Assembly: GCF_003426945.1 (NCBI RefSeq)
Contig: NZ_QURO01000004.1
Span: forward strand, 806,001 to 870,000
Reading direction: 5' to 3'
Origin: Thermus sediminis
GTDB lineage: Bacteria; Deinococcota; Deinococci; Deinococcales; Thermaceae
DNA length: 64,000 bases
In this document: piece by piece, positions 1 through 64,000 of the stretch
How the letters are laid out: the number at the start of each line of letters is the position of its first letter
Position numbering within the stretch: the stretch's first letter is position 1
Notes under the pieces: generated by a model
What the model was told of the DNA's origin: nothing
The model's input: only the letters and a program-made list of their open reading frames with translations
Database searches by the model: none
Program-made: the position numbers and the translations under genes

Positions 1-1021
1 GAACCCGCATTAGGGGTACCGCCCCTTCGTACCCGGGCCCCAAGAGCATTCGGACTAGGAAGGGCGACCCGTACATCAAAACACCCGCCGCAATAAGGCC
101 CAGTAGGAGCATGATGCTCCCCACTCGTCGGGCGAGCCGCGATGCATCTTTCGGACTCTTCTCTAAAAGGTAAGAAAAGCGGGGAAGGAAAAGCCTACTA
201 AAGGGGTCCCACATGGGGATCAAGGCCTTACTGAGCTTTTCCGCACCAGCGTAAAGGGCCACCTGAGCTGGGGGTAGGAAAAGCCCTACCAAAAGGACGT
301 TCGCCGTGGTATATAGGCTCACCACCAAGCGAAACAGGAAGAGGCTAAAGCCTCGTCTGAGCCAGCCCCACGCTTCCCCAAATCTTGGCCAGCGAAGCCC
401 CACCCAGGATGCTGCCCACGCGAGGCCCGCGAAGCCCAACACAAAGGACGCCAAGGCCTGGAGGTACAAGGGCCAAGCCACCTGCTCCGGGGAACGCACA
501 AAGCAGAAAATCCCGACCGTCGCCAAAAGGCGGACAAAGAACTCCATCAGGGCTACGAAACCCATCCGCTCCATACCTTGGAAGAACCAGACCGGGCTCA
601 AGCTCATTCCCAAGGCGAGAAGAAAGCTTCCCCCTATCAGGCCGAACTCTCCTCGCAGGGGCGGAAATAGGTAAAGGGCGAGCAAAGCGGTTCCCGCCCC
701 AGGCAAGGAGAGCAACACCCGAGCCCCTAAGACCCCCCCCAAGGCCCTCTGGAGGGCCTCCGGTCGGTCCCGCCACTTGGCCACCTCCCGGGCGGCCGAA
801 AGGGAAAAACCGTACTCCAAGACGATGTAGAGGTACTGGGAGGCTGCCTGGGCCAGAGCGAGTTTGCCAAACCCCTCGGGCCCCAGGACACGGGCAAGGT
901 AAGGCAAGGTGATAAGAGGGAAAAGGTAGTTAGCCGCCTGAACGGCATAGAGGTAGAAGAGATTACGCAAGGTTGAGCTTCGTAGAAGCGCTCCTGCTTT
1001 GTACCAAAGATGCACTAACAC
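1..1021 (-). CDS. Wzx-type polysaccharide flippase (partial, C-terminus beyond left edge)
   Basis: The gene leaves the window at the left edge, so only about 340 N-terminal residues are visible. The protein is very hydrophobic and opens with the pattern of the Wzx/RfbX flippase family: ARVLGPEGFGKLALAQA, then VLEYGFSLSAAREV, then PVWFFQGMERMGF. Members of this family move lipid-linked oligosaccharide units across the inner membrane. I chose GTG at 1021 because GGAG lies 7 nt upstream and an in-frame TAG closes the frame 42-44 nt further up. Base composition is visibly less G+C-rich than in the downstream housekeeping genes, as is common for surface-polysaccharide genes that move between strains. 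The neighbours make nucleotide sugars, which fits. Other MATE-superfamily transporters are possible but less likely. Confidence 0.8.
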   Translation of the reverse strand, partial: MLVHLWYKAGALLRSSTLRNLFYLYAVQAANYLFPLITLPYLARVLGPEGFGKLALAQAASQYLYIVLEYGFSLSAAREVAKWRDRPEALQRALGGVLGARVLLSLPGAGTALLALYLFPPLRGEFGLIGGSFLLALGMSLSPVWFFQGMERMGFVALMEFFVRLLATVGIFCFVRSPEQVAWPLYLQALASFVLGFAGLAWAASWVGLRWPRFGEAWGWLRRGFSLFLFRLVVSLYTTANVLLVGLFLPPAQVALYAGAEKLSKALIPMWDPFSRLFLPRFSYLLEKSPKDASRLARRVGSIMLLLGLIAAGVLMYGSPFLVRMLLGPGYEGAVPLMRV

Positions 1022-1099
1022 ATCCGAACTCCATCTGCGCAATCTGAAAAAATTTTCATCCCCCTAGGAGTGCAACAGGAGTGCCTGCTCGCCACCACC

Positions 1100-3421
1100 T
1101 TAATGCTCTACCAATTCCCGGAAGTAGACAATGGTGCGCTCGAGGCCTTCGCGCACCGGCACCCGGGGTTCCCAGCCGAGGAGCCTCCTGGCCAGGGTGA
1201 TGTCAGGCCGCCGTTGCTTGGGGTCGTCCTCCGGCAGGGGCTGGAAGAGGATGGGGGAGGGGCTTCCCGTGAGCTCCTTCACCAGATGGGCCAGGTCCAA
1301 AACCCGGTACTCCTCCGGGTTACCCAGGTTCACGGGGTAGGGGTAGTCCACCTCCATGAGGCGGCGGATGCCCTCAATGAGGTCGTCCACGTAGCAGAAG
1401 GAGCGGGTCTGGCTCCCGTCCCCAAACACCGTGAGGGGCTCCCCCCGCAGGGCCTGGACGATGAAGCTGGACACCACCCGGCCGTCCTCCGGGTCCATGG
1501 CGGGGCCATAGGTGTTGTGGCAGAAGACCCCATTGCCGGCCACGAAGTTCTCGGCCCCCGGCACGGAAAAGTCGTATACCGTGGCCGTGCCAAGGACAGG
1601 CTGGACCTCTAGGACCTTGCTCCACACTATGTCCCCTTGGCGCTTGGCGTTTAGGTTCTGCCGTACCTCCTTGTCCCAGTCCAGAATGTTAAAGTCGTCA
1701 AGGGAACATACCGTAAGGCGGTAAAAAGGAAACCTTCGTTGGGTAGCTTCCTTCTTGCCCACCCAGCTCTCGTACTTGCCTAGAGAGGCCACTATGCCAA
1801 ACCGTAGGAGCACGTAGGTAAGCCCATAGGCCAGCTCTTCGCTGGCTGTGTCAAAGACAAGCTCGTTGACAAGCTTCTTGCCGCTATGCGTTCCGTCTCC
1901 GCAGCGGAAACCTTCCAAGAAATATTTGAGGCGCGATAGAGGGAGCTGAAGAACCCAGGGAGGTATGCGCTTGCGCAACCCCAAAATCTTAGTGAAGAGA
2001 ACGTGGAGCGGGCGGGAATGGACGTAAAGGTACGGGGCCCGCCCTGGTCTAGGCTTTACGAGCCCAACCCTTACGCGGAATGTGTTCTCGAGGATTTCTT
2101 TGGCTCTCTCCACATATTCAAAGTCGGACGAAAGCGTTATGAAATACCTCCCCTTACCGCCAAACTCTCCCCCTTCCGCCAGGTAAAGCCCAAAAAGCCA
2201 AAGCAACTCCTCCGTCACCTGGATCTCATTGGGAATCCAAACGGCGGAACTGCCCAAAAGGCCAAACTCCACGTCCTTAGGTAGCGGCCACTTTAGGGAA
2301 GCCACAACCGCCAGAGGCACAACGCCCTCTCTAATCCAACGCTTAGTGGCGCAAACAGCAGAGTTCCTGGCGTTTTTACCTCTATACCGCCCATGGGCAA
2401 GGGCCAACCTGTGAACCTCCTCGCGGTTAGCCTCGAGCCTGGCACCCAACTCAGGATGGCGAAGAGCCCAGCGCCAAAGCCAAGCTGGCGAGGAATCTAG
2501 TTGTGCGAAGCGCTCTGCTAGATTAATGCGCTCTAGATCCCGCTCCAAGACGGGTAAACGGGCAGGAATGGCCACATAGTCCCCGGGCTTCACGGATCGC
2601 ACCGGCTTGGCCACAGGCTTGCCATTAGGCCCTCTGACGAAAAGGCTATGGTCTCCTGTAACCTTTATGGTCCTCCCGTATCGGAGCTTGACCTCAAAAG
2701 CCTCCTGAACAATGGGATGCCCGATGAAATGCGAAGCGGGTTTCAAGCTGATCCGCAAAGTATCGGGATCAAAGGCGGGAACCAACACCTTATGATTGCC
2801 CACGGGATTTAGAGCCACGCGGGAGGCGTAGCTTTGGGCAGTTTCCAAATGAGCTTCGCCATCGTTGAAAAAGAACAGATACTCGTCCGCAAGAACGCTG
2901 TTGAATATCCTGACAACCCGCACCGGCAACCCGTAAGCCCGGTGGTAGGCCATGGTCAGGGCCTCGGCGTAGCGCTTCCCCTCATCGTAGATGCTCCTGG
3001 GGCCAATGGGGTTCACGTTACCCCAGTAGCTCTCCGCCTGGGGGTGGACCAGGGGGTCCCCGTAGACCTCGCTGGTGGAGGCGAGGAAAAAGGCCGCGCC
3101 CTTGGCCCGGGCTAGGTCTAGGAGGTGGCGGGTTCCCTCGGCGTTCACCAGGAGGGTTTCTATGGGGAGCTTCAGGTAGCGGGGCGGGGAAGCGGGGGAG
3201 GCGAAGTGGAGGACCCAGTCCAAAGGCCCCTCCACCCCTAGGGGGCGGCTGGCATCCGCCCGGAGAAAGCGGAAACCAGGGTACTGGGCCAAGCGGTCCA
3301 GGTTTCGGCTCTGGCCCGTGGAGAGGTTGTCCACCCCCAGGACCTGGTGGCCCTCCCTCAGGAGCCTCTCGGCCAGATGGCTCCCCAGAAAGCCCGCCGT
3401 GCCCGTGAGCAGGACCCGCAT
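1100..3421 (-). CDS. UDP-glucuronate decarboxylase (UDP-xylose synthase type SDR) interrupted by an intein
   Basis: After splicing this would be a 311-residue short-chain dehydrogenase-type epimerase/decarboxylase. The Rossmann motif TGTAGFLG is at residues 6-13 and the catalytic YDEGK (Tyr145, Lys149) sits in [18 protein letters not shown], a signature of UDP-xylose synthases. This family converts UDP-glucuronate to UDP-xylose or the 4-keto intermediate. The gene just upstream in the operon is UDP-glucose dehydrogenase, which makes UDP-glucuronate. The ORF is 773 codons because 462 codons are inserted after Asn174, splitting the conserved motif RIFN/TYGP. The exteins are residues 1-174 and 637-773. 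ATG at 3421 is chosen because it overlaps the preceding stop (TGATG), implying translational coupling. A related 4,6-dehydratase activity cannot be excluded. Confidence 0.88.
1514..2899 (-). mobile_element. Intein with LAGLIDADG homing endonuclease inside the UDP-glucuronate decarboxylase gene
   Basis: The 462-residue insert begins with Ser ([14 protein letters not shown]) and ends [11 protein letters not shown], followed by extein Thr. This is the canonical intein end, with penultimate His, terminal Asn and a nucleophile (Thr) at +1. Block B is TGDHSLFV at intein residues 81-88. Two LAGLIDADG-like motifs, LFGLYLAEG (235-243) and [10 protein letters not shown] (327-336), mark a homing endonuclease. 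Block F is [17 protein letters not shown]. The insertion interrupts RIFN/TYGP, a strongly conserved part of the host enzyme, as is usual for inteins. The insert DNA is AT-richer and uses rarer codons than its exteins, consistent with later acquisition. Splicing is inferred from motifs, not shown. Confidence 0.93.
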
Positions 3422-4815
3422 CAAGACCTCACCCCTTCCAGGTTGCCTAAGGCGGGCACCCCCATCCCCAGGTAGCGGTAGCCCAGGGCCTCGAGGGCCT
3501 TCCCGTCCAGGAAGTTCCTCCCGTCCACCACCAGGGGGGTGCGCATGAAGGGCCTTAGCTCCTCCCAGGGCCAGGTGCGGTACTCCGGCCAGTCCGTGGC
3601 CAGGACCACGGCGTCGGCTCCCTTTAGGAGCTTTCGGGGATCCTCCTCATACTCCAGAGAAAGGGCCAGCTCCCGCCGGGCCCGGGGGATGGCCACCGGG
3701 TCGTGGGCCCGGACAAAGGCGCCCCGATGGAGGAGGCGCTGGGCCAGATCCAGGGCCGGGCTTTCCCGAAGGTCATCCGTGTGGGGCTTGAAGGCGAGCC
3801 CCAGGAGGGCGATGGTCCTTCCCTTCAGGGTCCTAAGCTCGGAAAGGAGCTTCTCCACCACCCATTCCCTCTGGCCCTCGTTGACCACCCGGGCCGCCTC
3901 CGTGATGGAAAGCCTAAGGCCGTACTCCCGCCCCATGGAGAGGAGGGCGGCCGTGTCCTTTGGGAAACAACTCCCACCCCAGCCCAGGCCCGCCCCCAGG
4001 AAGCGGGGGCCGATGCGGCTGTCCAGGCCGATGCCCCGGGCTACCTCCCGGATGTCCGCCCCCACCCTCTCCGCCAGGCGGGCCAGTTCGTTGATGAAGC
4101 TGATCTTGAGGGCCAAGAAGGCGTTGGCCCCGTACTTGATGAGCTCCGCCGAGGCCAGGTCCGTGGTGAGGAAGGGCACCGCCCCCATGCGCTCGGGCCG
4201 GGGAAGAAAGGGGGGTGGGGTAAAGCTCTGCTCCAGGATGGGCTCATAAAGCTCCCGCAACACCTCAATAGCTCCCCGGTCCTCCGCCCCCACCACGATC
4301 CGGTCCGGATAAAGGCTGTCATAAAGGGCCTGCCCCTCCCGCAGGAACTCGGGGTTGGAGGCCACGGCCAGGCGGCCGTTGGGCTCCCCTCCGTGCGCCT
4401 CCTGGAAGGCCCGGCGCACCAGGGCCTCCACGTAGTTGCCGCTTCCCACGGGCACCGTGGACTTGTTCACCACCACGGTGAAGCCCCCTCCCAGGTGCCT
4501 GCCGATGGCCTCCGCCGCGCTCCGCACCTGGGAAAGGTCAGGGGAGCCATCGGGCAGGGAGGGCGTCCCCACGGCGATGAAGATCACCTCGGCCTGAGGG
4601 ATGGCCTCCTCGGGCCTGGCGGTGAAGCGGAGCCGGGGCCCCACCAGGCCCATGAGCTCTTGCAAATGAGGCTCGTAAAAGGGGGGCTCGCCCCGCCTTA
4701 GGGCCACCAGCTTGGCCTCGTCCACGTCCACCCCCACCACCTCGTGCCCCAGGTAGGCCAGGCTAACCGCGGTGGTGAGGCCCACATACCCAGTTCCCAA
4801 AACGGCTACCTTCAT
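3421..4815 (-). CDS. ugd: UDP-glucose 6-dehydrogenase
   Basis: The 464-residue protein belongs to the UDP-glucose/GDP-mannose dehydrogenase family, which oxidises UDP-glucose to UDP-glucuronate with two NAD+. The N-terminal Rossmann motif is [22 protein letters not shown]. The catalytic cysteine lies in [14 protein letters not shown] near residue 260, and the C-terminal UDP-binding domain contains [17 protein letters not shown] prefer ATG at 4815 over the in-frame GTG at 4824 because AGAGGTG lies 6 nt before the ATG and the GTG is part of that sequence. It lies 12 nt downstream of manC and overlaps the next gene by TGATG, so manC-ugd-decarboxylase form one operon. Its product is the substrate of the downstream decarboxylase. 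Confidence 0.95.
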
Positions 4816-4827
4816 GTTCTTCACCTC

Positions 4828-5805
4828 TTAAACTCCAACCCGCCTCAAGGTGGCCAACAACTTTTTCAGCTCCTCAACCCTGTCCTTCCTAGCGATCAGG
4901 GTAACCTTCTCTTCCCTGACAATGACCACATCCTGCAGTCCTAGGGTGACGATCAGCTCGTCCCCTTGGGCGTAAATGATGGCCCCCCGGGTGTCCAGGC
5001 CCACGTGGCGGGCCAGTTCTACGTTGTCCCCGTTTCCCTTGAGGTAGCGCTCCAAAGCCCGCCAGTCGCCGAGGTCATCCCAGGGGAAGGAGGCCGGGAC
5101 CATAAAGGCACGGTCGGTCTTCTCCATGAGGGCGTAGTCTAGGCTGATCTTGTCTCCTCTCCCCTCCAAAACCTCGGGGGCGTGGCGGGCAAACTCCTCC
5201 CACCACACCTTCTTCGGGGCCACGAAAATCCCGGCATTCCAGTAAAATCTTCCGGAGGCGTGCAGGCGCTCCGCCTTCTCCCGATCCGGCTTCTCCAAAA
5301 AGCGGGCTACTTTAAAGACCCGCTCCCGCACCTCTTCCCCCCGCTCCAGGTATCCATAACCCGTGGCCGGGTAGGTGGGGGCCACGCCCAGGGTCAGGAT
5401 CCCCTCCAGCTCGGAGGCGGCCTCCAAGGCCAAGCCCACGTCTCGCCGAAAAGCCCCTTCGTCCCCCACGTAGTGGTCGGCGGGGAAAAAGGCTATGACG
5501 CCTTCAGGAAGATGCCGAAGAGCGAAGCTCACGGCAAAGGCCGTGTCCTTGGGCTCGGGCTCCAGGAGGATGTTGGCGGGGGGAAGCCAAGGGAGATGCT
5601 CCCTGACCAGGTCCTCGAGGTGGGGCGGGACCACCACATAGATGGCCTCCTCGGGGAAAACGCAAAGAAGCCTTTCTCCCGTGGCCTGAAGGAGGCTCTT
5701 TTCCCCCACCAACCTCAAGAAAGGCTTCGGCCTCTCCGGGGTAGAAAGCGGCCAGAAGCGCTCTCCCTTACCTCCAGCGAGGATAACCGCGTAGGAGAAC
5801 CTCAT
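4828..5805 (-). CDS. manC: Mannose-1-phosphate guanylyltransferase
   Basis: The 325-residue nucleotidyltransferase makes GDP-mannose from GTP and mannose-1-phosphate. The signature VILAGGKGERFWPLS starts at residue 7 and is followed by RPKPF. The metal/nucleotide region FFPADHYV, the sugar-binding FLEKPDREKAE and YWNAGIFV, and the late motif PWDDLGDW are all present. It lacks the isomerase half of bifunctional ManC/AlgA enzymes; a separate ManA is encoded at 7219-7989 and a phosphohexomutase lies divergently, so the three-step route from fructose-6-phosphate to GDP-mannose is complete here. A TAAAAT box lies 11 nt upstream of the ATG, suggesting a leaderless or nearly leaderless message. Confidence 0.94.
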   Translation of the reverse strand: MRFSYAVILAGGKGERFWPLSTPERPKPFLRLVGEKSLLQATGERLLCVFPEEAIYVVVPPHLEDLVREHLPWLPPANILLEPEPKDTAFAVSFALRHLPEGVIAFFPADHYVGDEGAFRRDVGLALEAASELEGILTLGVAPTYPATGYGYLERGEEVRERVFKVARFLEKPDREKAERLHASGRFYWNAGIFVAPKKVWWEEFARHAPEVLEGRGDKISLDYALMEKTDRAFMVPASFPWDDLGDWRALERYLKGNGDNVELARHVGLDTRGAIIYAQGDELIVTLGLQDVVIVREEKVTLIARKDRVEELKKLLATLRRVGV

Positions 5806-5859
5806 AACCTTCGTAATTTTAGCGCAAGCCGGCTTGGACAGGTGCTAAACTTCTTGAGG

Positions 5860-7242
5860 ATGGATGGGGATATTCGCTTCGGGACCGATGGCTGGCGGGG
5901 GGTGATCGCCAAGGATTTCACCTTCTTCAACCTGGGGCGGGTAGCCACCGCTTACGGGCACTACCTCCTGGAAAGGGGAGGCAAAAGGGTGGTGGTGGGG
6001 CACGACACCCGCTTCCAGGCTAAGGTCTTCGCCGAGGAGGCGGCGGGCATCCTGGCGGGGATGGGCCTCGAGGTCCTCCTCCTCCCAGGCCCCCACCCCA
6101 CGCCCATGCTCTCCTTCGCCGTGCGCCACGTGGGGGCGGATGGGGGCCTCATGCTCACCGCCAGCCACAACCCTCCCCAGTACCTAGGGGTGAAGCTCAA
6201 AGGGCCTTACGGGGGAAGCGCCCTCCCCGAGGAGGTGAAGCGGGTGGAAGCCCTCATCCCCAAGCGCCCAGCGGAGGGCCGGGGAAAGCCCGAGGCGCTG
6301 GAAATTAGGGCCGCCTATTACGACCACCTCAAGGGGCTTTTGGACCTGGAGGCCCTGGCCCGCTTCCCCGGCCTCCTCTACCACGATGCCATGGGAGGAG
6401 CCGGGGACAGCCACCTCTCCGCCTTCTTCCGCCACGTGGGCCTGAACCTAGAGGTGCGGGAGCTCCACAACCTCCCCCACCCCCTCTTCTATGGGGTGAA
6501 CCCTGAGCCCCTCCCCAAGAACCTGGGGACCCTCCTGGCCCTCATGGGTCCGGAAAAGTCCCCAAGCTTCGCCGTGGCCACGGATGGCGACGGGGACCGC
6601 ATGGCCGCCGTGCTCCCCGGGGGAGTCTTCTTCAACCCCCACCAGGTTTTCGCCGTCCTCCTCCGCCACCTCCACAAAAAGGGGCTCTCGGGCCTGGTGG
6701 TCAAGAACTTCGCCGTCTCTTGGATCGTGGACCGCCTGGCCGAGGGGCTGGGCCTCCCTGTGAGGACCACCCCTATTGGCTTCAAATGGATCACCGAGGC
6801 CTTCCTCCGGGAAGACGTGCTCATAGGGGGAGAGGAATCAGGGGGGATCGGGGTCAAGGGACACCTACCCGAACGGGACGGGCTCCTGAACGCCCTCCTC
6901 CTCCTAGAGAGCGTGGCCCAAACGGGCTTAGACCTGGCGGACCAGTTCAAGGAGATAGAGGGGATGGTGGGCCTCACCCACGCCTACGACCGCCTAGACC
7001 TGGCCGTCCCCACGGCGGGGCTCCTGGAAAAGTTGAGGGAACCCCGCCCCCTGGCGGGCCTTTCCCCTGCAGGCCTAGAGGATCTAGACGGGGTCAAGTG
7101 GGTCTACGGGGAGGCCTGGATCCTCTTCCGCCTCTCGGGCACCGAACCCCTCCTCCGCATCTACGCCGAAGCCACGGAGGAGAAGACGGTAGGGGCCCTC
7201 CTAAGGGAGGCCGAGGCCCTAGTCCGAAGCCTCATCCCCTAA
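5860..7242 (+). CDS. Phosphomannomutase/phosphoglucomutase family protein
   Basis: The 460-residue alpha-D-phosphohexomutase interconverts sugar-6- and sugar-1-phosphates. It starts RFGTDGWRG (residues 6-14), has the phosphoserine loop TASHNPP with Ser102, the metal loop DGDGDR at 242-247, the sugar-binding GEESGG at 324-329 and the C-terminal phosphate-binding RLSGTEPLLRIYAE. Whether mannose or glucose is the main substrate cannot be told from sequence, but divergent manC and convergent manA favour mannose. The open frame extends 226 codons upstream, but that part is antisense to manC and lacks family similarity. ATG 5860 follows a TAAACT box by 8 nt, so the message is probably leaderless. 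The 3' end overlaps manA by 24 nt in convergent orientation. Confidence 0.92.
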   Translation: MDGDIRFGTDGWRGVIAKDFTFFNLGRVATAYGHYLLERGGKRVVVGHDTRFQAKVFAEEAAGILAGMGLEVLLLPGPHPTPMLSFAVRHVGADGGLMLTASHNPPQYLGVKLKGPYGGSALPEEVKRVEALIPKRPAEGRGKPEALEIRAAYYDHLKGLLDLEALARFPGLLYHDAMGGAGDSHLSAFFRHVGLNLEVRELHNLPHPLFYGVNPEPLPKNLGTLLALMGPEKSPSFAVATDGDGDRMAAVLPGGVFFNPHQVFAVLLRHLHKKGLSGLVVKNFAVSWIVDRLAEGLGLPVRTTPIGFKWITEAFLREDVLIGGEESGGIGVKGHLPERDGLLNALLLLESVAQTGLDLADQFKEIEGMVGLTHAYDRLDLAVPTAGLLEKLREPRPLAGLSPAGLEDLDGVKWVYGEAWILFRLSGTEPLLRIYAEATEEKTVGALLREAEALVRSLIP

Positions 7243-7989
7243 CCCCGCCCCCAGGAAAAGCCCCTCCCCCCGGAAGCGCGCCTCCTCCCCCGGGGAGAGG
7301 AGAAGTGTAGCTGGAGGCCGGAGGACCTCCTCCAAAAGCCGGGCCTCCCCCTCCAAAAGGGTGAGGACCAGGGGAGTCCCGGACCTCAGGACCAGCTCCC
7401 CCTCTAGGGGGTAGCGGTAGAGGCGGAAGTGGGGGGTGGAAAGGAGGATCGCTCCCCCAGGCACAGGCTCGGGGGAGAGGGAGGGGATGGGGGCAGGCAG
7501 GAGGTGGGCCACCTCCAGGGCCTTCTCCAGATGGAGCTCCCGGGGCCTGCCGTAGTCGTAGAGGCGGTAGGTGAGGTCCGAGGGGGTCTGGACCTCGTAG
7601 ACCCGCACCCCGGGACCCAGGGCGTGGACCACCCCGGCGGGCAGGTAGACCACCTGGCCCGGCTCCACGGCTACCTTCCGGAGAAGGGCCTCCAGGGTTC
7701 CCTCCTGGGCCCGCCTCAAGACCTCTTCCCGACTCGTGGGCCTCTTGAAGCCGTAGACGATCTCCCCCGGGGAGAGAACGTACCAGGCCTCGTACTTCCC
7801 TGGCTTCCCCTCTACCCTCAGGGCGTCGGCGTGGGGCGGGTGCACCTGAACGGAAAGCCACTCCGCCGGGTCCAGAAGCTTCACGAGAAGCGGCTCCTCG
7901 CAGAGCCAGACCTGCCCGATCCCCGGGCCGAAGCCCAGGGCGCTTCCACCCCAGATCCGGGGCACGGGCTTGGGGAAACAGGGGCGCAT
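7219..7989 (-). CDS. manA: Mannose-6-phosphate isomerase, class I short form
   Basis: The 256-residue cupin-type zinc isomerase interconverts fructose-6-phosphate and mannose-6-phosphate, feeding GDP-mannose synthesis. Visible signatures are PRIWGGSALG near the N-terminus, the zinc motif VQVHPPHADALRVEGKPGKYE (residues about 48-68) and YLPAGVVHALGPGVRVYEVQTPSDLTYRLYDYGR written as two adjoining blocks with the third His in VVHALG. It is shorter than the E. coli enzyme and matches the compact Bacillus-type class I form. It lies 10 nt downstream of the LptF/G-like gene, likely in the same transcript as the Lpt genes. Its end overlaps the phosphohexomutase gene tail to tail. Confidence 0.9.
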   Translation of the reverse strand: MRPCFPKPVPRIWGGSALGFGPGIGQVWLCEEPLLVKLLDPAEWLSVQVHPPHADALRVEGKPGKYEAWYVLSPGEIVYGFKRPTSREEVLRRAQEGTLEALLRKVAVEPGQVVYLPAGVVHALGPGVRVYEVQTPSDLTYRLYDYGRPRELHLEKALEVAHLLPAPIPSLSPEPVPGGAILLSTPHFRLYRYPLEGELVLRSGTPLVLTLLEGEARLLEEVLRPPATLLLSPGEEARFRGEGLFLGAGLGDEASD

Positions 7990-7999
7990 ATCCCTCTTC

Positions 8000-9106
8000 C
8001 TACCGTAAGACCCGGATCCCTAGAACTAAAAAGGCCAGGTTCGCCCCCCAGGCCCCAAGCTCCGGGGGGATGAGCCCCACCCCGGCCAGGGAGCGCCCCA
8101 GGAAAAAGGCCCCGTAGTACCCCAGGGCCAGGACCACGCTGAGCCCCAGGGCAAGCCCCGTGCTCTGCCCATAGCGCAAGGCCATGGCCGCCGAAAGGAG
8201 GACCAGGACCAGGTTGGCCAGGGGCAGGGCCAGCTTGGAGTGGAACTCCAGCCTGGCCCGATCCCGCTCCAGGGGGGGCAAAAAGGGATCCCGGGCCTTG
8301 CGCCAGGCCTCGGAGAGGCTGTTTTGGCCGAAGCTGAAGGTGTCGGCGTAGTCGGCGATGGCCCGGGCCCGGGAAAGGTCCGACTCCACCTCCAGCACCT
8401 CCCCCCGGCTCACCGCCCGGAAGACCCGCCGCACCTGGGCCAGGAGGTCCCCCGCCCTTTCCAGCCCCTCCACCTGGCCGAAGTCCACCCGGTAGAAGCG
8501 GTAGCCCCTTAGGGTGATGCGCTTGTCCTCCCAGGCGCCCCGCTCGGCGAAGAGGAAGGTGCCCACCTCCCCCTGGAAGGAGAGGATGCGCACCCCCACC
8601 ATCTCCTTCCTCCCCATGTCAAAGTCCTCAAAGTAGAGGCTCCTCCCCTGGCCGATGGGGATCTGCACGCCCTTAAGGCGGAAAAGGCCCGCCCCCTGGG
8701 TGTGGATCTCGTCCCACCAGGCCACCCGCACCCGGTTGTTGGCCTCGGGAACCACGTACTCCTGGAGGTAGAGGGCTACCCCTGAAAGGAGAGCCCCAAA
8801 CCAGAGCAAGGGAAGGGCGGCCCGCCAGAGGGGGATGCCCCCGGAAAGGAGGGCGAACTGGGCCCCCTCCGCCGCCATGCGGCCAAAGACCAGGACCGTG
8901 GTGGTCACCAAGGCGATGGGAAAGGCCTGCACCAGCACCCCGGGCACGTGGTAGGAGAGCCAGCGAAGGATCTTGGGGATGGGCACCCCCTCCAGCCACC
9001 TGGCCCCGGCGTAGAAGAAGCCGAAGAGAAAAAGGGCGGTGAGGAAGAGGAGGGTGAGGAGGAGGAGGGGCAGGCTCTCCTTCAGGAGGTGGCGGTAAAG
9101 GGTCAT
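8000..9106 (-). CDS. LptF/LptG (YjgP/YjgQ) family permease
   Basis: The 368-residue membrane protein begins LYRHLLKESLPLLLLT and has the family layout of three N-terminal helices, a periplasmic beta domain (about residues 130-270) and three C-terminal helices. FGRMAAEGAQFALLSGGIP is a recognisable cytoplasmic loop of the LptF/G family. In Gram-negatives LptFG with the ATPase LptB extracts lipopolysaccharide and passes it to LptA. Thermus has no classical LPS, so the cargo here may be another amphiphilic glycan. Its ATG overlaps the stop of the LptA-like gene (ATGA), and manA follows. No LptB-like ATPase is in this window. Confidence 0.85.
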   Translation of the reverse strand: MTLYRHLLKESLPLLLLTLLFLTALFLFGFFYAGARWLEGVPIPKILRWLSYHVPGVLVQAFPIALVTTTVLVFGRMAAEGAQFALLSGGIPLWRAALPLLWFGALLSGVALYLQEYVVPEANNRVRVAWWDEIHTQGAGLFRLKGVQIPIGQGRSLYFEDFDMGRKEMVGVRILSFQGEVGTFLFAERGAWEDKRITLRGYRFYRVDFGQVEGLERAGDLLAQVRRVFRAVSRGEVLEVESDLSRARAIADYADTFSFGQNSLSEAWRKARDPFLPPLERDRARLEFHSKLALPLANLVLVLLSAAMALRYGQSTGLALGLSVVLALGYYGAFFLGRSLAGVGLIPPELGAWGANLAFLVLGIRVLR

Positions 9107-9723
9107 GGGAGCTTGTTGGCGTAGGTGGCGAGGCGGGAAGCCTCAGGGGGGAGCTTGGTGCTGGCCTGGACCTTGTCCCCGGCGAAGCGGAGGTGGAGCC
9201 TGGCGGCAGGCCCCTGGCCCCTCAGGGTGGCCCTCCCCTCCCGGTAGAGGAAGCTTCCGAGAACCAAGGCCTCCCGGGCCTTCAGGTCCACCACCAGGAC
9301 CTCGGCCTGAAGGTCTGGGGAGGCCGCCCGCACCTGGCCCTTGAGGACCACGATGTCCTCGTTGAAGAGGGCCAGGGCCCTCCCCGCCCGCAGGTCCTTG
9401 AAATCGGCGTTGGCGAAGGCCAAGGCGGTGAAGCGGGCCTCTCCCTTGGGGATGTCGTGCTCCAGGGTCTGGGCGCGGAAGGTCTCCTTGGCCGAGAGGA
9501 GCTCTAAGGCCCTCGCCCGGATGAAGGCCCCCTCCTTGTACTCTATGTAGTCCGCCTTGAGGCGGAGGCCGTTCTCGTTGTCCACCAGGACCCCGCCCTG
9601 GGGCAGGGTGGTGACCCCGGTGTCTAGGTTGAGCCTTTGGGGGCCAGAGGGCTCCACGCTGAAGGCGGCGAAGCGGGCCGCCAGGGCCAGGGAGAAGAAA
9701 AGGGCCAGGGGCCAAAGCCTCAT
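9103..9723 (-). CDS. LptA/OstA-like periplasmic bridge protein
   Basis: The 206-residue protein starts with a signal peptide (MRLWPLALFFSLALAARFAA) and continues as repeated short beta strands typical of the OstA/LptA/LptC beta-jellyroll: LDTGVTTLPQGG, LKADYIEYKEGAF, RAQTLEHDIPKGE, LQAEVLVVDLKAREA. It would form part of a bridge carrying lipid-glycans from LptF/G to the outer-membrane LptD-like protein encoded at 12530-14137. ATG 9723 follows the box TATAGT by 8 nt (leaderless pattern); the open frame extends upstream but that part has no such features and crosses the interspersed repeat. Its stop overlaps the LptF/G start. Confidence 0.72.
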   Translation of the reverse strand: MRLWPLALFFSLALAARFAAFSVEPSGPQRLNLDTGVTTLPQGGVLVDNENGLRLKADYIEYKEGAFIRARALELLSAKETFRAQTLEHDIPKGEARFTALAFANADFKDLRAGRALALFNEDIVVLKGQVRAASPDLQAEVLVVDLKAREALVLGSFLYREGRATLRGQGPAARLHLRFAGDKVQASTKLPPEASRLATYANKLP

Positions 9724-9752
9724 GGGAACCACTATACCCCCTCTTCCTGAGA

Positions 9753-9862
9753 GGGGTCTTATACCCTTTTTTTGTTTCCTTTGCTCAGCCAGCTCAGAAA
9801 AGCCTCCCGGGCACCTTCTGCCGGGGCCCCCATGCTGGCCCCAGCCAGCATGGGGTGGTATT
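9753..9862 (+). repeat. 110-bp interspersed repeat, copy A
   Basis: This segment is nearly the same as the reverse complement of 38434-38542, with about 12 substitutions and two short gaps. It carries a perfect hairpin, CCCCATGCTGGC with GCCAGCATGGGG, at one end and the block CTTATACCC plus a T-run and GTTTCC at the other. It fills the spacer between the divergent lptA-like and polymerase/ligase genes and so sits among their promoters. No ORF is inside it. Confidence 0.85.
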
Positions 9863-9880
9863 ACGGGTATATTTAGGCCC

Positions 9881-11298
9881 GTGCGGCTCCTGGCCTGGGG
9901 GCTGGCCCTAAGCCCCCTCCTCCCTCCCCTAAGCCTCCTGAGCCCCCTCTTCCTCCCCCACCTGCGGAGGCTTCCCAAGGCCGCCTGGGCCCTCCTGGGA
10001 ATCTACGGCCTATCCCTCCTCCTCCCCGCCCTGCCCCTGGGAGGGGAGGCCCTTCTCCTGGCCGCTCTTCGCCTTCTCTACGTGCTGGGCCTGGTGGGGG
10101 CGGGGGTGGCCTTAGCCCCCGTGGGCCTCAGGCCCCTGGGCTACGGCCTCTTCCTCCTCTACCTGAGCGCCCTCCTGGCCTCCTACTTGGCCTTGGGGGA
10201 CAAGGTGGCCACGGAAAGGCTCCTCCACCCCTTCCACTCCCCCGTGGGCCTGGGGTTCATGGGAACCTTGGGCCTCCTCCTCGCCCTCCACCTCCGCTAC
10301 CCCTGGCCCTTTAGGGTCCTCCTGGGGCTTCTGGGCGGCGCGGTCCTCCTCCTCTCCGCCAGCCGGGGGGGGCTCCTGGCCCTGGCCCTGGGCGGGGCGG
10401 GCAGCGTCCTCTTCCAAAGGCGGGGGTGGCTGGCCCTGGGGACGGCGGGGGCGGTCCTCCTCCTGGCGTGGACCCTCGAGGTGCCCATCGCCGAGCGCTT
10501 CTTCCAGACCCACCTCTCGGGGCGGGAGGGGCTTTGGCTTAGGGCCTACGAGGTCTTCCAGGCCCACCCCCTCACCGGGGTGGGGCCCTACCTCCTGGGG
10601 GACAGGCTCAAGGGGGTCCTCTTCGGGGAGTGCTTCCTCTTCCCCTTCCTGGAGATGCGGGGGGTGGGGTGCCCCGAGGCCCTAAAGCCCTTGGGCGGCC
10701 TCTGGGTCTTCGCCCACAACCACCTCCTCCAGGCCCTGGGGGAAAGCGGCCTCTTCGGGGCCTTGGGCCTCCTCCTCCTGGTGGGGGGGTTTCTGGCCGG
10801 GGCCTGGGGGAACGGCCCCCTCTTCGCCCTCCTCCTGGCCTTTTTGGCCATGGGCATGGTGGACAACCCCTTCAGCGTGCCGAGCCCCTTCCGGGGAGAG
10901 GTCTTCTTCCTGGCGGGGGGGATGGCCCTCCTGCGGGGCTTCCGCCCGCCCCTGGCCCTGGGCCTGGCCGGGGCCTCCGCCCTTCTCCTAAGCCTCCCCT
11001 TCCTCTACCTGGCCACCCGGCCCGCCCCCCACCCCCCAGCCTCCTCTACGCCGCCATCCCCCCCGGGGAGGGGGTGGGGATCGTGCGGCTCCAAGGCCAG
11101 GGGTACCGGGCCCAGGTCTGGCTGTGCCAGGAAGCGTGCCGGAGGCTCGGGTGGGAGTGGGAGGCGGACAAGCCCATCGTCTTCGCCTTCCCCAAAGACC
11201 TCCCCCCGGGGCGGTACGGGCTCAGGCTCGTCCTCTTCAGCGGGCACCGCCTGGCCCAACGCCCCCGGTACCTCCTCCCCTTGGAGGTGGGGCCATGA
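9881..11298 (+). CDS. O-antigen polymerase/ligase family membrane protein (apparent frameshift near 11022-11043)
   Basis: The protein has about ten hydrophobic segments and the Wzy/WaaL signature: LLLSASRGGLLALALGG followed by a large loop with LWLRAYEVFQAHPLTGVGPYL and FAHNHLLQALGESGLFG. These enzymes polymerise or ligate lipid-linked glycans in the periplasm. GTG 9881 lies 7 nt after TATATT, a leaderless pattern. At the C-run region 11022-11043 the reading frame must move by -1 to continue into YAAIPPGEGVGIVRLQG and end at 11298, where it overlaps the next ATG as ATGA. Without the shift the frame runs on as low-complexity Gly/Pro/Ser to 11860. The shift is either a sequencing error, polymerase slippage or a true mutation. 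Confidence 0.8.
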
Positions 11299-11705
11299 GG
11301 GGGTGGGCCCTGGGACTCCTCGCCCTCCTCCTGGGCTTTGGGGGAAGCCTTCTCCTCCTGGAAAGGGCCTTCTCCACCCAAAAGACCCTTCCCCTCGCCT
11401 GCACCCCTGGCCCCCTGCCCCAGGAGGGGGCGCTTTACAGCAACGGGGCCCTGGAGATCCCCCTATGCCGGAGGGCCCGGGTGGGGATGGTCCTCGAGGG
11501 CACCCTGGCCCAGGGGCGGGGGCCTTGGGCCATGGTGGTGGAAGGAGGGCGGGTCCTCTGGCAGGGGGAGGTGCGGGGGCGGGTGGAGGTGGAGGTGGAG
11601 ACCACGGGGGAAGGCACCCTGGCCCTGGTCTTCACCAACGACCTCTACCAGCCCCCCGAGGACCGGAACCTCTTCCTGCGGGGCCTGAGGGTAGCGCCCC
11701 CCTAG
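11295..11705 (+). CDS. Small membrane-anchored protein, unknown
   Basis: I do not recognise this 136-residue protein. It starts with one hydrophobic helix (residues 3-21, WALGLLALLLGFGGSLLLL), then a soluble extracytoplasmic part rich in beta-prone stretches such as VGMVLEGTLAQG, WAMVVEGGRVLWQG and TLALVFTNDLYQPPEDRNLF, which looks like a jellyroll or carbohydrate-binding fold. Its ATG overlaps the stop of the polymerase/ligase frame, so it is probably translated together with it and may assist glycan polymerisation or ligation. That role is inference from position only. Its end overlaps the convergent coiled-coil gene by 4 nt. Confidence 0.7.
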   Translation: MRGWALGLLALLLGFGGSLLLLERAFSTQKTLPLACTPGPLPQEGALYSNGALEIPLCRRARVGMVLEGTLAQGRGPWAMVVEGGRVLWQGEVRGRVEVEVETTGEGTLALVFTNDLYQPPEDRNLFLRGLRVAPP

Positions 11706-12520
11706 CGGAGGAGGGCCAGAAGGGCCAGGACCACCCCGATGGCGGTGAAAAGGAGCATGGCCTTGTTGAAGGCGGTGTTGATCTCGGCCTTGACCTCCTG
11801 CCTATGGGCGGCGAGGCCCCCCTCGAGGGCCATCAGCCTTCCCTCCAAGCGGGCGTCTAGGATGCGGATCTTCTCCTCCAACCGGCCCTCCGTGGCCCGG
11901 ACCCCCTCCAAGAGCTCCAACTTAACCTCCCGGATCTGCCCCTCCAGCCGCTCCTCCACGCCCTGAATCCGGGCCTCGAGACGCTCCTCTACATCCTGGA
12001 TGCGGGCCCCCAGCCGCTCCTCCACGCCCTGAATCCGGGCCTCGAGACGCTCCTCTACATCCTGGATGCGGGCCCCCAGCCGCTCCTCTACATCCTGGAT
12101 CCGGACCTCTAGCCTGCCCTCCACCCCCTGGATCTGACCCTCCAGCCGGCCCTCCACCCCGCGGACCTGATCCAAAAGCTCCGCCTTCACCCCTTGGATC
12201 TGACCCTCCAGCCGGCCCTCCACACCCCCTATGTGGGCTCCTAGCCGATCCTCCACACCCTGCATCCGGGTCTCTAGCCTGGCCTGGAGGTCCTGCAAGC
12301 CAGCCTCAACCTTCCCCTCCACGCCTTGGAGGCGGAGCTCCACCCCTTGTACCCGGGCCGTGAGGCGGGCCTCGGTTTCCCGAAGGTCCCCCTTGAACTC
12401 CTCCCGAAGCTCGTCTATGCGTCGGGAGAGGTCGTTGATAAGGGGCGGGAGGACCTGGACCGTGGCCTCCACGATCCCCTCCAGCTTCTCCAGGCGCTCC
12501 AGGAGGCGGTCTTCCGGCAT
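11702..12520 (-). CDS. Tail-anchored coiled-coil protein with 11-residue repeats
   Basis: The 272-residue protein is almost entirely alpha-helical. After an N-terminal coil (RLLERLEKLEGIVEATVQ) it runs in 11-residue units such as GVEERLGARIQ and DVEERLEARIQ, repeated many times, which is a hendecad pattern that gives a right-handed or nearly straight coiled coil. One C-terminal hydrophobic helix, FNKAMLLFTAIGVVLALLALL, would anchor it in the membrane. No enzyme motif is present. The unit resembles bacterial DUF1640-like and stalk proteins, but I cannot assign a family. The gene stands between the glycan polymerase and LptD-like genes, so a spacer or scaffold role in the envelope is a guess. 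Confidence 0.8.
   Translation of the reverse strand: MPEDRLLERLEKLEGIVEATVQVLPPLINDLSRRIDELREEFKGDLRETEARLTARVQGVELRLQGVEGKVEAGLQDLQARLETRMQGVEDRLGAHIGGVEGRLEGQIQGVKAELLDQVRGVEGRLEGQIQGVEGRLEVRIQDVEERLGARIQDVEERLEARIQGVEERLGARIQDVEERLEARIQGVEERLEGQIREVKLELLEGVRATEGRLEEKIRILDARLEGRLMALEGGLAAHRQEVKAEINTAFNKAMLLFTAIGVVLALLALLR
11951..12082. repeat. Two tandem 66-bp units inside the hendecad-repeat gene
   Basis: The 66-bp block starting CTCCTCCACGCCCTGAATCC at 11951 recurs exactly in register at 12017. Each unit encodes two 11-residue helical repeats on the minus strand. The near identity at the DNA level indicates recent duplication, and copy number may vary between strains. Confidence 0.85.
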
Positions 12521-12529
12521 GGCCCCATT

Positions 12530-14137
12530 CTACCGTAGACGCAGGGCAAAGGTCAGGGAGAACTCCGTGGCCTCGGCGTACTGGCCCTTGAGGACGTTCT
12601 GGGCCTTGAGCTCGTAGGCGAAGCAGCCGTCGTAGAGGCGGAGGGTGAGGCCATAGCGGCTTACCCCCTCCTGGCTAAGACCCACCTCGGGAGCAAGCCA
12701 GAGGGCCTGGCAGCAGGACCGGTCCGGCTCGGGCATGGCGTAGCCCAAAAGCCACTCCGGGTAGCTCCCCTCCCGCCAGCCCACCCGGAAGCGGCCCAGG
12801 GCCCGGTCCTGGTAGCTCACCTCCACCCCTACCAGCCGGTTTCCCAGGGGGTTTTCCAGATAGGAGCGTCCCTCCAGGGCCCCGTAGCCCAGGGCCAGGT
12901 CCAGGCGCTGCCCCTCGGGCCTGGCCTCAAAGGCGAAGCGGTTCCTGGGGCCAAAGGGCTCCCACCGGCCCCGGTAGGCGAGCTCGGCCCACAGCTCCCC
13001 CTCCCGATAGCCCCCTCGCAAGGCCCCTCCCAGGGAGAGGTAGGGGTCCGCCCCGGGGTAGAGGGCCAGGAGGAAGCCGGGGTCCAGCCCCAAGGACCAG
13101 GGCCCCTCCCGGAGGGCCCAGGGGTAGCGGGCCTCGAGGCCCAGGGTCCACCCCTCCGCCCTCCCCGTCTCCGTATAGCGCAGGAAGGGCCTGAGCTCGG
13201 CCCCCTCCACGGAGAGGCGGGGGGTGTAGCGGGCCTCCAGGCGGGGGGTGTCCGCATCGGGAGGCGAGGGGGTGGCGGCGAAGAGGAGGTCGTCAAAGAA
13301 GGCCCGGACCCCGGCCCCGTGGCCCAGGCGCACCTCCATTCCCCGCCCCCCTTCCCTCAGGCCCAAGAGGAGGGCCTCCTTGGGGGTGGTGAGGCCCGTG
13401 GCCAGGAGGGTGAGGCGCCTTTCCCACCGGCCCACCTCCTCCCCCGGCCGGGGCAGGGGGAAGCCCTGGAGGCCCAGGGTGTACCCCCCGGTCTCGGAGG
13501 CGGAGAGGACCAGGGGGCTTTCCAGCCTGGGGGGGCGGTTCAGGTCCACCTGGGCCTCCCCCAGGGGCACCTCGAGGCCCCAAAGCCCCAGGCTGGCCTC
13601 CCCCTTGAGCTCCCCGGTGTCCACCAGGAAGGTGGCCTCCTCTAGGGAAAGGCGCAGGTCCTCCCCGCAGGGGCAAGGGGTGGCCAGGAAGCCCCGGAGG
13701 CGGGCCTCTCCCCGGGTAAAGGCCGCCCTCTCCGCCCGCACCCGGTACGCGGGGGCGGTGAGGAGGACCCCCCTCCCCTCAGGGGGAGAGGCCAGGGAGA
13801 GCTCGGCCACCTCCGCCAGAAGCCTCCCCCGGGAAAGGCGCACCCCCCTTAGGGCCCTCCCCTCGAGGCGTTCGGCTTCAAGCCGCCAACCCTCCGCCTC
13901 TCCCCTAAGCCCCTCCGCCCGGAAGGCGCCCTCCGCCTCCAGGTAGGCGATGCGGGGGGCCTCGAGGCGGAAGCCCTTCCCCTCCAGGCAGGCCCGGCCC
14001 TCAAAGACCAGGGCCTCCCCGTCGTAGCTCATCTCCTCCCCTCCCAGGAGGCCCTCCTGGGTTTCCAGGGTGTAGGGCCTGTCCCCGCAAGCCCAGGCCA
14101 GGGAGAGGAAGAGGAGAAAGGCAAACGCGCGCCGCAC
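12530..14137 (-). CDS. LptD-like outer-membrane assembly protein
   Basis: The 535-residue protein begins with a signal peptide (RRAFAFLLFLSLAWA) and an OstA-like N-terminal domain of short beta strands (MSYDGEALVFEGRACLEGKGF, then FRLEAPRIAYLEAEGAF; residues about 35-200). About 300 residues of alternating amphipathic strands follow, rich in Tyr/Trp/Arg and ending SLTFALRLR, as in an outer-membrane beta-barrel. This is the order of domains in LptD, the terminal pore that inserts lipopolysaccharide into the outer leaflet. Two adjacent cysteines (SCCQ) and CPCGE occur, but LptD's disulfide pattern is not obvious. GTG 14137 is chosen because TATACT lies 6 nt upstream and a signal peptide starts there. 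Sequence identity to proteobacterial LptD must be low; the assignment rests on architecture and on LptA/LptF-like neighbours. Confidence 0.72.
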   Translation of the reverse strand: MRRAFAFLLFLSLAWACGDRPYTLETQEGLLGGEEMSYDGEALVFEGRACLEGKGFRLEAPRIAYLEAEGAFRAEGLRGEAEGWRLEAERLEGRALRGVRLSRGRLLAEVAELSLASPPEGRGVLLTAPAYRVRAERAAFTRGEARLRGFLATPCPCGEDLRLSLEEATFLVDTGELKGEASLGLWGLEVPLGEAQVDLNRPPRLESPLVLSASETGGYTLGLQGFPLPRPGEEVGRWERRLTLLATGLTTPKEALLLGLREGGRGMEVRLGHGAGVRAFFDDLLFAATPSPPDADTPRLEARYTPRLSVEGAELRPFLRYTETGRAEGWTLGLEARYPWALREGPWSLGLDPGFLLALYPGADPYLSLGGALRGGYREGELWAELAYRGRWEPFGPRNRFAFEARPEGQRLDLALGYGALEGRSYLENPLGNRLVGVEVSYQDRALGRFRVGWREGSYPEWLLGYAMPEPDRSCCQALWLAPEVGLSQEGVSRYGLTLRLYDGCFAYELKAQNVLKGQYAEATEFSLTFALRLR

Positions 14138-14143
14138 GGGGCC

Positions 14144-14151
14144 AGTATAAG
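14144..14151. promoter_or_regulatory. Overlapping divergent -10 boxes of two leaderless genes
   Basis: The same few bases read TATACT on the minus strand, 6 nt before the LptD-like GTG, and TATAAG on the plus strand, 8 nt before the ATG at 14160. Two polymerases could not occupy both sites at once, so the genes should compete. Confidence 0.55.
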
Positions 14152-14159
14152 CTAGGGCC

Positions 14160-14639
14160 ATGCGGACCTTGGCCTTCTTCCTGGTGGTCCTATCCCTGGC
14201 CCTGGCCCAGGACTGGCGGCTCACCAAGAGCCTCAGCGAAGGCCTAGGGGAAAGGGGCGCCTGGCGCTACACCCTAAGCCCCCAGGGCAAGGAGGCCCGG
14301 GAGCTTTGGCAGGCCCTCCTCCCCCAGTACCGGAACCACCTGCAAGCGGGCTACCGGGTGGACCTGGGGGCCTACAGCCTCTACTTCCGGGGCGGGGCCC
14401 TCTGGCTTTCCCGGGCCTGCCCCACGCCCCACCCCGCCTGCCTCACCCCGGGGGCCCTGCCCATACCCAAAGAGCGGCAGGACCGCTTCCTCCTGGAACT
14501 GGCGGGGCTTTTGGAGAAGGCCCTGGCCGAGGCCAGGGGCACGGGGGGCCGCCTCACCCTCACGGGGCTTTTCCGGGCCGACCTCTCCCAGGGCCAGGCC
14601 CCGCCCTTCAGGGCCCACCCCTCGGGCTGGAAGCCGTAG
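14160..14639 (+). CDS. Exported protein, unknown
   Basis: This 159-residue protein starts with a clear signal peptide, RTLAFFLVVLSLALAQ, cleaved after AQ. The mature part has no motif I recognise; LYFRGGALWLSRACPTPHPACL holds its two cysteines, which could form a disulfide, and the C-terminal third is an amphipathic helix (RFLLELAGLLEKALAEAR). The gene is divergent from the LptD-like gene and 10 nt upstream of lutA, so it may belong to either the envelope module or the lactate operon. The start is supported by a TATAAG box 8 nt upstream. I can offer no function. Confidence 0.7.
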   Translation: MRTLAFFLVVLSLALAQDWRLTKSLSEGLGERGAWRYTLSPQGKEARELWQALLPQYRNHLQAGYRVDLGAYSLYFRGGALWLSRACPTPHPACLTPGALPIPKERQDRFLLELAGLLEKALAEARGTGGRLTLTGLFRADLSQGQAPPFRAHPSGWKP

Positions 14640-14649
14640 ACTTAGGGTA

Positions 14650-15366
14650 ATGCGGGTAGCCCTCTTCATCACCTGCCTGGCGGACCAGTTCTACGCGGAG
14701 GCTGGGGTGGCGGCCGTCCGCCTCCTCAGGGCCCTGGGGGTGGAGGTGGACTTCCCCCGGGGGCAGACCTGCTGCGGCCAGCCCGCCTTCAACGCCGGGC
14801 ACTGGGGGGAGGCCCGCCCCCTGGCGGGGCGCACCCTCCAGATCTTCCAGGAGGCGGAGCACGTGGTCCTCCCCTCGGGAAGCTGCGCCAGCATGGTGAA
14901 AAACCACTATCCCGAACTCTTTCCAGGCAGCAAGGAGGTCCTCTCCCTGGCGGAGAGGACCTACGAGCTTTCCCAGTTTCTGGTGCGGGTCCTGGGGGTG
15001 GAGAGGCTGGGGGAGGGCCTGAAGGGGAAAAGGGTGGCCTACCACCACGGCTGCCACGCCCTCCGGGAGCTTGGGGTAAGGGAGGAGCCCCTCCTCCTCC
15101 TGAGGAACGCCGGGGCCGAGCTCCTCCCCTGGGAGGCGGCGGAGGAGTGCTGCGGCTTCGGGGGCCTCTTCAGCGTGAAGCTCCCCGAGGTCTCCCTGGC
15201 CATGGCCGACCGGAAGCTCGCCACCCTCCCCGAGGCCGAGGTCCTCACCTCCACGGACGCGGGCTGCCTCCTCCACCTCTCGGGAAGGATGGCAAGGAAA
15301 GGGGTAAACCTGAGGGTGGCCCCCCTGGCCACCCTCCTCTGGGAGGCGTATGCAGGCCAAGGCTAG
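14650..15366 (+). CDS. lutA: Lactate utilization protein A (Fe-S oxidoreductase, CCG domains)
   Basis: The 238-residue protein has two cysteine-rich CCG domains: TCCGQPAFNAGH around residue 39 and ECCGFGGLFSVK around residue 160, with HHGCHALRELG between. These bind unusual iron-sulfur clusters in LutA/YkgE and in heterodisulfide-reductase subunits. With LutB and LutC it forms the membrane-associated complex that oxidises L-lactate to pyruvate in bacteria without a classical L-lactate dehydrogenase. The next gene begins inside its last 17 nt, so the three genes form a tight operon. A TAGACT box lies 8 nt before the ATG. Some homologues act in glycolate oxidation instead, but the A-B-C order favours lactate. 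Confidence 0.92.
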   Translation: MRVALFITCLADQFYAEAGVAAVRLLRALGVEVDFPRGQTCCGQPAFNAGHWGEARPLAGRTLQIFQEAEHVVLPSGSCASMVKNHYPELFPGSKEVLSLAERTYELSQFLVRVLGVERLGEGLKGKRVAYHHGCHALRELGVREEPLLLLRNAGAELLPWEAAEECCGFGGLFSVKLPEVSLAMADRKLATLPEAEVLTSTDAGCLLHLSGRMARKGVNLRVAPLATLLWEAYAGQG

Positions 15367-16744
15367 GCTCTATCCCAAAGAAGCGGCGAGGCTCCTAAAG
15401 GAAAAGCCCGGGGTGCGGGAGGCGGTCACCGGGGCCACCCTGCACTTTGAGAGGAACCGCCTCAGGGCCTACGGGGAGGTGCCAATCGGGGAGTGGCGGG
15501 AGCGGGCCAAGGCGGTGAAGGACCACGTCCTCTCCCACCTGGACCGGTACCTGGAGGAGGCGGAAAGGCGCCTATGGGAAAACGGGGTCCAGGTCCACTG
15601 GGCCGAGGGGCCGGAGGAGGCCCACCGGGTCCTCCTGGAGATCGTGAGAAGGCGGGGGGTGAGGCGGGCCGTCAAGGCCAAGAGCATGCTCACGGAGGAG
15701 CTTGGGGTGAACCCCCTCCTGGAGTCCTTGGGGGTGGAGGTCTTGGAGACCGACCTGGGGGAGTACCTCATCCAGCTTCTGGGGGAACCCCCGAGCCACA
15801 TCGTGGGCCCCGCCATCCACCTCTCCCTGGAGGAGATCAGGAGGCTCTTCCACGGGCGCTTCGGCACCCCCCTCGAGGCCAGCCCCGAGGAGCTGGCGGG
15901 GGTGGCGAGGAGGGTCTTGAGGGAGGCCTTCCTCACCGCCGACCTCGGCATCAGCGGGGCCAACTTCCTGGTGGCGGAGACGGGGACCATCGCCCTCATG
16001 GAAAACGAGGGGAACATAAGGCTTTCCACCAGCCTCCCCAAGGTCCACGTGGCCTTCGTGGGGATAGAGAAGCTCCTCCCCCGCCTCCAAGACCTCGCCC
16101 TCTTCCTCCCCCTCACCGCCCGGGCGGCCACGGGGCAGCGGCTTTCCACCTACGTCTCCCTGATCCAGGGGCCGGCCAAGGCGGGGGAGGAGGGGCCCGA
16201 GGAGGTCCACGTGGTCCTGGTGGACGGGGGGCGCACCGCCCTCCTCGCCGACCCCGAGGCCTGGGAGACCCTGAGGTGCCTCCGCTGCGGGGCCTGCCTC
16301 AACGCCTGCCCCGTCTACCGCCAAACGGGGGGGCACCCCTACGGCTACGTCTACTCGGGGCCCATCGGGGCGGTCTTGGACCCGGGCCTCCTCTCCCTGG
16401 AGGAGGCCTACCCCCTCCCCTACGCCTCCACCCTGTGCGGGGCCTGCTATGAAGCCTGCCCGGTGAAGATCCCCATCCCCAGGCTCCTCCTCACCTGGCG
16501 GCACCGGGCGGTGGCCGAGGGCCTGAGCCCGGCCTGGGAAGGGGCGGCCATGAGGGCCTTCCGCAAGGTCATGGAAAGCCCGAGGCTCTACCGCCTCTTC
16601 TCTAGGGCCCTCAGGGGGCTTCCCCTCCCCCAGGACCTCCTCCCCCTCCTCCGGGCCTGGACCGAGGGGCGGGGCCCCGTCAAGCCCAGCCCCAGGCCCT
16701 TCCACGAGCTTTGGCGGGAACTGGAGGGGGAAGGTGGACGCTAG
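15350..16744 (+). CDS. lutB: Lactate utilization protein B (4Fe-4S protein)
   Basis: The 464-residue protein has an N-terminal LUD domain (about residues 60-290, with GISGANFLVAETGTI and STSLPKVHVAFVGIEK). A ferredoxin region follows with CLRCGACLNACPVY and CGACYEACPVKIPIP, giving two 4Fe-4S clusters. It is the electron-carrying subunit of the LutABC L-lactate oxidation system. It overlaps lutA by 17 nt and lutC by 11 nt, so the three are co-translated. The length fits the family. The final 80 residues (LPLPQDLLPLLRAW onward) form a helical tail seen in LutB. Confidence 0.93.
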   Translation: MQAKARLYPKEAARLLKEKPGVREAVTGATLHFERNRLRAYGEVPIGEWRERAKAVKDHVLSHLDRYLEEAERRLWENGVQVHWAEGPEEAHRVLLEIVRRRGVRRAVKAKSMLTEELGVNPLLESLGVEVLETDLGEYLIQLLGEPPSHIVGPAIHLSLEEIRRLFHGRFGTPLEASPEELAGVARRVLREAFLTADLGISGANFLVAETGTIALMENEGNIRLSTSLPKVHVAFVGIEKLLPRLQDLALFLPLTARAATGQRLSTYVSLIQGPAKAGEEGPEEVHVVLVDGGRTALLADPEAWETLRCLRCGACLNACPVYRQTGGHPYGYVYSGPIGAVLDPGLLSLEEAYPLPYASTLCGACYEACPVKIPIPRLLLTWRHRAVAEGLSPAWEGAAMRAFRKVMESPRLYRLFSRALRGLPLPQDLLPLLRAWTEGRGPVKPSPRPFHELWRELEGEGGR

Positions 16745-17297
16745 GGGCCGCATCCTCTCCCGGGTGAGGCGGGCCCTAGGGGAGCGCCCCAAGGCGGAGC
16801 TCCCAGGCCCTCTCCACCCGAGCCCCATCCCCGATCCCGTGGGGCTTTTCCTGAGGCGCCTTGGGGAAAACGGGGGGGAGGGGCACCTGGTCCGGCGGGA
16901 GGAGGCCCGGGCCTTCCTGGAGGCCCTGGCCCAGGGCCTCCCCGGGGTGGCCTTGGGGAAGACCCTCCCCCAGGACCTTAGGCCCCCCCTCCCCGAGCTC
17001 CCCCCGGAGGAGGCCCCCCTGGGGGTGTCCCAGGCCCTCTTCGCCGTGGCGGAGACGGGCACGGTGGCCCTCTCCTCCGAGGAGGGGAGAAGGGTCCACC
17101 TTCTCCCCCCCACCCACCTGGTCTTCGTGGAAGCGGAGAGGGTATACGGGACCCTCCTCGAGGCCCTGGCCGCCCTGGAGGACCTCCCCCCCGCCCTAGG
17201 CCTCCACTCCGGCCCCTCCAAGAGCGCGGACATCGGCCAGGTGATGGTGAAGGGGGTCCACGGGCCGGGGAGGCTTTTGGTGGCGGTCCTCACCTGA
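16734..17297 (+). CDS. lutC: Lactate utilization protein C (LUD domain)
   Basis: The 187-residue LUD-domain protein starts RGRILSRVRRALGERP and has the family core FAVAETGTVALSSEEGRRVHLLPPTH with a C-terminal GPSKSADI motif. It is the third subunit of the LutABC complex for L-lactate oxidation. GTG 16734 is chosen because it places the helix typical of LutC at the N-terminus and overlaps lutB by 11 nt. Its end overlaps the convergent signal peptidase gene by 8 nt. Confidence 0.9.
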   Translation: MDARGRILSRVRRALGERPKAELPGPLHPSPIPDPVGLFLRRLGENGGEGHLVRREEARAFLEALAQGLPGVALGKTLPQDLRPPLPELPPEEAPLGVSQALFAVAETGTVALSSEEGRRVHLLPPTHLVFVEAERVYGTLLEALAALEDLPPALGLHSGPSKSADIGQVMVKGVHGPGRLLVAVLT

Positions 17298-18096
17298 CCT
17301 GGTACACCTCGGGAGGGGAAACCCGCCTCAGGTTGAGGCGAAGGCCGTTCCCATCGCGGACGAAGATGGGCCACCAGACGTAGCTGGCCCGGCCGGCGAT
17401 GGCCTCTTTGGGCACGGGGCCGAAGGTGCGGGAATCCTCCGAGCCCCCCAGGGTGCGGTTATCCCCCATGACGAAGTAGTACCCCTCCTTGAGGCGGATC
17501 CGCCCCACCTCGCAGGCCTCCTCCAGGCGGCTCCTCTGCAAGACCCCTTCCGAAGGGGGAAGGAGCATCTCCTTGAGGGGCCTGAGGTAGGCGGGGAGGA
17601 ACTCTATGGGGAAGTCCCCCTGCTGGGTGAGGATCCGGGTCATGCGCCCGTCCCGGTAGCAGACCCCGGGGAAGGAGTCGGGCCAGGGGTTGAGGCGGTC
17701 AGTGATGTGGGTCTCCGGCAGGGGCACCCCGTTCACGAAGACCACCCCCCTTTCCACGTAGACCTCGTCCCCGGGGACGGCCACGATGCGCTTGATGAAG
17801 AAGGCACGGAAAGAGAAGCCCAGGACGGGAAAGCGGGCGGTGGCGTGGGGGGTGCCCTCCGGGGGCTTCAGGATGGCGATCTCCCCCCGCCGCCACTCCC
17901 TGAGGCCAAAGCGGACGGGCCAGGTCTCCCACTTGGGCACCAGGACCCGCTCCCCGTTCCCTAGGGTGGGGAACATGCTCTGCCCCACCACCCCCACGGT
18001 GGTGAAGATGAAGGTGGTGACCAAAAAGGCCACCAGAAGGGCCTCTCCCACCTGCCGGAACCACTCCTTGAAGAGATAGGTCCAAAACGCCTTCAT
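17290..18096 (-). CDS. lepB: Signal peptidase I
   Basis: The 268-residue membrane protease removes signal peptides from Sec and Tat substrates on the outer face of the inner membrane. One N-terminal helix (EALLVAFLVTTFIFTTVGVVG) precedes the catalytic serine in GQSMFPTLGNGERVLV and the general-base lysine in FFIKRIVAVPGDEV. Box E appears as FVMGDNRTLGGSEDSRTFGPV. An insert between boxes D and E, roughly residues 130-190, makes it longer than the Bacillus type. ATG overlaps the stop of the patatin gene (ATGA), so the pair is co-translated. Confidence 0.93.
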   Translation of the reverse strand: MKAFWTYLFKEWFRQVGEALLVAFLVTTFIFTTVGVVGQSMFPTLGNGERVLVPKWETWPVRFGLREWRRGEIAILKPPEGTPHATARFPVLGFSFRAFFIKRIVAVPGDEVYVERGVVFVNGVPLPETHITDRLNPWPDSFPGVCYRDGRMTRILTQQGDFPIEFLPAYLRPLKEMLLPPSEGVLQRSRLEEACEVGRIRLKEGYYFVMGDNRTLGGSEDSRTFGPVPKEAIAGRASYVWWPIFVRDGNGLRLNLRRVSPPEVYQVR

Positions 18097-18848
18097 AACG
18101 CTCCCGCCTTATCCGCAAGGGCCAGCCTCGCCGCCCCCCTTCCCGCCTCCACGATCTCCTCGAGGCGGCGGAAGTCCTCCAGGCCCACCCCCTGGAGGGG
18201 GGGGCGCACGTACACCTCGGGGGCGTACAGGGTGAGGCGCACGGAGGTGAGGTGGAACTGCATGAGGTCCACCGCCCGCCGGGCCAGGGCCAGAAGGCCC
18301 CTCGGGACCTCCCCCACCGTCCGCTCCGGCGTCACGTCCACAGCATAGACCTCCGTGGCCCCCAGGAAGCGGGCCGCGTCCACGGGCAGGCTGTCCAGCA
18401 CTCCCCCGTCAAAGAGAAACCGCCCCTCCCGCTCCACCGGGGCCAGGAGGCCGGGATAGGCGGCGGAGGCCAGGACGGCGGCGGGCAAATCCCCTTGGGT
18501 GAGGAAGACGAGGCGCCCTGAGACCACGTCCACCGCAGTTACCGCCAGGGGCCGCTTCAGGTCCTCAAAGCTTGGGGGCAGGTGCTCCGCCAGGAAGTCC
18601 TTTAGCTTCTTCCGGGAGAAGATTCCCTCCTGGGGGGAGAAGCCCAAAAGCCCTAGCCAAGGGGTCTTGCGGGCCACCTCCAGCATCTCCTTGGGGGACT
18701 TGCCCGCGGCGAAGAGGGCGCCCACGATGGCCCCCATGCTGGTGCCCGCCACCACCTGGAAGTCCAGCCCAGCCTCCAGGAAGACCTCGAGGGCCCCGAT
18801 GTGGGCGAGCCCCCTGGCCCCACCTCCGGAAAGCGCCAAGCCCCGCAC
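18093..18848 (-). CDS. Patatin-like phospholipase (RssA/YlbK type)
   Basis: The 251-residue protein carries the patatin oxyanion loop LSGGGARGLAHIGALEV at residues 6-22, the nucleophile elbow GTSMG (Ser36-region) and the catalytic Asp in FDGGVLDSLPV, giving the Ser-Asp dyad of bacterial acyl hydrolases. No signal peptide is present, so it should act in the cytoplasm or at the inner membrane on phospholipid or acyl-ester substrates. GTG 18848 follows a TAGGAT box closely, again leaderless. It is co-transcribed with lepB, a pairing that does not by itself define a pathway. Confidence 0.88.
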   Translation of the reverse strand: MRGLALSGGGARGLAHIGALEVFLEAGLDFQVVAGTSMGAIVGALFAAGKSPKEMLEVARKTPWLGLLGFSPQEGIFSRKKLKDFLAEHLPPSFEDLKRPLAVTAVDVVSGRLVFLTQGDLPAAVLASAAYPGLLAPVEREGRFLFDGGVLDSLPVDAARFLGATEVYAVDVTPERTVGEVPRGLLALARRAVDLMQFHLTSVRLTLYAPEVYVRPPLQGVGLEDFRRLEEIVEAGRGAARLALADKAGAL

Positions 18849-18904
18849 GGGAAAATCCTACCGGCTTCCAGGTGAAAGGGGTGAGGAAGGGTATAGTGGG
18901 GGCG

Positions 18905-19669
18905 GTGAGCCTGGCGGGGAAGACCCTCCTAGAGCGCTACCGGGTGGTGCGCCCCCTGGGCCAGGGAGCCCTGGCCACGGTCTACCTGGCCTTTGACCCC
19001 TTCGGCACCCCCTACGCCCTCAAGGTCTTCCCCCAAGGGGCCGAGGCCCGGCGGAACCGGGAGTTCTGGGTGGGGAAGCGCCTGGACCACCCCAACCTCA
19101 ACCCCGTCCTGGAGAGGCTGGACCTGGAGGAGGGGCCCGCCCTCCTCCTGGCCTACGCCCCCGGGGAGGAGATGGGGCGGTGGATGGCCCGGAAGCCCGG
19201 GAGGCCCCGGGCCCTAGAGGTCTTCCGCCAGCTCCTCCTGGCCTTAAGCCACATGCACGAGAAGGGCCTGGTCCACCGGGACGTGAAGCCGGAGAACATC
19301 ATCGTGGCGGGCACGGCCGAGGCCCGCCTGGTGGACTTTGACCTCTCGGGACCGGCGCTCGAGGCCTTCCGGAAGCCCCTAAGGGTGGGCACCCTCCCCT
19401 ACCTGGCCCCGGAGCAGGTCCTGGGGAAAAGCCCCGGCCCCGAGGCGGACGTCTACGCCGCCGGGATCATCCTCTACTGGATCCTCTCCGGGGAGCACCC
19501 CTTCGTGGGGGCCCCGGAGGAGGTCCTCCTGGGCCACCTCCAAGGGGCCATCCCCCCCCTCCCCGGGCTGATGGGGGGAGAGAAGGACTACCTGGAACGC
19601 CTCCTAGCCAAGCGTCCGGAGGAACGCTACCAAAGCGCCTTAGAGGCCTTGCGGGCCTTTCCCTTCTAG
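18905..19669 (+). CDS. Serine/threonine protein kinase, single-domain
   Basis: The 254-residue protein is a bare Hanks-type kinase domain. The glycine loop is LGQGALATVYLA (18-29), the ATP lysine is Lys40 in YALKVFP, the catalytic loop is VHRDVKPENIIV (123-134), the Mg-binding motif reads DFDLSG where DFG is usual, and the APE motif is LAPEQ. It lacks the membrane helix and PASTA or sensor domains of PknB-like kinases. GTG 18905 lies 7 nt after TATAGT, so the message is leaderless. It ends overlapping the cell-wall amidase gene by 4 nt. Substrates cannot be predicted. The DFG-to-DFD change keeps the metal-binding Asp, so activity is likely retained. Confidence 0.85.
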   Translation: MSLAGKTLLERYRVVRPLGQGALATVYLAFDPFGTPYALKVFPQGAEARRNREFWVGKRLDHPNLNPVLERLDLEEGPALLLAYAPGEEMGRWMARKPGRPRALEVFRQLLLALSHMHEKGLVHRDVKPENIIVAGTAEARLVDFDLSGPALEAFRKPLRVGTLPYLAPEQVLGKSPGPEADVYAAGIILYWILSGEHPFVGAPEEVLLGHLQGAIPPLPGLMGGEKDYLERLLAKRPEERYQSALEALRAFPF

Positions 19670-20763
19670 CGGGAAAAGGCCCCGTTGGAGAGGAAGGTGA
19701 GGACCCCGGAAAGAAGCCCCTGGGCCACCCTGTCCCGGTAGGCGGACTCCTGGAGCCGCCTTCCCTCCACCGGGTGATCCCCGAAGCCGATCTCCACCAA
19801 GACGGCGGGCACCCTGGCGTAGCGGAGGACGAAGAAGTCGCCGGGGAAGCTTCCCCTATAGGGGCTTCCCGTGGCCTGGGAGAGGTGGTGCCCCAGGGTT
19901 TCCGCCAGGCGCTGGCTGAAGCGCTGGTTGGCCTGGGCCACCACGTCGGAGAGGATCCTCTCCGCTGCGCTCCTGGCCTCCTCGGTGAGGCGGCGGCCCA
20001 CCTCCCCTCCGCCGTTTTCCCGGATCACCTGGGCCAAGACCCGGGGGTCCTGGGCCCGGCCAAAGTAGAAGACCTCCACCCCCCGGGCGGTGCGGGTGGG
20101 GGAGGCGTTCACATGGATGGAGACGAAGAGGTTCACCTGGGAGCTGTCGGCCATCTGGGAGCGCAGGAAGAGGTCCGTGCGCTTGTCCCGGGAGAGGTGG
20201 GTGTCCCGGTCCCGGGTGAGGCGGACCTCCACCCCTTCCCGCTCCAAAAGGGACTTCAAGCGGAGGGCCACGTCCAGGACCACCTCCTTCTCCACCACGT
20301 ACCCCACCATCCCCGGGTCAACCCCCCCGTGGCCAGGGTCCAGGAGGACCACGGGCCTCCTGGGGTTGGGAGGGCGGGTCTGGGGAGGAGCCCCGCTAGG
20401 AGCCTGGGGCCTCGCCGGGGCCTCCCTCCTTAGGCTCAGGTCCAAGACTAGGCGCTCGGGGTCGCCAAAGCGGCGGGTGGTGACCTCCACCGCTCCCTTG
20501 AGGCGCACCAGGACCCGCACGCCCCTCCCCTCGGGCACCACCTGGACCGAGGCCACCTCGGGGGAGTTGACCACCAGGTCCCTGGCAGGGACAGAAAGCC
20601 CGGGAAAGGAGAGGGTGAGGAGGCCTTCCCCCTCCTCGAGGCGGTAGTCCACCTGGGGGGAGGGCAGGTCAAAGACCAGGCGGGTGAAGCCCTCGTGCAC
20701 CCCCACCCTTGGGAAGGCCAAGGCCAAGCTCCATACCCAGGCGAGGCATAAGAGCCACCGCAT
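19666..20763 (-). CDS. N-acetylmuramoyl-L-alanine amidase (AMIN + Amidase_3)
   Basis: The 365-residue exported enzyme cleaves the amide bond between muramic acid and the peptide stem of peptidoglycan. A signal peptide (RWLLCLAWVWSLALA) is followed by an AMIN-type beta domain (about 20-110), a Pro-rich linker, and the zinc-dependent Amidase_3 domain. Its metal ligands are in LLDPGHGGVDPG, VEKEVVLDVA and FVSIHVNAS, and the catalytic Glu is in VLVEIGFGDHP. ATG 20763 is chosen over upstream in-frame starts because the signal peptide begins there and TAGAAT lies 8 nt upstream. The AMIN domain usually directs such enzymes to the septum. Confidence 0.92.
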   Translation of the reverse strand: MRWLLCLAWVWSLALAFPRVGVHEGFTRLVFDLPSPQVDYRLEEGEGLLTLSFPGLSVPARDLVVNSPEVASVQVVPEGRGVRVLVRLKGAVEVTTRRFGDPERLVLDLSLRREAPARPQAPSGAPPQTRPPNPRRPVVLLDPGHGGVDPGMVGYVVEKEVVLDVALRLKSLLEREGVEVRLTRDRDTHLSRDKRTDLFLRSQMADSSQVNLFVSIHVNASPTRTARGVEVFYFGRAQDPRVLAQVIRENGGGEVGRRLTEEARSAAERILSDVVAQANQRFSQRLAETLGHHLSQATGSPYRGSFPGDFFVLRYARVPAVLVEIGFGDHPVEGRRLQESAYRDRVAQGLLSGVLTFLSNGAFSR

Positions 20764-20811
20764 CCACGCCCATTCTAGCGGCTTCCATGAAAGCCTGGTA
20801 AAATCGGGCTC

Positions 20812-21228
20812 ATGACGAAGAAGGTGGTGGTCTACAACCTGGTGGGGCACCGCTTCCTGGGGGTAAGCGAGCAGGGGGACAAGGTGATGATTGACGGGGA
20901 CCAGCCCGCCGCCGGGCCCCGCCCCATGGAGCTCCTCCTCATGGCCCTGGGGGCCTGCACCGCCTACGATGTGGTGGACATCATGGCCAAGAAGAAGCAG
21001 CCCCTGGCCCGCTACCGGGTAGAGGTGGAGGGGGTGCGGGCGGAAACCCACCCCCGGCGCTACACCCAGATCACCGTGACCCACATCGCCTCGGGGCCCG
21101 GGGTGACCCTCGAGGCCCTGGAGAGGGCCGTCCACCTCTCCCACACCAAGTACTGCTCCGTCTCCGCCAGCCTCAACGCCGAGATCACCACCCGGGTGGT
21201 CCTGGAGCCCTGGGAGGAAGAGGCCTGA
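20812..21228 (+). CDS. OsmC family peroxiredoxin-like protein
   Basis: The 138-residue protein belongs to the OsmC/Ohr superfamily, which reduces organic hydroperoxides through a reactive cysteine pair. Both cysteines are present: Cys49 in LLMALGACTAYDVVDIM and Cys115 in HTKYCSVSASL. PRPMELLL is the usual lead-in to the first. It is closer to the YhfA/OsmC-like branch than to Ohr. A TAAAAT box stands 8 nt before the ATG. It overlaps coaX by one base (TGATG), so the two are co-translated, with no obvious metabolic link. Confidence 0.9.
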   Translation: MTKKVVVYNLVGHRFLGVSEQGDKVMIDGDQPAAGPRPMELLLMALGACTAYDVVDIMAKKKQPLARYRVEVEGVRAETHPRRYTQITVTHIASGPGVTLEALERAVHLSHTKYCSVSASLNAEITTRVVLEPWEEEA

Positions 21229-21986
21229 TGCTCCTGGCGGTGGACATCGGCAACACCTCCACCGCCTTGGGCCTCTTTGAGGGGGAGAGGCTCATCGCCC
21301 ACTTCCGCATCCACACCGACCGGATGCGGATGGAAAGCGAGTATAGGGTCCTCCTCAAAAACCTCTTCACCCTGGAAGGCCTCCCCCCGCCCACGTCCGC
21401 CATCCTCTCCAGCGTGGTCCCCCCGGTGGAGCGGGAAATGGGGCGGGCCATTGAGGGGCTTTTCGGGGTCCAGGCCCGGGTCGTGGACGCCGAGGCCACG
21501 GGGCTTGTGGTGGCCATAGAAAACCCCAAGGAGGCGGGGGCAGACCGCCTGGTGAACGCCGTGGGGGCCCTGGCCTACCCTAGCCCCACGGGCCGCTACA
21601 TCGTGGTGGACTTCGGCACCGCCACCACCTTTGACCTGGTGGAGGCCCCAAACCGCTACCTGGGCGGGGCCATCACCATCGGCCCTCAGACGGCGGCGGA
21701 CGCCCTGGCCCAGCGCACGGCCAAGCTCCCCCGCATTGACCTGGTCCCTCCCAAGGGGGTGGTGGGGAAGAACACCCTCGAGGCCCTCCGCTCGGGCCTG
21801 GTCCTGGGCTACGCCGCCTTAGTGGAGGGGATGGTGCGCCGCTTCAAGGAGGAGGCGGGGGAGGCCCTGGTCATCGCCACCGGTGGGTTCGCCGAGACCC
21901 TAAGGCCCATCTGCCCCTCCTTTGACCTGGTGGACGAGGACCTGACCCTTAGGGGCCTCCTCCGCATTCATCTGGCGCGAGGGTGA
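21228..21986 (+). CDS. coaX: Type III pantothenate kinase
   Basis: The 252-residue kinase performs the first step of coenzyme A synthesis. It has the phosphate-1 motif LAVDIGNTSTALGLF at the N-terminus, GADRLVNAVGAL in the pantothenate site, the phosphate-2 motif VVDFGTATTFDLV and the adenosine region GLVLGYAALVEGMVRRF followed by VIATGGFAETL. Length and motif order are those of CoaX, which needs a monovalent cation and is not feedback-inhibited by CoA. The ATG overlaps the osmC stop. The last 38 nt overlap the convergent unknown gene. Confidence 0.95.
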   Translation: MLLAVDIGNTSTALGLFEGERLIAHFRIHTDRMRMESEYRVLLKNLFTLEGLPPPTSAILSSVVPPVEREMGRAIEGLFGVQARVVDAEATGLVVAIENPKEAGADRLVNAVGALAYPSPTGRYIVVDFGTATTFDLVEAPNRYLGGAITIGPQTAADALAQRTAKLPRIDLVPPKGVVGKNTLEALRSGLVLGYAALVEGMVRRFKEEAGEALVIATGGFAETLRPICPSFDLVDEDLTLRGLLRIHLARG

Positions 21987-22332
21987 ACCAGTAGACGTAC
22001 CGCCCCTCCTCCTCCAGGAGGGCGTAGCGCCACCCCTCCACCCGGAAGGGCCCCAGGTCCCGCCAGCGGCCTGGGGCCTCCCGCAGGAAGACCCTTAAAG
22101 GCCTTCCCTCCCGGTGGGCCAGGAGGAGGCGGAGATTTCCCCCAGTGGGCTCCTGGTGGCCCCGCTTCCCCTCCCCCATGTAGAGGATGCGCCCGTCTGG
22201 CAGGAAGAGGTTCTTGTAGCCGGACTCCCCCCGGTCCACCAGGAGGCTCCGCCCCCCAATCCCCCTCCGGGTGCGGTGGTAGGCGAAGACCTCGGCCCAG
22301 CTCAAGCTTGACACTTTCCCTTCCCCCGGCAT
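21949..22332 (-). CDS. Small protein, unknown (possible SRA-like fold)
   Basis: This 127-residue protein is not one I can name. It starts PGEGKVSSLSWAEVFAYHR, and its middle, LFLPDGRILYMGEGKRGHQE followed by NLRLLLAHREGRPLRVFLRE, resembles the short YxGEGxxGDQ...L..G..V.LF pattern seen in SRA/YDG-like DNA-reading domains of some restriction proteins. That similarity is weak and is an inference. The C-terminus is a beta-rich WRYALLEEEGRYVYWFTL. ATG 22332 follows TAGGAT by 3 nt. The promoter of the tRNA pair overlaps its first codons in the opposite direction. Confidence 0.65.
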   Translation of the reverse strand: MPGEGKVSSLSWAEVFAYHRTRRGIGGRSLLVDRGESGYKNLFLPDGRILYMGEGKRGHQEPTGGNLRLLLAHREGRPLRVFLREAPGRWRDLGPFRVEGWRYALLEEEGRYVYWFTLAPDECGGGP

Positions 22333-22337
22333 ATCAT
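22308..22337 (+). promoter_or_regulatory. Promoter of the tRNA-Asp/tRNA-Phe unit
   Basis: A perfect -35 box TTGACA (22308-22313) is separated by 18 nt from TATCAT (22332-22337), placing the start near 22344, about 37 nt before tRNA-Asp. It overlaps the first codons of the divergent unknown gene. Confidence 0.7.
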
Positions 22338-22380
22338 CCTAGATGCCCGGTCGGACGCCCCCGACCCGGCACCAACCCTG

Positions 22381-22457
22381 GGCCCCGTGGTGTAGTTGGT
22401 TAACACACCCGCCTGTCACGTGGGAGATCGCGGGTTCGAGTCCCGTCGGGGCCGCCA
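22381..22457 (+). tRNA. tRNA-Asp (GTC)
   Basis: The sequence folds as a complete cloverleaf: acceptor stem GGCCCCG with CGGGGCC, anticodon GTC in the loop CTGTCAC, the T-loop GGTTCGAGTCC, discriminator G and an encoded CCA end. It is separated from tRNA-Phe by one base, so both are processed from one transcript. Confidence 0.97.
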
Positions 22458-22458
22458 G

Positions 22459-22534
22459 GCCGAGGTAGCTCAGTCGGTAGAGCACGCGACTGAAAATCGC
22501 GGTGTCGGCGGTTCGATTCCGCCCCTCGGCACCA
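22459..22534 (+). tRNA. tRNA-Phe (GAA)
   Basis: The acceptor stem is GCCGAGG with CCTCGGC, the anticodon loop is CTGAAAA (anticodon GAA), the T-loop is GGTTCGATTCC, and the end is ACCA with encoded CCA. Length is 76 nt. Confidence 0.97.
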
Positions 22535-22539
22535 GGAAG

Positions 22540-22569
22540 ACCCGCCCCCTTGGGGCGGGCCGGTTTTTT
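22540..22569 (+). terminator. Rho-independent terminator after the tRNA pair
   Basis: The stem CCCGCCC with GGGCGGG around a short CCTTG loop is followed, after CCGG, by six T. It lies 6 nt after tRNA-Phe. Confidence 0.9.
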
Positions 22570-22928
22570 GCTACAATGGCCCCGAAGGGGGTGGGAAGCT
22601 GAGAGAACCCTTGTGATTCCAAGAGAGGTATTTGAGGCAGTGATTCTCGGGGCGGTTTCGCATGTATTTTCCGGTATTGCCCGTGCATTCTAGGGGTGTA
22701 TTCAAGCAGGTGCATTCTTGGGCCCGCGTGGGAGGCTTTCCTTCCACGTGGCCTAGTGCTTTGTAGGCGGTTCCGCCCTCAGACCCTGGAGGTCTCGCCC
22801 CTGTTGCTCCAGCCCCGCTACCCAGCCGGCACCGGATGTGCTAAGCTGGGTAGTATAAATCTGACCCCATCCAAAATAATGTAATCTCATAAGGTTTTTT
22901 TGCCGTCTCCATACTTATTCTTTCCCTC
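22570..22928. other. Non-coding stretch downstream of the tRNA pair
   Basis: No convincing coding frame exists on either strand in these roughly 360 bases, which are clearly less G+C-rich than the surroundings. Visible structure is a perfect 9-bp inverted repeat, CTACCCAGC (22818-22826) with GCTGGGTAG (22845-22853), followed at once by TATAAA. Two similar copies of GTGCATTCT stand near 22683 and 22710. Being next to tRNA genes, it could be a decayed insertion or hold a small RNA; I cannot tell which. Confidence 0.5.
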
Positions 22929-22957
22929 TTGACACCATTGACCGGTCCCTCTAGAGT
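22929..22957 (+). promoter_or_regulatory. Strong promoter of the short peptide transcript
   Basis: TTGACA (22929-22934) is followed after exactly 17 nt by TAGAGT (22952-22957). The predicted start is near 22964, giving a leader of about 50 nt before the peptide ATG. It is one of the best -35/-10 pairs in the window. Confidence 0.8.
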
Positions 22958-23013
22958 GAAAACCAAGCAAACGGGGCCGACCCCCCGGGAGCGGGAGAAA
23001 AGGAGGGATGAAG

Positions 23014-23103
23014 ATGAAGAAGCTGATCGCTCGTGTGTTGGCTCTTCTCAGCAGCTTGATCGCGCTTGGGCTTGCGGCTGGGGCTTCTGTATTCTGGGAG
23101 TAA
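23014..23103 (+). CDS. 29-residue hydrophobic AgrD-like peptide (small ORF)
   Basis: The ORF encodes 29 residues beginning MKKLIARVLALLSSLIALGL and ending AAGASVFWE. A strong ribosome-binding site AGGAGG lies 7 nt before ATG 23014; a further in-frame ATG at 23008 is too close to that site. It has its own promoter at 22929 and terminator at 23108-23133, so a transcript of about 170 nt carries only this peptide. Lysines, a long hydrophobic helix and a terminal Ala-Ser-aromatic block are the shape of Firmicute cyclic (thio)lactone autoinducer precursors (AgrD-like), with Ser in place of Cys, but no AgrB protease is nearby. A type I toxin-like membrane peptide or a leader peptide are alternatives. 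Codons (GCT, CTT, TTG) are unlike Thermus housekeeping genes. Confidence 0.65.
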   Translation: MKKLIARVLALLSSLIALGLAAGASVFWE

Positions 23104-23107
23104 AGAC

Positions 23108-23133
23108 GGGGCCAGTTTAGCTGGCCCTTTTTT
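23108..23133 (+). terminator. Rho-independent terminator of the peptide transcript
   Basis: The stem GGGCCAG with CTGGCCC around a TTTAG loop is followed by seven T. It lies 4 nt after the peptide stop and separates it from the HD-GYP gene, whose -35 box begins 4 nt later. Confidence 0.92.
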
Positions 23134-23136
23134 CTA

Positions 23137-23165
23137 TTGCGTGAGGGGGAAAGGTTTGCTACACT
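23137..23165 (+). promoter_or_regulatory. Promoter of the HD-GYP gene
   Basis: TTGCGT (23137-23142) and TACACT (23160-23165) are 17 nt apart, and ATG 23175 is 9 nt after the -10 box, so the transcript should be leaderless or nearly so. It starts right behind the peptide terminator. Confidence 0.65.
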
Positions 23166-23174
23166 CGGGCTACC

Positions 23175-24590
23175 ATGGCCCTCAAGCGCTTGGAGCTTCC
23201 TCCCTCCAGGGTACTTTTTTTAGTCCTCTCAGCCTTCCTGGCCTTCTTGGCCCTGGAGGGCTTCTTGCTCTGGGCGTATCGGGATGTCCCCCTCCGCTTG
23301 GGCTTTCTGGAGCTCCTCTTTTGGGGTGGGCTCATGCTTTGGAGCGTGCAGGTCCGGGTGCGCCTTCCCCTAAGCGCCAGCATGAGCCAATTCTTTATCT
23401 TCGCCCTGACCCTAGTCGTTTTAACACCCCCCTGGATAGCCCCTCTCTTGAGTTTTTTCTTTCAATGGAACCGAAAGGTCTGGTATAAAGACCTCTTCAA
23501 TCGCCTCCAGAACGGCCTGGCCACCGCCTTGGCGGCCCTGGCTTGGCACTTCTTCCAGCAGAACCCCGTCTACATGGGCCCCTGGAACCTGTCCGCGGGG
23601 GTGGGCATCGCCGCCGCCGCCTTAGCTTTCTTTGTAGTGAATACCACCTTGGTAACCACCGCCATTCACCTAGCAAACAAAGTTTCCTGGCGCCAAGCAT
23701 GGGGGAAAAACATCAAGTGGCTCGCTCTAAGCTACCTCCTCCTCTCCCCCATTGCCCTCCTCCTAGCCCGGGCCTATGAGACCCCCCTCCTGGGCAACTG
23801 GGGCGGGTGGACGGTGCTCTTCTTCCTCATCCCCCTCTACTACAGCCGCTTCTACTGGGACGAGAAGGTGCGCCTGGAGGAGGCCTACGAGGCCACCTTG
23901 GAAACCCTGATGCACGCCCTCGAGGCCAAGGACCCCCAGACCCGCCTCCACTCCGAGCGCGTGGCCGAGATCGCCCGGGACCTGGCCAAGAAGGTGAAGA
24001 ACGGGGACGAGGCCTACGCCCAGGCCGTCTACCGGGCAGCCCGCCTCCACGACATCGGCAAGATCGCCATCCCTGAGTTCGTCCTGCTGAAGCCCGGCTC
24101 CCTCACCCCCGAGGAGCGCCAGGCCATAGAGAGGCACCCCGAGTTTGGGGCGGAGATGCTGAAGCCCGGGGCCAAGATCGCCTTCGAGCCCCTGGTCTAC
24201 AACGTCGTCCTCCACCACCACGAGCGCTGGGACGGCCGGGGCTACCCCAGGAGGCTCGCCGGGCACGAGATCCCCGAGGAGGCCCGCATCGTGGTCCTGG
24301 CCGACGCCTACGAGGCCATGACCGCAGGCCGTCCCTACCGAAGGGCCAAGACCCCGGAGGAGGCCTTAAGGGAGATGCAGGAGCTTTCCGGCCTCCAGTT
24401 TGACCCCCGCCTGGTGGAGGCCTTCGCTGAGCTTTGGCAGGAAGACCCCATCTGGCGCGACCGGGAGGCCTACCTCAAGGCCAAGGCAAAGAAGGAGGGA
24501 TCCGTATCACGCTTTATCTTGCCGCCGCTCTCTTCGCCCTGGGCCTCGCCCTCGCCCTCGGAGCCCGGCCCAAGGACCTCGGAGGAATAG
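23175..24590 (+). CDS. Membrane-anchored HD-GYP domain protein
   Basis: The 471-residue protein has an N-terminal membrane region of six or so helices (residues about 12-225, for example VLFLVLSAFLAFLALEGFLL and FFLIPLYYSRFYW) and a C-terminal HD-GYP domain. That domain has HSERVAEIARDLAKK, HDIGKIAIPEFVLLKPG, ERHPEFGAEML, HHHERWDGRGYPRRLAG and VLADAYEAMTAGRPYR, so both the HD and GYP motifs are intact. HD-GYP enzymes hydrolyse cyclic di-GMP or related dinucleotides. The N-terminal half looks like a MASE-type sensor domain that could read a membrane or extracellular cue. The gene lies right after a transcript for a short hydrophobic peptide, a candidate ligand. The stop overlaps the next gene's open frame. 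Confidence 0.9.
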   Translation: MALKRLELPPSRVLFLVLSAFLAFLALEGFLLWAYRDVPLRLGFLELLFWGGLMLWSVQVRVRLPLSASMSQFFIFALTLVVLTPPWIAPLLSFFFQWNRKVWYKDLFNRLQNGLATALAALAWHFFQQNPVYMGPWNLSAGVGIAAAALAFFVVNTTLVTTAIHLANKVSWRQAWGKNIKWLALSYLLLSPIALLLARAYETPLLGNWGGWTVLFFLIPLYYSRFYWDEKVRLEEAYEATLETLMHALEAKDPQTRLHSERVAEIARDLAKKVKNGDEAYAQAVYRAARLHDIGKIAIPEFVLLKPGSLTPEERQAIERHPEFGAEMLKPGAKIAFEPLVYNVVLHHHERWDGRGYPRRLAGHEIPEEARIVVLADAYEAMTAGRPYRRAKTPEEALREMQELSGLQFDPRLVEAFAELWQEDPIWRDREAYLKAKAKKEGSVSRFILPPLSSPWASPSPSEPGPRTSEE

Positions 24591-25135
24591 AGCTAAGGGC
24601 GGCCTGGGCGTTTTTGCTGGCGGCCCTCCTGGAGGGCGGCCTGGCCTACGGCACCTACCGGGGCCTTTTCCAGCCCCAATGGGCGGGCCCCTTGGCCAAA
24701 GGGCTGGTCCTCCTCCTGGTGGGCTACGGCCTTTACCAAAACCGCCACCTCAAAAGCCTCCACCTGGTCCTCTTGGGGCTTCTCCTGAACGCCTTGGTCA
24801 TCTTCGCCAACGGGGGGCACATGCCCGTAAGCCTGGCCGCCCTGGAGAGGGCAGGCCTGGGCGAGCTGGAGGACTTCCTGAGGGAACGGAGGGATGCGGT
24901 CCACACCCTCATGGACGAGACCACCCGCCTCCCCTTCCTGGGGGACGTGATCCCCCTGCCTCCCCTGCAGAAGGCCATCAGCCCGGGAGATATTCTCATC
25001 CTCCTCGGCATCATGGGGGTGGTGGTGGAGGGAGCCTTGAGGGCCGGGGGCTTTCGCCTCCCCCTCCGCCTGGCCGCCCTAAGGGTCTTGGGCTACCTCC
25101 TTTTGGTGCTCCTCCTCCTCGCCTGGCGGGGCTAG
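24434..25135 (+). CDS. DUF5317 family membrane protein (start unresolved)
   Basis: The core RITLYLAAALFALGLALAL, VIFANGGHMPVSLAALERAGL, LMDETTRLPFLGDVIPLP and ISPGDILILLGIMGVV matches the DUF5317 family of membrane proteins, with five or six helices and no known function. The coordinates give the open frame from TTG 24434, which would overlap the HD-GYP gene by 157 nt. Family proteins begin near RITLYLA, where this sequence has GGAGG (24494-24498) but only ATC codons at 24500 and 24506, so either a rare ATC start, a TTG far upstream, or a base error applies. Overlap with the HD-GYP gene implies co-expression. Confidence 0.78.
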   Translation: MAGRPHLARPGGLPQGQGKEGGIRITLYLAAALFALGLALALGARPKDLGGIELRAAWAFLLAALLEGGLAYGTYRGLFQPQWAGPLAKGLVLLLVGYGLYQNRHLKSLHLVLLGLLLNALVIFANGGHMPVSLAALERAGLGELEDFLRERRDAVHTLMDETTRLPFLGDVIPLPPLQKAISPGDILILLGIMGVVVEGALRAGGFRLPLRLAALRVLGYLLLVLLLLAWRG

Positions 25136-25192
25136 AGGGCCTTGCGGTGTAGTGTATATTCTTGGGGGGGCATACCCCTAACCGGAGGCAGC

Positions 25193-26197
25193 ATGGCGTA
25201 CCGCATCTGCTTGATTGAGGGGGACGGGATCGGCCACGAGGTGGTGCCCGCGGCCAGGAAGGTCTTGGAGGCCACCGGCCTTCCCCTGGAGTTTGTGGAG
25301 GCCGAGGCGGGCTGGGAGACCTTTGAGCGAAGAGGGGTCTCGGTCCCAGAAGAAACGGTGGAAAAAATCCTCTCCTGCCACGCTACCCTCTTCGGGGCCG
25401 CCACCAGCCCCACCCGCAAGGTGCCGGGCTTCTTTGGGGCCATCCGCTACCTGAGGCGCAGGCTGAACCTCTACGCCAACGTGCGCCCCGCCAAGAGCCG
25501 CCCCATACCCCAAAGCCGCCCCGGGGTGGACCTCGTCATCGTCCGGGAGAACACCGAGGGGCTTTACGTGGAGCAGGAGAGGCGCTACCTGGACGTGGCC
25601 ATCGCCGACGCCGTCATCTCCAAAAGGGCCAGCGAGCGCATCGGGCGCGTAGCCTTGAAGATCGCGGAAAGCCGACCCCGGAAGACCCTCCACATCGCCC
25701 ACAAGGCCAACGTCCTCCCCGTGACCCAGGGGCTTTTCCTGGATACGGTCAGGGAAGTAGCCAGGGACTTCTCCTTGGTCAATGTGCAGGACATCATCGT
25801 GGACAACTGCGCCATGCAGCTCGTGATGCGTCCCGAGCGCTTTGACGTCATCGTCACCACCAACCTCCTAGGGGACATCCTCTCCGACCTCACCGCCGGG
25901 TTGGTGGGGGGCTTAGGCCTCGCCCCCTCCGCCAACATCGGGGACAGCACCGCGGTCTTTGAGCCCGTGCACGGCTCGGCCCCGGACATCGCCGGCCAGG
26001 GCATCGCCAATCCCACGGCCGCCATCCTCTCCGCCACCATGATGCTGGAGTACTTGGGGGAAAAAGAAGCGGCCAAAAGGGTGGAGCGGGCGGTGGAGCT
26101 AGTCCTGGAAAGGGGCCCCCGCACCCCGGACCTGGGGGGCAACGCCACCACGGAGGCCTTCACCCAAAAGGTGGTGGAGGCGCTGAAAACCCTCTAG
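25193..26197 (+). CDS. hicd: Homoisocitrate dehydrogenase
   Basis: The 334-residue beta-decarboxylating dehydrogenase oxidises homoisocitrate to 2-oxoadipate with NAD+ in the alpha-aminoadipate lysine pathway, which Thermus uses instead of diaminopimelate. It starts [20 protein letters not shown], has the substrate loop [36 protein letters not shown], the catalytic region [18 protein letters not shown] and the NAD-site motif [18 protein letters not shown]. The substrate loop lacks the serine that isocitrate dehydrogenase needs, and these stretches match my memory of the T. thermophilus enzyme closely. GGAGG lies 5 nt before ATG 25193. A TATATT box at 25155-25160 and the small GGGG-CATA-CCCC hairpin make up the leader. 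Confidence 0.95.
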
Positions 26198-26290
26198 GCC
26201 TTTCGGGCATCCCCCTCTCCGGACGTCGGGGAGGGACTTGCTCGTGGTCCAGGTCCGTGGGTCAGCCCTGCGCTTGGCGGATGGGCCTTG

Positions 26291-26327
26291 ACCCCCCTTC
26301 CCCATTTTGGGGGAAGGGGTATATACT
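26291..26327 (+). promoter_or_regulatory. Promoter and inverted repeat upstream of the pil operon
   Basis: The inverted repeat CCCCTTCCCC - ATTTT - GGGGGAAGGGG directly abuts TATACT (26322-26327), about 60 nt before pilM. No good -35 box is at the usual distance, so the repeat could be an operator or activator site that replaces it. It could also serve as the hicd terminator, though no T-run follows. Confidence 0.5.
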
Positions 26328-26390
26328 GCGAGTAGGTTCGTTATGAATCGCAGCCTGCTTCACCCAAAGCAAGTGGAATAGGGAGGCGCC

Positions 26391-27524
26391 GTGCTCTCGG
26401 GCTTCAGAAAGCTATTCAAACCCCGGGTGGAGGCCTTGGGACTGGAGATCGGCGCCGGCAGCCTAAAGCTGGTGGAGCTCTCCGGTTACCCGCCCACGCT
26501 GAAGGCCCTGGCCACCCGGCCCATGCCCCCGGGAACCCTGGTGGAAGGGGTGGTGGCGGAACCCGCCAGCCTGGCCCAGGAGATCCGGGAACTCCTGGCT
26601 GAGGCCCGCACCCGGAAGCGGTACGTGGTCTCTGCCGTCCCCAACCCCAGCGTCATCCTGCGGACCCTCCAGGTCCCCAAAATGCCCCAAAAGGAGATGG
26701 AGGAGGCCGTGCGTTGGGAGGCGGAGCGCTACATTCCCTTCCCCATTGACGAGGTGGTCCTGGACTTCGCCCCCCTGGACCCCCTGGCCGAGGTGCCGGA
26801 AGGGGAGCAGGTGGAGGTCATGGTGGCGGCAGCCCGTCAGGAGGCGGTGGCCTCCCTCATCGAGGCCCTCAGGGGGGCAGGCCTCATCCCTGTGGTGCTG
26901 GACGTGAAACCCTTCGCCGGGCTTTACCCCTTGGAAGGGGAGCTCATCAGGGACCCGGAGGGGGTAGCGGTAGCGATAGAGATCGGGGCCGAGAGCACCA
27001 GCCTGGTCCTTTCCAAAGGGGACCGCCCCTTGGCGGTGCGGGTCCTGACCCTCTCGGGGAAGGATTTCACCGAGGCCATCGGCAAGAGCTTCGGCTTGGA
27101 CCACCTTAGCGCCGAGGAGGTGAAGCGCACCTACGGCTTGGCCACCATCCCCACTGAGGACGAGGAGCTCCTCCTGGACTTTGACGTGGAGCGGGAGCGC
27201 TATAGCCCGGCGCGCATTTACGACGCCATCCGCCCCGTCCTGGTGGAGCTCACCCAGGAGATCCGCCGGAGCCTGGAGTTCTTCCGGGTGCAGCTTGGGG
27301 AGGTACAGCCGGAGGTGGGCTACCTCTTTGGCGGGGGGAGCCGCCTTAGGGGGCTGGCTACCCTTCTCACGGACACCCTGGGGGTGAACTTCGTCACCCC
27401 CAACCCCTGGGAGGGCATTCAGGTGGACCCCAGGCGCTTTGACCTGGAAAGGCTGAAGGAGCTGGGCCCCGAACTCGTAGTGCCCGTGGGCCTGGCCCTG
27501 AGGGGGGTGGGTCCCCTTGATTAG
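26391..27524 (+). CDS. pilM: Type IV pilus assembly protein PilM
   Basis: The 377-residue actin-like ATP-binding protein sits on the cytoplasmic side of the type IV pilus machine and binds the N-terminus of PilN. Family signatures are LGLEIGAGSLKLVEL near residue 18, AVPNPSVILRTLQVPKMPQ, VRWEAERYIPFPIDEVVLDF, VAIEIGAESTSLVL and GYLFGGGSRLRGLATLL. In Thermus the pilMNOWQ operon is needed for both piliation and natural transformation. GTG 26391 is preceded by GGGAGGCGCC, a usable ribosome-binding site. It overlaps pilN by 8 nt. Confidence 0.94.
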   Translation: MLSGFRKLFKPRVEALGLEIGAGSLKLVELSGYPPTLKALATRPMPPGTLVEGVVAEPASLAQEIRELLAEARTRKRYVVSAVPNPSVILRTLQVPKMPQKEMEEAVRWEAERYIPFPIDEVVLDFAPLDPLAEVPEGEQVEVMVAAARQEAVASLIEALRGAGLIPVVLDVKPFAGLYPLEGELIRDPEGVAVAIEIGAESTSLVLSKGDRPLAVRVLTLSGKDFTEAIGKSFGLDHLSAEEVKRTYGLATIPTEDEELLLDFDVERERYSPARIYDAIRPVLVELTQEIRRSLEFFRVQLGEVQPEVGYLFGGGSRLRGLATLLTDTLGVNFVTPNPWEGIQVDPRRFDLERLKELGPELVVPVGLALRGVGPLD

Positions 27525-28137
27525 GCTAAACCTCCTCCCCAAAAACCTCCGCCGCCGGGTGGAGTCCGGCTGGTGGGGGCTTTCCGCCCTTCTCTTGGCC
27601 CTGGTGGTCCTGTTGACCCTGGGTATCCTCCACTACACCGCCTACACGGAACTCTCACTGGCCAAAGCGGAGCGGGACGCCCTGAGGGCGGAGGTGGAGG
27701 CCCTGAGGCCCTTCATTGAGGAGCAGAACCGGCTGCAGCGGGAGAGGAGGACCCTCGAGGCCCTCCTGGCCATCCGCGAGGGCCTGCGCAAGGACTTCGT
27801 CCCCTGGTCGGAGTACCTGGCCGCCTTCATCGCCCAGATTCCCCGGGAGGGCGGGCGCTTCCCCGTGGCCTTGCGCTCCGTGGGCACCCGGGCCCTCCCG
27901 GAGGAGGAGGCCCTCCGGCAGGCTCAAGGAGGAGCCTTCGACGGAAAGCGGGTACGGGTGGAGTTCAACGTCCAGGGGGAGGCCCTGAACCAGTCCGCCC
28001 TGGTGCGCTTCGTCCAGGCCTTCGAGACCTCGCCGCGGTTTGGCATAGAGTTCCAAGGGGCGTCCATGGACGAAAGGGGGCTTTACACCTTCAGCGCCCG
28101 CATTGGAACGGTGGGGGGTGAGGGCAGTGCTCGCTAG
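27517..28137 (+). CDS. pilN: Type IV pilus assembly protein PilN
   Basis: The 206-residue bitopic inner-membrane protein begins IRLNLLPKNLRRRVE, the conserved PilM-binding motif (INLLP in most species). A transmembrane helix (about residues 21-42), a coiled coil (AKAERDALRAEVEALRPF...) and a periplasmic ferredoxin-like domain follow. It works with PilM and PilO as the alignment platform of the pilus. TTG 27517 is chosen because it places the conserved motif at the N-terminus and overlaps pilM. The gene ends inside the first codons of pilO. Confidence 0.93.
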   Translation: MIRLNLLPKNLRRRVESGWWGLSALLLALVVLLTLGILHYTAYTELSLAKAERDALRAEVEALRPFIEEQNRLQRERRTLEALLAIREGLRKDFVPWSEYLAAFIAQIPREGGRFPVALRSVGTRALPEEEALRQAQGGAFDGKRVRVEFNVQGEALNQSALVRFVQAFETSPRFGIEFQGASMDERGLYTFSARIGTVGGEGSAR

Positions 28138-28541
28138 GCTCGGAGGGCGGGAGTGGGCCCTCATCGCCATGGCCCTGACCCTGGTGGCGGCCCTCCTCCC
28201 TGCGCGCCCTGCCCCGGGAGGAACGCCTGGCCGAGGTGCTCTCGGAGATCCTGAGGGAGGCCGAGCGCAGCGGGGTGGTGGTGCGCTCCTTCACCCGCTC
28301 CCCCACCTCGGCCCCGGTGCCGGAGGTGCGGGCGGTGAACCTGGCCCTCTCCCTCGAGGCCCCCTTCCCGGAAACCTTCGCCTACCTGAGGCGCCTAGAG
28401 GGCCTCTCCCGCTTCAGCTCCCTCTCCGGGCTGAACCTCAGCGTGCAGGGCCAGGAACTGAACCCGAGGCTTTCCACCAGCCTGACCCTCACCCTCTACA
28501 TGCTGGCCAGGGACCTGGAAGCCCAAGGAGGTGAGCGGTGA
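28127..28541 (+). pseudogene. pilO: pilO, apparently broken by an internal deletion and frameshift
   Basis: PilO is the partner of PilN in the type IV pilus alignment complex. Here GTG 28127 (overlapping pilN) opens with LARLGGREWALIAMALTLVAALL, a normal PilO start and membrane helix. Then near 28195-28205 the frame changes and the sequence resumes as LRALPREERLAEVLSEILREAERSG and a complete periplasmic domain ending at 28541. The rest of the membrane helix and most of the expected coiled coil are missing, so both a deletion and a 1-nt phase change occurred. The joined product would be about 137 residues against roughly 190 expected. If real, the pilus and DNA uptake would be impaired; an assembly collapse in this G+C-rich stretch is the other explanation. 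Confidence 0.75.
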
Positions 28542-29485
28542 AGGAAACCCTAGCCCGCCTAAGCACCGCCTGGGCCAATCTGCCCCAGTCCACCAAGCTC
28601 CTCTTGGCGGGACTCCTTCTGGTCTCTGCGGTGAGCCTCTGGTACGTAGGCCTCTTCTTGCCCACCCAGGTGCCCCAGGAGGCCCTGGCCCCCACACCCC
28701 AGGGACAGGAGATCCCCAGGGCCCTGGAGGTACCCCCCATCCCCCCCTTGTCCCAGACCACCCAGGCGCAACCGGAAGGGCAAGAGCCACCCCCCAGAAG
28801 GGAGGCGGTCCCAGCCGCCTCCCCGGTCCAGGCGGCGGGGCCCGCCGCCCTGCCCGTTCCCCAACCCAGGCCGGAGGCCCCACCCCCCAACCCCTTCGTG
28901 CCCCTCATCGTAGAAGCCCCCCGGCCCCAACCCCCGCGACCCCCGCGGCGCCCGCCCCGCCATCCGCCCCAGCCCCGTGCCCACGGGCGCCCCAGTCCGT
29001 GTGGACCAGGGCGCCCCTCTGCCTACTCCCAGCCTCCCTACCCCTCCCCGGCCCCTTCCGGGGACCGCTGGGGTGCTTCCCCCGCCCCAGGTGCTCCGGC
29101 CCACCCTCGAGGTGGAGGTGCCCGAGGTCCAGTTGGACACCCCCGTGCGGGTGGCCCCGCCTCCGGGGCTGGTGGAGATTCCCCTCGCCCAGGCAGCCTC
29201 AGGGGCAGAGGGCCCCGGGGCTACCCCTCCTCCACCCCCCCCAAGACCCCCCTGGTGGCCCTGGTGGAGGAAAGGGGGCTTAGGCTCTCCGGCACCCTCT
29301 TGGGCCCGGTGAGCGTGGCTATCCTGGAAAGTAAGGAGGGCTACCTGGTCCTCCCCGCAGGAAGCTCCATCCCGGGAAGCGAGGCGCTCCTCCGCCGCAT
29401 TGAGGGCGACCGCGTGGTGCTCGCCATGAAAGACGAAACCCTGGAGATCCCTTTGGAAGACCCGCAAGCAGGAGGTGAACGGTGA
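28538..29485 (+). CDS. pilW: Type IV pilus/competence protein PilW (PilP-like), with two compensating frame changes
   Basis: The gene occupies the place of pilW in the Thermus pilMNOWQ operon, equivalent to the PilP lipoprotein that links the inner platform to the secretin. One N-terminal helix (STKLLLAGLLLVSAVSLWYV) is followed by a long Pro-rich linker and a C-terminal beta domain (LRLSGTLLGPVSVAILESKEGYLVLPAGSSIPG). Between about 28940 and 29250 the better protein lies in another frame (VPTGAPVRVDQGAPLPTPSL ... LEVEVPEVQLDTPVRVAPPP). So two opposite single-base shifts in C-rich runs swap out the linker while leaving the ends in frame. GTG 28538 overlaps pilO; the end overlaps pilQ by 4 nt (GTGA). 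Confidence 0.82.
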   Translation: MKETLARLSTAWANLPQSTKLLLAGLLLVSAVSLWYVGLFLPTQVPQEALAPTPQGQEIPRALEVPPIPPLSQTTQAQPEGQEPPPRREAVPAASPVQAAGPAALPVPQPRPEAPPPNPFVPLIVEAPRPQPPRPPRRPPRHPPQPRAHGRPSPCGPGRPSAYSQPPYPSPAPSGDRWGASPAPGAPAHPRGGGARGPVGHPRAGGPASGAGGDSPRPGSLRGRGPRGYPSSTPPKTPLVALVEERGLRLSGTLLGPVSVAILESKEGYLVLPAGSSIPGSEALLRRIEGDRVVLAMKDETLEIPLEDPQAGGER

Positions 29486-31743
29486 AACTTATAAAGCCCC
29501 TTATCCTGGCCCTCGCCGCCTTGGGCGCGGGCGCCTTGGCAGGGAGCTTTCCCGAGGAGCCCCGCTTCCAGGCCAAGGTGGACCTGAAGGTTTCGGAAAG
29601 CCAGGTCAGGGCCGGGCTCACCCTGCCCCTGGATGTGGTGCTGGAAGCCCTGGCCAGGAGCGTAGGTCTCCAGCCCCTCATCTACCGGGCCTACGACCCC
29701 TCAGGGGACCCGGCCAAGGCCCAGCCCCCTTTGCCCAACATCAAGCTAGACTTCCAGGGCAAGCCCTTCCTTCAGGTCTGGGACCTCCTCTTCGCCACCT
29801 ACGGGACCCAGTTCGGGCTGGACTACCTCTTCCTGCCCCCCGACGTGGTGGTGGTAGCGCCCACCCAGGTGATCACCGCCCTCGTGGATGCCCCAAGCCG
29901 CGTGGGGGCGGCGGAGAGGCGGCCCTACATCGTGGGCATCCCCGAGATCGCCTACCGGCGTACGGAGACCGATCCCCAGGGGCAGGTCCGCACCCTGGTC
30001 AACATAGAAGGGGCCAAGGCCTGGGTCCAGAACGACCTGCTGCCCTTCCTATCCCGGGAGGCGGCGGGGCTTAGCGTGAACTGGATCGTGGTGGAGGAAG
30101 GGGGGAGGCTTAAGGCCATCCTCTCCGTCCTGGCCACCCCGGAGCAGCACGCCCGTTTCTCCGATATCCTCAAGCGGGCGGGGATCGACTTCCGGCCCCT
30201 GCCTCCCCTGGCGGCCCCCAGGCCCTTGGTGGAGAAGGCCTACGCCCTCACCCACGCCACCTTCCCCGAACTCCTGGCCTTTCTCCAGGCCCGCCTCCCC
30301 GGAGTCCAGGTGAGCGTGGTGCCCACGGACCCCAGACGGGCCATCGTCTTGGCCACGGAGGAGGACCACGCCCGCCTGGCGGCACTCCTCCAGGCCGCCG
30401 ACCTCCCCAGAACCCTCCGCCGGGTCTACCCCCTGCAGAACCTCACCTTTGAGGAGGCCAGGGCCCGTCTGGGGCCCCTTTTGGAGAGGGAGCTCAAGGG
30501 GGCTCGCCTCGAGGCCATCCCGGGAAACCCCAAAGCCCTCCTCCTGGAGGCCACCGAGGCCGACCAGGCCCTCTTCGCCGAACTCCTGAGGGCCGCCGAT
30601 GTGGCGGTCCCACCCGCCCCGCCCCGAGAGGAGGCCACGGTGCGCAGGCTCTTCCCCTTGCGCTTCGCCGACGCCGAGAAGGTGGCCCCCTTCCTGGCCC
30701 GGGAGGTGCCGGGGATCGTGGTCCAGACCGTCCCCGGCCAGCCCGTCCTCTCCGTGCGGGGCACGGAGAGGCAGCTTTCCGAGGTGGAAGGCCTCCTGGC
30801 CCAGATTGACCGGGCCCCGGAGCAGGGCCCCCCGATCTTCCAGCGGGCCTACCAGCTCTCCAACGCCAAGGCGAGCGACCTGGCCAGGGTCCTCCAAGAG
30901 GCCCTGCAGGCGCAAAGGCCCCAGGTCCAGCAAGGCCAGGAGCGGGTCCAGACCCGCCAGGCCACCGTGGTGGCGGACGAGCGCACCAACACCCTCATCG
31001 TCACCGGCACCGCCGAGGAGCTGGCCCTGGTGGAGGGCTTGATCCCGAAGCTGGACCAGCAGGTGCCCCAGGTAAACCTAAGGGTGCGCATCCAGGAGGT
31101 GCAGTCCAACGTCACCCGGAACCTGGGGCTCAGGTGGAACACCGTCGCTGGAGGAAACCTAGTGGCCAGCATCCTAGACTCGGGGCTGGCCCTCATCTTT
31201 GACTCCACGAGAAGCCTCGCCGCCCTGAACATCGTGGCCACCCTGGACGCCCTCCAGCGCCAAGGGCTTTCCCGGGCCCTCAGGGACGTGAACCAGACCG
31301 TCCTCAACAACCAGACCGCCCGCCTCCAGTCGGGGGAGACCTTCCTCATCCGCCGGGTGGTGGGGGACCGGGTGGAGCGGGTGCCCTTTGACATCGGCAT
31401 CATCGTGGAGGTCACCCCCCAGATCACCGCCGACGGGCAGATCCTCCTCAACATCCGGGCCGAGGTCTCCGGCAACGTCCAGCGCAACCCGGTGGACGGG
31501 GACGTGGACCGCTTCACCAAGCAGGTGGTGACCACCACCCTACGGGTGCAGGACGGACAGACCGTGGTCCTGGGAGGCCTCGTTTCCCAGGAGAACACCC
31601 AGACCGTCCAGGGGGTACCCCTCCTCATGGATATCCCCCTGATCGGGGAGCTCTTCAAGCAGCGCACGGGGGAGACCACGGACCGGGAGCTTCTGGTGGT
31701 CATCACCGCCGACATCCTGAAGGAGACGGCCACCAGGCCTTAA
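29482..31743 (+). CDS. pilQ: Type IV pilus secretin PilQ
   Basis: The 753-residue outer-membrane secretin forms the pore for pili and for DNA uptake. After a signal peptide (LIKPLILALAALGAGALAG) come several N-domain repeats (about residues 30-480), including the secretin/TonB N-terminal region VLEALARSVGLQPLIYRAYD and repeated NAKASDLARVL/ERTNTLIVTGTAEEL units. The C-terminal secretin domain holds VNLRVRIQEVQSNVTRNLGL, VPFDIGIIVEVTPQI and the signature TTTLRVQDGQTVVLGGLV with VPLLMDIPLIGELFKQR. The many N-domains match the long ringed PilQ of Thermus. GTG 29482 overlaps pilW by GTGA. Confidence 0.95.
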   Translation: MKLIKPLILALAALGAGALAGSFPEEPRFQAKVDLKVSESQVRAGLTLPLDVVLEALARSVGLQPLIYRAYDPSGDPAKAQPPLPNIKLDFQGKPFLQVWDLLFATYGTQFGLDYLFLPPDVVVVAPTQVITALVDAPSRVGAAERRPYIVGIPEIAYRRTETDPQGQVRTLVNIEGAKAWVQNDLLPFLSREAAGLSVNWIVVEEGGRLKAILSVLATPEQHARFSDILKRAGIDFRPLPPLAAPRPLVEKAYALTHATFPELLAFLQARLPGVQVSVVPTDPRRAIVLATEEDHARLAALLQAADLPRTLRRVYPLQNLTFEEARARLGPLLERELKGARLEAIPGNPKALLLEATEADQALFAELLRAADVAVPPAPPREEATVRRLFPLRFADAEKVAPFLAREVPGIVVQTVPGQPVLSVRGTERQLSEVEGLLAQIDRAPEQGPPIFQRAYQLSNAKASDLARVLQEALQAQRPQVQQGQERVQTRQATVVADERTNTLIVTGTAEELALVEGLIPKLDQQVPQVNLRVRIQEVQSNVTRNLGLRWNTVAGGNLVASILDSGLALIFDSTRSLAALNIVATLDALQRQGLSRALRDVNQTVLNNQTARLQSGETFLIRRVVGDRVERVPFDIGIIVEVTPQITADGQILLNIRAEVSGNVQRNPVDGDVDRFTKQVVTTTLRVQDGQTVVLGGLVSQENTQTVQGVPLLMDIPLIGELFKQRTGETTDRELLVVITADILKETATRP

Positions 31744-31756
31744 GGGGGCTTTGGGA

Positions 31757-31780
31757 GGCCGGGGTGGTTTTACCCCGGCC
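31757..31780 (+). terminator. Hairpin after pilQ
   Basis: A perfect 9-bp stem GGCCGGGGT - GGTTTT - ACCCCGGCC begins 13 nt after the pilQ stop. No T-run follows, so it is a weak intrinsic terminator or an mRNA 3'-end stabiliser. It also overlaps the -35 region of aroC (TACAAT box at 31788-31793, 6 nt before ATG). Confidence 0.5.
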
Positions 31781-31799
31781 CCTTCCCTACAATGGGCCC

Positions 31800-32951
31800 A
31801 TGAGGTTTCTCACCGCAGGCGAGTCCCACGGGCCCGAGCTTCTCGCCATCATTGAGGGGCTTCCCGCCGGGCTGCCCCTCACCGAGGAGGACATCAACCC
31901 CTGGCTGGAAAGGAGGCAGGGGGGCTACGGCCGGGGGCGGCGGATGGTCATCGAGAAGGACCGGGTGGAGTTCCGCGCAGGGGTGAGGGCCGGGCGCACC
32001 ACCGGGGCCCCCGTGGCCCTGGCCATCCGGAACGCCGACTTCAGGAACTGGACGGAGGTCATGGACCCAGCCCCCGGGAACGAGCCCCGCAAAAGGGCGC
32101 TCACCGCCCCCCGGCCCGGCCACGCGGACCTCGCCGGGGGGATCAAGTACGGGCACAAGGACCTCAGGGACGTCCTGGAGAGGGCCAGCGCCCGGGAGAC
32201 CGCCATGCGGGTGGCGGTGGGGGCCGTGGCCCTGAAGCTCCTTTCCCTTTTGGGGGTGGAGGGGGTGGGGTACGTGCCGGGGATGGCGGGGGTGTGGAGC
32301 CAGGTCCCCTTCTCCTGGGACCTCCTGCCCCGGATTGAGGAAAGCCCCTTGAGGATGACCGACCCCGAGGCGGAGGCCGAGGCCATCCGCCGCATTGACC
32401 GGGCCAAGGCCGAGGGGGACACCCTGGGGGGGGTCATTGAGGCCCGCTTCCGCGGCCTGGTGCCGGGCCTGGGGAGCCACGTCCACTGGGACCGGAAGCT
32501 GGACGGGAGGCTAGCCCAGATGGCCCTGTCCATCCCCGCGGTCAAGGGGGTGGAGATCGGCCCCGCCTTTGAGAACGCCATGCGGCGGGGTTCCGAGGTC
32601 CACGACCCCATCTCCTGGAGCCCGGAGAGGGGCTTCTACCGGAAGACCAACCGGGCGGGGGGCCTGGAAGGGGGGATGACCACGGGGGAGGAGCTCGTCA
32701 TCCGGGCCGCCCTGAAGCCCATCGCCACCCTGATGCAACCCCTCCCCACCGTGGACGTGGTGACCCACGAGCCCAAAGATGCTGCCCGGGAGCGCTCGGA
32801 CACCACGGCCGTCCCCGCCGCCAGCGTGATCCTCTGCGCCCTTTCCGCCATCGTCCTGGCCCAGGCCTACCTGGAGAAGTTCGGGGGGGATACCCTAGAG
32901 GAACTCCGGGAACGGGTGGCCCGCTACCAGGAGCGGGTGCGCGCCTATTGA
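31800..32951 (+). CDS. aroC: Chorismate synthase
   Basis: The 383-residue FMN-dependent enzyme makes chorismate from EPSP, the last step of the shikimate pathway. Signatures are MRFLTAGESHGPELLAIIEG at the start, ERRQGGYGRGRRMVIE, the chorismate synthase motif ADLAGGIKYGHKDLRDVLERASARETA, and SDTTAVPAASVILC near the C-terminus. ATG 31800 follows TACAAT by 6 nt, so the message is leaderless. It is followed after 9 nt by aroK and then aroB, forming an aromatic amino acid operon. Confidence 0.97.
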   Translation: MRFLTAGESHGPELLAIIEGLPAGLPLTEEDINPWLERRQGGYGRGRRMVIEKDRVEFRAGVRAGRTTGAPVALAIRNADFRNWTEVMDPAPGNEPRKRALTAPRPGHADLAGGIKYGHKDLRDVLERASARETAMRVAVGAVALKLLSLLGVEGVGYVPGMAGVWSQVPFSWDLLPRIEESPLRMTDPEAEAEAIRRIDRAKAEGDTLGGVIEARFRGLVPGLGSHVHWDRKLDGRLAQMALSIPAVKGVEIGPAFENAMRRGSEVHDPISWSPERGFYRKTNRAGGLEGGMTTGEELVIRAALKPIATLMQPLPTVDVVTHEPKDAARERSDTTAVPAASVILCALSAIVLAQAYLEKFGGDTLEELRERVARYQERVRAY

Positions 32952-32960
32952 GGGCGTAGG

Positions 32961-33495
32961 ATGGCCCCCCGCCTCGAGGTGCCCCGCCCCGCCACCTTCG
33001 TGAGCCTCACCGGCTTCATGGGGGTGGGGAAAAGCCGCATCGGCAGGGAGCTCTCCCGGGCCCTCATGCTCCACTTCATTGACCTGGACCGCTACATCGA
33101 GCGCCACACGGGGATCTCCATCCCCGACATCTTCCGCCACCTGGGGGAGGAGGCCTTCCGGCGCATGGAGAAGGAGGCGGTGCGGGAGCTCATCCAGAAG
33201 GACTACCTGGTCCTGGCCTTGGGCGGGGGCACCTTCCTGGACCCGGAAAGCCGGAAGGCTCTCCTCGGGCGGGGCCCCGTGGTGGCCCTCTGGGCGAGCC
33301 CCGAGACCATCCTAGAAAGGGCCACAAGGAAGCCGGGGGAGAGGCCCCTCCTCCAGGTGGAAAACCCCCTGGAGCGGATCCAGGCCCTCCTCACGGCCCG
33401 CGCCCCCATCTACCGGGAGGCCCACATCCACGTCTCCACCGACGGAAGGCGGGTGGAGGAGGTGGTGGAGGAGATCGTGGACAAGCTTTGGGCCT

Positions 33496-33518
<23 letters not shown>
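32961..33518 (+). CDS. aroK: Shikimate kinase
   Basis: The 185-residue kinase phosphorylates shikimate. The P-loop is LTGFMGVGKSRIGRELS (about 17-33), the shikimate-binding DLDRYIERHTG follows, and LALGGGTFLDPESR gives the third conserved block, with the adenine lid region RKPGERPLL. It is slightly longer than AroK of E. coli at the N-terminus (PRLEVPRPATFVS). It lies 9 nt downstream of aroC and overlaps aroB by 23 nt. Confidence 0.95.
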
Positions 33519-35924
<2,406 letters not shown>

Positions 35925-35967
35925 TTAGCACGGGAAGCAGGACCCCCTCAAGGGCTAGGATGGGAAC

Positions 35968-36021
35968 ATGGCGGAGCACAAGGGCTTCCCGGAAACGTAC
36001 CTGGAGGGGATCGTCCCGTGA
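35968..36021 (+). CDS. 17-codon leaderless mini-ORF coupled to acpS
   Basis: ATG 35968 follows TAGGAT (35956-35961) by 6 nt, the leaderless spacing seen throughout this genome. The frame reads MAEHKGFPETYLEGIVP and stops at TGA 36019-36021, overlapping the acpS start as GTGA. A ribosome that starts on the leaderless 5' end would terminate exactly where acpS begins. AcpS has no good ribosome-binding site of its own, so this looks like a coupling peptide rather than chance. Confidence 0.55.
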   Translation: MAEHKGFPETYLEGIVP

Positions 36022-36392
36022 TCCTGGCCCTGGGCGCCGACCTGGTGGAGATCGCCCGGGTGCGGAGGCTCCTTGCCCGCCACGGGGAAAGGGCCCTGAG
36101 GCGCCTCTTCCACGAGGAGGAGCTAGCCCACGCCCTGGCGCGCCAGGACCCCGCCCCAAGCCTCGCCGCCCGCCTGGCAGCCAAGGAGGCCTTCCAGAAG
36201 TGCTGGCCAGAGGGCCTCTCCTGGAGATCGGTCTGGGTGGGGATGGAGGGGAGGAAGCCCTTCCTGCGCTTCGCCCCGGCCCTCGAGGCCGCCATGCGGG
36301 AACAGGGCCTCCTGGCCCACCTCACCCTGAGCCACGAGCGCACCCACGCCCTGGCCGTGGTGGTCTTGGTCAGGGCACCAGGCGGAGAATGA
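36018..36392 (+). CDS. acpS: Holo-[acyl-carrier-protein] synthase
   Basis: The 124-residue phosphopantetheinyl transferase activates acyl carrier protein with coenzyme A. It begins ILALGADLVEIARVRRLL with the metal-binding Asp, continues RRLFHEEELAHAL and has the second motif ARLAAKEAFQKCW, then LTLSHERTHALAVVVL near the end. Length is typical of AcpS. GTG 36018 overlaps the stop of an upstream 17-codon ORF that itself follows a -10 box by 6 nt, so translation is probably coupled to it. The downstream gene is convergent. Confidence 0.93.
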   Translation: MILALGADLVEIARVRRLLARHGERALRRLFHEEELAHALARQDPAPSLAARLAAKEAFQKCWPEGLSWRSVWVGMEGRKPFLRFAPALEAAMREQGLLAHLTLSHERTHALAVVVLVRAPGGE

Positions 36393-36429
36393 GGGCGTAG
36401 CGGTACAACTCCCCCCGCCCCACCGCCAG

Positions 36430-36447
36430 GGCCCATGACCATGGGCC
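36430..36447. terminator. Perfect inverted repeat between acpS and the acyltransferase gene
   Basis: GGCCCAT - GACC - ATGGGCC is a 7-bp stem with a 4-nt loop in the convergent spacer. It could end transcripts from both sides, but no T-run accompanies it. Confidence 0.35.
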
Positions 36448-36473
36448 AAAGAGCTAGGGCCAAAAGATCCAAG

Positions 36474-37060
36474 CTACCCAGCTTCCGCCTCCACCACCTC
36501 CTCCCGGATGCGGATGGGGCCCTGCTTCTCCGGCCCAAGGCCCGCCTTGTCCTGGTAGAACTCCCGGATGAGGGCGAAGTCCCCCTGGATGTCCCCCGTG
36601 GGGTGTGGGGTAGAGGTAGCCCCCGATCCCCACCTCCTTGCGGCGGTAGTCGGCGTAGCCCAAGGCGATGGGCAGCCCCGCCTTCAGGGCCATGTAGTAA
36701 AAGCCGGTGCGCCAGTAGGGGGCCTTGCCCCGGGTGCCCTCCGGGGCAACGAGGATGGCGATCTCCTTCTCCCTCCTAAAGATCTCCGCCACCTGGTCCA
36801 CCAGGTTGGCCCGCCGGGAGCGGTCCACGGGGATCCCCCCTAAGGCCCGCATGAGATAGCCCAAAGGAGGCCTGAAGAGCTCCTTCTTCCCCAAAAAGCG
36901 GGCGCGGATCCGCCCTCCCCAAAGCCCGAGAAGCCCCACGATGAAGTCCCAGTTGGAGGTGTGGGGCGCCCCGATCAGCACGTACTTCTTGCTCGGCAGA
37001 GGCTCTATCTTTAGACTCCAGCCGAAAGGCTTGAGCAGGAAAAGGGCTAGCTTCTGCATG
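36474..37060 (-). CDS. 1-acylglycerol-3-phosphate acyltransferase family protein (frameshift near 36595-36602)
   Basis: The protein is a PlsC-type lysophospholipid acyltransferase with the catalytic motif GAPHTSNWDF (HX4D), KKELFRPPLGYLMRALGG, VDRSRR and PEGTRGKAPYWRTGFYYMA. It should add the second acyl chain to a glycerol- or glycan-lipid. The variant HTSNWD is typical of the short bacterial LPLAT proteins. At the G/C run 36595-36602 the frame shifts: one frame gives Gly/Pro-rich junk to 36454, the other a plausible tail, FALIREFYQDKAGLGPEKQG then PIRIREEVVEAEAG, ending at TAG 36474. The coordinates follow the second. ATG 37060 follows TATCCT by 8 nt. It is divergent from der. Confidence 0.82.
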
Positions 37061-37100
37061 CCTCTGTAGGATACCGGATGTGCTATACTTGGCCTAGTGC

Positions 37101-37124
37101 GGGCGGGGGCCTCCCCGCCCCTTT
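37101..37124 (+). promoter_or_regulatory. Stable hairpin in the der leader
   Basis: GGGCGGGG - GCCT - CCCCGCCC is an 8-bp all-G:C stem followed by CTTTT, lying between the TATACT box (37084-37089) and ATG 37138. It looks like an attenuator or weak terminator inside the 5' untranslated region, just before GGTGAGG. Confidence 0.5.
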
Positions 37125-37137
37125 TCCTGGGGTGAGG

Positions 37138-38436
37138 ATGCACAAGGTCGTGATCGTGGGCCGGCCCAACGTGGGCAAGTCCAGCCTCTTCAACCGCCTC
37201 CTGGGCAGGAGGAGTGCGGTGGTGGCCGACGTGCCCGGGGTCACCCGCGACCTCAAGGAGGGCGTGGTGGAAACCGAGGAGGGCCGCTTCCTCCTGGTGG
37301 ACACCGGGGGGCTTTGGTCCGGGGACCGCTGGGAGAAGAAGATCCAGGAGAAGGTGGACCAGGCCCTGGAAAGCGCCGAGCTCGTTCTCTTCGCCGTGGA
37401 CGGGCGCTCGGACCCGACCCCGGCCGACCACGAGGTGGCGGAGTACCTGAGGCGGAAGGGCAAGCCCGTCCTCCTGGTGGCCACCAAGGTGGATAGCCCC
37501 AGCCACGAGGCCTACCTGGGCCCCCTCTACGCCCTGGGCTTCGGCGACCCCATCCCCACCTCCAGCGAGCACGCCCGGGGCTTAGGGGAGCTTTTGGAGG
37601 CCATCTGGCAGAGGCTTCCCGTGAAGCAGATGGACTCCGGGCCCGAGGTGGCGGGCCTCCGCCTGGCCATCGTGGGCCGGCCCAACGCGGGGAAGTCCAG
37701 CCTCCTCAACGCCATCCTGGGGGAGGAGCGGGTCATCGTCTCCGAGGAGCCCGGCACCACCCGGGACGCCATTGACGTGGAGGTCTTTAGGGAAGGGAAC
37801 CGCTTCATCCTCCTGGACACCGCCGGCATCCGCAAGCGCCCGGAAAGCCTGGTGGAGGAGCTCGCCATCCGGCGGAGCTTCCGGGCCATAGAGGAGGCCG
37901 ACGTGGTCCTCCTGGTGGTGGACCCCTTCCAGGTGGGGGACCGGGAGCTGAAGCTGGCGAACCGCGCCCTGGAGGGGGGCAAGCCCGTCCTCCTTACCAT
38001 CACCAAGTGGGACCTGGTGAAGAGGGAGGAGGCCCCCAAGGTCAGGCGGGAGCTCCGGGAAAGGCTTGCCCACCTGGAGCACCTGCCCCGGGTCTACACT
38101 TCCGCCTTCACCAAGCAGAACCTGGACAAGCTTTTCCGCGAGGCGGTGCGCCTTCACGGGCTGAACCACGCCCGCGTGCCCACCTCTGAGCTCAACCGCT
38201 GGGTGGCCCTCTGGACCAGCAAGGTCCAGCTCCCCAACTTCAAGGGAAAGCCCCTCAAGATCCTCTACGCCACGCAGGCCCAGGTGGCCCCGCCCACCTT
38301 CGTCCTCTTCGTCAACCACCCGGAGTTCGTCACCCGGGCCTTTGAGAACTACCTGAAAAACCGCATCGGCGAGGACCTGGGCCTCAAGGAGGTCCCCTTC
38401 CGCCTGGTCTTCCGGGGAAGGCGGGAAGAGGGTTAA
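37138..38436 (+). CDS. der: Ribosome-assembly GTPase Der (EngA)
   Basis: The 432-residue protein has two GTPase domains in tandem, which is unique to Der, plus a C-terminal KH-like domain (about 345-432). Domain 1 has GRPNVGKSSLFNRL, DVPGVTRDLKEG and the degenerate ATKVD. Domain 2 has GRPNAGKSSLLNAI, EEPGTTRDAIDV, LLDTAGIRKRP and ITKWDL. It works in late 50S subunit assembly. ATG 37138 is preceded by GGTGAGG; longer upstream frames contain the promoter TATACT and are not credible. Its stop codon TAA is the first three bases of the interspersed repeat copy B. Confidence 0.96.
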   Translation: MHKVVIVGRPNVGKSSLFNRLLGRRSAVVADVPGVTRDLKEGVVETEEGRFLLVDTGGLWSGDRWEKKIQEKVDQALESAELVLFAVDGRSDPTPADHEVAEYLRRKGKPVLLVATKVDSPSHEAYLGPLYALGFGDPIPTSSEHARGLGELLEAIWQRLPVKQMDSGPEVAGLRLAIVGRPNAGKSSLLNAILGEERVIVSEEPGTTRDAIDVEVFREGNRFILLDTAGIRKRPESLVEELAIRRSFRAIEEADVVLLVVDPFQVGDRELKLANRALEGGKPVLLTITKWDLVKREEAPKVRRELRERLAHLEHLPRVYTSAFTKQNLDKLFREAVRLHGLNHARVPTSELNRWVALWTSKVQLPNFKGKPLKILYATQAQVAPPTFVLFVNHPEFVTRAFENYLKNRIGEDLGLKEVPFRLVFRGRREEG

Positions 38437-38542
38437 TACCACCCCATGCTGGCCCAAGCCAGCATGGGGACCCCAGCAGAAGGTCCCCAGCAGGCTTTTT
38501 GAGCTGGCCGAGCGAAGGAAACAAAAAGGGTATAAGTACCCC
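38434..38542 (-). repeat. 110-bp interspersed repeat, copy B
   Basis: This is the reverse-complement counterpart of 9753-9862, with the same hairpin (CCCCATGCTGGC with GCCAGCATGGGG), the same GTTTCCTT block, A/T-run and TATA-like end (GGGTATAAG). It starts exactly at the der stop codon and lies between convergent der and the sirtuin gene. It has no ORF. Two copies at unrelated loci indicate a dispersed element: a short non-autonomous transposable sequence or a structured RNA family. Confidence 0.85.
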
Positions 38543-38589
38543 ACTGCAGCTTTCGCCGCGGTGGGGGCCCCTAAAAAGCCTTCAAGCCC

Positions 38590-39317
38590 TTAAGGAAGAA
38601 GGAGGGCCAGCCCCTCCACCGCCCCCTGGCGCAGGGAGAGGTGGGCCAAGGGGGTGAGGGACGTGGGCTCGGGGTTCACCTCCACCAGGTAGGCCCCCGA
38701 GGTGTAGGCGATGCGCCCTAAGGAGGCGGCGGGCTCTACCTCGGCGCTGGTGCCGATGACGAGGGCAAAGTCAGCTTCGGCAAAGGCCCTTTCCGCCCGC
38801 TCAAAGGCCCCTTCCGGCAGGAACTCCCCAAACCAGACCACGTCGGGCCGGGCCCGGTGGGCGCACCGGGGGCAGCGGGGGGCGGGGTGAAGGCCTGGGG
38901 CAGGGGGAAGCGGTGGCCGCAGGCCTCGCAGCGGGCCCTGAGGATGTTCCCGTGAAGCTCCACCAGGTTCCGGCTCCCCGCCCGGGTGTGGAGGCCGTCC
39001 ACGTTCTGGGTCACGAGGAGGAACTCCCCGCCCCGCCTGAGCACCGCCTCCTCGAGGCGCACCAGGGCGCGGTGGGCGGGGTTGGGCTCCGCCTCCCGCA
39101 CCTTGGCGATGCGCCAGGCGTACCACTCCCAGACCTTCGCAGGGTCCTTGGCGTAGGCCTCGGGGGTGGCGTAGTCCAGGGGGTTGAAGTTCTTCCACAG
39201 GCCCTCGGCGTCCCGAAAGGTGGGGATCCCCGAGGGCTTGGAGATCCCGGCCCCCGTGAGGACCGCCACTTTGCCCGCCCCCTCCAGCCGCTTTCTCGCC
39301 TCCTGAAGGTCTCCCAT
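38590..39317 (-). pseudogene. Sir2-family NAD-dependent protein deacylase, frameshifted near 38870-38890
   Basis: The protein is a sirtuin: VAVLTGAGISKPSGIPTFRD, TQNVDGLHTRAG with the catalytic His in LVELHGNILRA, and the first zinc pair RCEACG. At the C/G-rich stretch 38870-38890 the frame breaks. The expected continuation (CPRCAHRARPDVVWFGE, then FALVIGTSAEVEPAASLG and a normal C-terminus ending at 38590) is in another frame. It removes acyl groups from lysines using NAD+. ATG 39317 is chosen because TAGGAT stands 8 nt upstream. A one-base sequencing error in the G-run is as likely as a true null allele. Confidence 0.8.
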
Positions 39318-39361
39318 ACCCCACATCCTAGGCCATGGCCGGGGGGTATCCTAAGGACGCC

Positions 39362-40810
39362 ATGCGGCTTTTCACCCCAGAGGCCATGCGGGAGGCGGAC
39401 CGGAAGGCGGTGGAGCTAGGCTACCCGAGCCTGCTTCTCATGGAGTGGGCGGGGATGAAGGCGGCGAGGGTCTACCTGGAGCTCTTCGGCAAGGTCCCCG
39501 CCCTCGTCCTCGCGGGCAAGGGGAACAACGGGGGGGACGGCCTCGTCCTCGCCCGGCACCTCCTCCTGGAGGGGGTTAGGGTGCGGGTCTATGCCGCCCA
39601 AGGCCACACCGGGGACGCCCTCCTCGCCCTCCAGGCCCTCCTCGCCCACGGGGTGGAGGCGCGGCCCCTAGAGGAGGTTTCCTTCCAGGAAGGGGAGGTG
39701 GTGGTGGACGCCCTTTTCGGCACCGGGCTGAAAGGGCCCCTCACGGGCTTTTACGCCGGGCTCGTGGAGCGGGTGAACCAAGCTGGCCTTCCCGTCCTCG
39801 CCCTGGACCTGCCCTCGGGCCTACCCTTTAGCCCCCACGTCCGGGCCACGGCCACGGTGGCCTTCGCCGCCCTCAAGACCCCCCATCTCCTAGAGCGGGA
39901 GGCCTGCGGCAGGCTCTACCTGGCGGAGATCGGCCTGCCCAAGGCCCTCCTGGAGCGGGAGGACCTCCCCGAGGTGGCCACGCCGGAGGCCCTGAGGCCC
40001 CTCCTCCCGAAGCGCCCCCTCACCGCCCACAAGGGAAGCGTGGGCCGGGTGGGGGTGCTGGGGGGGTACCGGGGGGAGGGCCTCCGCTACGCCGGGGCGC
40101 CCCTCCTCGCCGCCCTCGGGGCCTACCGCATGGGAGCGGGCCTCGTCCACCTGGTGGCCCCGGAAGGGACCCCCTTGGAGCCCATGGAGGCCGTCTTCCA
40201 CCCCGTGCCCGCCCCCACCCTTCCCCCCGTGCGGGTGGAGGCCCTGGCCGTGGGCATGGGGGGAGGCCCCTGGGGGCCCCTCTGGGCTATGCGGGCCCTC
40301 GAGGCGGGCCTCCCCACGGTCCTGGACGCCGATGCCCTCCACCTGGAGGTGGTCTCCGCCTACCGCCACTCCGGGGTCAAGGCCGTCCTCACCCCCCACG
40401 CCGGGGAGGCGGGAAGGCTTCTGGGAAGGCCACCCGAGGAGGTGAGCGGGGACCCCCTGGAGGCCGCCCGGGCCCTAGCCCGGGAAACGGGGCTCACCGT
40501 GGTCCTAAAAGGGAACCCCACGGTGGTGGCGGAAGGGGAAAGGCTTTCCGTGAACCCCACGGGGAACCCCGCCCTGGCCACGGGGGGGACAGGGGACGTG
40601 CTCTCGGGGGCCATCGCCGCCCTTCTCGCGGCGGGGCTTAGGCCCTTTGACGCGGCGCGGCTTGGGGTCTTTCTCCACGGCCTGGCGGGGGACCTCCTGG
40701 CGGGGGAAAAGGGGGTGGGCCTCCTCGCCCGGGAGGTGGCGGAGGCCCTACCCCAGGCAAGAAAGCGCCTCCAGGAGGGCCGGGTTCCCCCCACCTTTTT
40801 CCTGCGGTAA
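39362..40810 (+). CDS. nnr: Bifunctional NAD(P)H-hydrate epimerase/ADP-dependent dehydratase
   Basis: The 482-residue repair enzyme has an N-terminal epimerase domain (about 1-200: FTPEAMREADRKAVELGYPS, LAGKGNNGGDGLVLARHL) and a C-terminal ribokinase-like dehydratase domain. The latter includes KGSVGRVGVLGGY, LTPHAGEAGRLLG, VVLKGNPTVVA and the signature NPTGNPALATGGTGDVLSG. Together they restore NADH and NADPH damaged by hydration, a reaction favoured by heat, so the enzyme is well suited to a thermophile. I prefer ATG 39362 over ATG 39335 because TATCCT lies 9 nt before it and the family starts there. Confidence 0.94.
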   Translation: MRLFTPEAMREADRKAVELGYPSLLLMEWAGMKAARVYLELFGKVPALVLAGKGNNGGDGLVLARHLLLEGVRVRVYAAQGHTGDALLALQALLAHGVEARPLEEVSFQEGEVVVDALFGTGLKGPLTGFYAGLVERVNQAGLPVLALDLPSGLPFSPHVRATATVAFAALKTPHLLEREACGRLYLAEIGLPKALLEREDLPEVATPEALRPLLPKRPLTAHKGSVGRVGVLGGYRGEGLRYAGAPLLAALGAYRMGAGLVHLVAPEGTPLEPMEAVFHPVPAPTLPPVRVEALAVGMGGGPWGPLWAMRALEAGLPTVLDADALHLEVVSAYRHSGVKAVLTPHAGEAGRLLGRPPEEVSGDPLEAARALARETGLTVVLKGNPTVVAEGERLSVNPTGNPALATGGTGDVLSGAIAALLAAGLRPFDAARLGVFLHGLAGDLLAGEKGVGLLAREVAEALPQARKRLQEGRVPPTFFLR

Positions 40811-40856
40811 CCCCCAAAGGAGAGGGGAAGAGAACTTTACCCGCCCCGGGGTCTCC

Positions 40857-41252
40857 TCATAAACCGAGATGGGCTCCTTGCCTTCCCGGCCCCTGGCGCA
40901 TCCCCGGCTCACGTACCGGCCTCAGAAGGAGGAGGCCCAACAGAACCCCCACAATGAAGGGCTCCTTAGCCAGGGAGTCCAAGCGATGGGTCAAGGCCTC
41001 AGGAAAAACAAAGCCAAAAGCGAGGTAGAAAAGGACTACGGCAAGAAGGGAAAAGGCCCAAACCTTGGGCAGGTTAAAGGCCACACCGCCACCCCAGAAG
41101 AAGTAGAAGGCGAGCACGGACCCCAAACCCAAAAGGAACGGGACCCCGCCCCAGATGCCCTGTCGCCCCAGGAAGGAGCCGAGGATCACAGAGGCCACAA
41201 AGATACCAAGCCAGAAAAGCCTTTTCGCAAGCTTTCCATCAAACCGGAGCAT
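40857..41252 (-). CDS. Small membrane protein, unknown
   Basis: This 131-residue protein has four hydrophobic helices: LFWLGIFVASVILGSFLG, VPFLLGLGSVLAFYFFWGG, VWAFSLLAVVLFYLAFGFVF and FIVGVLLGLLLL. No family is recognised. ATG 41252 is preferred over an upstream ATG at 41300 because AGGGGGG lies 8 nt before it. It is the last of three minus-strand genes in an AT-richer island between nnr and thrB, the first of which encodes a Cys-rich secreted protein. An immunity, export or anchoring role for that protein is conjecture. Confidence 0.6.
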   Translation of the reverse strand: MLRFDGKLAKRLFWLGIFVASVILGSFLGRQGIWGGVPFLLGLGSVLAFYFFWGGGVAFNLPKVWAFSLLAVVLFYLAFGFVFPEALTHRLDSLAKEPFIVGVLLGLLLLRPVREPGMRQGPGRQGAHLGL

Positions 41253-41414
41253 CTTGCCATCCCCCCTTACCGGCATTGTTGCTCGCACATTCCATAGCAT
41301 TTTAAGCTATAGACGACCACCCTGCAACCAGATTTCCAAAGAGGGAAAACGAAACCGTCCGCCCACACTCTAAGGTTAGAGGCCAAAATACAAGCAAGGT
41401 AGCTTCGTCCCTTA

Positions 41415-41681
41415 TCAGTGTTGGGATTGGAGATAGGCAGCCCAGATGATTCCGAGAAGAGCGCTAGCATAAGGTAGGCCTATACGCCCCCAGGCAAACC
41501 AGAGGGCCAGAAGGAGGAAAAACACCACGAAAACGTCCCCGGTTTCAAGCCTGCCATTGCGAAAAAGATTATCAAAAACGGAGAGCCACAGCTTAAATTG
41601 CAGCGCAGCTAAAGAAGAGTAGAAGGCAACATCCACCAAAGTCCGAAGCTTTGCGCTCACCGAACGCAATACGTTTGACAT
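41415..41681 (-). CDS. Small membrane protein, unknown
   Basis: The 88-residue protein begins SNVLRSVSAKLRTLVDVAFY and has two or three hydrophobic helices, including VFVVFFLLLALWFAWG and YASALLGIIWAAYL. I know no family. ATG 41681 is chosen because AGGAGG lies 4 nt upstream, inside the end of the preceding Cys-rich gene; the two overlap by 25 nt, so they are co-translated. Its codon usage and base composition differ from typical Thermus genes. A membrane protein in an operon with a secreted disulfide-rich protein suggests a paired function such as export or self-protection. Confidence 0.65.
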   Translation of the reverse strand: MSNVLRSVSAKLRTLVDVAFYSSLAALQFKLWLSVFDNLFRNGRLETGDVFVVFFLLLALWFAWGRIGLPYASALLGIIWAAYLQSQH

Positions 41682-42055
41682 CTTTCCTCCTGCCTTGGGG
41701 TGCAAATTTGCTGCCAGTCATAAGCAGTGCAGACAAAAGCTGTTGTTGCACAAACCGCCCTTCCCCTAGAATCCGTGGTCCAATAAACACATGTTGCGGC
41801 AAAGGTTGCGCAAATCCATCGCCACACGCAATCGTTGACGGTTATAGTCTCACACCTTGTAAAGCAGTTATAGCTCCCACATACCGCTGAACCACCATTT
41901 CCGGGGTCCAAGCACTGGTCCTCTAGAGGTTTCACCATCTCATCGCCCGGCAATGGGCAAGAAAGCCCCTCTTGAGAGAAGGGCATGGCCTGGGCTATAG
42001 CCACCGGCAACCCAAAGACCATAAACACGGGCCCTCCTAGCGTTGCCAACTTCAT
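41657..42055 (-). CDS. Secreted cysteine-rich protein, unknown
   Basis: The 132-residue precursor has a hydrophobic leader (LATLGGPVFMVFGLPVAIAQA) probably cleaved after AQA. The mature part of about 108 residues contains 13 cysteines, including SYNCFTRCETITVNDC, RWICATFAATCVYWTTDSRG and EERCQTYCVR. No family is recognised. Such a density of cysteines points to a disulfide-locked secreted protein, as in some toxins, inhibitors and surface proteins, and is rare in Thermus. A strong site GGAGGTGG lies 4 nt before ATG 42055. The gene heads a small operon with two membrane proteins in an AT-richer island, which suggests lateral transfer. Confidence 0.7.
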   Translation of the reverse strand: MKLATLGGPVFMVFGLPVAIAQAMPFSQEGLSCPLPGDEMVKPLEDQCLDPGNGGSAVCGSYNCFTRCETITVNDCVWRWICATFAATCVYWTTDSRGRAVCATTAFVCTAYDWQQICTPRQEERCQTYCVR

Positions 42056-42137
42056 TGTACCACCTCCACCCCTAAGATAGGGCTTCTTCTTCTTGTCAAG
42101 ACCCCAGGGAAAGTCCTGGTATGCTGGGGCGGGACAC

Positions 42138-43015
42138 ATGGAGCCCCTTCCTCGCCTCTATGTCCCCGCCACCCTGGCCAACCTGGGCTCGGGCTTTGAC
42201 GCCTTGGGGGTGGCCCTGGACCTCTACCTGGAGGTGGAGGCCGAGCCCGCCAAAGAGGACGCCTTCCTCTACGAAGGGGAAGGAAGGGTGGAGGGGACGG
42301 AGAACCTCATCCACGAGGGATACCGGGCGGGGATGCGGGCCCTTGGGCTTGCCCCCGAACCCCTCGCCGTGCAAGCCTACAACCCCATCCCCCTGGCCCG
42401 GGGTATGGGCAGCTCCTCGGCTGCCCTGGTGGCGGGGGTGGCCCTGGCGGACCGCCTTTCTGGGGGAAGGCTTGGGCGGGAGGGGGTCTTCCGGGTGGCG
42501 GCCCAGTTGGAGGGCCACCCCGACAACGTGGCCCCCGCCGTCTACGGGGGCTTCGTGGCCGCCCTGAGCCACCCCCCCTTGGCCATCCCCCTGCCTAGGC
42601 CGGAAGGGGTGCGCTTCGTCCTGGCCGTACCCCCTTACGAGGTGCCCACCCCCCTGGCCCGGGAGGCCCTGCCCCGGGAGGTGCCCCTGGGGGACGCCAT
42701 CTACAACTTGGCCCGAAGCGCCCTCTGGCCCGCCGCCCTCTTCGCGGGCAGGCTCGAGGCCCTGAGGGAGGCCTGCCGGGACCGCCTCCACCAGCCCTAC
42801 CGGGCCCACCTGATGCCGGGGGTCCTGGAGGCCATAGAGGGGGCCTTGGAGGCCGGGGCCCTGGCCGCCTTCGTGGGGGGGCGGGGCCCACGGTGGCCGC
42901 CTTGGTGCCGGAGGGGGGAGAGGCCAGGGTCATGGAGGCCCTGGGGGCCTACCGAGGGGAGGGGCGTATCCTGGTCCTGGGATTCGGGGAGGGATACCGG
43001 TGGAAGGCGACCTGA
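42138..43015 (+). CDS. thrB: Homoserine kinase (frameshift near 42884-42891)
   Basis: The GHMP-family kinase phosphorylates homoserine on the way to threonine. It begins LYVPATLANLGSGFDALGVALDLY, has the ATP loop IPLARGMGSSSAALVAGVAL and EGHPDNVAPAVYGGFVAAL. At the run of seven G (42884-42891) the frame must change to read GAGPTVAALVPEGGEARVME and FGEGYRWKA, the normal C-terminus, ending at TGA 43013-43015. The uninterrupted frame instead runs to 43085 as Arg/Pro/Gly-rich junk. The reconstructed end overlaps the start of the next gene. A sequencing error in the G-run is the simplest explanation. The start is ATG 42138. Confidence 0.85.
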
Positions 43016-43737
43016 GCGTCATCTCCCTTACGGAGGTCCTGGAGCTGATCCACGGCCACCGGGGTTCCGGGGTGCTAGAGCTTAGGACAGGCTTCCTGCC
43101 CCTTAGCCTACGCTTTGCCGCCGGGGAGGTGGTGGCGGCGAACATCCTGGACTGGGAGGGCCTCGAGGCCCTCTTCACCTTCCCCCTGCACCCCCAGGAG
43201 GGCCCCTTTCGTTTCCGGGCCGGCCCTTCCGCCGGGGGAAAGCCCCTCCTGCCCTTCCCCACCCTCCTAGGGGAATGGGCCCGGGTCAACGACGAGTGGG
43301 ACCGCTTCCGCACCCTGATAGACTCCCCCAGCCGGGTCCTGGAAACCATCCGGCCCACCCCCCTCCTGGAGGTGTTCCAAGGGGGAAGGAGCGTCCGCGC
43401 TGCCGCCAAGGCCTGGGGGGTTCCCCTCCTCATCGCCATGGAGAGGGCCTACATGGGGGTGAGGGAGGGGGACCTCTACCCCCTTCGCCGCTACACCTGG
43501 TACGCCCTCAGGATCCGCTACCAGGGAAGGAGGGGGAAAACCCTGGAGGAGTTCGGCCAGCTCCAAGGCCTCTTGGACGGCAGCAAGAACCTGGGGGAGG
43601 TCATCGCCCAAGGGGTTCCGGAAGCCCTCGTGCGCCGCTACTTGGTCCAAGCCTTGGCCTCGGGGGAGATCTCTCCCCCGGGGCGGGGGTGGCTCCTCAG
43701 GGACCTCACCTGGGAGATGGAAGGGCGAGGGGCCTAA
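43000..43737 (+). CDS. DUF4388 domain-containing protein
   Basis: The 245-residue protein opens with the DUF4388 (PATAN-type) signature: EGDLSVISLTEVLELIHGHRGSGVLELRTG, split by the pattern LxxGxVVAANILDWEGLEAL. These domains are common in gliding and pilus-linked regulators of Deinococcota and Myxococcota, where they act in two-component or GTPase signalling. The C-terminal 130 residues form a helical domain (WARVNDEWDRFRTLIDSPSR, LEEFGQLQGLLDGSKNLGEV) of unknown role. GTG 43000 overlaps the reconstructed end of thrB by 16 nt. Confidence 0.8.
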   Translation: MEGDLSVISLTEVLELIHGHRGSGVLELRTGFLPLSLRFAAGEVVAANILDWEGLEALFTFPLHPQEGPFRFRAGPSAGGKPLLPFPTLLGEWARVNDEWDRFRTLIDSPSRVLETIRPTPLLEVFQGGRSVRAAAKAWGVPLLIAMERAYMGVREGDLYPLRRYTWYALRIRYQGRRGKTLEEFGQLQGLLDGSKNLGEVIAQGVPEALVRRYLVQALASGEISPPGRGWLLRDLTWEMEGRGA

Positions 43738-43765
43738 GGAGCTGGGCCCCGGAGGGTAGCGCCCT

Positions 43766-43849
43766 TCACCTCCTCTTGCGGGGCCGGTACTTGCCGTAGG
43801 TACCGCGCCAGATCTTGCCCCTGCGGGTGCGGCGGTCGCCCTTGCCCAT
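43766..43849 (-). CDS. 30S ribosomal protein Thx (bTHX)
   Basis: This 27-residue ORF reads [20 protein letters not shown] followed by YRPRKRR, essentially identical to the Thx protein of the T. thermophilus 30S subunit, where it fills a cavity in the head. It is only 84 bp long and very basic. It lies 9 nt downstream of rpsT on the same strand, the arrangement expected for a small ribosomal operon. Recognition is from memory of the known peptide. Confidence 0.95.
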
Positions 43850-43858
43850 GGGCCCCCC

Positions 43859-44152
43859 TTAAGCGCTCACGGCGGAAAGGAGCCTCTGCACCTTCCGCAC
43901 CAACCGGGACTTCCTGCGGGCGGCGGCGTTCTTGTGCAGGGTGGACCCCTTGGCCGCCTTGTCGATGAGGCTCTCGGCCTTGCGCAGGATCTTGAGGGCC
44001 TCCTCCGCCTGGCCCTCCTGGGCCAAACGGACGGCCTTCTTAGAAATGGTCTTTATAGCCGACTTCTTAGCCTTGTTGCGGAGCCGGCGCTTCAGGGACT
44101 GCCGGTGCCGCTTCAGGGCGGACAGGTTCCTCTTGGGCTTCTTCGTGGCCAT
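43859..44152 (-). CDS. rpsT: 30S ribosomal protein S20
   Basis: The 97-residue basic three-helix protein starts [20 protein letters not shown] and contains [16 protein letters not shown] and [18 protein letters not shown], the S20 signature. It binds 16S rRNA in the body of the small subunit. It is about 9 residues shorter at the C-terminus than the 106-residue T. thermophilus protein, ending LLSAVSA. The gene for Thx follows immediately. Confidence 0.97.
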
Positions 44153-44209
44153 CGCTCTCCTTCAATGCCCCCAAGGGGCAAGCCAGGCCTAAGTGTAGCA
44201 CACCCCGCC

Positions 44210-46462
<2,253 letters not shown>

Positions 46463-46464
46463 GG

Positions 46465-47445
46465 CTATAAGCTTTCCAGGTAATCCAGGAGGGCCTCGAG
46501 CTCCTCCTGGGAAAGGGGCACGGCGGGCATGGTCCCCCGGCCCTCCAAGACGATCTCCCGCACCGCCTCCCGGACCCTAAGGACGGGGTTCCCTTTGAGC
46601 CTGGGTCCCACGCCCCCTTCCCCAGCCGCCCCGTGGCAGGCGGCGCAGTGGGCCTGGTAGACCCCCCGGCCGTCCTTCCCCCTTTGGGCCTGGGCCCGGG
46701 CCATGGCGATGAGGCCCTGGACGCGCTCCCTGGCCTCCCCACCCGTCTCCAGGTACCGCTCCCAGGCGGCGATGGCCTCCCCGTACCTGCCCTCCTGGAA
46801 GTAGAGGTTCCCCAGGAAAAGCCAACCCTCCGCCGCCTCAGGGTCGGCGTGCTGGGCGATCTCCAGGAAGAGCCGGGCCTCGGGAAGGCCGGACATGAAG
46901 AAGAGGATGCCCACCCGCCGGACCGCCTCCACGTTGGTGGGCTCCTTCCGCAAGAGTTCCAGGTAGGCCTCCGCCGCCTGTTCGTAGACCTCCAGCTCAT
47001 AGGCCTTTCGGCCCCAGGCGAGGAGGTCCTCCGGGCTTCCCGTTCTCCTGGCCCTTTCGGCCAGAGCCCTAAGCTCCCGGGCCTCTTCCACCCGGAAGAC
47101 GGCCACGGTGGTCTCCCCGGGCAGGCGGGGCAGGGTGTACTGCCAAAGCCCCACGCCCAGGAGGGCCACCGCCCCGAGGAGAATGGCCAGGGGCAGGGGC
47201 CTCAAGGAAGAGGGCTTCGGGGGACGCCAGCCCTCCAAGGCCCGCTCTAGGGCCACGATCCGGGCCAGGGCCAGCTTCTTCTCCTCCCCCTCCAGGGCCT
47301 TCACCTCCTCCTTCAGGACTTCTAGCTCCCTGAGGAACTCCTCCCTCCGGGGGGGTTCGGGGAAGGGTTCCTTGGGGCCAAAAAGGGGCCTCAAGGCCAG
47401 GAAGAGGGCCAGGAGGAAAAGGGCCAGGAAGATCAGGGTGGCCAT
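46465..47445 (-). CDS. CcmI-like TPR protein fused to a c-type cytochrome domain
   Basis: The 326-residue protein starts with the CcmI arrangement: helix (TLIFLALFLLALFLALRPLFG), coiled segment (EFLRELEVLKEEVKALEGEE), second helix (LPLAILLGAVALLGVGLW), then TPR repeats (AAEAYLELLRKEPTNVEAVRR, GNLYFQEGRYGEAIAAWERY with the second starting later). Unusually, the last 80 residues hold a complete cytochrome c domain, HCAACHGAAGEGGVGP with a methionine near MPAVPLS. CcmI hands apocytochromes to the CcmF/H ligase. A fused heme domain could report heme state or accept electrons. ATG 47445 overlaps the ccmH stop (TGATG). Confidence 0.85.
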   Translation of the reverse strand: MATLIFLALFLLALFLALRPLFGPKEPFPEPPRREEFLRELEVLKEEVKALEGEEKKLALARIVALERALEGWRPPKPSSLRPLPLAILLGAVALLGVGLWQYTLPRLPGETTVAVFRVEEARELRALAERARRTGSPEDLLAWGRKAYELEVYEQAAEAYLELLRKEPTNVEAVRRVGILFFMSGLPEARLFLEIAQHADPEAAEGWLFLGNLYFQEGRYGEAIAAWERYLETGGEARERVQGLIAMARAQAQRGKDGRGVYQAHCAACHGAAGEGGVGPRLKGNPVLRVREAVREIVLEGRGTMPAVPLSQEELEALLDYLESL

Positions 47446-47867
47446 CACGATGGCGGCTCCTTCAGGCGGCGCTCCGCCTCCTCCAGGAGCTCCTGGGGAA
47501 GGGGCTTGTGGGGCCGGAAGTGGGCGAAAAGCCCCAGGCCCAAGAGGAAGATCCCCACCACCGGAAGCACCCAGACCCAGAGGGTCAGCCCCCGCCTAGG
47601 GGGCTCGTAGAGGATCCACTCCCCGTATCGCTCCACGAAGAAGGCCTTGATCTCCTCCCTGGTCTTCCCCTCCTCCAGCATCTCGGCGATGAGGCGGCGC
47701 ATCTCCACCGCCACGCCCGCGTTGCTCTCCGCCGTCGACTCCCCCTGGCATACGGGGCAGCGCAGCTCCCGGGCGATCCGGAAGACCTCGGGGGAGAGGT
47801 CAGGGGGTGGCCCCTCTTGGGCCCAGGCGGCTAGGCCCAGGGTAAGGAACAACAGGAGGAACCTCAT
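47445..47867 (-). CDS. ccmH: Cytochrome c maturation protein CcmH
   Basis: The 140-residue protein has a signal peptide (RFLLLFLTLGLAAWA), the thiol motif LRCPVCQGES around residue 36, the three-helix fold AVEMRRLIAEMLEEGKTREE with FFVERYGEWILYEPP, and one C-terminal membrane helix (LWVWVLPVVGIFLLGLGLF). CcmH keeps the heme-binding cysteines of apocytochrome c reduced. It overlaps ccmG upstream by 4 nt and the CcmI-like gene downstream. Confidence 0.94.
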   Translation of the reverse strand: MRFLLLFLTLGLAAWAQEGPPPDLSPEVFRIARELRCPVCQGESTAESNAGVAVEMRRLIAEMLEEGKTREEIKAFFVERYGEWILYEPPRRGLTLWVWVLPVVGIFLLGLGLFAHFRPHKPLPQELLEEAERRLKEPPS

Positions 47868-48397
47868 GGCAGCATCTCCTTCAGGTACCGCTCCAGGGTG
47901 GCCTGGTCCACGGCGCCCGCGTGCCGGGCCAAGACCCGGCCTTCCTGGTCGATGAAGAAGGTCTCGGGGACCCCGTACATCCCGTAGTCCACCCCCACCC
48001 GTCCCCGGGGGTCAAAGACGTTGGGAAAGGTGAGGCCGAACTGGTCGATGAACCTTAGGGCCTCCGGCTCCCGGTCCTGGACGTTCACCCCCAGGAAGAG
48101 GACCCGCTCCCGGTGGCGGCGCCAGGCGGCCTCCAGGATGGGGGCCTCCTCGTAGCAGGCGGGGAAGCACCAGCTGGCCCAAAAGTTGAGGACGATGGGC
48201 TTCTTCCCCAGGTACTCCCCCAGGCGAAAGGTCTCCCCCCACGCCTCCCGATAGGGGGGAAGCAGGGGCAGGGCGAAGTCGGGGGCGGGGCGCCTCTCTT
48301 TGGCTAGGACCGAGGGGAGCTCCCGAGGGTCCCGCTGCATCCCCCACCAGAAAAGCCCTGCCAAGGCCAGGGGCAGCAGGAACCAAAGCCCCCTCAC
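47864..48397 (-). CDS. ccmG: Thiol-disulfide protein CcmG/DsbE (TlpA-like) with CxxxC site
   Basis: The 177-residue thioredoxin-like protein is anchored by an N-terminal helix (GLWFLLPLALAGLFWWGM) and has the TlpA/ResA core VLNFWASWCFPACYEEAP, VNVQDREPEALRFIDQFGL and the cis-Pro loop YGMYGVPETFFIDQEG. Family members normally carry CxxC; here the active site reads Cys-Phe-Pro-Ala-Cys, three residues between the cysteines. It would reduce CcmH or apocytochromes. GTG 48397 overlaps the ccmF stop by 4 nt, and ATGA links it to ccmH. Confidence 0.9.
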   Translation of the reverse strand: MRGLWFLLPLALAGLFWWGMQRDPRELPSVLAKERRPAPDFALPLLPPYREAWGETFRLGEYLGKKPIVLNFWASWCFPACYEEAPILEAAWRRHRERVLFLGVNVQDREPEALRFIDQFGLTFPNVFDPRGRVGVDYGMYGVPETFFIDQEGRVLARHAGAVDQATLERYLKEMLP

Positions 48398-50325
48398 GCC
48401 GGGCTCACCCCCTTGGCCTCCTGCCGCCTCGAGGCGGGCCAGAGGATGTACAGGGTCCCTAGGGCCATCAGCCCGCCCCCCACCCAGATCCATAGGACGA
48501 GGGGGGTGAGGATGACCCTCAGGGAGGCCCACTCCCCCCTCTCCCGGTCAAAGTCCATGAGGACGAAGTAGTAGTCGTCCTTGAGGGTGTAGACCACATG
48601 GGGAGAGGGCAGGGGGGCGTTCATCTGGGGGTAGAAGTGGAGCCTGGGACGCACCTCCCCAAAACGGTCCGTGGGCAACAGGGCCTCCACGGCGAACCGC
48701 CGCCCCTCGTCCAGGGCCCGCACCCCCTCAAAGCGCAGGGTCACCGTCCCCACCTCCCAGGCCTGGCCCCGGTAAAGGGTCCGCTCCTGCTCCACGCGGT
48801 AAGTCTGGCTGAAGGCAATGGATACCGCCATAAGGGCCACCCCCAGATGGGCCATCAGGCTACCCACGCGCCTCCTGTTCCCCCAAAAGCCCCAAGGGGA
48901 GAGACCGCCCCGGAGCCGACCCCGGATCTCCTCCCCCACCAGGAGGAGGATGGCCGCTAGGTTGTAGGCGAAGAGCCCCACGGCCAGGGAGGTCCCAGGG
49001 GTATAGCCCCTGAGGAAGCCCATGAGGGTTCCTACGGCCAGGACGCCGAGGAGGATGGCGAGGTTGCGGAAGACCTCCGGCCGGGTGCGGCGCCAAGGCA
49101 GGAGGGGCCCAATGCCCATGAGGAGGAGGATGCCTATGGCGATGGGGATGGAGACCTGGTTGAAGAAAGGGGCCCCCACGCTCACCTTGGCCCCGCTCAC
49201 CGCCTCCACCAAAAGGGGGTAGAGGGTGCCCAGGAGGACCACCAGGGTCCAGCCCAGGAAGAAGAAGGCCCCCAGGAGCAGGGCCCCCTCCCGGGAGAAA
49301 AGGCGGAAGACCACGGGATCCTGCACCTCCTGGCCCACCCGGTAGAGGAGGAACATCCCCAACAGGAAGAAGGCCAGGAACCCGAAGAGGAAGACCAAGC
49401 CCACCGGCCCCTCAGCGAAGGCGTGCACGGACATGATCACCCCGCTGCGGGTGAGGAAGGTGGCGAAAAGGGTAGCGGAGAAGGCGAGGGTGACCAGGGC
49501 GAAGTTCCAGAGCTTCAAGGCCCCACGGGTCCGCTGCACGTAGGCGGTGTGGAGGAAGGCGGTGGCCAGGAGCCAGGGTAGGAAGCTGGCGTTCTCCACC
49601 GGGTCCCAAGCCCAGTACCCACCCCAGCCCAGGACCTCGTAGCTCCACCACATCCCCGCCACCTTTCCCGCGGTGAGGAAACCCCAGGCGATCAGGGTCC
49701 ACCACTGGGTTTCCTCTACCCAGGTCTGGTAGCGCCGGGTGGCCATGGCCGCCACCGCGTGGGCAAAGGGCACGGAAAAGCCCACGAAGCCCAGGTACAT
49801 GAGGACGGGGTGGACGGCCATCATCCAGTGGTTCTGCAGGAGGGGGTTGGGGCCCACGCCGTCCGCTGGGGGGTTGGGCAGGGTCTGGAAGGGGCTGGCC
49901 ACCGTGGCCATGACGGCGAAGAAGAAGGCCTGGATGCTGAAGAGGACCGAGAGGATCAAGGAGGCCCGCCAAGGGTCGGGGAGGCGCCTCGAGGCCATCC
50001 AGGTGTACAGGGTCTGGAGGAGCCCCCAGAGGAGGAGGCTGCCCTCCAGGGCCGCCCAAGGCGTCACCAAGGTCACCCACAGGGGGTCGTTGAGGGAGTG
50101 GTTCCGGGCCACATACTCCAGGCTAAAATCGTGGGTGAGGAGGGCCCACTCCAGGGCCAGGAAGGCGGCCAGGGCAGCGAGGAAAGCCAGGAGGACCAGG
50201 CGCCTCGCCCCCTTGAGGAACCGGGCATCCCCCTGGAGGTAGGCGAGGAGGGCTAGGACCAGGCCCAGGAGGCTGAAGGCCAGGGTAAGGGTTACTCCCA
50301 GGTTACCCAGGAGGGCCGGGGTCAT
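48394..50325 (-). CDS. ccmF: Heme lyase CcmF
   Basis: The 643-residue membrane protein has about 14 helices and the tryptophan-rich heme-handling motif GWGGYWAWDPVENASFLPWL around residue 240, with MAVHPVLMYLGFVGF upstream and LTRSGVIMSVHAF further on. CcmF moves heme from CcmE to apocytochrome c. A large periplasmic loop near the C-terminus (RVEQERTLYRGQAWEVGTV...) is typical. It overlaps ccmE by 4 nt and ccmG by 4 nt, all in one operon. Confidence 0.96.
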   Translation of the reverse strand: MTPALLGNLGVTLTLAFSLLGLVLALLAYLQGDARFLKGARRLVLLAFLAALAAFLALEWALLTHDFSLEYVARNHSLNDPLWVTLVTPWAALEGSLLLWGLLQTLYTWMASRRLPDPWRASLILSVLFSIQAFFFAVMATVASPFQTLPNPPADGVGPNPLLQNHWMMAVHPVLMYLGFVGFSVPFAHAVAAMATRRYQTWVEETQWWTLIAWGFLTAGKVAGMWWSYEVLGWGGYWAWDPVENASFLPWLLATAFLHTAYVQRTRGALKLWNFALVTLAFSATLFATFLTRSGVIMSVHAFAEGPVGLVFLFGFLAFFLLGMFLLYRVGQEVQDPVVFRLFSREGALLLGAFFFLGWTLVVLLGTLYPLLVEAVSGAKVSVGAPFFNQVSIPIAIGILLLMGIGPLLPWRRTRPEVFRNLAILLGVLAVGTLMGFLRGYTPGTSLAVGLFAYNLAAILLLVGEEIRGRLRGGLSPWGFWGNRRRVGSLMAHLGVALMAVSIAFSQTYRVEQERTLYRGQAWEVGTVTLRFEGVRALDEGRRFAVEALLPTDRFGEVRPRLHFYPQMNAPLPSPHVVYTLKDDYYFVLMDFDRERGEWASLRVILTPLVLWIWVGGGLMALGTLYILWPASRRQEAKGVSPA

Positions 50326-50750
50326 CTAGCCTCCTCCAGGAGCTTGCGCACCTCCTCTGGGGTCCAGCCCTCCTTGGGAGCCTGGTAGGCCTCCGAGTGC
50401 TTCACGAGGAGGTTACTCCCCTGGAAGATGCCCTCTTGGAAGCGCCCCTCCACCACCACCCCCTGGCCTTCCCGGAACATGCCGGGGGGGGTGCCCCGGT
50501 GGAAGACGGGCACCTCCGCTACCCCGTCTGTGAGGATGAAGCGGAGCTCCAGGCTGTCCCTGTCGTACTGGACGGTGCCCTCTTTGACCAGGCCCCCGAG
50601 GCGCAGGGGGCGGTTCTGGTACCTGGCCTCCTCCAAGAGGTACTCCGAGGGGGTGAGGAAGTAGACCAGGTTCTGCCCCAGCCCCCCGAAGACCATGTAG
50701 GCCAGCGCTCCCAGGATGACGAGAAGGCCAAAGAGGTGCTTGGTCCTCAC
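50322..50750 (-). CDS. ccmE: Heme chaperone CcmE
   Basis: The 142-residue protein has an N-terminal anchor (LFGLLVILGALAYMVFGGL) and an OB-fold beta domain (YLLEEARYQNRPLRLGGLV, LELRFILTDGVAEVPVFHRG, GMFREGQGVVVEGRF). The heme-binding histidine lies in LLVKHSEAYQAP, with the usual tyrosine four residues later (H-x3-Y). GTG 50750 overlaps the ccmD stop by GTGA. It receives heme from CcmC and passes it to CcmF. Confidence 0.92.
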   Translation of the reverse strand: MRTKHLFGLLVILGALAYMVFGGLGQNLVYFLTPSEYLLEEARYQNRPLRLGGLVKEGTVQYDRDSLELRFILTDGVAEVPVFHRGTPPGMFREGQGVVVEGRFQEGIFQGSNLLVKHSEAYQAPKEGWTPEEVRKLLEEAR

Positions 50751-50845
50751 TTCGCCCTCCGGTAGCGGAAGAAGAGGTAGGCCAGGTAGCCGAAGACCGT
50801 GAGGTAAGTGAGGGCGTAGACCCAGGTTACGAAGACCTCGCTCAA
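50747..50845 (-). CDS. ccmD: CcmD-like small membrane protein
   Basis: The 32-residue ORF reads SEVFVTWVYALTYLTVFGYL followed by AYLFFRYRRAK: one membrane helix and a basic cytoplasmic tail, the standard form of CcmD, which releases holo-CcmE from CcmABC. It starts with TTG 50845, overlapping the ccmC stop (TTGA), and its stop overlaps the ccmE GTG. It is under 100 bp and easily missed. Confidence 0.85.
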   Translation of the reverse strand: MSEVFVTWVYALTYLTVFGYLAYLFFRYRRAK

Positions 50846-51528
50846 CTCTCCTCCTTTCTGGCCTCAAGGGCCGCCACAAAGCCCCGGAAGCGCACGAAGC
50901 CCAGGTAGAGCAGGGTGAAGACGAGGAGGTTGAATAGCAGGGCCTGGAGCATCTCCGGGGCCAGAATGACCCTGCCCGTGGTGAGGTCAATGGACTGCGT
51001 CTGATGCAGGCTCCGCCACCACTTCACCGACATGTAGCTGATGGGCACGTTGATGAAGCCCAAAATCCCTACGGCCGCCGCCGCCTTGCGCCTGAGCTCC
51101 GGGTCCTCAATGGCCCCCCGGAGGAGGAAGTAGCCTACGTAGACGGCAAAGAGGATGGCGGTGGTGGTGAGCCTGGGCTCCCAGGTCCAGTAGACCCCCC
51201 AGGTGGGCCTGGCCCAGAGCATGCCCGTAAGCAGGGCTAGGCCCATGAAGACCAGGCCGATTTCGGCGCTGACCATGGCCACCCGGTCGTGCCTAGGGTT
51301 TTGGCGGAAGAGGTAGAGGAGGGAGTAGAGGAAGGTGACGAAGAAGGCCAGGTAACCCAGCCAGGCGGTGGGCACGTGCAGGTACATGATCCGGACCAGG
51401 TAGCCCTGGTTCACGTCCGGGGGAGCGGATAGGGCCACGAGGAGCCCCGCAGGAAGCAGGAGCAGCCCCAAGGCCAAAAGGGCCCAAGTGAGGGCATCGG
51501 GCCGTTCAGGGTTCGCCGCTTTTAGCAT
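50842..51528 (-). CDS. ccmC: Heme exporter/handler CcmC
   Basis: The 228-residue protein has six helices and the WWD-type heme motif ARPTWGVYWTWEPRLT, with the histidines in IMYLHVPTAWLGY and WWRSLHQTQSI flanking it. CcmC loads heme onto CcmE. ATG 51528 is chosen because AGGAGG lies 6 nt upstream; the frame opens 6 codons earlier without support. A TATACT box stands about 30 nt before the start, so an internal promoter is likely between ccmB and ccmC. Confidence 0.95.
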   Translation of the reverse strand: MLKAANPERPDALTWALLALGLLLLPAGLLVALSAPPDVNQGYLVRIMYLHVPTAWLGYLAFFVTFLYSLLYLFRQNPRHDRVAMVSAEIGLVFMGLALLTGMLWARPTWGVYWTWEPRLTTTAILFAVYVGYFLLRGAIEDPELRRKAAAAVGILGFINVPISYMSVKWWRSLHQTQSIDLTTGRVILAPEMLQALLFNLLVFTLLYLGFVRFRGFVAALEARKEES

Positions 51529-51585
51529 CTCGTTCCTCCTACCCAAGTAGAGTATAGGTCCGCTAGGGCTCAGAAGTCTGTGAAC

Positions 51586-52296
51586 TCATCCCTCCATGAC
51601 CACGGGGAAGAGGAGGGCGCAGGCGGTTATGTAGACCACGTCAAAGACCAAAAGGAGCCGCCACCAGTCCGCCAGTTCCGCCAGGGGAAGCCCCTCCACC
51701 AGGCCCACCGTGGCCCGCACCGAGGCCAGGACCACGGGCACCACCAAGGAGAAGAGGAGGAGGGGCAGAAGGGCCTCCCGTCCCCTCAGGCGGGCCAGGA
51801 GGCCGGCGTAGAAGGTGGCCACGCTGGCGTAGCCCAAGGCCCCTAGGGAGAGGGTGAGGAGGAGGGGAAGCCCCCGCTCTAGAGGCAGGTGAAAGAGGCC
51901 CGCCGCCAAGAGGAGGGCGAGGAGGCCTAGGGGCAAAAGGAGGAGAACCTGGGAAAGGAGCTTGCCAAAGTAGATCCACTCCTTGCCCCCAGGGGTGAGG
52001 AGAAGGTCATCCAGGGTGCCTTCCTCCACCTCTAGGGCGAAGGCCCGGGTGGAGAGGAGGGTGCTCATGAAGGCCAGGGCCACCCAGAGGACCCCAGGGG
52101 CCGCCCGGCGCAAGGGGCCCTCCTCGGGGCCCAAGGCCAGGGCCATGACGAAGAGCATCACGGCGAAGAAGGCCAGGAGGGAGAGGATCCCGGTCCGGTC
52201 CCGCACCTCGAGGCGCAGGTCCCGCAGGGCGAGAAGCCAGACCCGCCGCATCGGTTGAAGCGCCTCCCGCGCCACCCGAACCTGGGCCGATCTCAT
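51586..52296 (-). CDS. ccmB: Heme ABC exporter permease CcmB
   Basis: The 236-residue permease begins MRSAQVRVAREALQ, continues VWLLALRDLRLEVRDRTGI and has six helices, such as ILSLLAFFAVMLFVMALAL and LLLPLGLLALLLAAGLF, with the CcmB motif EVEEGTLDDLLLTPGGKEWIYFGK near residue 95. With CcmA it forms the ABC transporter that uses ATP to free CcmE from CcmC. ATG 52296 overlaps the ccmA stop (ATGA). Confidence 0.93.
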   Translation of the reverse strand: MRSAQVRVAREALQPMRRVWLLALRDLRLEVRDRTGILSLLAFFAVMLFVMALALGPEEGPLRRAAPGVLWVALAFMSTLLSTRAFALEVEEGTLDDLLLTPGGKEWIYFGKLLSQVLLLLPLGLLALLLAAGLFHLPLERGLPLLLTLSLGALGYASVATFYAGLLARLRGREALLPLLLFSLVVPVVLASVRATVGLVEGLPLAELADWWRLLLVFDVVYITACALLFPVVMEG

Positions 52297-52862
52297 CTTC
52301 CTCCTAGCTCCAGGGCGCGATCCGCCACCGTCCCGGCCAAGGCCCGGTCGTGGGTGGCCAGGACCACCCCTCCCCCTTCCCGCGCCTCCCGAAGGACTTG
52401 CAGAAGAAGCCCTCTTCCCTCGGCATCCAAGGTGGTCTCTGGTTCGTCCAAAAGCCAAAGGGAGGGGCGCAAGAGGAGGAGGCGGGCCAAAGCCAGGCGC
52501 TTCCTCATGCCGCTGGAGAAAGCGGCCAGGGGCAGGTCAGAGGGCAGGGCGAAGCGGCGCAAAACCCCGGCCCAATCCCCCCTCCGGCCGTGGAAGGCCA
52601 GATCGTAAAGGAGGTGCTCCCTGGCGGTGAGGTGGCGGTGAAAGGCCGGGGGGTTGGGGAGAAACAAGGCCTCCTCCTTCCGCTCCACCCGCCCCCGGGT
52701 GGGCTTGAGAAGGCCAGCCATAAGCCTCAGCAGGGTGGTCTTCCCCGAGCCGTTGGGGCCCAGGAGGGCCACCACCTCTCCCCGCTCCAAGGCGAAGTCC
52801 AGATCCTTCAAGACCCAGTCGCGGCCAAAACGCTTGGAAACACCCACCAGGCGCAAGAGCAT
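52293..52862 (-). CDS. ccmA: Heme ABC exporter ATP-binding protein CcmA
   Basis: The 189-residue ATPase has Walker A LLGPNGSGKTTLLRLMAGLL (about 34-53), the signature FSSGMRKRLALARLLL, Walker B LWLLDEPETTLD and the switch histidine in VVLATHDRAL. It is short but complete. The ABC signature is SSGMRKR, as common in CcmA. TAGACT and GGAG precede the ATG, suggesting a promoter between ccdA and ccmA. Confidence 0.94.
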   Translation of the reverse strand: MLLRLVGVSKRFGRDWVLKDLDFALERGEVVALLGPNGSGKTTLLRLMAGLLKPTRGRVERKEEALFLPNPPAFHRHLTAREHLLYDLAFHGRRGDWAGVLRRFALPSDLPLAAFSSGMRKRLALARLLLLRPSLWLLDEPETTLDAEGRGLLLQVLREAREGGGVVLATHDRALAGTVADRALELGGR

Positions 52863-52902
52863 GCCTTCTCCAGTCTAGGGGTATCGGGCCGGGACAAAGG
52901 TC

Positions 52903-53571
52903 CTAGAGGTACCTCTGCAGCCACTCCGGCGTAAGGCGAAGGAAAAAGGCGTTAAGGGCGGTGAAGGAGTCCGTGAGGAGGAGAAGCCCCACCAGGATCA
53001 GGACCACGCCGGCAAGAAGTTCCACGCGGTGGGAAAGCCGCCCCGCCCGCCTCAAAAAGCCCTTGAGGCGTTCAGCGAAGAGGGCCACCAGCAGGAAGGG
53101 CACGGCCAGGCCCAGGATGTAGGCCAGGAGGAACCCCACTCCCCCTCCCACCGCGGTGAGGGTGAGGATGGCCCCCAGGATGGGACCGATGCAGGGGGTC
53201 CAGCCCAGACCCAGGGTGGCCCCCAGGAGGAAGGCTCCCAAGGGGCGGCCGGTCTCCCCCTCGTAGCGGAGGGAGACCCCCCACCTGGGCCTCAGGCCCA
53301 ACATGTAGAGGCCGAAGAGCACCAAAACCGCCCCCCCTATCCGGGCTAGGGTCTGGCGATGTTCAAAGAGGAGGCTCCCAAGGAGGGTGAAGGGCAGGCC
53401 CAGGAAGAAAAACACCGCCCCAAAGCCCAAGACGAAGAAAACGGCGTTGAAGACGGGGCGCCCCCGCTCCCCCCCCAAGTAGAAGAGGTAGGTGGGCACC
53501 AGGGGCAGCACGCACGGGGAGAGGAAGGAGAGCACCCCTGCCAGGAAGGCTGCGCTCAGGGAAAGGGCCAT
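52903..53571 (-). CDS. ccdA: Cytochrome c biogenesis protein CcdA
   Basis: The 222-residue DsbD-like protein has six helices with the two conserved cysteines in FLSPCVLPLVPTYLFYLGG and LGLGWTPCIGPILGAILTLT. It carries electrons from cytoplasmic thioredoxin to periplasmic thiol proteins such as CcmG, CcmH and SoxW. Its place between the Sox cytochromes and the ccm genes fits both roles. ATG 53571 lies 9 nt after the preceding cytochrome gene. Confidence 0.94.
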   Translation of the reverse strand: MALSLSAAFLAGVLSFLSPCVLPLVPTYLFYLGGERGRPVFNAVFFVLGFGAVFFFLGLPFTLLGSLLFEHRQTLARIGGAVLVLFGLYMLGLRPRWGVSLRYEGETGRPLGAFLLGATLGLGWTPCIGPILGAILTLTAVGGGVGFLLAYILGLAVPFLLVALFAERLKGFLRRAGRLSHRVELLAGVVLILVGLLLLTDSFTALNAFFLRLTPEWLQRYL

Positions 53572-53580
53572 GCCTCCATC

Positions 53581-54129
53581 CTAGGGCAGGGTGAGCCAGG
53601 GGAAGCGGCGCCGGGTCTCGGGGTCCAAGTCCAAAAGCTCCCGGGCGGGCATCCGGATCGTGGGCAGAGTCTTCTGGTTGATGGGGGTGTCCGCCTCGGT
53701 GATGCCGTTCATGTAAAGGAGGAAGGCCACCAGATGGTAGACCTCCTCGTCCGTGAGCGTGCCCGCCGCCCCAAAGGGCATGGCCCGGCGGATGTAGTCG
53801 AAAAGGGTGGTGGCGTAGGGCCAGTAGTTGCCGATGGCAAACTCCACAGGATCCGTGTCCGGGGTGATGGGGAAGGGCTCGGCCACCAGGCGGTTGAAGG
53901 GGTAGCCCTCCCCCCGGGCCCCGTGGCAGGAGGCGCACTTCTCCGCATAGATGCGCTCTCCCTCCACGACCTTTCCCTCCCCAGGGGGAAGTCCCCGGCC
54001 GTCGGGTAGGACCACGGGCCTGAGGTCGTACTGGGCTATGAGCTCCTCCGCAATGGGGGTGCCCAGACCGTAGCGGGCGGCAAAGGCTAGTCCGAGCAGG
54101 GCTAAGGCCAAGAGGGCTTGCTTAAACAT
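53581..54129 (-). CDS. soxD: SoxD-like c-type cytochrome (sulfane dehydrogenase subunit)
   Basis: The 182-residue exported cytochrome has a signal peptide (FKQALLALALLGLAFAA), one heme site CASCHGARGEGYPFNR and a methionine region RRAMPFGAAGTLTDEEVYHL. The C-terminal tail INQKTLPTIRMPARELL is typical of the cytochrome partner of SoxC. It is shorter than the two-heme SoxD of Paracoccus, so it equals one SoxD domain. ATG 54129 overlaps the soxC stop by 8 nt. Together SoxCD would oxidise the sulfane sulfur held on SoxY. Confidence 0.85.
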   Translation of the reverse strand: MFKQALLALALLGLAFAARYGLGTPIAEELIAQYDLRPVVLPDGRGLPPGEGKVVEGERIYAEKCASCHGARGEGYPFNRLVAEPFPITPDTDPVEFAIGNYWPYATTLFDYIRRAMPFGAAGTLTDEEVYHLVAFLLYMNGITEADTPINQKTLPTIRMPARELLDLDPETRRRFPWLTLP

Positions 54130-55405
54130 CCAACACCTCCCCACCGCAACCCCCCGCGGGGCCAAAGGCCTGGCCACCCAAGGGCTGATCCCCGTTCACC
54201 ACCTGTCCATCCCCCTGGATGCGCCAAGCCTGTATGGCGTTGTAGTGGTAGCGGTTGTTCCTCCCCCATCTCCTGAAGAACTCCTCCCGGGTGGGCTGGG
54301 TATTCCCCGCCTCGTCCCAGGCCCGGCTCCAAAGGACCACCTCCTTGCCGTCCCAGTACCAGGGCATCTTGAAACGCACAAAGGCGTAGCGCTCCACCGG
54401 AGGCTCCAAGGTAGCCCGCCTCCAGGTCCTCCCCTGGTCAAAGGAGATCTCCACACGGGTGACGCGGCCGTACCCACTCCAGGCCAGGCCCCTTATCTCG
54501 TGGAAGCCGGGCTTGATCTGCTGGAGCCCTGAGGGGGAGGTGATGATGGACTGGGGCTCCATGATCCAGGTAAAGGCCAGGACCCGACCATCCGCCATCA
54601 CATCCGTGTACTCGCTGGTCTCATCCTTGGCCATGGCGGGTAGGTCCGTGACCAGGATGCGCCTGAGCCACTTCACCTGGATGCTCCCCTCCCAGCCCGG
54701 GACCACCAGGCGCACGGGGTAGCCCTGCTCCGGGCGGAGGGCCTCCCCGTTCTGGGCGTAGGCCACCAGGACATCCTCCATGGCCTTCTCCAGGGGGATG
54801 GAACGGGTGTACATGGCCGCATCCATCCCCTCGGGGACGAGCCATTTGGCCCCGGGCTTCACCCCCGCCTCCTTGAGGAGGAGGGCAAGGGGCACCCCGG
54901 TCCAGCTGGCGTTGGAGGCCAGGCCGCGGCTGCGGGTGGCGGTGAGGCTTGGGTCCGGAGGGTTGCGGTAGCCGTTCTGCCCGTTGCCGGCACACTCGAT
55001 GAAGTAGGTGCGGGTCACCGAGGGGAAGCGCTTGAGGTCCTCCAGGGTGAAGATCAGGGGGCGCTCCACCATCCCGTGGATGACCAGGCGGTAGGCCTCG
55101 GGGTCCACCTGGGGCACGCCGGCGTGGTGGCGCTCAAAAAAGAGGCCGTTGGGGGTGATGACCCCCTCCAGATCCCCGATGGGGGCAAAGCTCGCCCCCG
55201 AGTGGCGGGTGCGCAGGTTGGGGGAGATGTAGCGCACCACGCCCTCTTCAAAGGGGCTCCGCCCTCCGTACTCGGAGAGGGGGGTGCCCAAGGGGGTAAG
55301 GGTCTCAAAGGTCTTTTCCGTCCATGGGGACCCCTGGGCTTTGGCCTTCATGAGGGAGAGAAGCCCCCCTACGCCAAGTAGCCGGAAGAACTTCCTTCGG
55401 TCCAT
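54122..55405 (-). CDS. soxC: SoxC, molybdenum-cofactor sulfane dehydrogenase subunit
   Basis: The 427-residue protein belongs to the sulfite oxidase fold. A Tat-like leader (DRRKFFRLLGVGGLLSL) is followed by the molybdopterin domain with ERHHAGVPQVDPEAYRLVIHG and the molybdenum-ligand cysteine region TYFIECAGNGQNGYRNP, then SWTGVPLALLLKEAGV. The C-terminal dimerisation domain contains SGYGRVTRVEISFDQGRTW. AGGAGGG lies 4 nt before ATG 55405. SoxC with the downstream cytochrome oxidises protein-bound sulfur in the thiosulfate pathway. A strong hairpin at 55441-55461 precedes it. Confidence 0.94.
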   Translation of the reverse strand: MDRRKFFRLLGVGGLLSLMKAKAQGSPWTEKTFETLTPLGTPLSEYGGRSPFEEGVVRYISPNLRTRHSGASFAPIGDLEGVITPNGLFFERHHAGVPQVDPEAYRLVIHGMVERPLIFTLEDLKRFPSVTRTYFIECAGNGQNGYRNPPDPSLTATRSRGLASNASWTGVPLALLLKEAGVKPGAKWLVPEGMDAAMYTRSIPLEKAMEDVLVAYAQNGEALRPEQGYPVRLVVPGWEGSIQVKWLRRILVTDLPAMAKDETSEYTDVMADGRVLAFTWIMEPQSIITSPSGLQQIKPGFHEIRGLAWSGYGRVTRVEISFDQGRTWRRATLEPPVERYAFVRFKMPWYWDGKEVVLWSRAWDEAGNTQPTREEFFRRWGRNNRYHYNAIQAWRIQGDGQVVNGDQPLGGQAFGPAGGCGGEVLDV

Positions 55406-55440
55406 ATACCCTCCTAGTGTATCTTGGGCGCGTAGGAAAT

Positions 55441-55461
55441 CCCGCCCCCCTTGGGGGCGGG
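55441..55461 (-). terminator. Hairpin between the flavoprotein gene and soxC
   Basis: On the minus strand CCCGCCCCC - AAG - GGGGCGGG is followed by ATTTCC. It lies between the flavoprotein stop (55473) and soxC, so it may lower read-through or protect the upstream mRNA end inside the sox operon. Confidence 0.5.
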
Positions 55462-55472
55462 ACCCTGGCCCT

Positions 55473-56759
55473 TCAGGCAGGGCCAAACATGTCGTTCCAG
55501 ATGCCCAAGGCCCAGCCGTAGGCGGCCTCGCCGCTGGCCTTGGAGCGCTGGTTGTCCACCGTGCTCTGCTGGACCACCCGGCGGGCAGCCTCGTCCCAGC
55601 TGTGCTGGTGGGCCACCCAGATGGCCTCCTCGGAGTTCACAAAGGAGTAGCAGATGTTGGTGGGGAGCTCGGGGGCGATCTCCGCCAGAGGCCTGCCCCT
55701 CAAGCGTTCGGCGATCTGCCGGGCCACGATGGTGCCGGAGACGTAGGCCACCATCCCGCTCTTGGGGTAGGGGGTGTTGCCCACGATGTCCCCCAGGAGG
55801 TAGACCCGGTCGTCCCTTTCGGAGAAGAAGTAGGGAAGGCGGATGTTGGCCCACCTTTCCCCAAGCCCCGCCTGCTGCACGATCTCCGCCGCCTTCATGG
55901 GAGGGATGATGTTGGCTACGGTGAAGGGAACGTCCCCGAGCTCGGTCTTTATTACCTTCTTCTCGTAGTCTAGGCCGGTGATGGTGGTGCTGGGGATATA
56001 CTCCAAATAGTCCTTGTAGAGGTCGTTGTAGGCGGCGAGGAACCCGGGGGCCTTGGAGATGGGCTGGGGGTTGGCGTCCAGGACGATGAGCTTACCCTTG
56101 ACCCCTTTGGTCTTGAACCGCCAGGCTAGAAGGGCCGCCCGCTCGTAAGGGCCGGGAGGGCAGCGGTAGGGGGGGTTGGGGATGTAGATGACGAACTCCC
56201 CACCCTCCTCCTCAAAGCGGTCGATCTGGCGGCGAAGGGCGACGTGCTCAAAGGGTCGGAAGCCCACGGGGAGGAAGTCCTTGGCCTCGGGGTAACCGGG
56301 GATGGCCTCGTACATGTAGGTGATCCCCGGGGCGAGGACCAGGAGGTCGTAGGCCAGGTAGCCCCCGGTGGTGCGGATGAGGCGGCGGTCCCGGTTGATC
56401 TCCAGGACCCGCTCCTGGACGAAGACCACGCCGTCCCGGATCACCTCGCTGTAGTCAAAGACCAGAAACTCCAAGGGCTGCAACCCCGCCAGGAAGAGGT
56501 TGGATATGGGGCAGGACATGAAGTAGCCCCGCTGTTCCAGGAGGACCACCTCGGCCTCGGGCACCGCCTGCTTGAGCTTGCGGGCCGCCGCGGTCCCACC
56601 CCAGCCGCCCCCCACCACCACCACCCGGGGAGCCCGGGTGCGGGGAAGGAGGGTGGGCGGACGGGCATAGAACTCCCGGGCGAATCCGCCGCTTCCCAAA
56701 GCCCCAGCCGCCGCAAGAGTGGCCCCCGTTTTCAGGACCTGACGCCGGTTGACCTTCAT
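55473..56759 (-). CDS. SoxF/FCSD-type sulfide dehydrogenase flavoprotein
   Basis: The 428-residue FAD protein has a Tat signal (NRRQVLKTGATLAAAGALG), the dinucleotide motif VVVVGGGWGGTAAARKL, the redox cysteine in YFMSCPISNLFLAGL and a second cysteine region PTNICYSFVNSEEAI. The closing domain AYVSGTIVARQIAERLRG is characteristic of flavocytochrome c sulfide dehydrogenase. It would oxidise sulfide, or reactivate the Sox proteins as SoxF does in Paracoccus. GGAGGGAGGAG precedes ATG 56759. No cytochrome subunit follows directly; a Sox cytochrome may serve. Confidence 0.9.
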   Translation of the reverse strand: MKVNRRQVLKTGATLAAAGALGSGGFAREFYARPPTLLPRTRAPRVVVVGGGWGGTAAARKLKQAVPEAEVVLLEQRGYFMSCPISNLFLAGLQPLEFLVFDYSEVIRDGVVFVQERVLEINRDRRLIRTTGGYLAYDLLVLAPGITYMYEAIPGYPEAKDFLPVGFRPFEHVALRRQIDRFEEEGGEFVIYIPNPPYRCPPGPYERAALLAWRFKTKGVKGKLIVLDANPQPISKAPGFLAAYNDLYKDYLEYIPSTTITGLDYEKKVIKTELGDVPFTVANIIPPMKAAEIVQQAGLGERWANIRLPYFFSERDDRVYLLGDIVGNTPYPKSGMVAYVSGTIVARQIAERLRGRPLAEIAPELPTNICYSFVNSEEAIWVAHQHSWDEAARRVVQQSTVDNQRSKASGEAAYGWALGIWNDMFGPA

Positions 56760-56772
56760 CTCCTCCCTCCCT

Positions 56773-57624
56773 TCATTGACCCGGGCGGTAAGGCACCCCA
56801 CCCACGGCCTCCAAAACGGCGCCCATCACCTGCCGGGCCTCCTGGAGCATGGGCACTGCGGGCGTGCCCATCACCCCCGGCATGATGGTCATGAGCATGG
56901 GCTCAATGGCCCCCACCAGCACATCCGAGCCCATCTGCATGGCGAAGAAGCGGCAGGGCGCAGCGAAACCCCCGGCGGGCTGGGCGAGGAACATTATACG
57001 GGCCCACTCGCTCTTGCAGGGCATGATCACGGTCACCGGGCCCACCTGGACGTTGGGGAGGAGGTTCATCCCCAAGGAGGTGAGCTCGGTTTCCACCATG
57101 AGGACCACGTCCTCCACCTGGGCTGAGGGGACGCGGTAGAGGAGGGCGGGCATCAAGCCGCTACTGGGATCCGGCATCATGGGGGGGGAAAGCCGCCTCA
57201 CCACCCCCAATTGGCCCAAGGCAGCCTCGAGGCGCCAGGTAAGCTCCCGCACCTTGCCCCCGTAGACCCCCATGAGGCCGAAGAGGAACCTGCCGTCCAG
57301 GGTCCCCACCAGGTGCCTCTCCCCCTCCCCGGTGATGAAGACCGTAGGGGGAAGGATGATGGCCGTCATGGGGTTCTTGGAGGCGGCCTCCAGGCTCCCT
57401 CCTCCGGGCTTGAGAACGACGAGGCGGTACTCGGGGAAGCCCGGGCCCGTCACCTGGCGCACCTGCTCCCCCAGGTTCAGGACCCGGTCAGGCTCCAGGC
57501 CCGCGCTCCTCAGGGCCTGGAGGGTCCTGGCCTCCACCTCCTCCAGGGAACCCCTCACCTCCACCACCAGGGACTGGGCCAAGGCCAGGCCCGAAACCGC
57601 CAAAAGGGCCCAAAGCTTCTTCAA
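56773..57624 (-). CDS. Exported protein with two DUF302-like domains
   Basis: The 283-residue protein has a signal peptide (KKLWALLAVSGLALAQ) and two copies of a DUF302-like alpha/beta domain: the first around ARTLQALRSAGLEPDRVLNLGEQ, written as adjoining blocks, and the second around VETELTSLGMNLLPNVQVGP with MPCKSEWARIMFLAQ. DUF302 proteins often stand in sulfur-oxidation clusters, role unknown. The C-terminus is rich in Met (EPMLMTIMPGVMGTPAVPML), which could bind copper or heme iron. TTG 57624 overlaps the rhodanese stop (TTGA). Confidence 0.78.
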   Translation of the reverse strand: MKKLWALLAVSGLALAQSLVVEVRGSLEEVEARTLQALRSAGLEPDRVLNLGEQVRQVTGPGFPEYRLVVLKPGGGSLEAASKNPMTAIILPPTVFITGEGERHLVGTLDGRFLFGLMGVYGGKVRELTWRLEAALGQLGVVRRLSPPMMPDPSSGLMPALLYRVPSAQVEDVVLMVETELTSLGMNLLPNVQVGPVTVIMPCKSEWARIMFLAQPAGGFAAPCRFFAMQMGSDVLVGAIEPMLMTIMPGVMGTPAVPMLQEARQVMGAVLEAVGGVPYRPGQ

Positions 57625-58058
57625 CCCTCCACCTCCACCTCGAGGCCGGCATCCAGCCAGCCTTTGAAGCCAAAGGCGATGTTCTTGGCGTTCTTGTACC
57701 CCAGGGCCTGAAGGTAGGCGGCGATCACCATGGAGACGCTCCCCGAGTTGCAGTAAACAAGGATCAAGGCCTCCTTGTCCTGGGGGAGCTCGTTGAGCCG
57801 CCTGGGGACCTCCCCCGCGGGGAGGTGGACCGAGCCCGGGATGTGCCCCCGCCTCCTCTCCTCCGCCGTGCGCACGTCCAGGAGCAAGGGCTCAAAGAGG
57901 AGGAGGTCCCTGGCCTCCGTGGGGAAGACCAGGTAGCTCGCCGGGGGGACCCGCCCGATGAAGGCCGCAAAGGCCTCGGCAAAATCCTCTCCCCCCTGCC
58001 CCTGGCCCTGGGCTAGGGGCAGGAAGGGGAGGGCGAGGAGAAGGTCCCGGCGGCGCAT
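57621..58058 (-). CDS. Exported rhodanese-like protein
   Basis: The 145-residue protein has a leader (RRRDLLLALPFLPLAQG) and a rhodanese domain with LLLDVRTAEERRRGHIPGSV and the active cysteine in LILVYCNSGSVSMVIAAYL. It could carry sulfane sulfur between Sox proteins or handle thiosulfate in the periplasm. The CNSGS loop has five residues around the cysteine, as in single-domain rhodaneses. It lies 2 nt after soxA and overlaps the DUF302 gene. Confidence 0.9.
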   Translation of the reverse strand: MRRRDLLLALPFLPLAQGQGQGGEDFAEAFAAFIGRVPPASYLVFPTEARDLLLFEPLLLDVRTAEERRRGHIPGSVHLPAGEVPRRLNELPQDKEALILVYCNSGSVSMVIAAYLQALGYKNAKNIAFGFKGWLDAGLEVEVEG

Positions 58059-58060
58059 CC

Positions 58061-58855
58061 CTACCTCGTGAAGAAGGGCAGCTCCTCAAAGGCGTGGCCA
58101 GCCCTAGTGGCCTCGGCCAGGATGTAGAGGGTGAGGGCGATGTAGGGCTCGGAGTAGTAGGCCGGGGCGGGGATGCCTATGGAATCGTAGCAGAAGGCTA
58201 TACGGTCCTGCATGGTGTAGAGCTTGTCCGCCTCAAACCGGTAAGCGGGCCACTCGCTACCCAAGCCCTGGCTGGGGCTCCGCAGGGGGGAAAGGCGGAC
58301 CCGCCTCCCGGCGTAGCGGTCGTGGCAGGCGGAGCAGTTCATGTCCCGGTTGCCCGCCCGCATGTACCAGAGCTCCCGACCCAGGTTGTAAAGGGCATGC
58401 TCCTGGGGGTGTTTGGGCACCACCTGCATCCTGGCCCTGGAGGAGTAGCTGGCGATGTAAGCGGCGATGGCCCGCACCTCGTCCCGCTTGATCTCCTGGG
58501 GCTTATAGCCCTGAACGGTCTGCATGCAGGTGTAAATCCGGGTTTCCAAGTCCTCCACGCGCCTGGAGTCGGGGAAGTACCTGGGCAAGGTGGCGTAGCT
58601 CCCCTCCAGGACCCCGGGCCCCTTGCCGAAGTCGCAGGCCTCTAGGGTCTTCCCCGAGGGCCCCTTGCGGTAGAAGAGCTCCCTCCCCTCCTCCACGTAG
58701 AGCTCCCCAGGCAGAATCCCGAAGGTCTCCAGGTACATCTGCCTTTGCCGCATGGCCTCCTCAAAGGGGTCCAGGGGCTTCTGACCTTGGGTGTAGGCGA
58801 AGAGGGCCCCGAAGCCGAGGAGGGCCAGGCCAGAGAGCAGGTAGGTCCGCTTCAT
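58061..58855 (-). CDS. soxA: SoxA, monoheme L-cysteine S-thiosulfotransferase subunit (copy 1)
   Basis: The 264-residue protein carries one heme site CSACHDRYAGRRVRL and the cysteine ligand in DRIAFCYDSIG that is persulfidated in active SoxA. The first heme of diheme SoxA is absent; instead ACDFGKGPGVLEG and YTCMQTVQGYKP carry the disulfide cysteines, as in type II SoxA. With SoxX it attaches thiosulfate to SoxY. ATG 58855 is preferred since GGAGG lies 5 nt upstream; GTG 58861 is the alternative. A second SoxA lies at 61718-62503 and differs in sequence. Confidence 0.92.
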   Translation of the reverse strand: MKRTYLLSGLALLGFGALFAYTQGQKPLDPFEEAMRQRQMYLETFGILPGELYVEEGRELFYRKGPSGKTLEACDFGKGPGVLEGSYATLPRYFPDSRRVEDLETRIYTCMQTVQGYKPQEIKRDEVRAIAAYIASYSSRARMQVVPKHPQEHALYNLGRELWYMRAGNRDMNCSACHDRYAGRRVRLSPLRSPSQGLGSEWPAYRFEADKLYTMQDRIAFCYDSIGIPAPAYYSEPYIALTLYILAEATRAGHAFEELPFFTR

Positions 58856-58857
58856 CC

Positions 58858-59421
58858 TCACCTCCGGTTCACGGGGGACTCAGGGTCCAGGAGAAAGGCC
58901 ACGATGTGGGCCGCTTCCTCAGGGGTGAAGTGGCCCTGCACCCCACCCCGGTACATGAGGGAGCAGGGGAAGTAGGCCCAGGCGTTGTAGACCACCTCGT
59001 AGACGTAGCGTTGGAGCGCCTCCGACTGGCCCCTAAGGGCCCCGTACCCCCGGAGGTCAGGCCCCACGGTGCCGTAGGCCACCTCCGCCGGGTCCCCCGA
59101 GTGGCAGGCGTAGCAGTTGCCCCTCCTGGGGTCGGTGAAGATCTCCTCCCCCTTCCGCCAGTCGCCCATGAGCCTGCCGTCCTCCGGGTAGCGGATGAGG
59201 GCCCGCTGTTCGGCCAGGAAGAGGGGGAGGAGGTCCGGGGGGAGCCTGTCCCGGTACTGGGAGCAGAGGGCCTGTCCCCGGTCTTGGGAGCCCATCACTT
59301 TGAGGAAAGCCTCTCCCCCGGTCTGGAGGGCAGCCTCGAGGCGAGCCCTGAAAGGGCCCACCTGGGAAAACCCTAAGCCCAAGAGAAGAACGCCTATGAG
59401 CAAAACTCCTGTTCGCTTCAT
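58858..59421 (-). CDS. soxX: SoxX cytochrome c (copy 1)
   Basis: The 187-residue exported cytochrome has a signal peptide (RTGVLLIGVLLLGLGFS), the heme motif GNCYACHSGDPAEVAYGTVG near residue 102 and the methionine ligand in YFPCSLMYRGG. The segment ALCSQYRDRLPPDLLPLFL before the heme is an N-terminal extension shared with copy 2. SoxX accepts electrons from SoxA and passes them to a small cytochrome. It overlaps soxB by 4 nt and soxA by a few bases. Copy 2 stands on the other side of soxB. Confidence 0.92.
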   Translation of the reverse strand: MKRTGVLLIGVLLLGLGFSQVGPFRARLEAALQTGGEAFLKVMGSQDRGQALCSQYRDRLPPDLLPLFLAEQRALIRYPEDGRLMGDWRKGEEIFTDPRRGNCYACHSGDPAEVAYGTVGPDLRGYGALRGQSEALQRYVYEVVYNAWAYFPCSLMYRGGVQGHFTPEEAAHIVAFLLDPESPVNRR

Positions 59422-61139
59422 CCCATCACCTCGGGCAGGCGGTAGTTGCGCCCCAGGACCCTCACGTTGGGCTGGGGCAGGATCCGTACCCGGCCCACCG
59501 CCTTGAGGTAACCGGCTAGCACCTCGTAGATGGGCTTGGGCTCATACCCCAGCTTGGCCTCCCCCACCCGCTGGAGCCTCCCCCCGTAGGCGGCCACCAG
59601 ATAGCGGCGGTTGGGATCCAAGGGCTTCCCGTTCACTTCCAGGTCCCGGATGCGGCCCCCCGTGGGGGCGTCGGGGTCCAGGACGTAGCGGAGGCCCACG
59701 GTACGGCTCACGTCCCCGCCCTGGTGGTAGAAGGGGTCGGGGCTAAAGACGTTGCTGGCGATGTCCTCCAAGACGCTTCGGATCTGCTCCCCCCTGAGGT
59801 AGAAGAGGTAGAGCTCAGGGTAGGTGAAGCCCAGGTAGGCGTAGAGGTGGTCCCAGGTGATGGCCTGTCCCGGGAGAACGGTGGTGCCCCAGCGCACCGC
59901 AGGGCTGAAGACCACCTCCACCTCGGGATAGACCGCCCGCACCGCCTCCCCTACCAGCTGGTCAAAGGTGGAGTAGAGGGTGTCCCGCTTGTAAAGTAGG
60001 GTTTCCGTGACCGCCAAGGGCTCCAAGAGGTGCTGGCGGTGAGGGGCAATCTGGGCCTCCAAGAAGGCCTCCACATCCTCCGCCTGGGGCAGATGGGCCG
60101 AAAGGACGGGCAGGACCCGAACCCGGAGGTTGGCGATCCCCCCCTTGCGGAGCCTGAGGTCTACCCGCATGAGGGCCTTGCCGGCGGCGCTTCCCCCCAC
60201 GATCCAGGTCCGCCCCACCCGCCAGGGCAGGGGGGTGAGGTCGTGGGTGTGGCCGGAGAGGATGAGGTCTATTCCCTCCACCCGTTCCGCCAGGGCGGCG
60301 TCCAGCTGCAGGCCATTGTGGGAGAGGAGGACCACCGCATCCGCCCCCTCGGCCCGGGCCCTTCGCACCGCCTCCCCTAGCCTCCTCTCGTCCAGGGCGA
60401 AGGAGAGGCCCTCGGTGAACTCCTCGGGATGGGCCACCTTCACGTAGGGGTAGCTGGCCCCCACTACGGCCAGGGCATAGGGCCCCACCTGGTGGATGCG
60501 GTAAGCGGGGAAGAGGGGATCGCCGAAGAGCTCGTCCACGATGTTATAGGAGAGAAGCTCCCCTTGGAAGGCCTCGAGGAGCTCCTCCACCCTTTCCTGC
60601 CCCAGGGTCCACTCCCAGTGGGAGACCATGTGGTCCACCCCCACCCGGTTCTGCCAGTCCACGATGGCCCTCCCCTGGGTGAGGAGGGAAATCCCGGAGT
60701 TGGTCCAGGTATCCCCCCCATCCAGGACCAGGGCCTTGCCCCCTTCCGCCTCCACCTGGGCCTTCTGCTGACGGATGAGGGCGGTAAGCGGAGCCAGACC
60801 GCCGATGGGCCCCAAGGCCCGGGCCAGCTCCACGAAGTCCAGGTAGGAGAGGAGGTAGGCCAAGGGGGTCTTCCGGGCCACCCCGTAGTAGCGGAGGACG
60901 GCCTCCCCCGTGAGGTAGCCGGGGCGGCCCATGAGGGGCTTGGGGGCGATGAGGTTGGGGGGCTCCATGAAGTAGTGGGGGAAAAGCTGGGCGTGGAGAT
61001 CGGAGAAGTAGAGCAAGGTGGCCTCCCCATAGGGTGGGAGGTCGTAGAGTCCCTTGGGGTCCTCCAACACCCGGGAAAGGGCCTTGGGGGAGAGGCCCGC
61101 CAGAGCGGAAAGAAGGAAGAGGAGCTCCCTGCGGTTCAT
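59418..61139 (-). CDS. soxB: SoxB thiosulfohydrolase
   Basis: The 573-residue enzyme is a two-domain calcineurin/5'-nucleotidase-type hydrolase that removes sulfate from SoxY-bound sulfur. A leader (NRRELLFLLSALAGLSPKAL) precedes the metal-binding LLYFSDLHAQLFPHYF, LVLDGGDTWTNSGISLL, VVLLSHNGLQLDAALAE and DLILSGHTHDLTPL, which supply the dimanganese ligands. The C-terminal domain contains VVFSPAVRWGTTVLPG and DVSRTVGLRYVLDPD. It matches the known T. thermophilus SoxB in organisation. It lies between two soxXA pairs, sharing 4-nt overlaps with both soxX genes. Confidence 0.96.
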   Translation of the reverse strand: MNRRELLFLLSALAGLSPKALSRVLEDPKGLYDLPPYGEATLLYFSDLHAQLFPHYFMEPPNLIAPKPLMGRPGYLTGEAVLRYYGVARKTPLAYLLSYLDFVELARALGPIGGLAPLTALIRQQKAQVEAEGGKALVLDGGDTWTNSGISLLTQGRAIVDWQNRVGVDHMVSHWEWTLGQERVEELLEAFQGELLSYNIVDELFGDPLFPAYRIHQVGPYALAVVGASYPYVKVAHPEEFTEGLSFALDERRLGEAVRRARAEGADAVVLLSHNGLQLDAALAERVEGIDLILSGHTHDLTPLPWRVGRTWIVGGSAAGKALMRVDLRLRKGGIANLRVRVLPVLSAHLPQAEDVEAFLEAQIAPHRQHLLEPLAVTETLLYKRDTLYSTFDQLVGEAVRAVYPEVEVVFSPAVRWGTTVLPGQAITWDHLYAYLGFTYPELYLFYLRGEQIRSVLEDIASNVFSPDPFYHQGGDVSRTVGLRYVLDPDAPTGGRIRDLEVNGKPLDPNRRYLVAAYGGRLQRVGEAKLGYEPKPIYEVLAGYLKAVGRVRILPQPNVRVLGRNYRLPEVMG

Positions 61140-61708
61140 CGGGACCCCACTGCAGGCTTGGTGTTGAAGTCAGACTCCGGGTCCAGGAGGTAGGCCACCA
61201 CGTGGGCGATCTCCTCGGGGGTTAGGCCTCCCAGGGCCCCGAAGCGGTACATGACCGAGCAGGGGAAGTAGGCCCAAGCGTTGTAGATGACCTCGTAGGT
61301 GTAGCGCTGCATGGCCTCGGACTGGCCCCGGTTTAGGCCGTACTTCTCCAGGCTGGGCCCCACGTCCCCACCCAGGTGCACGGGGGAGCCATAGTGGCAG
61401 GAGAAGCAGTTGGCCTTCTGCAGGTTGTTGAAGATCTCCCCGCCCTTGCGCCAGTCCCCCATGAGCCTCCCGTCTGCGGGATACCTGATGAGGGCCCGTT
61501 GCTCCTCCAGGAACTGGGGCAGAAGTTCGGCGGGGAGGCGGTTGCGGTACTGGGAGCAAAGGGCCTGGTCGGGGCGCTGGTTGAGGAAGACCTCGGCGTA
61601 GGCCTTACCCCCAGTCTGGATGGGTTTTAGCTCCTCCTCGGTGAAGTACCGCTGGGCCAGGGCCAAGGCCAGAAGGGCCAAAAGGAGGAAAAGAAGGGCT
61701 TTTCTCAT
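61136..61708 (-). CDS. soxX: SoxX cytochrome c (copy 2)
   Basis: The 190-residue paralogue of the copy at 58858 has a signal peptide (RKALLFLLLALLALALAQ), the heme motif ANCFSCHYGSPVHLGGDVGP and the methionine ligand in YFPCSVMYRFG. It shares ALCSQYRNRLPAELL and IRYPADGRLMGDWRKGGEIF almost exactly with copy 1, so the two arose by duplication, but the signal peptide and heme surroundings have changed. It lies 9 nt downstream of its partner soxA copy 2 and overlaps soxB. Confidence 0.92.
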   Translation of the reverse strand: MRKALLFLLLALLALALAQRYFTEEELKPIQTGGKAYAEVFLNQRPDQALCSQYRNRLPAELLPQFLEEQRALIRYPADGRLMGDWRKGGEIFNNLQKANCFSCHYGSPVHLGGDVGPSLEKYGLNRGQSEAMQRYTYEVIYNAWAYFPCSVMYRFGALGGLTPEEIAHVVAYLLDPESDFNTKPAVGSR

Positions 61709-61717
61709 GCCTCCTCC

Positions 61718-62503
61718 TCACCGCACAAAGGCGGGCCACTCCTCCACCACCGCCCCATTGGCGTGGTAGGCCATGAAGAGCTCCAGGGCCAGGATGGGCA
61801 GGGAGTAGAGGGCTGGAGCGGGATGGCCGATGTTCCCGTAGCAGGCCCGGATGCGGTCCTGCATGGTCCAGATCTGGTCGTTGGAGTAGCGGTAGGCGGG
61901 CCAGTTGGTCCAGGACTTGTCCTTACCCAGGACATCAGCGTAGGAGAGGACCCCGGCCCGGCGGCCCACGTAGGTCACGTGGCAGGTGGCGCAGCCCACG
62001 TCCCGCTGGCCGGTGCGGGCGTAGAAGAGCTTTTCGCCCAGGGCGTAGAGCTCCCGCTCCTGGGGGAAGAGGAGGCGCACCTGGACCCTTTGCCCCGTGG
62101 ACTTGCTGGCAATGTAGAAGGCGATGGACACCACCTCGGAGCGCTTCACCTCTTCCGGCTTGAAGCCCTGGACCCGGGTCATGCAGGTCACGATGCGGCT
62201 ATCCAGGTCCTCCACCCTTCCCGTGTCCAGGAAATAACGGGGAAGCCTGGCGGCCGCCCCCTCTAAGACCCCTTTGCCCAAGCCGAAGTCGCACTCGGCC
62301 ATGGTCTTGCCCGAAGGGCCCTTGCGGTTGAAAAGCTCCTCCCCCTGGGCCACGATGAGCTCCGTGGGGAGGATCCCCGCGGTCTCCAGGAGGAGCTGCC
62401 GCTGCCGCCTGGCCTCCTCCCGGGGGTCCGCCTCCTGGCCCAAAGCGGCCCCCAGGAGGAGGTTCGCCCCCAGGAGAAGGAATAGCAAGGCCTTCCACCG
62501 CAT
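61718..62503 (-). CDS. soxA: SoxA, monoheme L-cysteine S-thiosulfotransferase subunit (copy 2)
   Basis: The roughly 262-residue paralogue has a leader (RWKALLFLLLGANLLLGAAL), the disulfide cysteines in AECDFGLGKGVLEG and VTCMTRVQGFKPEE, one heme site GCATCHVTYVGRRAG and the ligand cysteine in DRIRACYGNIGHPAP. Everything needed for thiosulfate attachment is present, as in copy 1, so both should be active. The open frame starts ATG-CGG-ATG at 62509; the start at 62503 is equally possible. The upstream spacer to soxZ is about 45 nt and holds CGCCCGG inverted repeats. Confidence 0.9.
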   Translation of the reverse strand: MRWKALLFLLLGANLLLGAALGQEADPREEARRQRQLLLETAGILPTELIVAQGEELFNRKGPSGKTMAECDFGLGKGVLEGAAARLPRYFLDTGRVEDLDSRIVTCMTRVQGFKPEEVKRSEVVSIAFYIASKSTGQRVQVRLLFPQERELYALGEKLFYARTGQRDVGCATCHVTYVGRRAGVLSYADVLGKDKSWTNWPAYRYSNDQIWTMQDRIRACYGNIGHPAPALYSLPILALELFMAYHANGAVVEEWPAFVR

Positions 62504-62553
62504 CCGCATAACCCAACCTCCATAAAGGCGCCCGGCCTCCCGGGCGCCCGCGC

Positions 62554-62880
62554 CTAGGCCAGCTCCAGCCTAACCGTGCCCTCGCCCGTGTCCCCGCCCG
62601 TGTCCCTCAGCCTAACGGTGTAGGCGCCTGGCTTTTCGGCCTTGAACTTGAAGCCGTAGAGGGGGTTGGCGCTGATGGAGGGGCCGGGACGGACTTCGGC
62701 CACCTTCTCCCCCTCAAAGAAGACCTCCACCTGGTTGATGTACCTGGCGGGGATCAGGTTGCCCCGCTCATCCCGGCGGGTGCCGGGCTCGTTGGGGTGC
62801 TGGGCCACCGCCTGGAGCCGGAACTCCTCGCCCGCCTTGGGCCTAGCCGGGGTCAGCCGTACGATCACACGGATGCTCAT
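62554..62880 (-). CDS. soxZ: SoxZ, sulfur carrier partner
   Basis: The 108-residue protein has the SoxZ beta-sandwich: IRVIVRLTPARPKAGEEFRL, IPARYINQVEVFFEGEKVAE and YGFKFKAEKPGAYTVRLRDT, with no signal peptide. SoxZ travels through the Tat pathway with SoxY and exposes its carboxy-terminal arm to partner enzymes. It begins 13 nt downstream of soxY, the usual pair. Confidence 0.94.
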   Translation of the reverse strand: MSIRVIVRLTPARPKAGEEFRLQAVAQHPNEPGTRRDERGNLIPARYINQVEVFFEGEKVAEVRPGPSISANPLYGFKFKAEKPGAYTVRLRDTGGDTGEGTVRLELA

Positions 62881-62892
62881 GCTCTACCTCCC

Positions 62893-63345
62893 TTAACCGC
62901 ACCCGCCCACAGTGACCCGGGTGCTGGCCGAGGCCAAGAGGAACCTGCCGTCTTGGGTTTCCACCACCGCCCGCACCGCGCTGGTCTCTGCCAAGCGGAC
63001 CCGGGTAGCGTAATAGGGCAGGGCCTTCATGGGCATGAAGCTGGCCAGCCTAGGGGTGGGGTTCTTGTCGGCGAAGAGGTGGATGGCCTTCACCTCGCCC
63101 GGGGGCAGGTTGACCTCCACTTCCGCCGGCACGTTGGCCCCGCTTTCAGCGATGGTGGGCATGGTGACCTTCACCAGGTCCGAGGGGGTGAGGTCCCTAA
63201 AGCCCTTGCCCAGAGCCTCCTGCAAGGCCTTCTCCAGGTTGGCCAGGTCCTCGCCCTCGAGGCCTTGGGCCCTCACAGGAAGCCCCGAAAGGGCTACAGC
63301 CCCAAGGGCCATGCCGGTAGCCTTGAGAAACGCTCGCCTATCCAC
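62893..63345 (-). CDS. soxY: SoxY, sulfur carrier with C-terminal GGCG arm
   Basis: The 150-residue protein has a Tat signal (DRRAFLKATGMALGAVALSG) and a SoxY beta domain (VKVTMPTIAESGANVPAEVE, LFADKNPTPRLASFMP). It ends in VTVGGCG, where the cysteine carries the sulfur intermediates of thiosulfate oxidation. Many SoxY proteins end GGCGG; here one Gly is missing at the end. GTG 63345 is chosen because GGAGG lies 5 nt upstream, inside the end of soxW, which it overlaps by 8 nt. Confidence 0.94.
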   Translation of the reverse strand: MDRRAFLKATGMALGAVALSGLPVRAQGLEGEDLANLEKALQEALGKGFRDLTPSDLVKVTMPTIAESGANVPAEVEVNLPPGEVKAIHLFADKNPTPRLASFMPMKALPYYATRVRLAETSAVRAVVETQDGRFLLASASTRVTVGGCG

Positions 63346-63760
63346 ACGCACCTCCTTTGGCGCACATCCGGCGCAGCTCCTCCAAAAACTGCGCCCGCGG
63401 CCGGCTGCCAAAAAACCGGCCTACCTCTTCCCATGTCCCCCTGCGGTGGACAAGGAAGACGAAGCTGGGGACGCCCAGCACCCGGAAACGCCGGGCCAGA
63501 TTCTGCCCCTCGGGGATGGCGGTGCTCACGGAGGCCACCACGTAGCGGCCCCTTAAAAGGGCGTCCACCTGGGGGTCGGAGAGAACGAAGGTGTTCATCT
63601 GGTCGCAGTAGGGGCAGGCGGGGCTATGGAAGTAGACCAAAAGGAGCCGCCCATGGGCCTGGGCCAGGGCCTGGGCCTCGGAAAAGGGGTACCAACGGCC
63701 AAAGTCTGGGGCAGCCAGGGCCAAGCCCAGGGAGATGGCTAGGACGACCCATCTGCGCAT
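63338..63760 (-). CDS. SoxW-type exported thioredoxin
   Basis: The 140-residue protein starts with a signal peptide (RRWVVLAISLGLALAAP) and has a thioredoxin active site YFHSPACPYCDQMNTF (CPYC), the cis-Pro region RFRVLGVPSFVFLVHRRG and the tail RRMCAKGGACG with two more cysteines. Sox clusters often begin with such a protein, which keeps Sox proteins reduced. CcdA in the same block probably supplies its electrons. ATG 63760 is preferred over GTG 63778 because the signal peptide begins there. It is the first gene of the whole minus-strand block. Confidence 0.88.
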   Translation of the reverse strand: MRRWVVLAISLGLALAAPDFGRWYPFSEAQALAQAHGRLLLVYFHSPACPYCDQMNTFVLSDPQVDALLRGRYVVASVSTAIPEGQNLARRFRVLGVPSFVFLVHRRGTWEEVGRFFGSRPRAQFLEELRRMCAKGGACG

Positions 63761-63780
63761 GGTTGCCACCGCATACACCG

Positions 63781-63796
63781 CCTGGGTACACCCAGG
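63781..63796. promoter_or_regulatory. Inverted repeat (operator candidate) at the start of the sox block
   Basis: CCTGGGT - AC - ACCCAGG is a 7-bp inverted repeat lying just after the predicted transcription start of the sox operon. A further CTGGGT half-site stands at 63816-63821, inside the promoter spacer. A repressor bound here would block the operon. Confidence 0.6.
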
Positions 63797-63805
63797 GACA
63801 TTTGT

Positions 63806-63835
63806 ACTCTACCATCTGGGTTAGGGGAATGTCAA
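63806..63835 (-). promoter_or_regulatory. Promoter of the sox-ccm block
   Basis: On the minus strand, TTGACA (63835-63830) is separated by 18 nt from TAGAGT (63811-63806). The start should be near 63799, about 40 nt before soxW. The promoter closely resembles that of the short peptide at 22929. Confidence 0.75.
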
Positions 63836-63968
63836 GGCCAAAGGTCCCCCGGGACACATTTTCGTGAGGACCTTATCAAGGCGTTCCGTCCCGTCCAAGG
63901 GCAAACGGTCCAAGCGTATACACCCCTACGGTGTAGCCGATCCTTAAGGAAGACTAAGGCTCCGCCCC

Positions 63969-63996
63969 TTGACGGGTAATGCCCGACCCCTATACC
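63969..63996 (+). promoter_or_regulatory. Promoter pointing out of the right edge
   Basis: TTGACG (63969-63974) and TATACC (63991-63996) are 16 nt apart on the plus strand. Upstream, TACACC - CCTAC - GGTGTA near 63919-63935 is a 6-bp inverted repeat. The controlled gene lies beyond the window. Confidence 0.45.
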
Positions 63997-64000
63997 CTTA

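Follow-up and report, generated by a model that had tools for sequence, protein, structure and literature searches.

In the Rap and arbitrium systems, precursors of the Phr and AimP type yield pheromones that are C-terminal penta- or hexapeptides, and CydX, KdpF and AcrZ are small regulatory membrane subunits. What most membrane HD-GYP and MASE proteins respond to is not known, and a dedicated peptide gene that adjoins such an enzyme makes the input testable. We know of no earlier peptide signal wired straight to c-di-GMP breakdown. Our literature search, with most subscription journals outside its scope, returned nothing relevant on MASE9, on DUF5317, or on HD-GYP proteins together with a peptide pheromone or small membrane protein.

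Cassette layout in Thermus sediminis

We analysed a 64,000-nucleotide stretch of Thermus sediminis DNA (contig NZ_QURO01000004.1, positions 806,001 to 870,000; hereafter the window), in which a short peptide unit is flanked by a tRNA-Asp/tRNA-Phe pair on one side and by a membrane HD-GYP gene on the other (Table 1). The coordinates given in an earlier note on this DNA all hold, and the near-consensus promoter, strong ribosome-binding site and terminator that it had assigned to the peptide gene were recovered. From the positions of the promoter and of the terminator stem, a transcript of about 170 nt is expected. The promoter scan found two such sites in 2.5 kb against 0.3 expected. The -35 and -10 boxes of the peptide gene are kept across the Thermus alignment as TTGACA...TAAAGT, TTGAC-like boxes are also present at most other Thermales loci, and the ribosome-binding site is kept 5' of the peptide ORF in nearly all relatives. 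The same note had given the HD-GYP gene its own promoter behind the terminator, a claim that stood in part: an extended -10 element was found by direct reading, and TGCTA is kept at its place in most Thermus according to the alignment, but the promoter scan did not list the site. We regard this element as the probable promoter of the HD-GYP gene.

Table 1. Features of the peptide/HD-GYP/DUF5317 cassette, in window coordinates.
Feature	Position	Strand	Remarks
Promoter of the peptide gene, TTGACA-17-TAGAGT	22929..22957	+	Consensus matches 10/12
Ribosome-binding site AAGGAGGG	23000..23007	+	Direct reading
Peptide gene MKMKKLIARVLALLSSLIALGLAAGASVFWE	23008..23103	+	31 aa, or 29 aa if translation begins at the second ATG (23014)
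C-terminal tail SVFWE after the A-G-A site	23086..23100	+	Variable tail with Trp invariant in Thermus
Intrinsic terminator between the peptide and HD-GYP genes	23108..23135	+	Stem (23108-23128) of 9 bp and T-run
Extended -10 TGCTACACT (TGnTACACT), probable promoter	23157..23165	+	Direct reading; absent from the promoter-scan listing
Predicted HD-GYP phosphodiesterase gene with MASE9 membrane domain	23175..24590	+	471 aa; Pfam MASE9, HD_5
MASE9 sensor domain, residues 12-227	23208..23855	+	Pfam E 3e-26; model fold possibly ECF S-component-like
HD-GYP catalytic domain, residues 244-413	23904..24413	+	Pfam HD_5 E 5e-41
DUF5317 membrane protein, third cassette gene	24434..25135	+	PF17248 E 6e-38; start codon uncertain

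Two further elements were observed upstream. Eight ATT[C/T/G] motifs (GTATTC/GCATTC-like, spacing roughly 10-23 bp) occupy window positions 22616-22720, between the tRNA-Phe terminator and the peptide promoter; similar repeats occur in most other Thermus, and they could form a multi-site operator. An inverted repeat (CTACCCAGC...GCTGGGTAG, 22818-22853) lies 5' of the peptide promoter and is kept in many Thermus species.

The window HD-GYP protein scored 92.9 bits against PF20972 (MASE9; cut-off 24.3). It carries the HDIGK and HHHERWDGRGYP motifs, which correspond to the HD and HHExWDGxGYP metal/substrate motifs, and the 19 invariant columns in an alignment of 56 receptors include the HD, HHE and G-x-P motifs. 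The membrane protein thus has the intact HD-GYP domain previously reported for it, and is predicted to be a c-di-GMP phosphodiesterase. In the structure model (pLDDT 90.8), the catalytic domain matched the HD-GYP protein PA4781 (Foldseek E 6e-10). The modelled membrane domain shows a possible resemblance to the S-component of an ECF transporter: Foldseek aligned it with other S-components and with TmRibU, at a probability of 1.00 and a TM-score (by target) of up to 0.65, but with E 0.15 and 12% identity. Since S-components bind small, often aromatic ligands from outside, an aromatic peptide tail is a plausible ligand of this receptor.

The frame of the DUF5317 gene overlaps the 3' end of the HD-GYP gene, with no obvious ATG or GTG near a ribosome-binding site. 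Its product was modelled at pLDDT 94.9, and the fold search found no match to the model among PDB structures.

Conservation and distribution of the peptide gene and the paired HD-GYP gene

A DNA search of the genus matched the region in 26 of the 27 Thermus genomes, and the peptide ORF was intact across the Thermus species. The peptide profile (E < 1e-5) detected the peptide in 60 of 111 Deinococcota genomes from two families (26 Thermus and 34 others). In 25 Thermus sequences pN/pS was 0.36 overall, i.e. purifying selection; residues 1-24 (numbered on the 29-aa form) gave 0.26 and the five C-terminal residues 0.58, and the tail Trp was fixed in all 25. The hydrophobic part was 88% identical among 13 Thermus species; for the amidase encoded nearby, identity was 61% in the signal peptide and 83% at the start of the mature protein. 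The helix itself is therefore under sequence-specific constraint. The earlier note had proposed to look for codon conservation, and for the same small ORF before HD-GYP genes in other Thermus genomes, and had reasoned that an unconserved ORF or a pair missing from relatives would point to an RNA or a chance ORF. Codons and pair (see below) both proved conserved and, judged by this conservation, the peptide ORF is a real gene.

Neither the window peptide nor the homologous peptides tested matched a Pfam or NCBIfam family, and one homologue matched Phr_nterm at chance level (E 0.09). Beyond the two tRNAs, Rfam gave no match at the gathering threshold and chance-level matches only at a relaxed threshold. 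Hairpins occur in the 5' UTR in several genera, and the Thermus 5' UTR folds no better than shuffles (z 0.3). An RNA element was rejected for the peptide unit on the missing Rfam match and the non-significant Thermus hairpin.

The peptide is built of a basic start, a hydrophobic stretch of 15-18 residues, small residues around Gly and a short tail, with the Thermales consensus MKKxxAKxxxLxxSLVALGxAAGA-xxx-W-x. A positive n-region, a hydrophobic h-region and small -3/-1 residues were all present by direct reading, and a permissive script found the -3/-1 small-residue rule for signal peptidase I satisfied by 72 of 72 peptides. In appearance the peptide is a short helix of the membrane or signal type, closed by an A-G-A/G-G-A site that signal peptidase could cut and then by only 4-6 residues, which usually include Trp; we infer that the tail SVFWE is a candidate released pentapeptide in T. 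sediminis. Conservation is highest in the helix motif LxALxLAAGA / LAGGA, whereas the tail is variable except for its fixed aromatic. Tail distances correlated with receptor-domain distances when the catalytic domain was controlled for (partial r 0.26, permutation p 0.004, n 27), a weak signal from a partial Mantel test, which is liberal, and we take it as suggestive only. Helix distances showed no correlation with receptor-domain distances (p 0.21).

The peptide had originally been read as an AgrD-like precursor of a cyclic lactone, and this reading had to be abandoned: we found no conserved ring residue, no charged C-terminal leader and no AgrB. In particular, the position presumed to hold the ring Ser is occupied by S, T or G among the Thermus peptides, relatives have S, T, G, D, E, H or N there, and in the Thermales only one or two residues follow the aromatic, with the acidic C-terminal leader absent. 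The lack of an AgrB-type protease, already remarked on for this neighbourhood, extended to the genus, with PF04647 in 0 of the 27 Thermus genomes searched.

The same membrane HD-GYP gene lies directly 3' of the peptide gene at 39 of the 40 fetched Thermales loci, and the fortieth (L067) ends at its contig. The distance from the peptide stop to the HD-GYP start was 20-122 bp wherever the automatically called start falls behind the stop, and the genes further 5' of the peptide change between genera. The pairing is genuine and conserved. MASE9 was detected in 60 of the 111 Deinococcota genomes, 58 of which also had the peptide. Two genomes had the peptide without MASE9, and in both the contig ends there (G043, G069). 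Another two had MASE9 without the peptide: G082, with a distant 1066-aa frame, and G018, in which a single deletion removed the promoter and the peptide along with the first quarter of the receptor. Two MASE9-like HD-GYP genes (L169 and L192) had no peptide. The co-occurrence of peptide and MASE9 follows phylogeny, and gene order, the G018 deletion and the second cassettes described below weigh more. Two individual cases were also recorded: in one genome (G026, L081) the HD-GYP gene is broken by an insert of about 0.84 kb and the peptide in front is intact, and another (G065) has the pair in two copies on different contigs (L133 and L098) with identical peptide sequence.

Second cassettes were found in two Thermus genomes, G008 and G018, each with a MASE9 HD-GYP gene preceded by its own divergent peptide (VNRQVFRSLVWALGLVAMAVAAGGGWVW and MKRLTLISQSLIWALALVGLAVAAGGGWVW, respectively) and followed by a DUF5317-type gene, recognised in G018 by PF17248 (E 3e-14) and assigned in G008 by sequence reading. 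Genes for ParB, a PD-(D/E)XK exonuclease, a type IV secretion (T4SS) coupling protein and a VirB4-like ATPase lie within about 25 kb of the G008 copy; by this gene content, the surrounding DNA is a conjugative-type element. A phage origin of the second copies was rejected, given these T4SS and ParB neighbours in G008; when phage and viral-contig collections were searched, essentially nothing but the HD-GYP domain was matched. In the G018 second cassette, an IS605-type TnpB gene (L130:2185-3438) is inserted between peptide and receptor.

When GTDB contigs were scanned with the receptor alignment, MASE9-like HD-GYP genes of Bacillota came up that have a small hydrophobic ORF in front. We used DUF5317 as a marker, which was above cut-off in 115 of 398 sampled Bacillota genomes, and fetched sixty Bacillota loci. 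Nearly every fetched locus with a membrane HD-GYP gene had a short peptide, at a median distance of 47.5 bp. These peptides are 24-35 aa long (…LLALxALVLAGGA-NFxWG), end in LAGGA plus usually 4-6 residues (e.g. MKFNATLVKILLALMALVLAGGANFKLG), and precede a homologous HD-GYP gene that usually has DUF5317 downstream. The receptors are 26-33% identical to the window protein and were assigned by alignment; the one tested (L147) falls below the cut-off of the Pfam MASE9 model. A peptide profile built from Thermales only recovered 35 of 52 Bacillota loci at E<1 and none of 71 control HD-GYP genes. A profile trained on half of the Bacillota peptides recovered 14 of 18 held-out loci at E<0.01, again with none of the 71 controls, although some held-out peptides closely resemble training ones. 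Four loci were missed: L285 and L287 encode HD proteins without a membrane domain, L303 is the second of two tandem receptors, and L305 had a wrong ORF call, with a peptide of this type elsewhere in the stretch. DUF5317 was rejected as an obligatory peptide partner, because 14 of the 60 DUF5317 loci had no adjoining HD-GYP gene and none of these 14 had a peptide of this type. One metagenome-assembled genome (MAG; L145) has the peptide/HD-GYP locus and no DUF5317 match.

The cassette is also present in a RefSeq record of a Natranaerobius plasmid, with the peptide unannotated; a tblastn search of plasmids with one very short Bacillota peptide gave no match. Judging by these profile and alignment matches, the pair is no Thermus peculiarity: it reaches Bacillota and mobile DNA, with DUF5317 as the usual third gene.

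Two observations concern the surroundings and outer range of the pair. A protein of about 215-225 aa (SAKI..GEI.EIHVLA..PKQIVRDIES) often precedes the Bacillota cassette (L147:1133-1810, L327:1979-2620, L335:1325-1990), with only weak Pfam resemblance to LeuA_dimer and Spore_II_R. In Nonomuraea (Actinomycetota), a small hydrophobic ORF ending in GVSWT (L336:2150-2287) lies about 18 bp upstream of a MASE9-like HD-GYP gene and is possibly a more distant version of the pair.

Candidate roles of the peptide

On balance, we favour the view that the peptide is a dedicated functional partner of the MASE9-type HD-GYP phosphodiesterase, and consider this rather probable. Release of the tail as a free signal is a more tentative proposition, short of probable. 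As its motifs suggest, the peptide would be inserted by the Sec machinery so that the Lys-rich end stays cytoplasmic and the C-terminus faces outward, and either the receptor or a processing protein would recognise the conserved helix. The aromatic tail (S-V-F-W-E here) would probably be freed by signal peptidase at A-G-A and presented to the outward side of the S-component-like membrane domain, thereby altering c-di-GMP hydrolysis in the cytoplasm; DUF5317 may aid processing or sensing. The likely output in Thermus would be the type IV pilus, because PilF binds c-di-GMP and PilM/PilN-like genes are situated about 3-5 kb downstream; in PilF mutants that no longer bind c-di-GMP, twitching and adhesion fall by about 40% (PMC11731258).

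In its full form, which we put forward with reserve, the proposal is a cross-phylum pheromone system in which a Sec-exported micropeptide releases an aromatic tail of 4-6 residues, the tail binds a sensor of S-component fold and so directly switches a c-di-GMP phosphodiesterase, DUF5317 acts as a dedicated processing or sensing partner, and a conjugative-type element carries the system with its own different peptide.

The partner model has one main alternative form, in which the peptide is never released: as a regulatory subunit made of one helix, it would stabilise or tune the HD-GYP enzyme (or an HD-GYP/DUF5317 complex) in the membrane in the manner of CydX or KdpF. We hold this to be a serious possibility, though short of a probable one. 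The helix is the most conserved part of the peptide and surpasses in conservation the amidase signal peptide encoded at this locus, as one would expect of a subunit embedded in the membrane more than of a disposable signal; its small-residue motif is suited to helix packing, gene order and spacing are constant, and no import or release step is needed. However, the variable tail retains its one Trp, and the site compatible with signal peptidase I stands at the same place in every peptide. Moreover, the separate strong promoter and terminator in the Thermales suggest that peptide is made in excess of enzyme, and a fusion of peptide and receptor was found in 0 of 56 receptors.

Very improbable, by comparison with the partner model, is a leader peptide whose translation would govern how the HD-GYP gene is transcribed or translated, through attenuation at the intervening terminator. 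A terminator-like hairpin does follow the peptide gene, right after its stop codon, at 38 of the 40 Thermales loci, but only 4-50 bp separate the two genes at many Bacillota loci, a spacing on which we reject the attenuator; selection acts on the amino acids of the whole helix, with no run of sensor codons, and the Thermus HD-GYP gene apparently has its own promoter behind the terminator. A type I toxin-like hydrophobic peptide or a chance ORF within a small RNA is hardly credible: the short, Lys-rich, hydrophobic peptide, its strong promoter and terminator and the 5' UTR hairpins of several genera would suit it, but protein-level conservation in two phyla, the fixed pairing with one enzyme, and the Rfam and Thermus folding results argue against it.

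For the dedicated partner that we prefer, either form would matter. As a ligand, it would to our knowledge be the first peptide signal coupled directly to the breakdown of c-di-GMP, both in thermophiles without AgrB and in many Bacillota. As a subunit, it would still represent an overlooked protein family of wide conservation, which the one RefSeq plasmid record that we checked leaves unannotated. The cassette also gives DUF5317, whose predicted fold matches no solved structure, its first functional context. That the pair recurs among relatives of Thermus, in Firmicutes of the clostridia type and on mobile DNA suggests an undescribed kind of peptide-controlled messenger switch.

Comparison with known systems

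The Thermus peptide resembles AgrD in its short gene, Lys-rich hydrophobic N-terminus and adjoining membrane receptor gene. It differs in lacking a conserved Cys or Ser for a (thio)lactone, and its partner is an HD-GYP enzyme instead of a histidine kinase. With Phr- and AimP-type precursors it shares a signal-like hydrophobic N-terminus and a candidate active peptide in the last 4-6 residues, whereas the Thermus-type precursor is shorter, its site is almost terminal, and the partner is a membrane enzyme and not a cytoplasmic RRNPP receptor. CydX, KdpF and AcrZ are similar in size (about 30 aa), in having one helix and in being small partners of a large membrane protein, but the variable C-terminal tail with its fixed aromatic, and the separate transcription unit in the Thermales, set the peptide apart from them. 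Finally, the window protein is, like other MASE-type HD-GYP and GGDEF proteins, an integral membrane sensor fused to a predicted c-di-GMP enzyme, and it differs from them in having a dedicated peptide gene.
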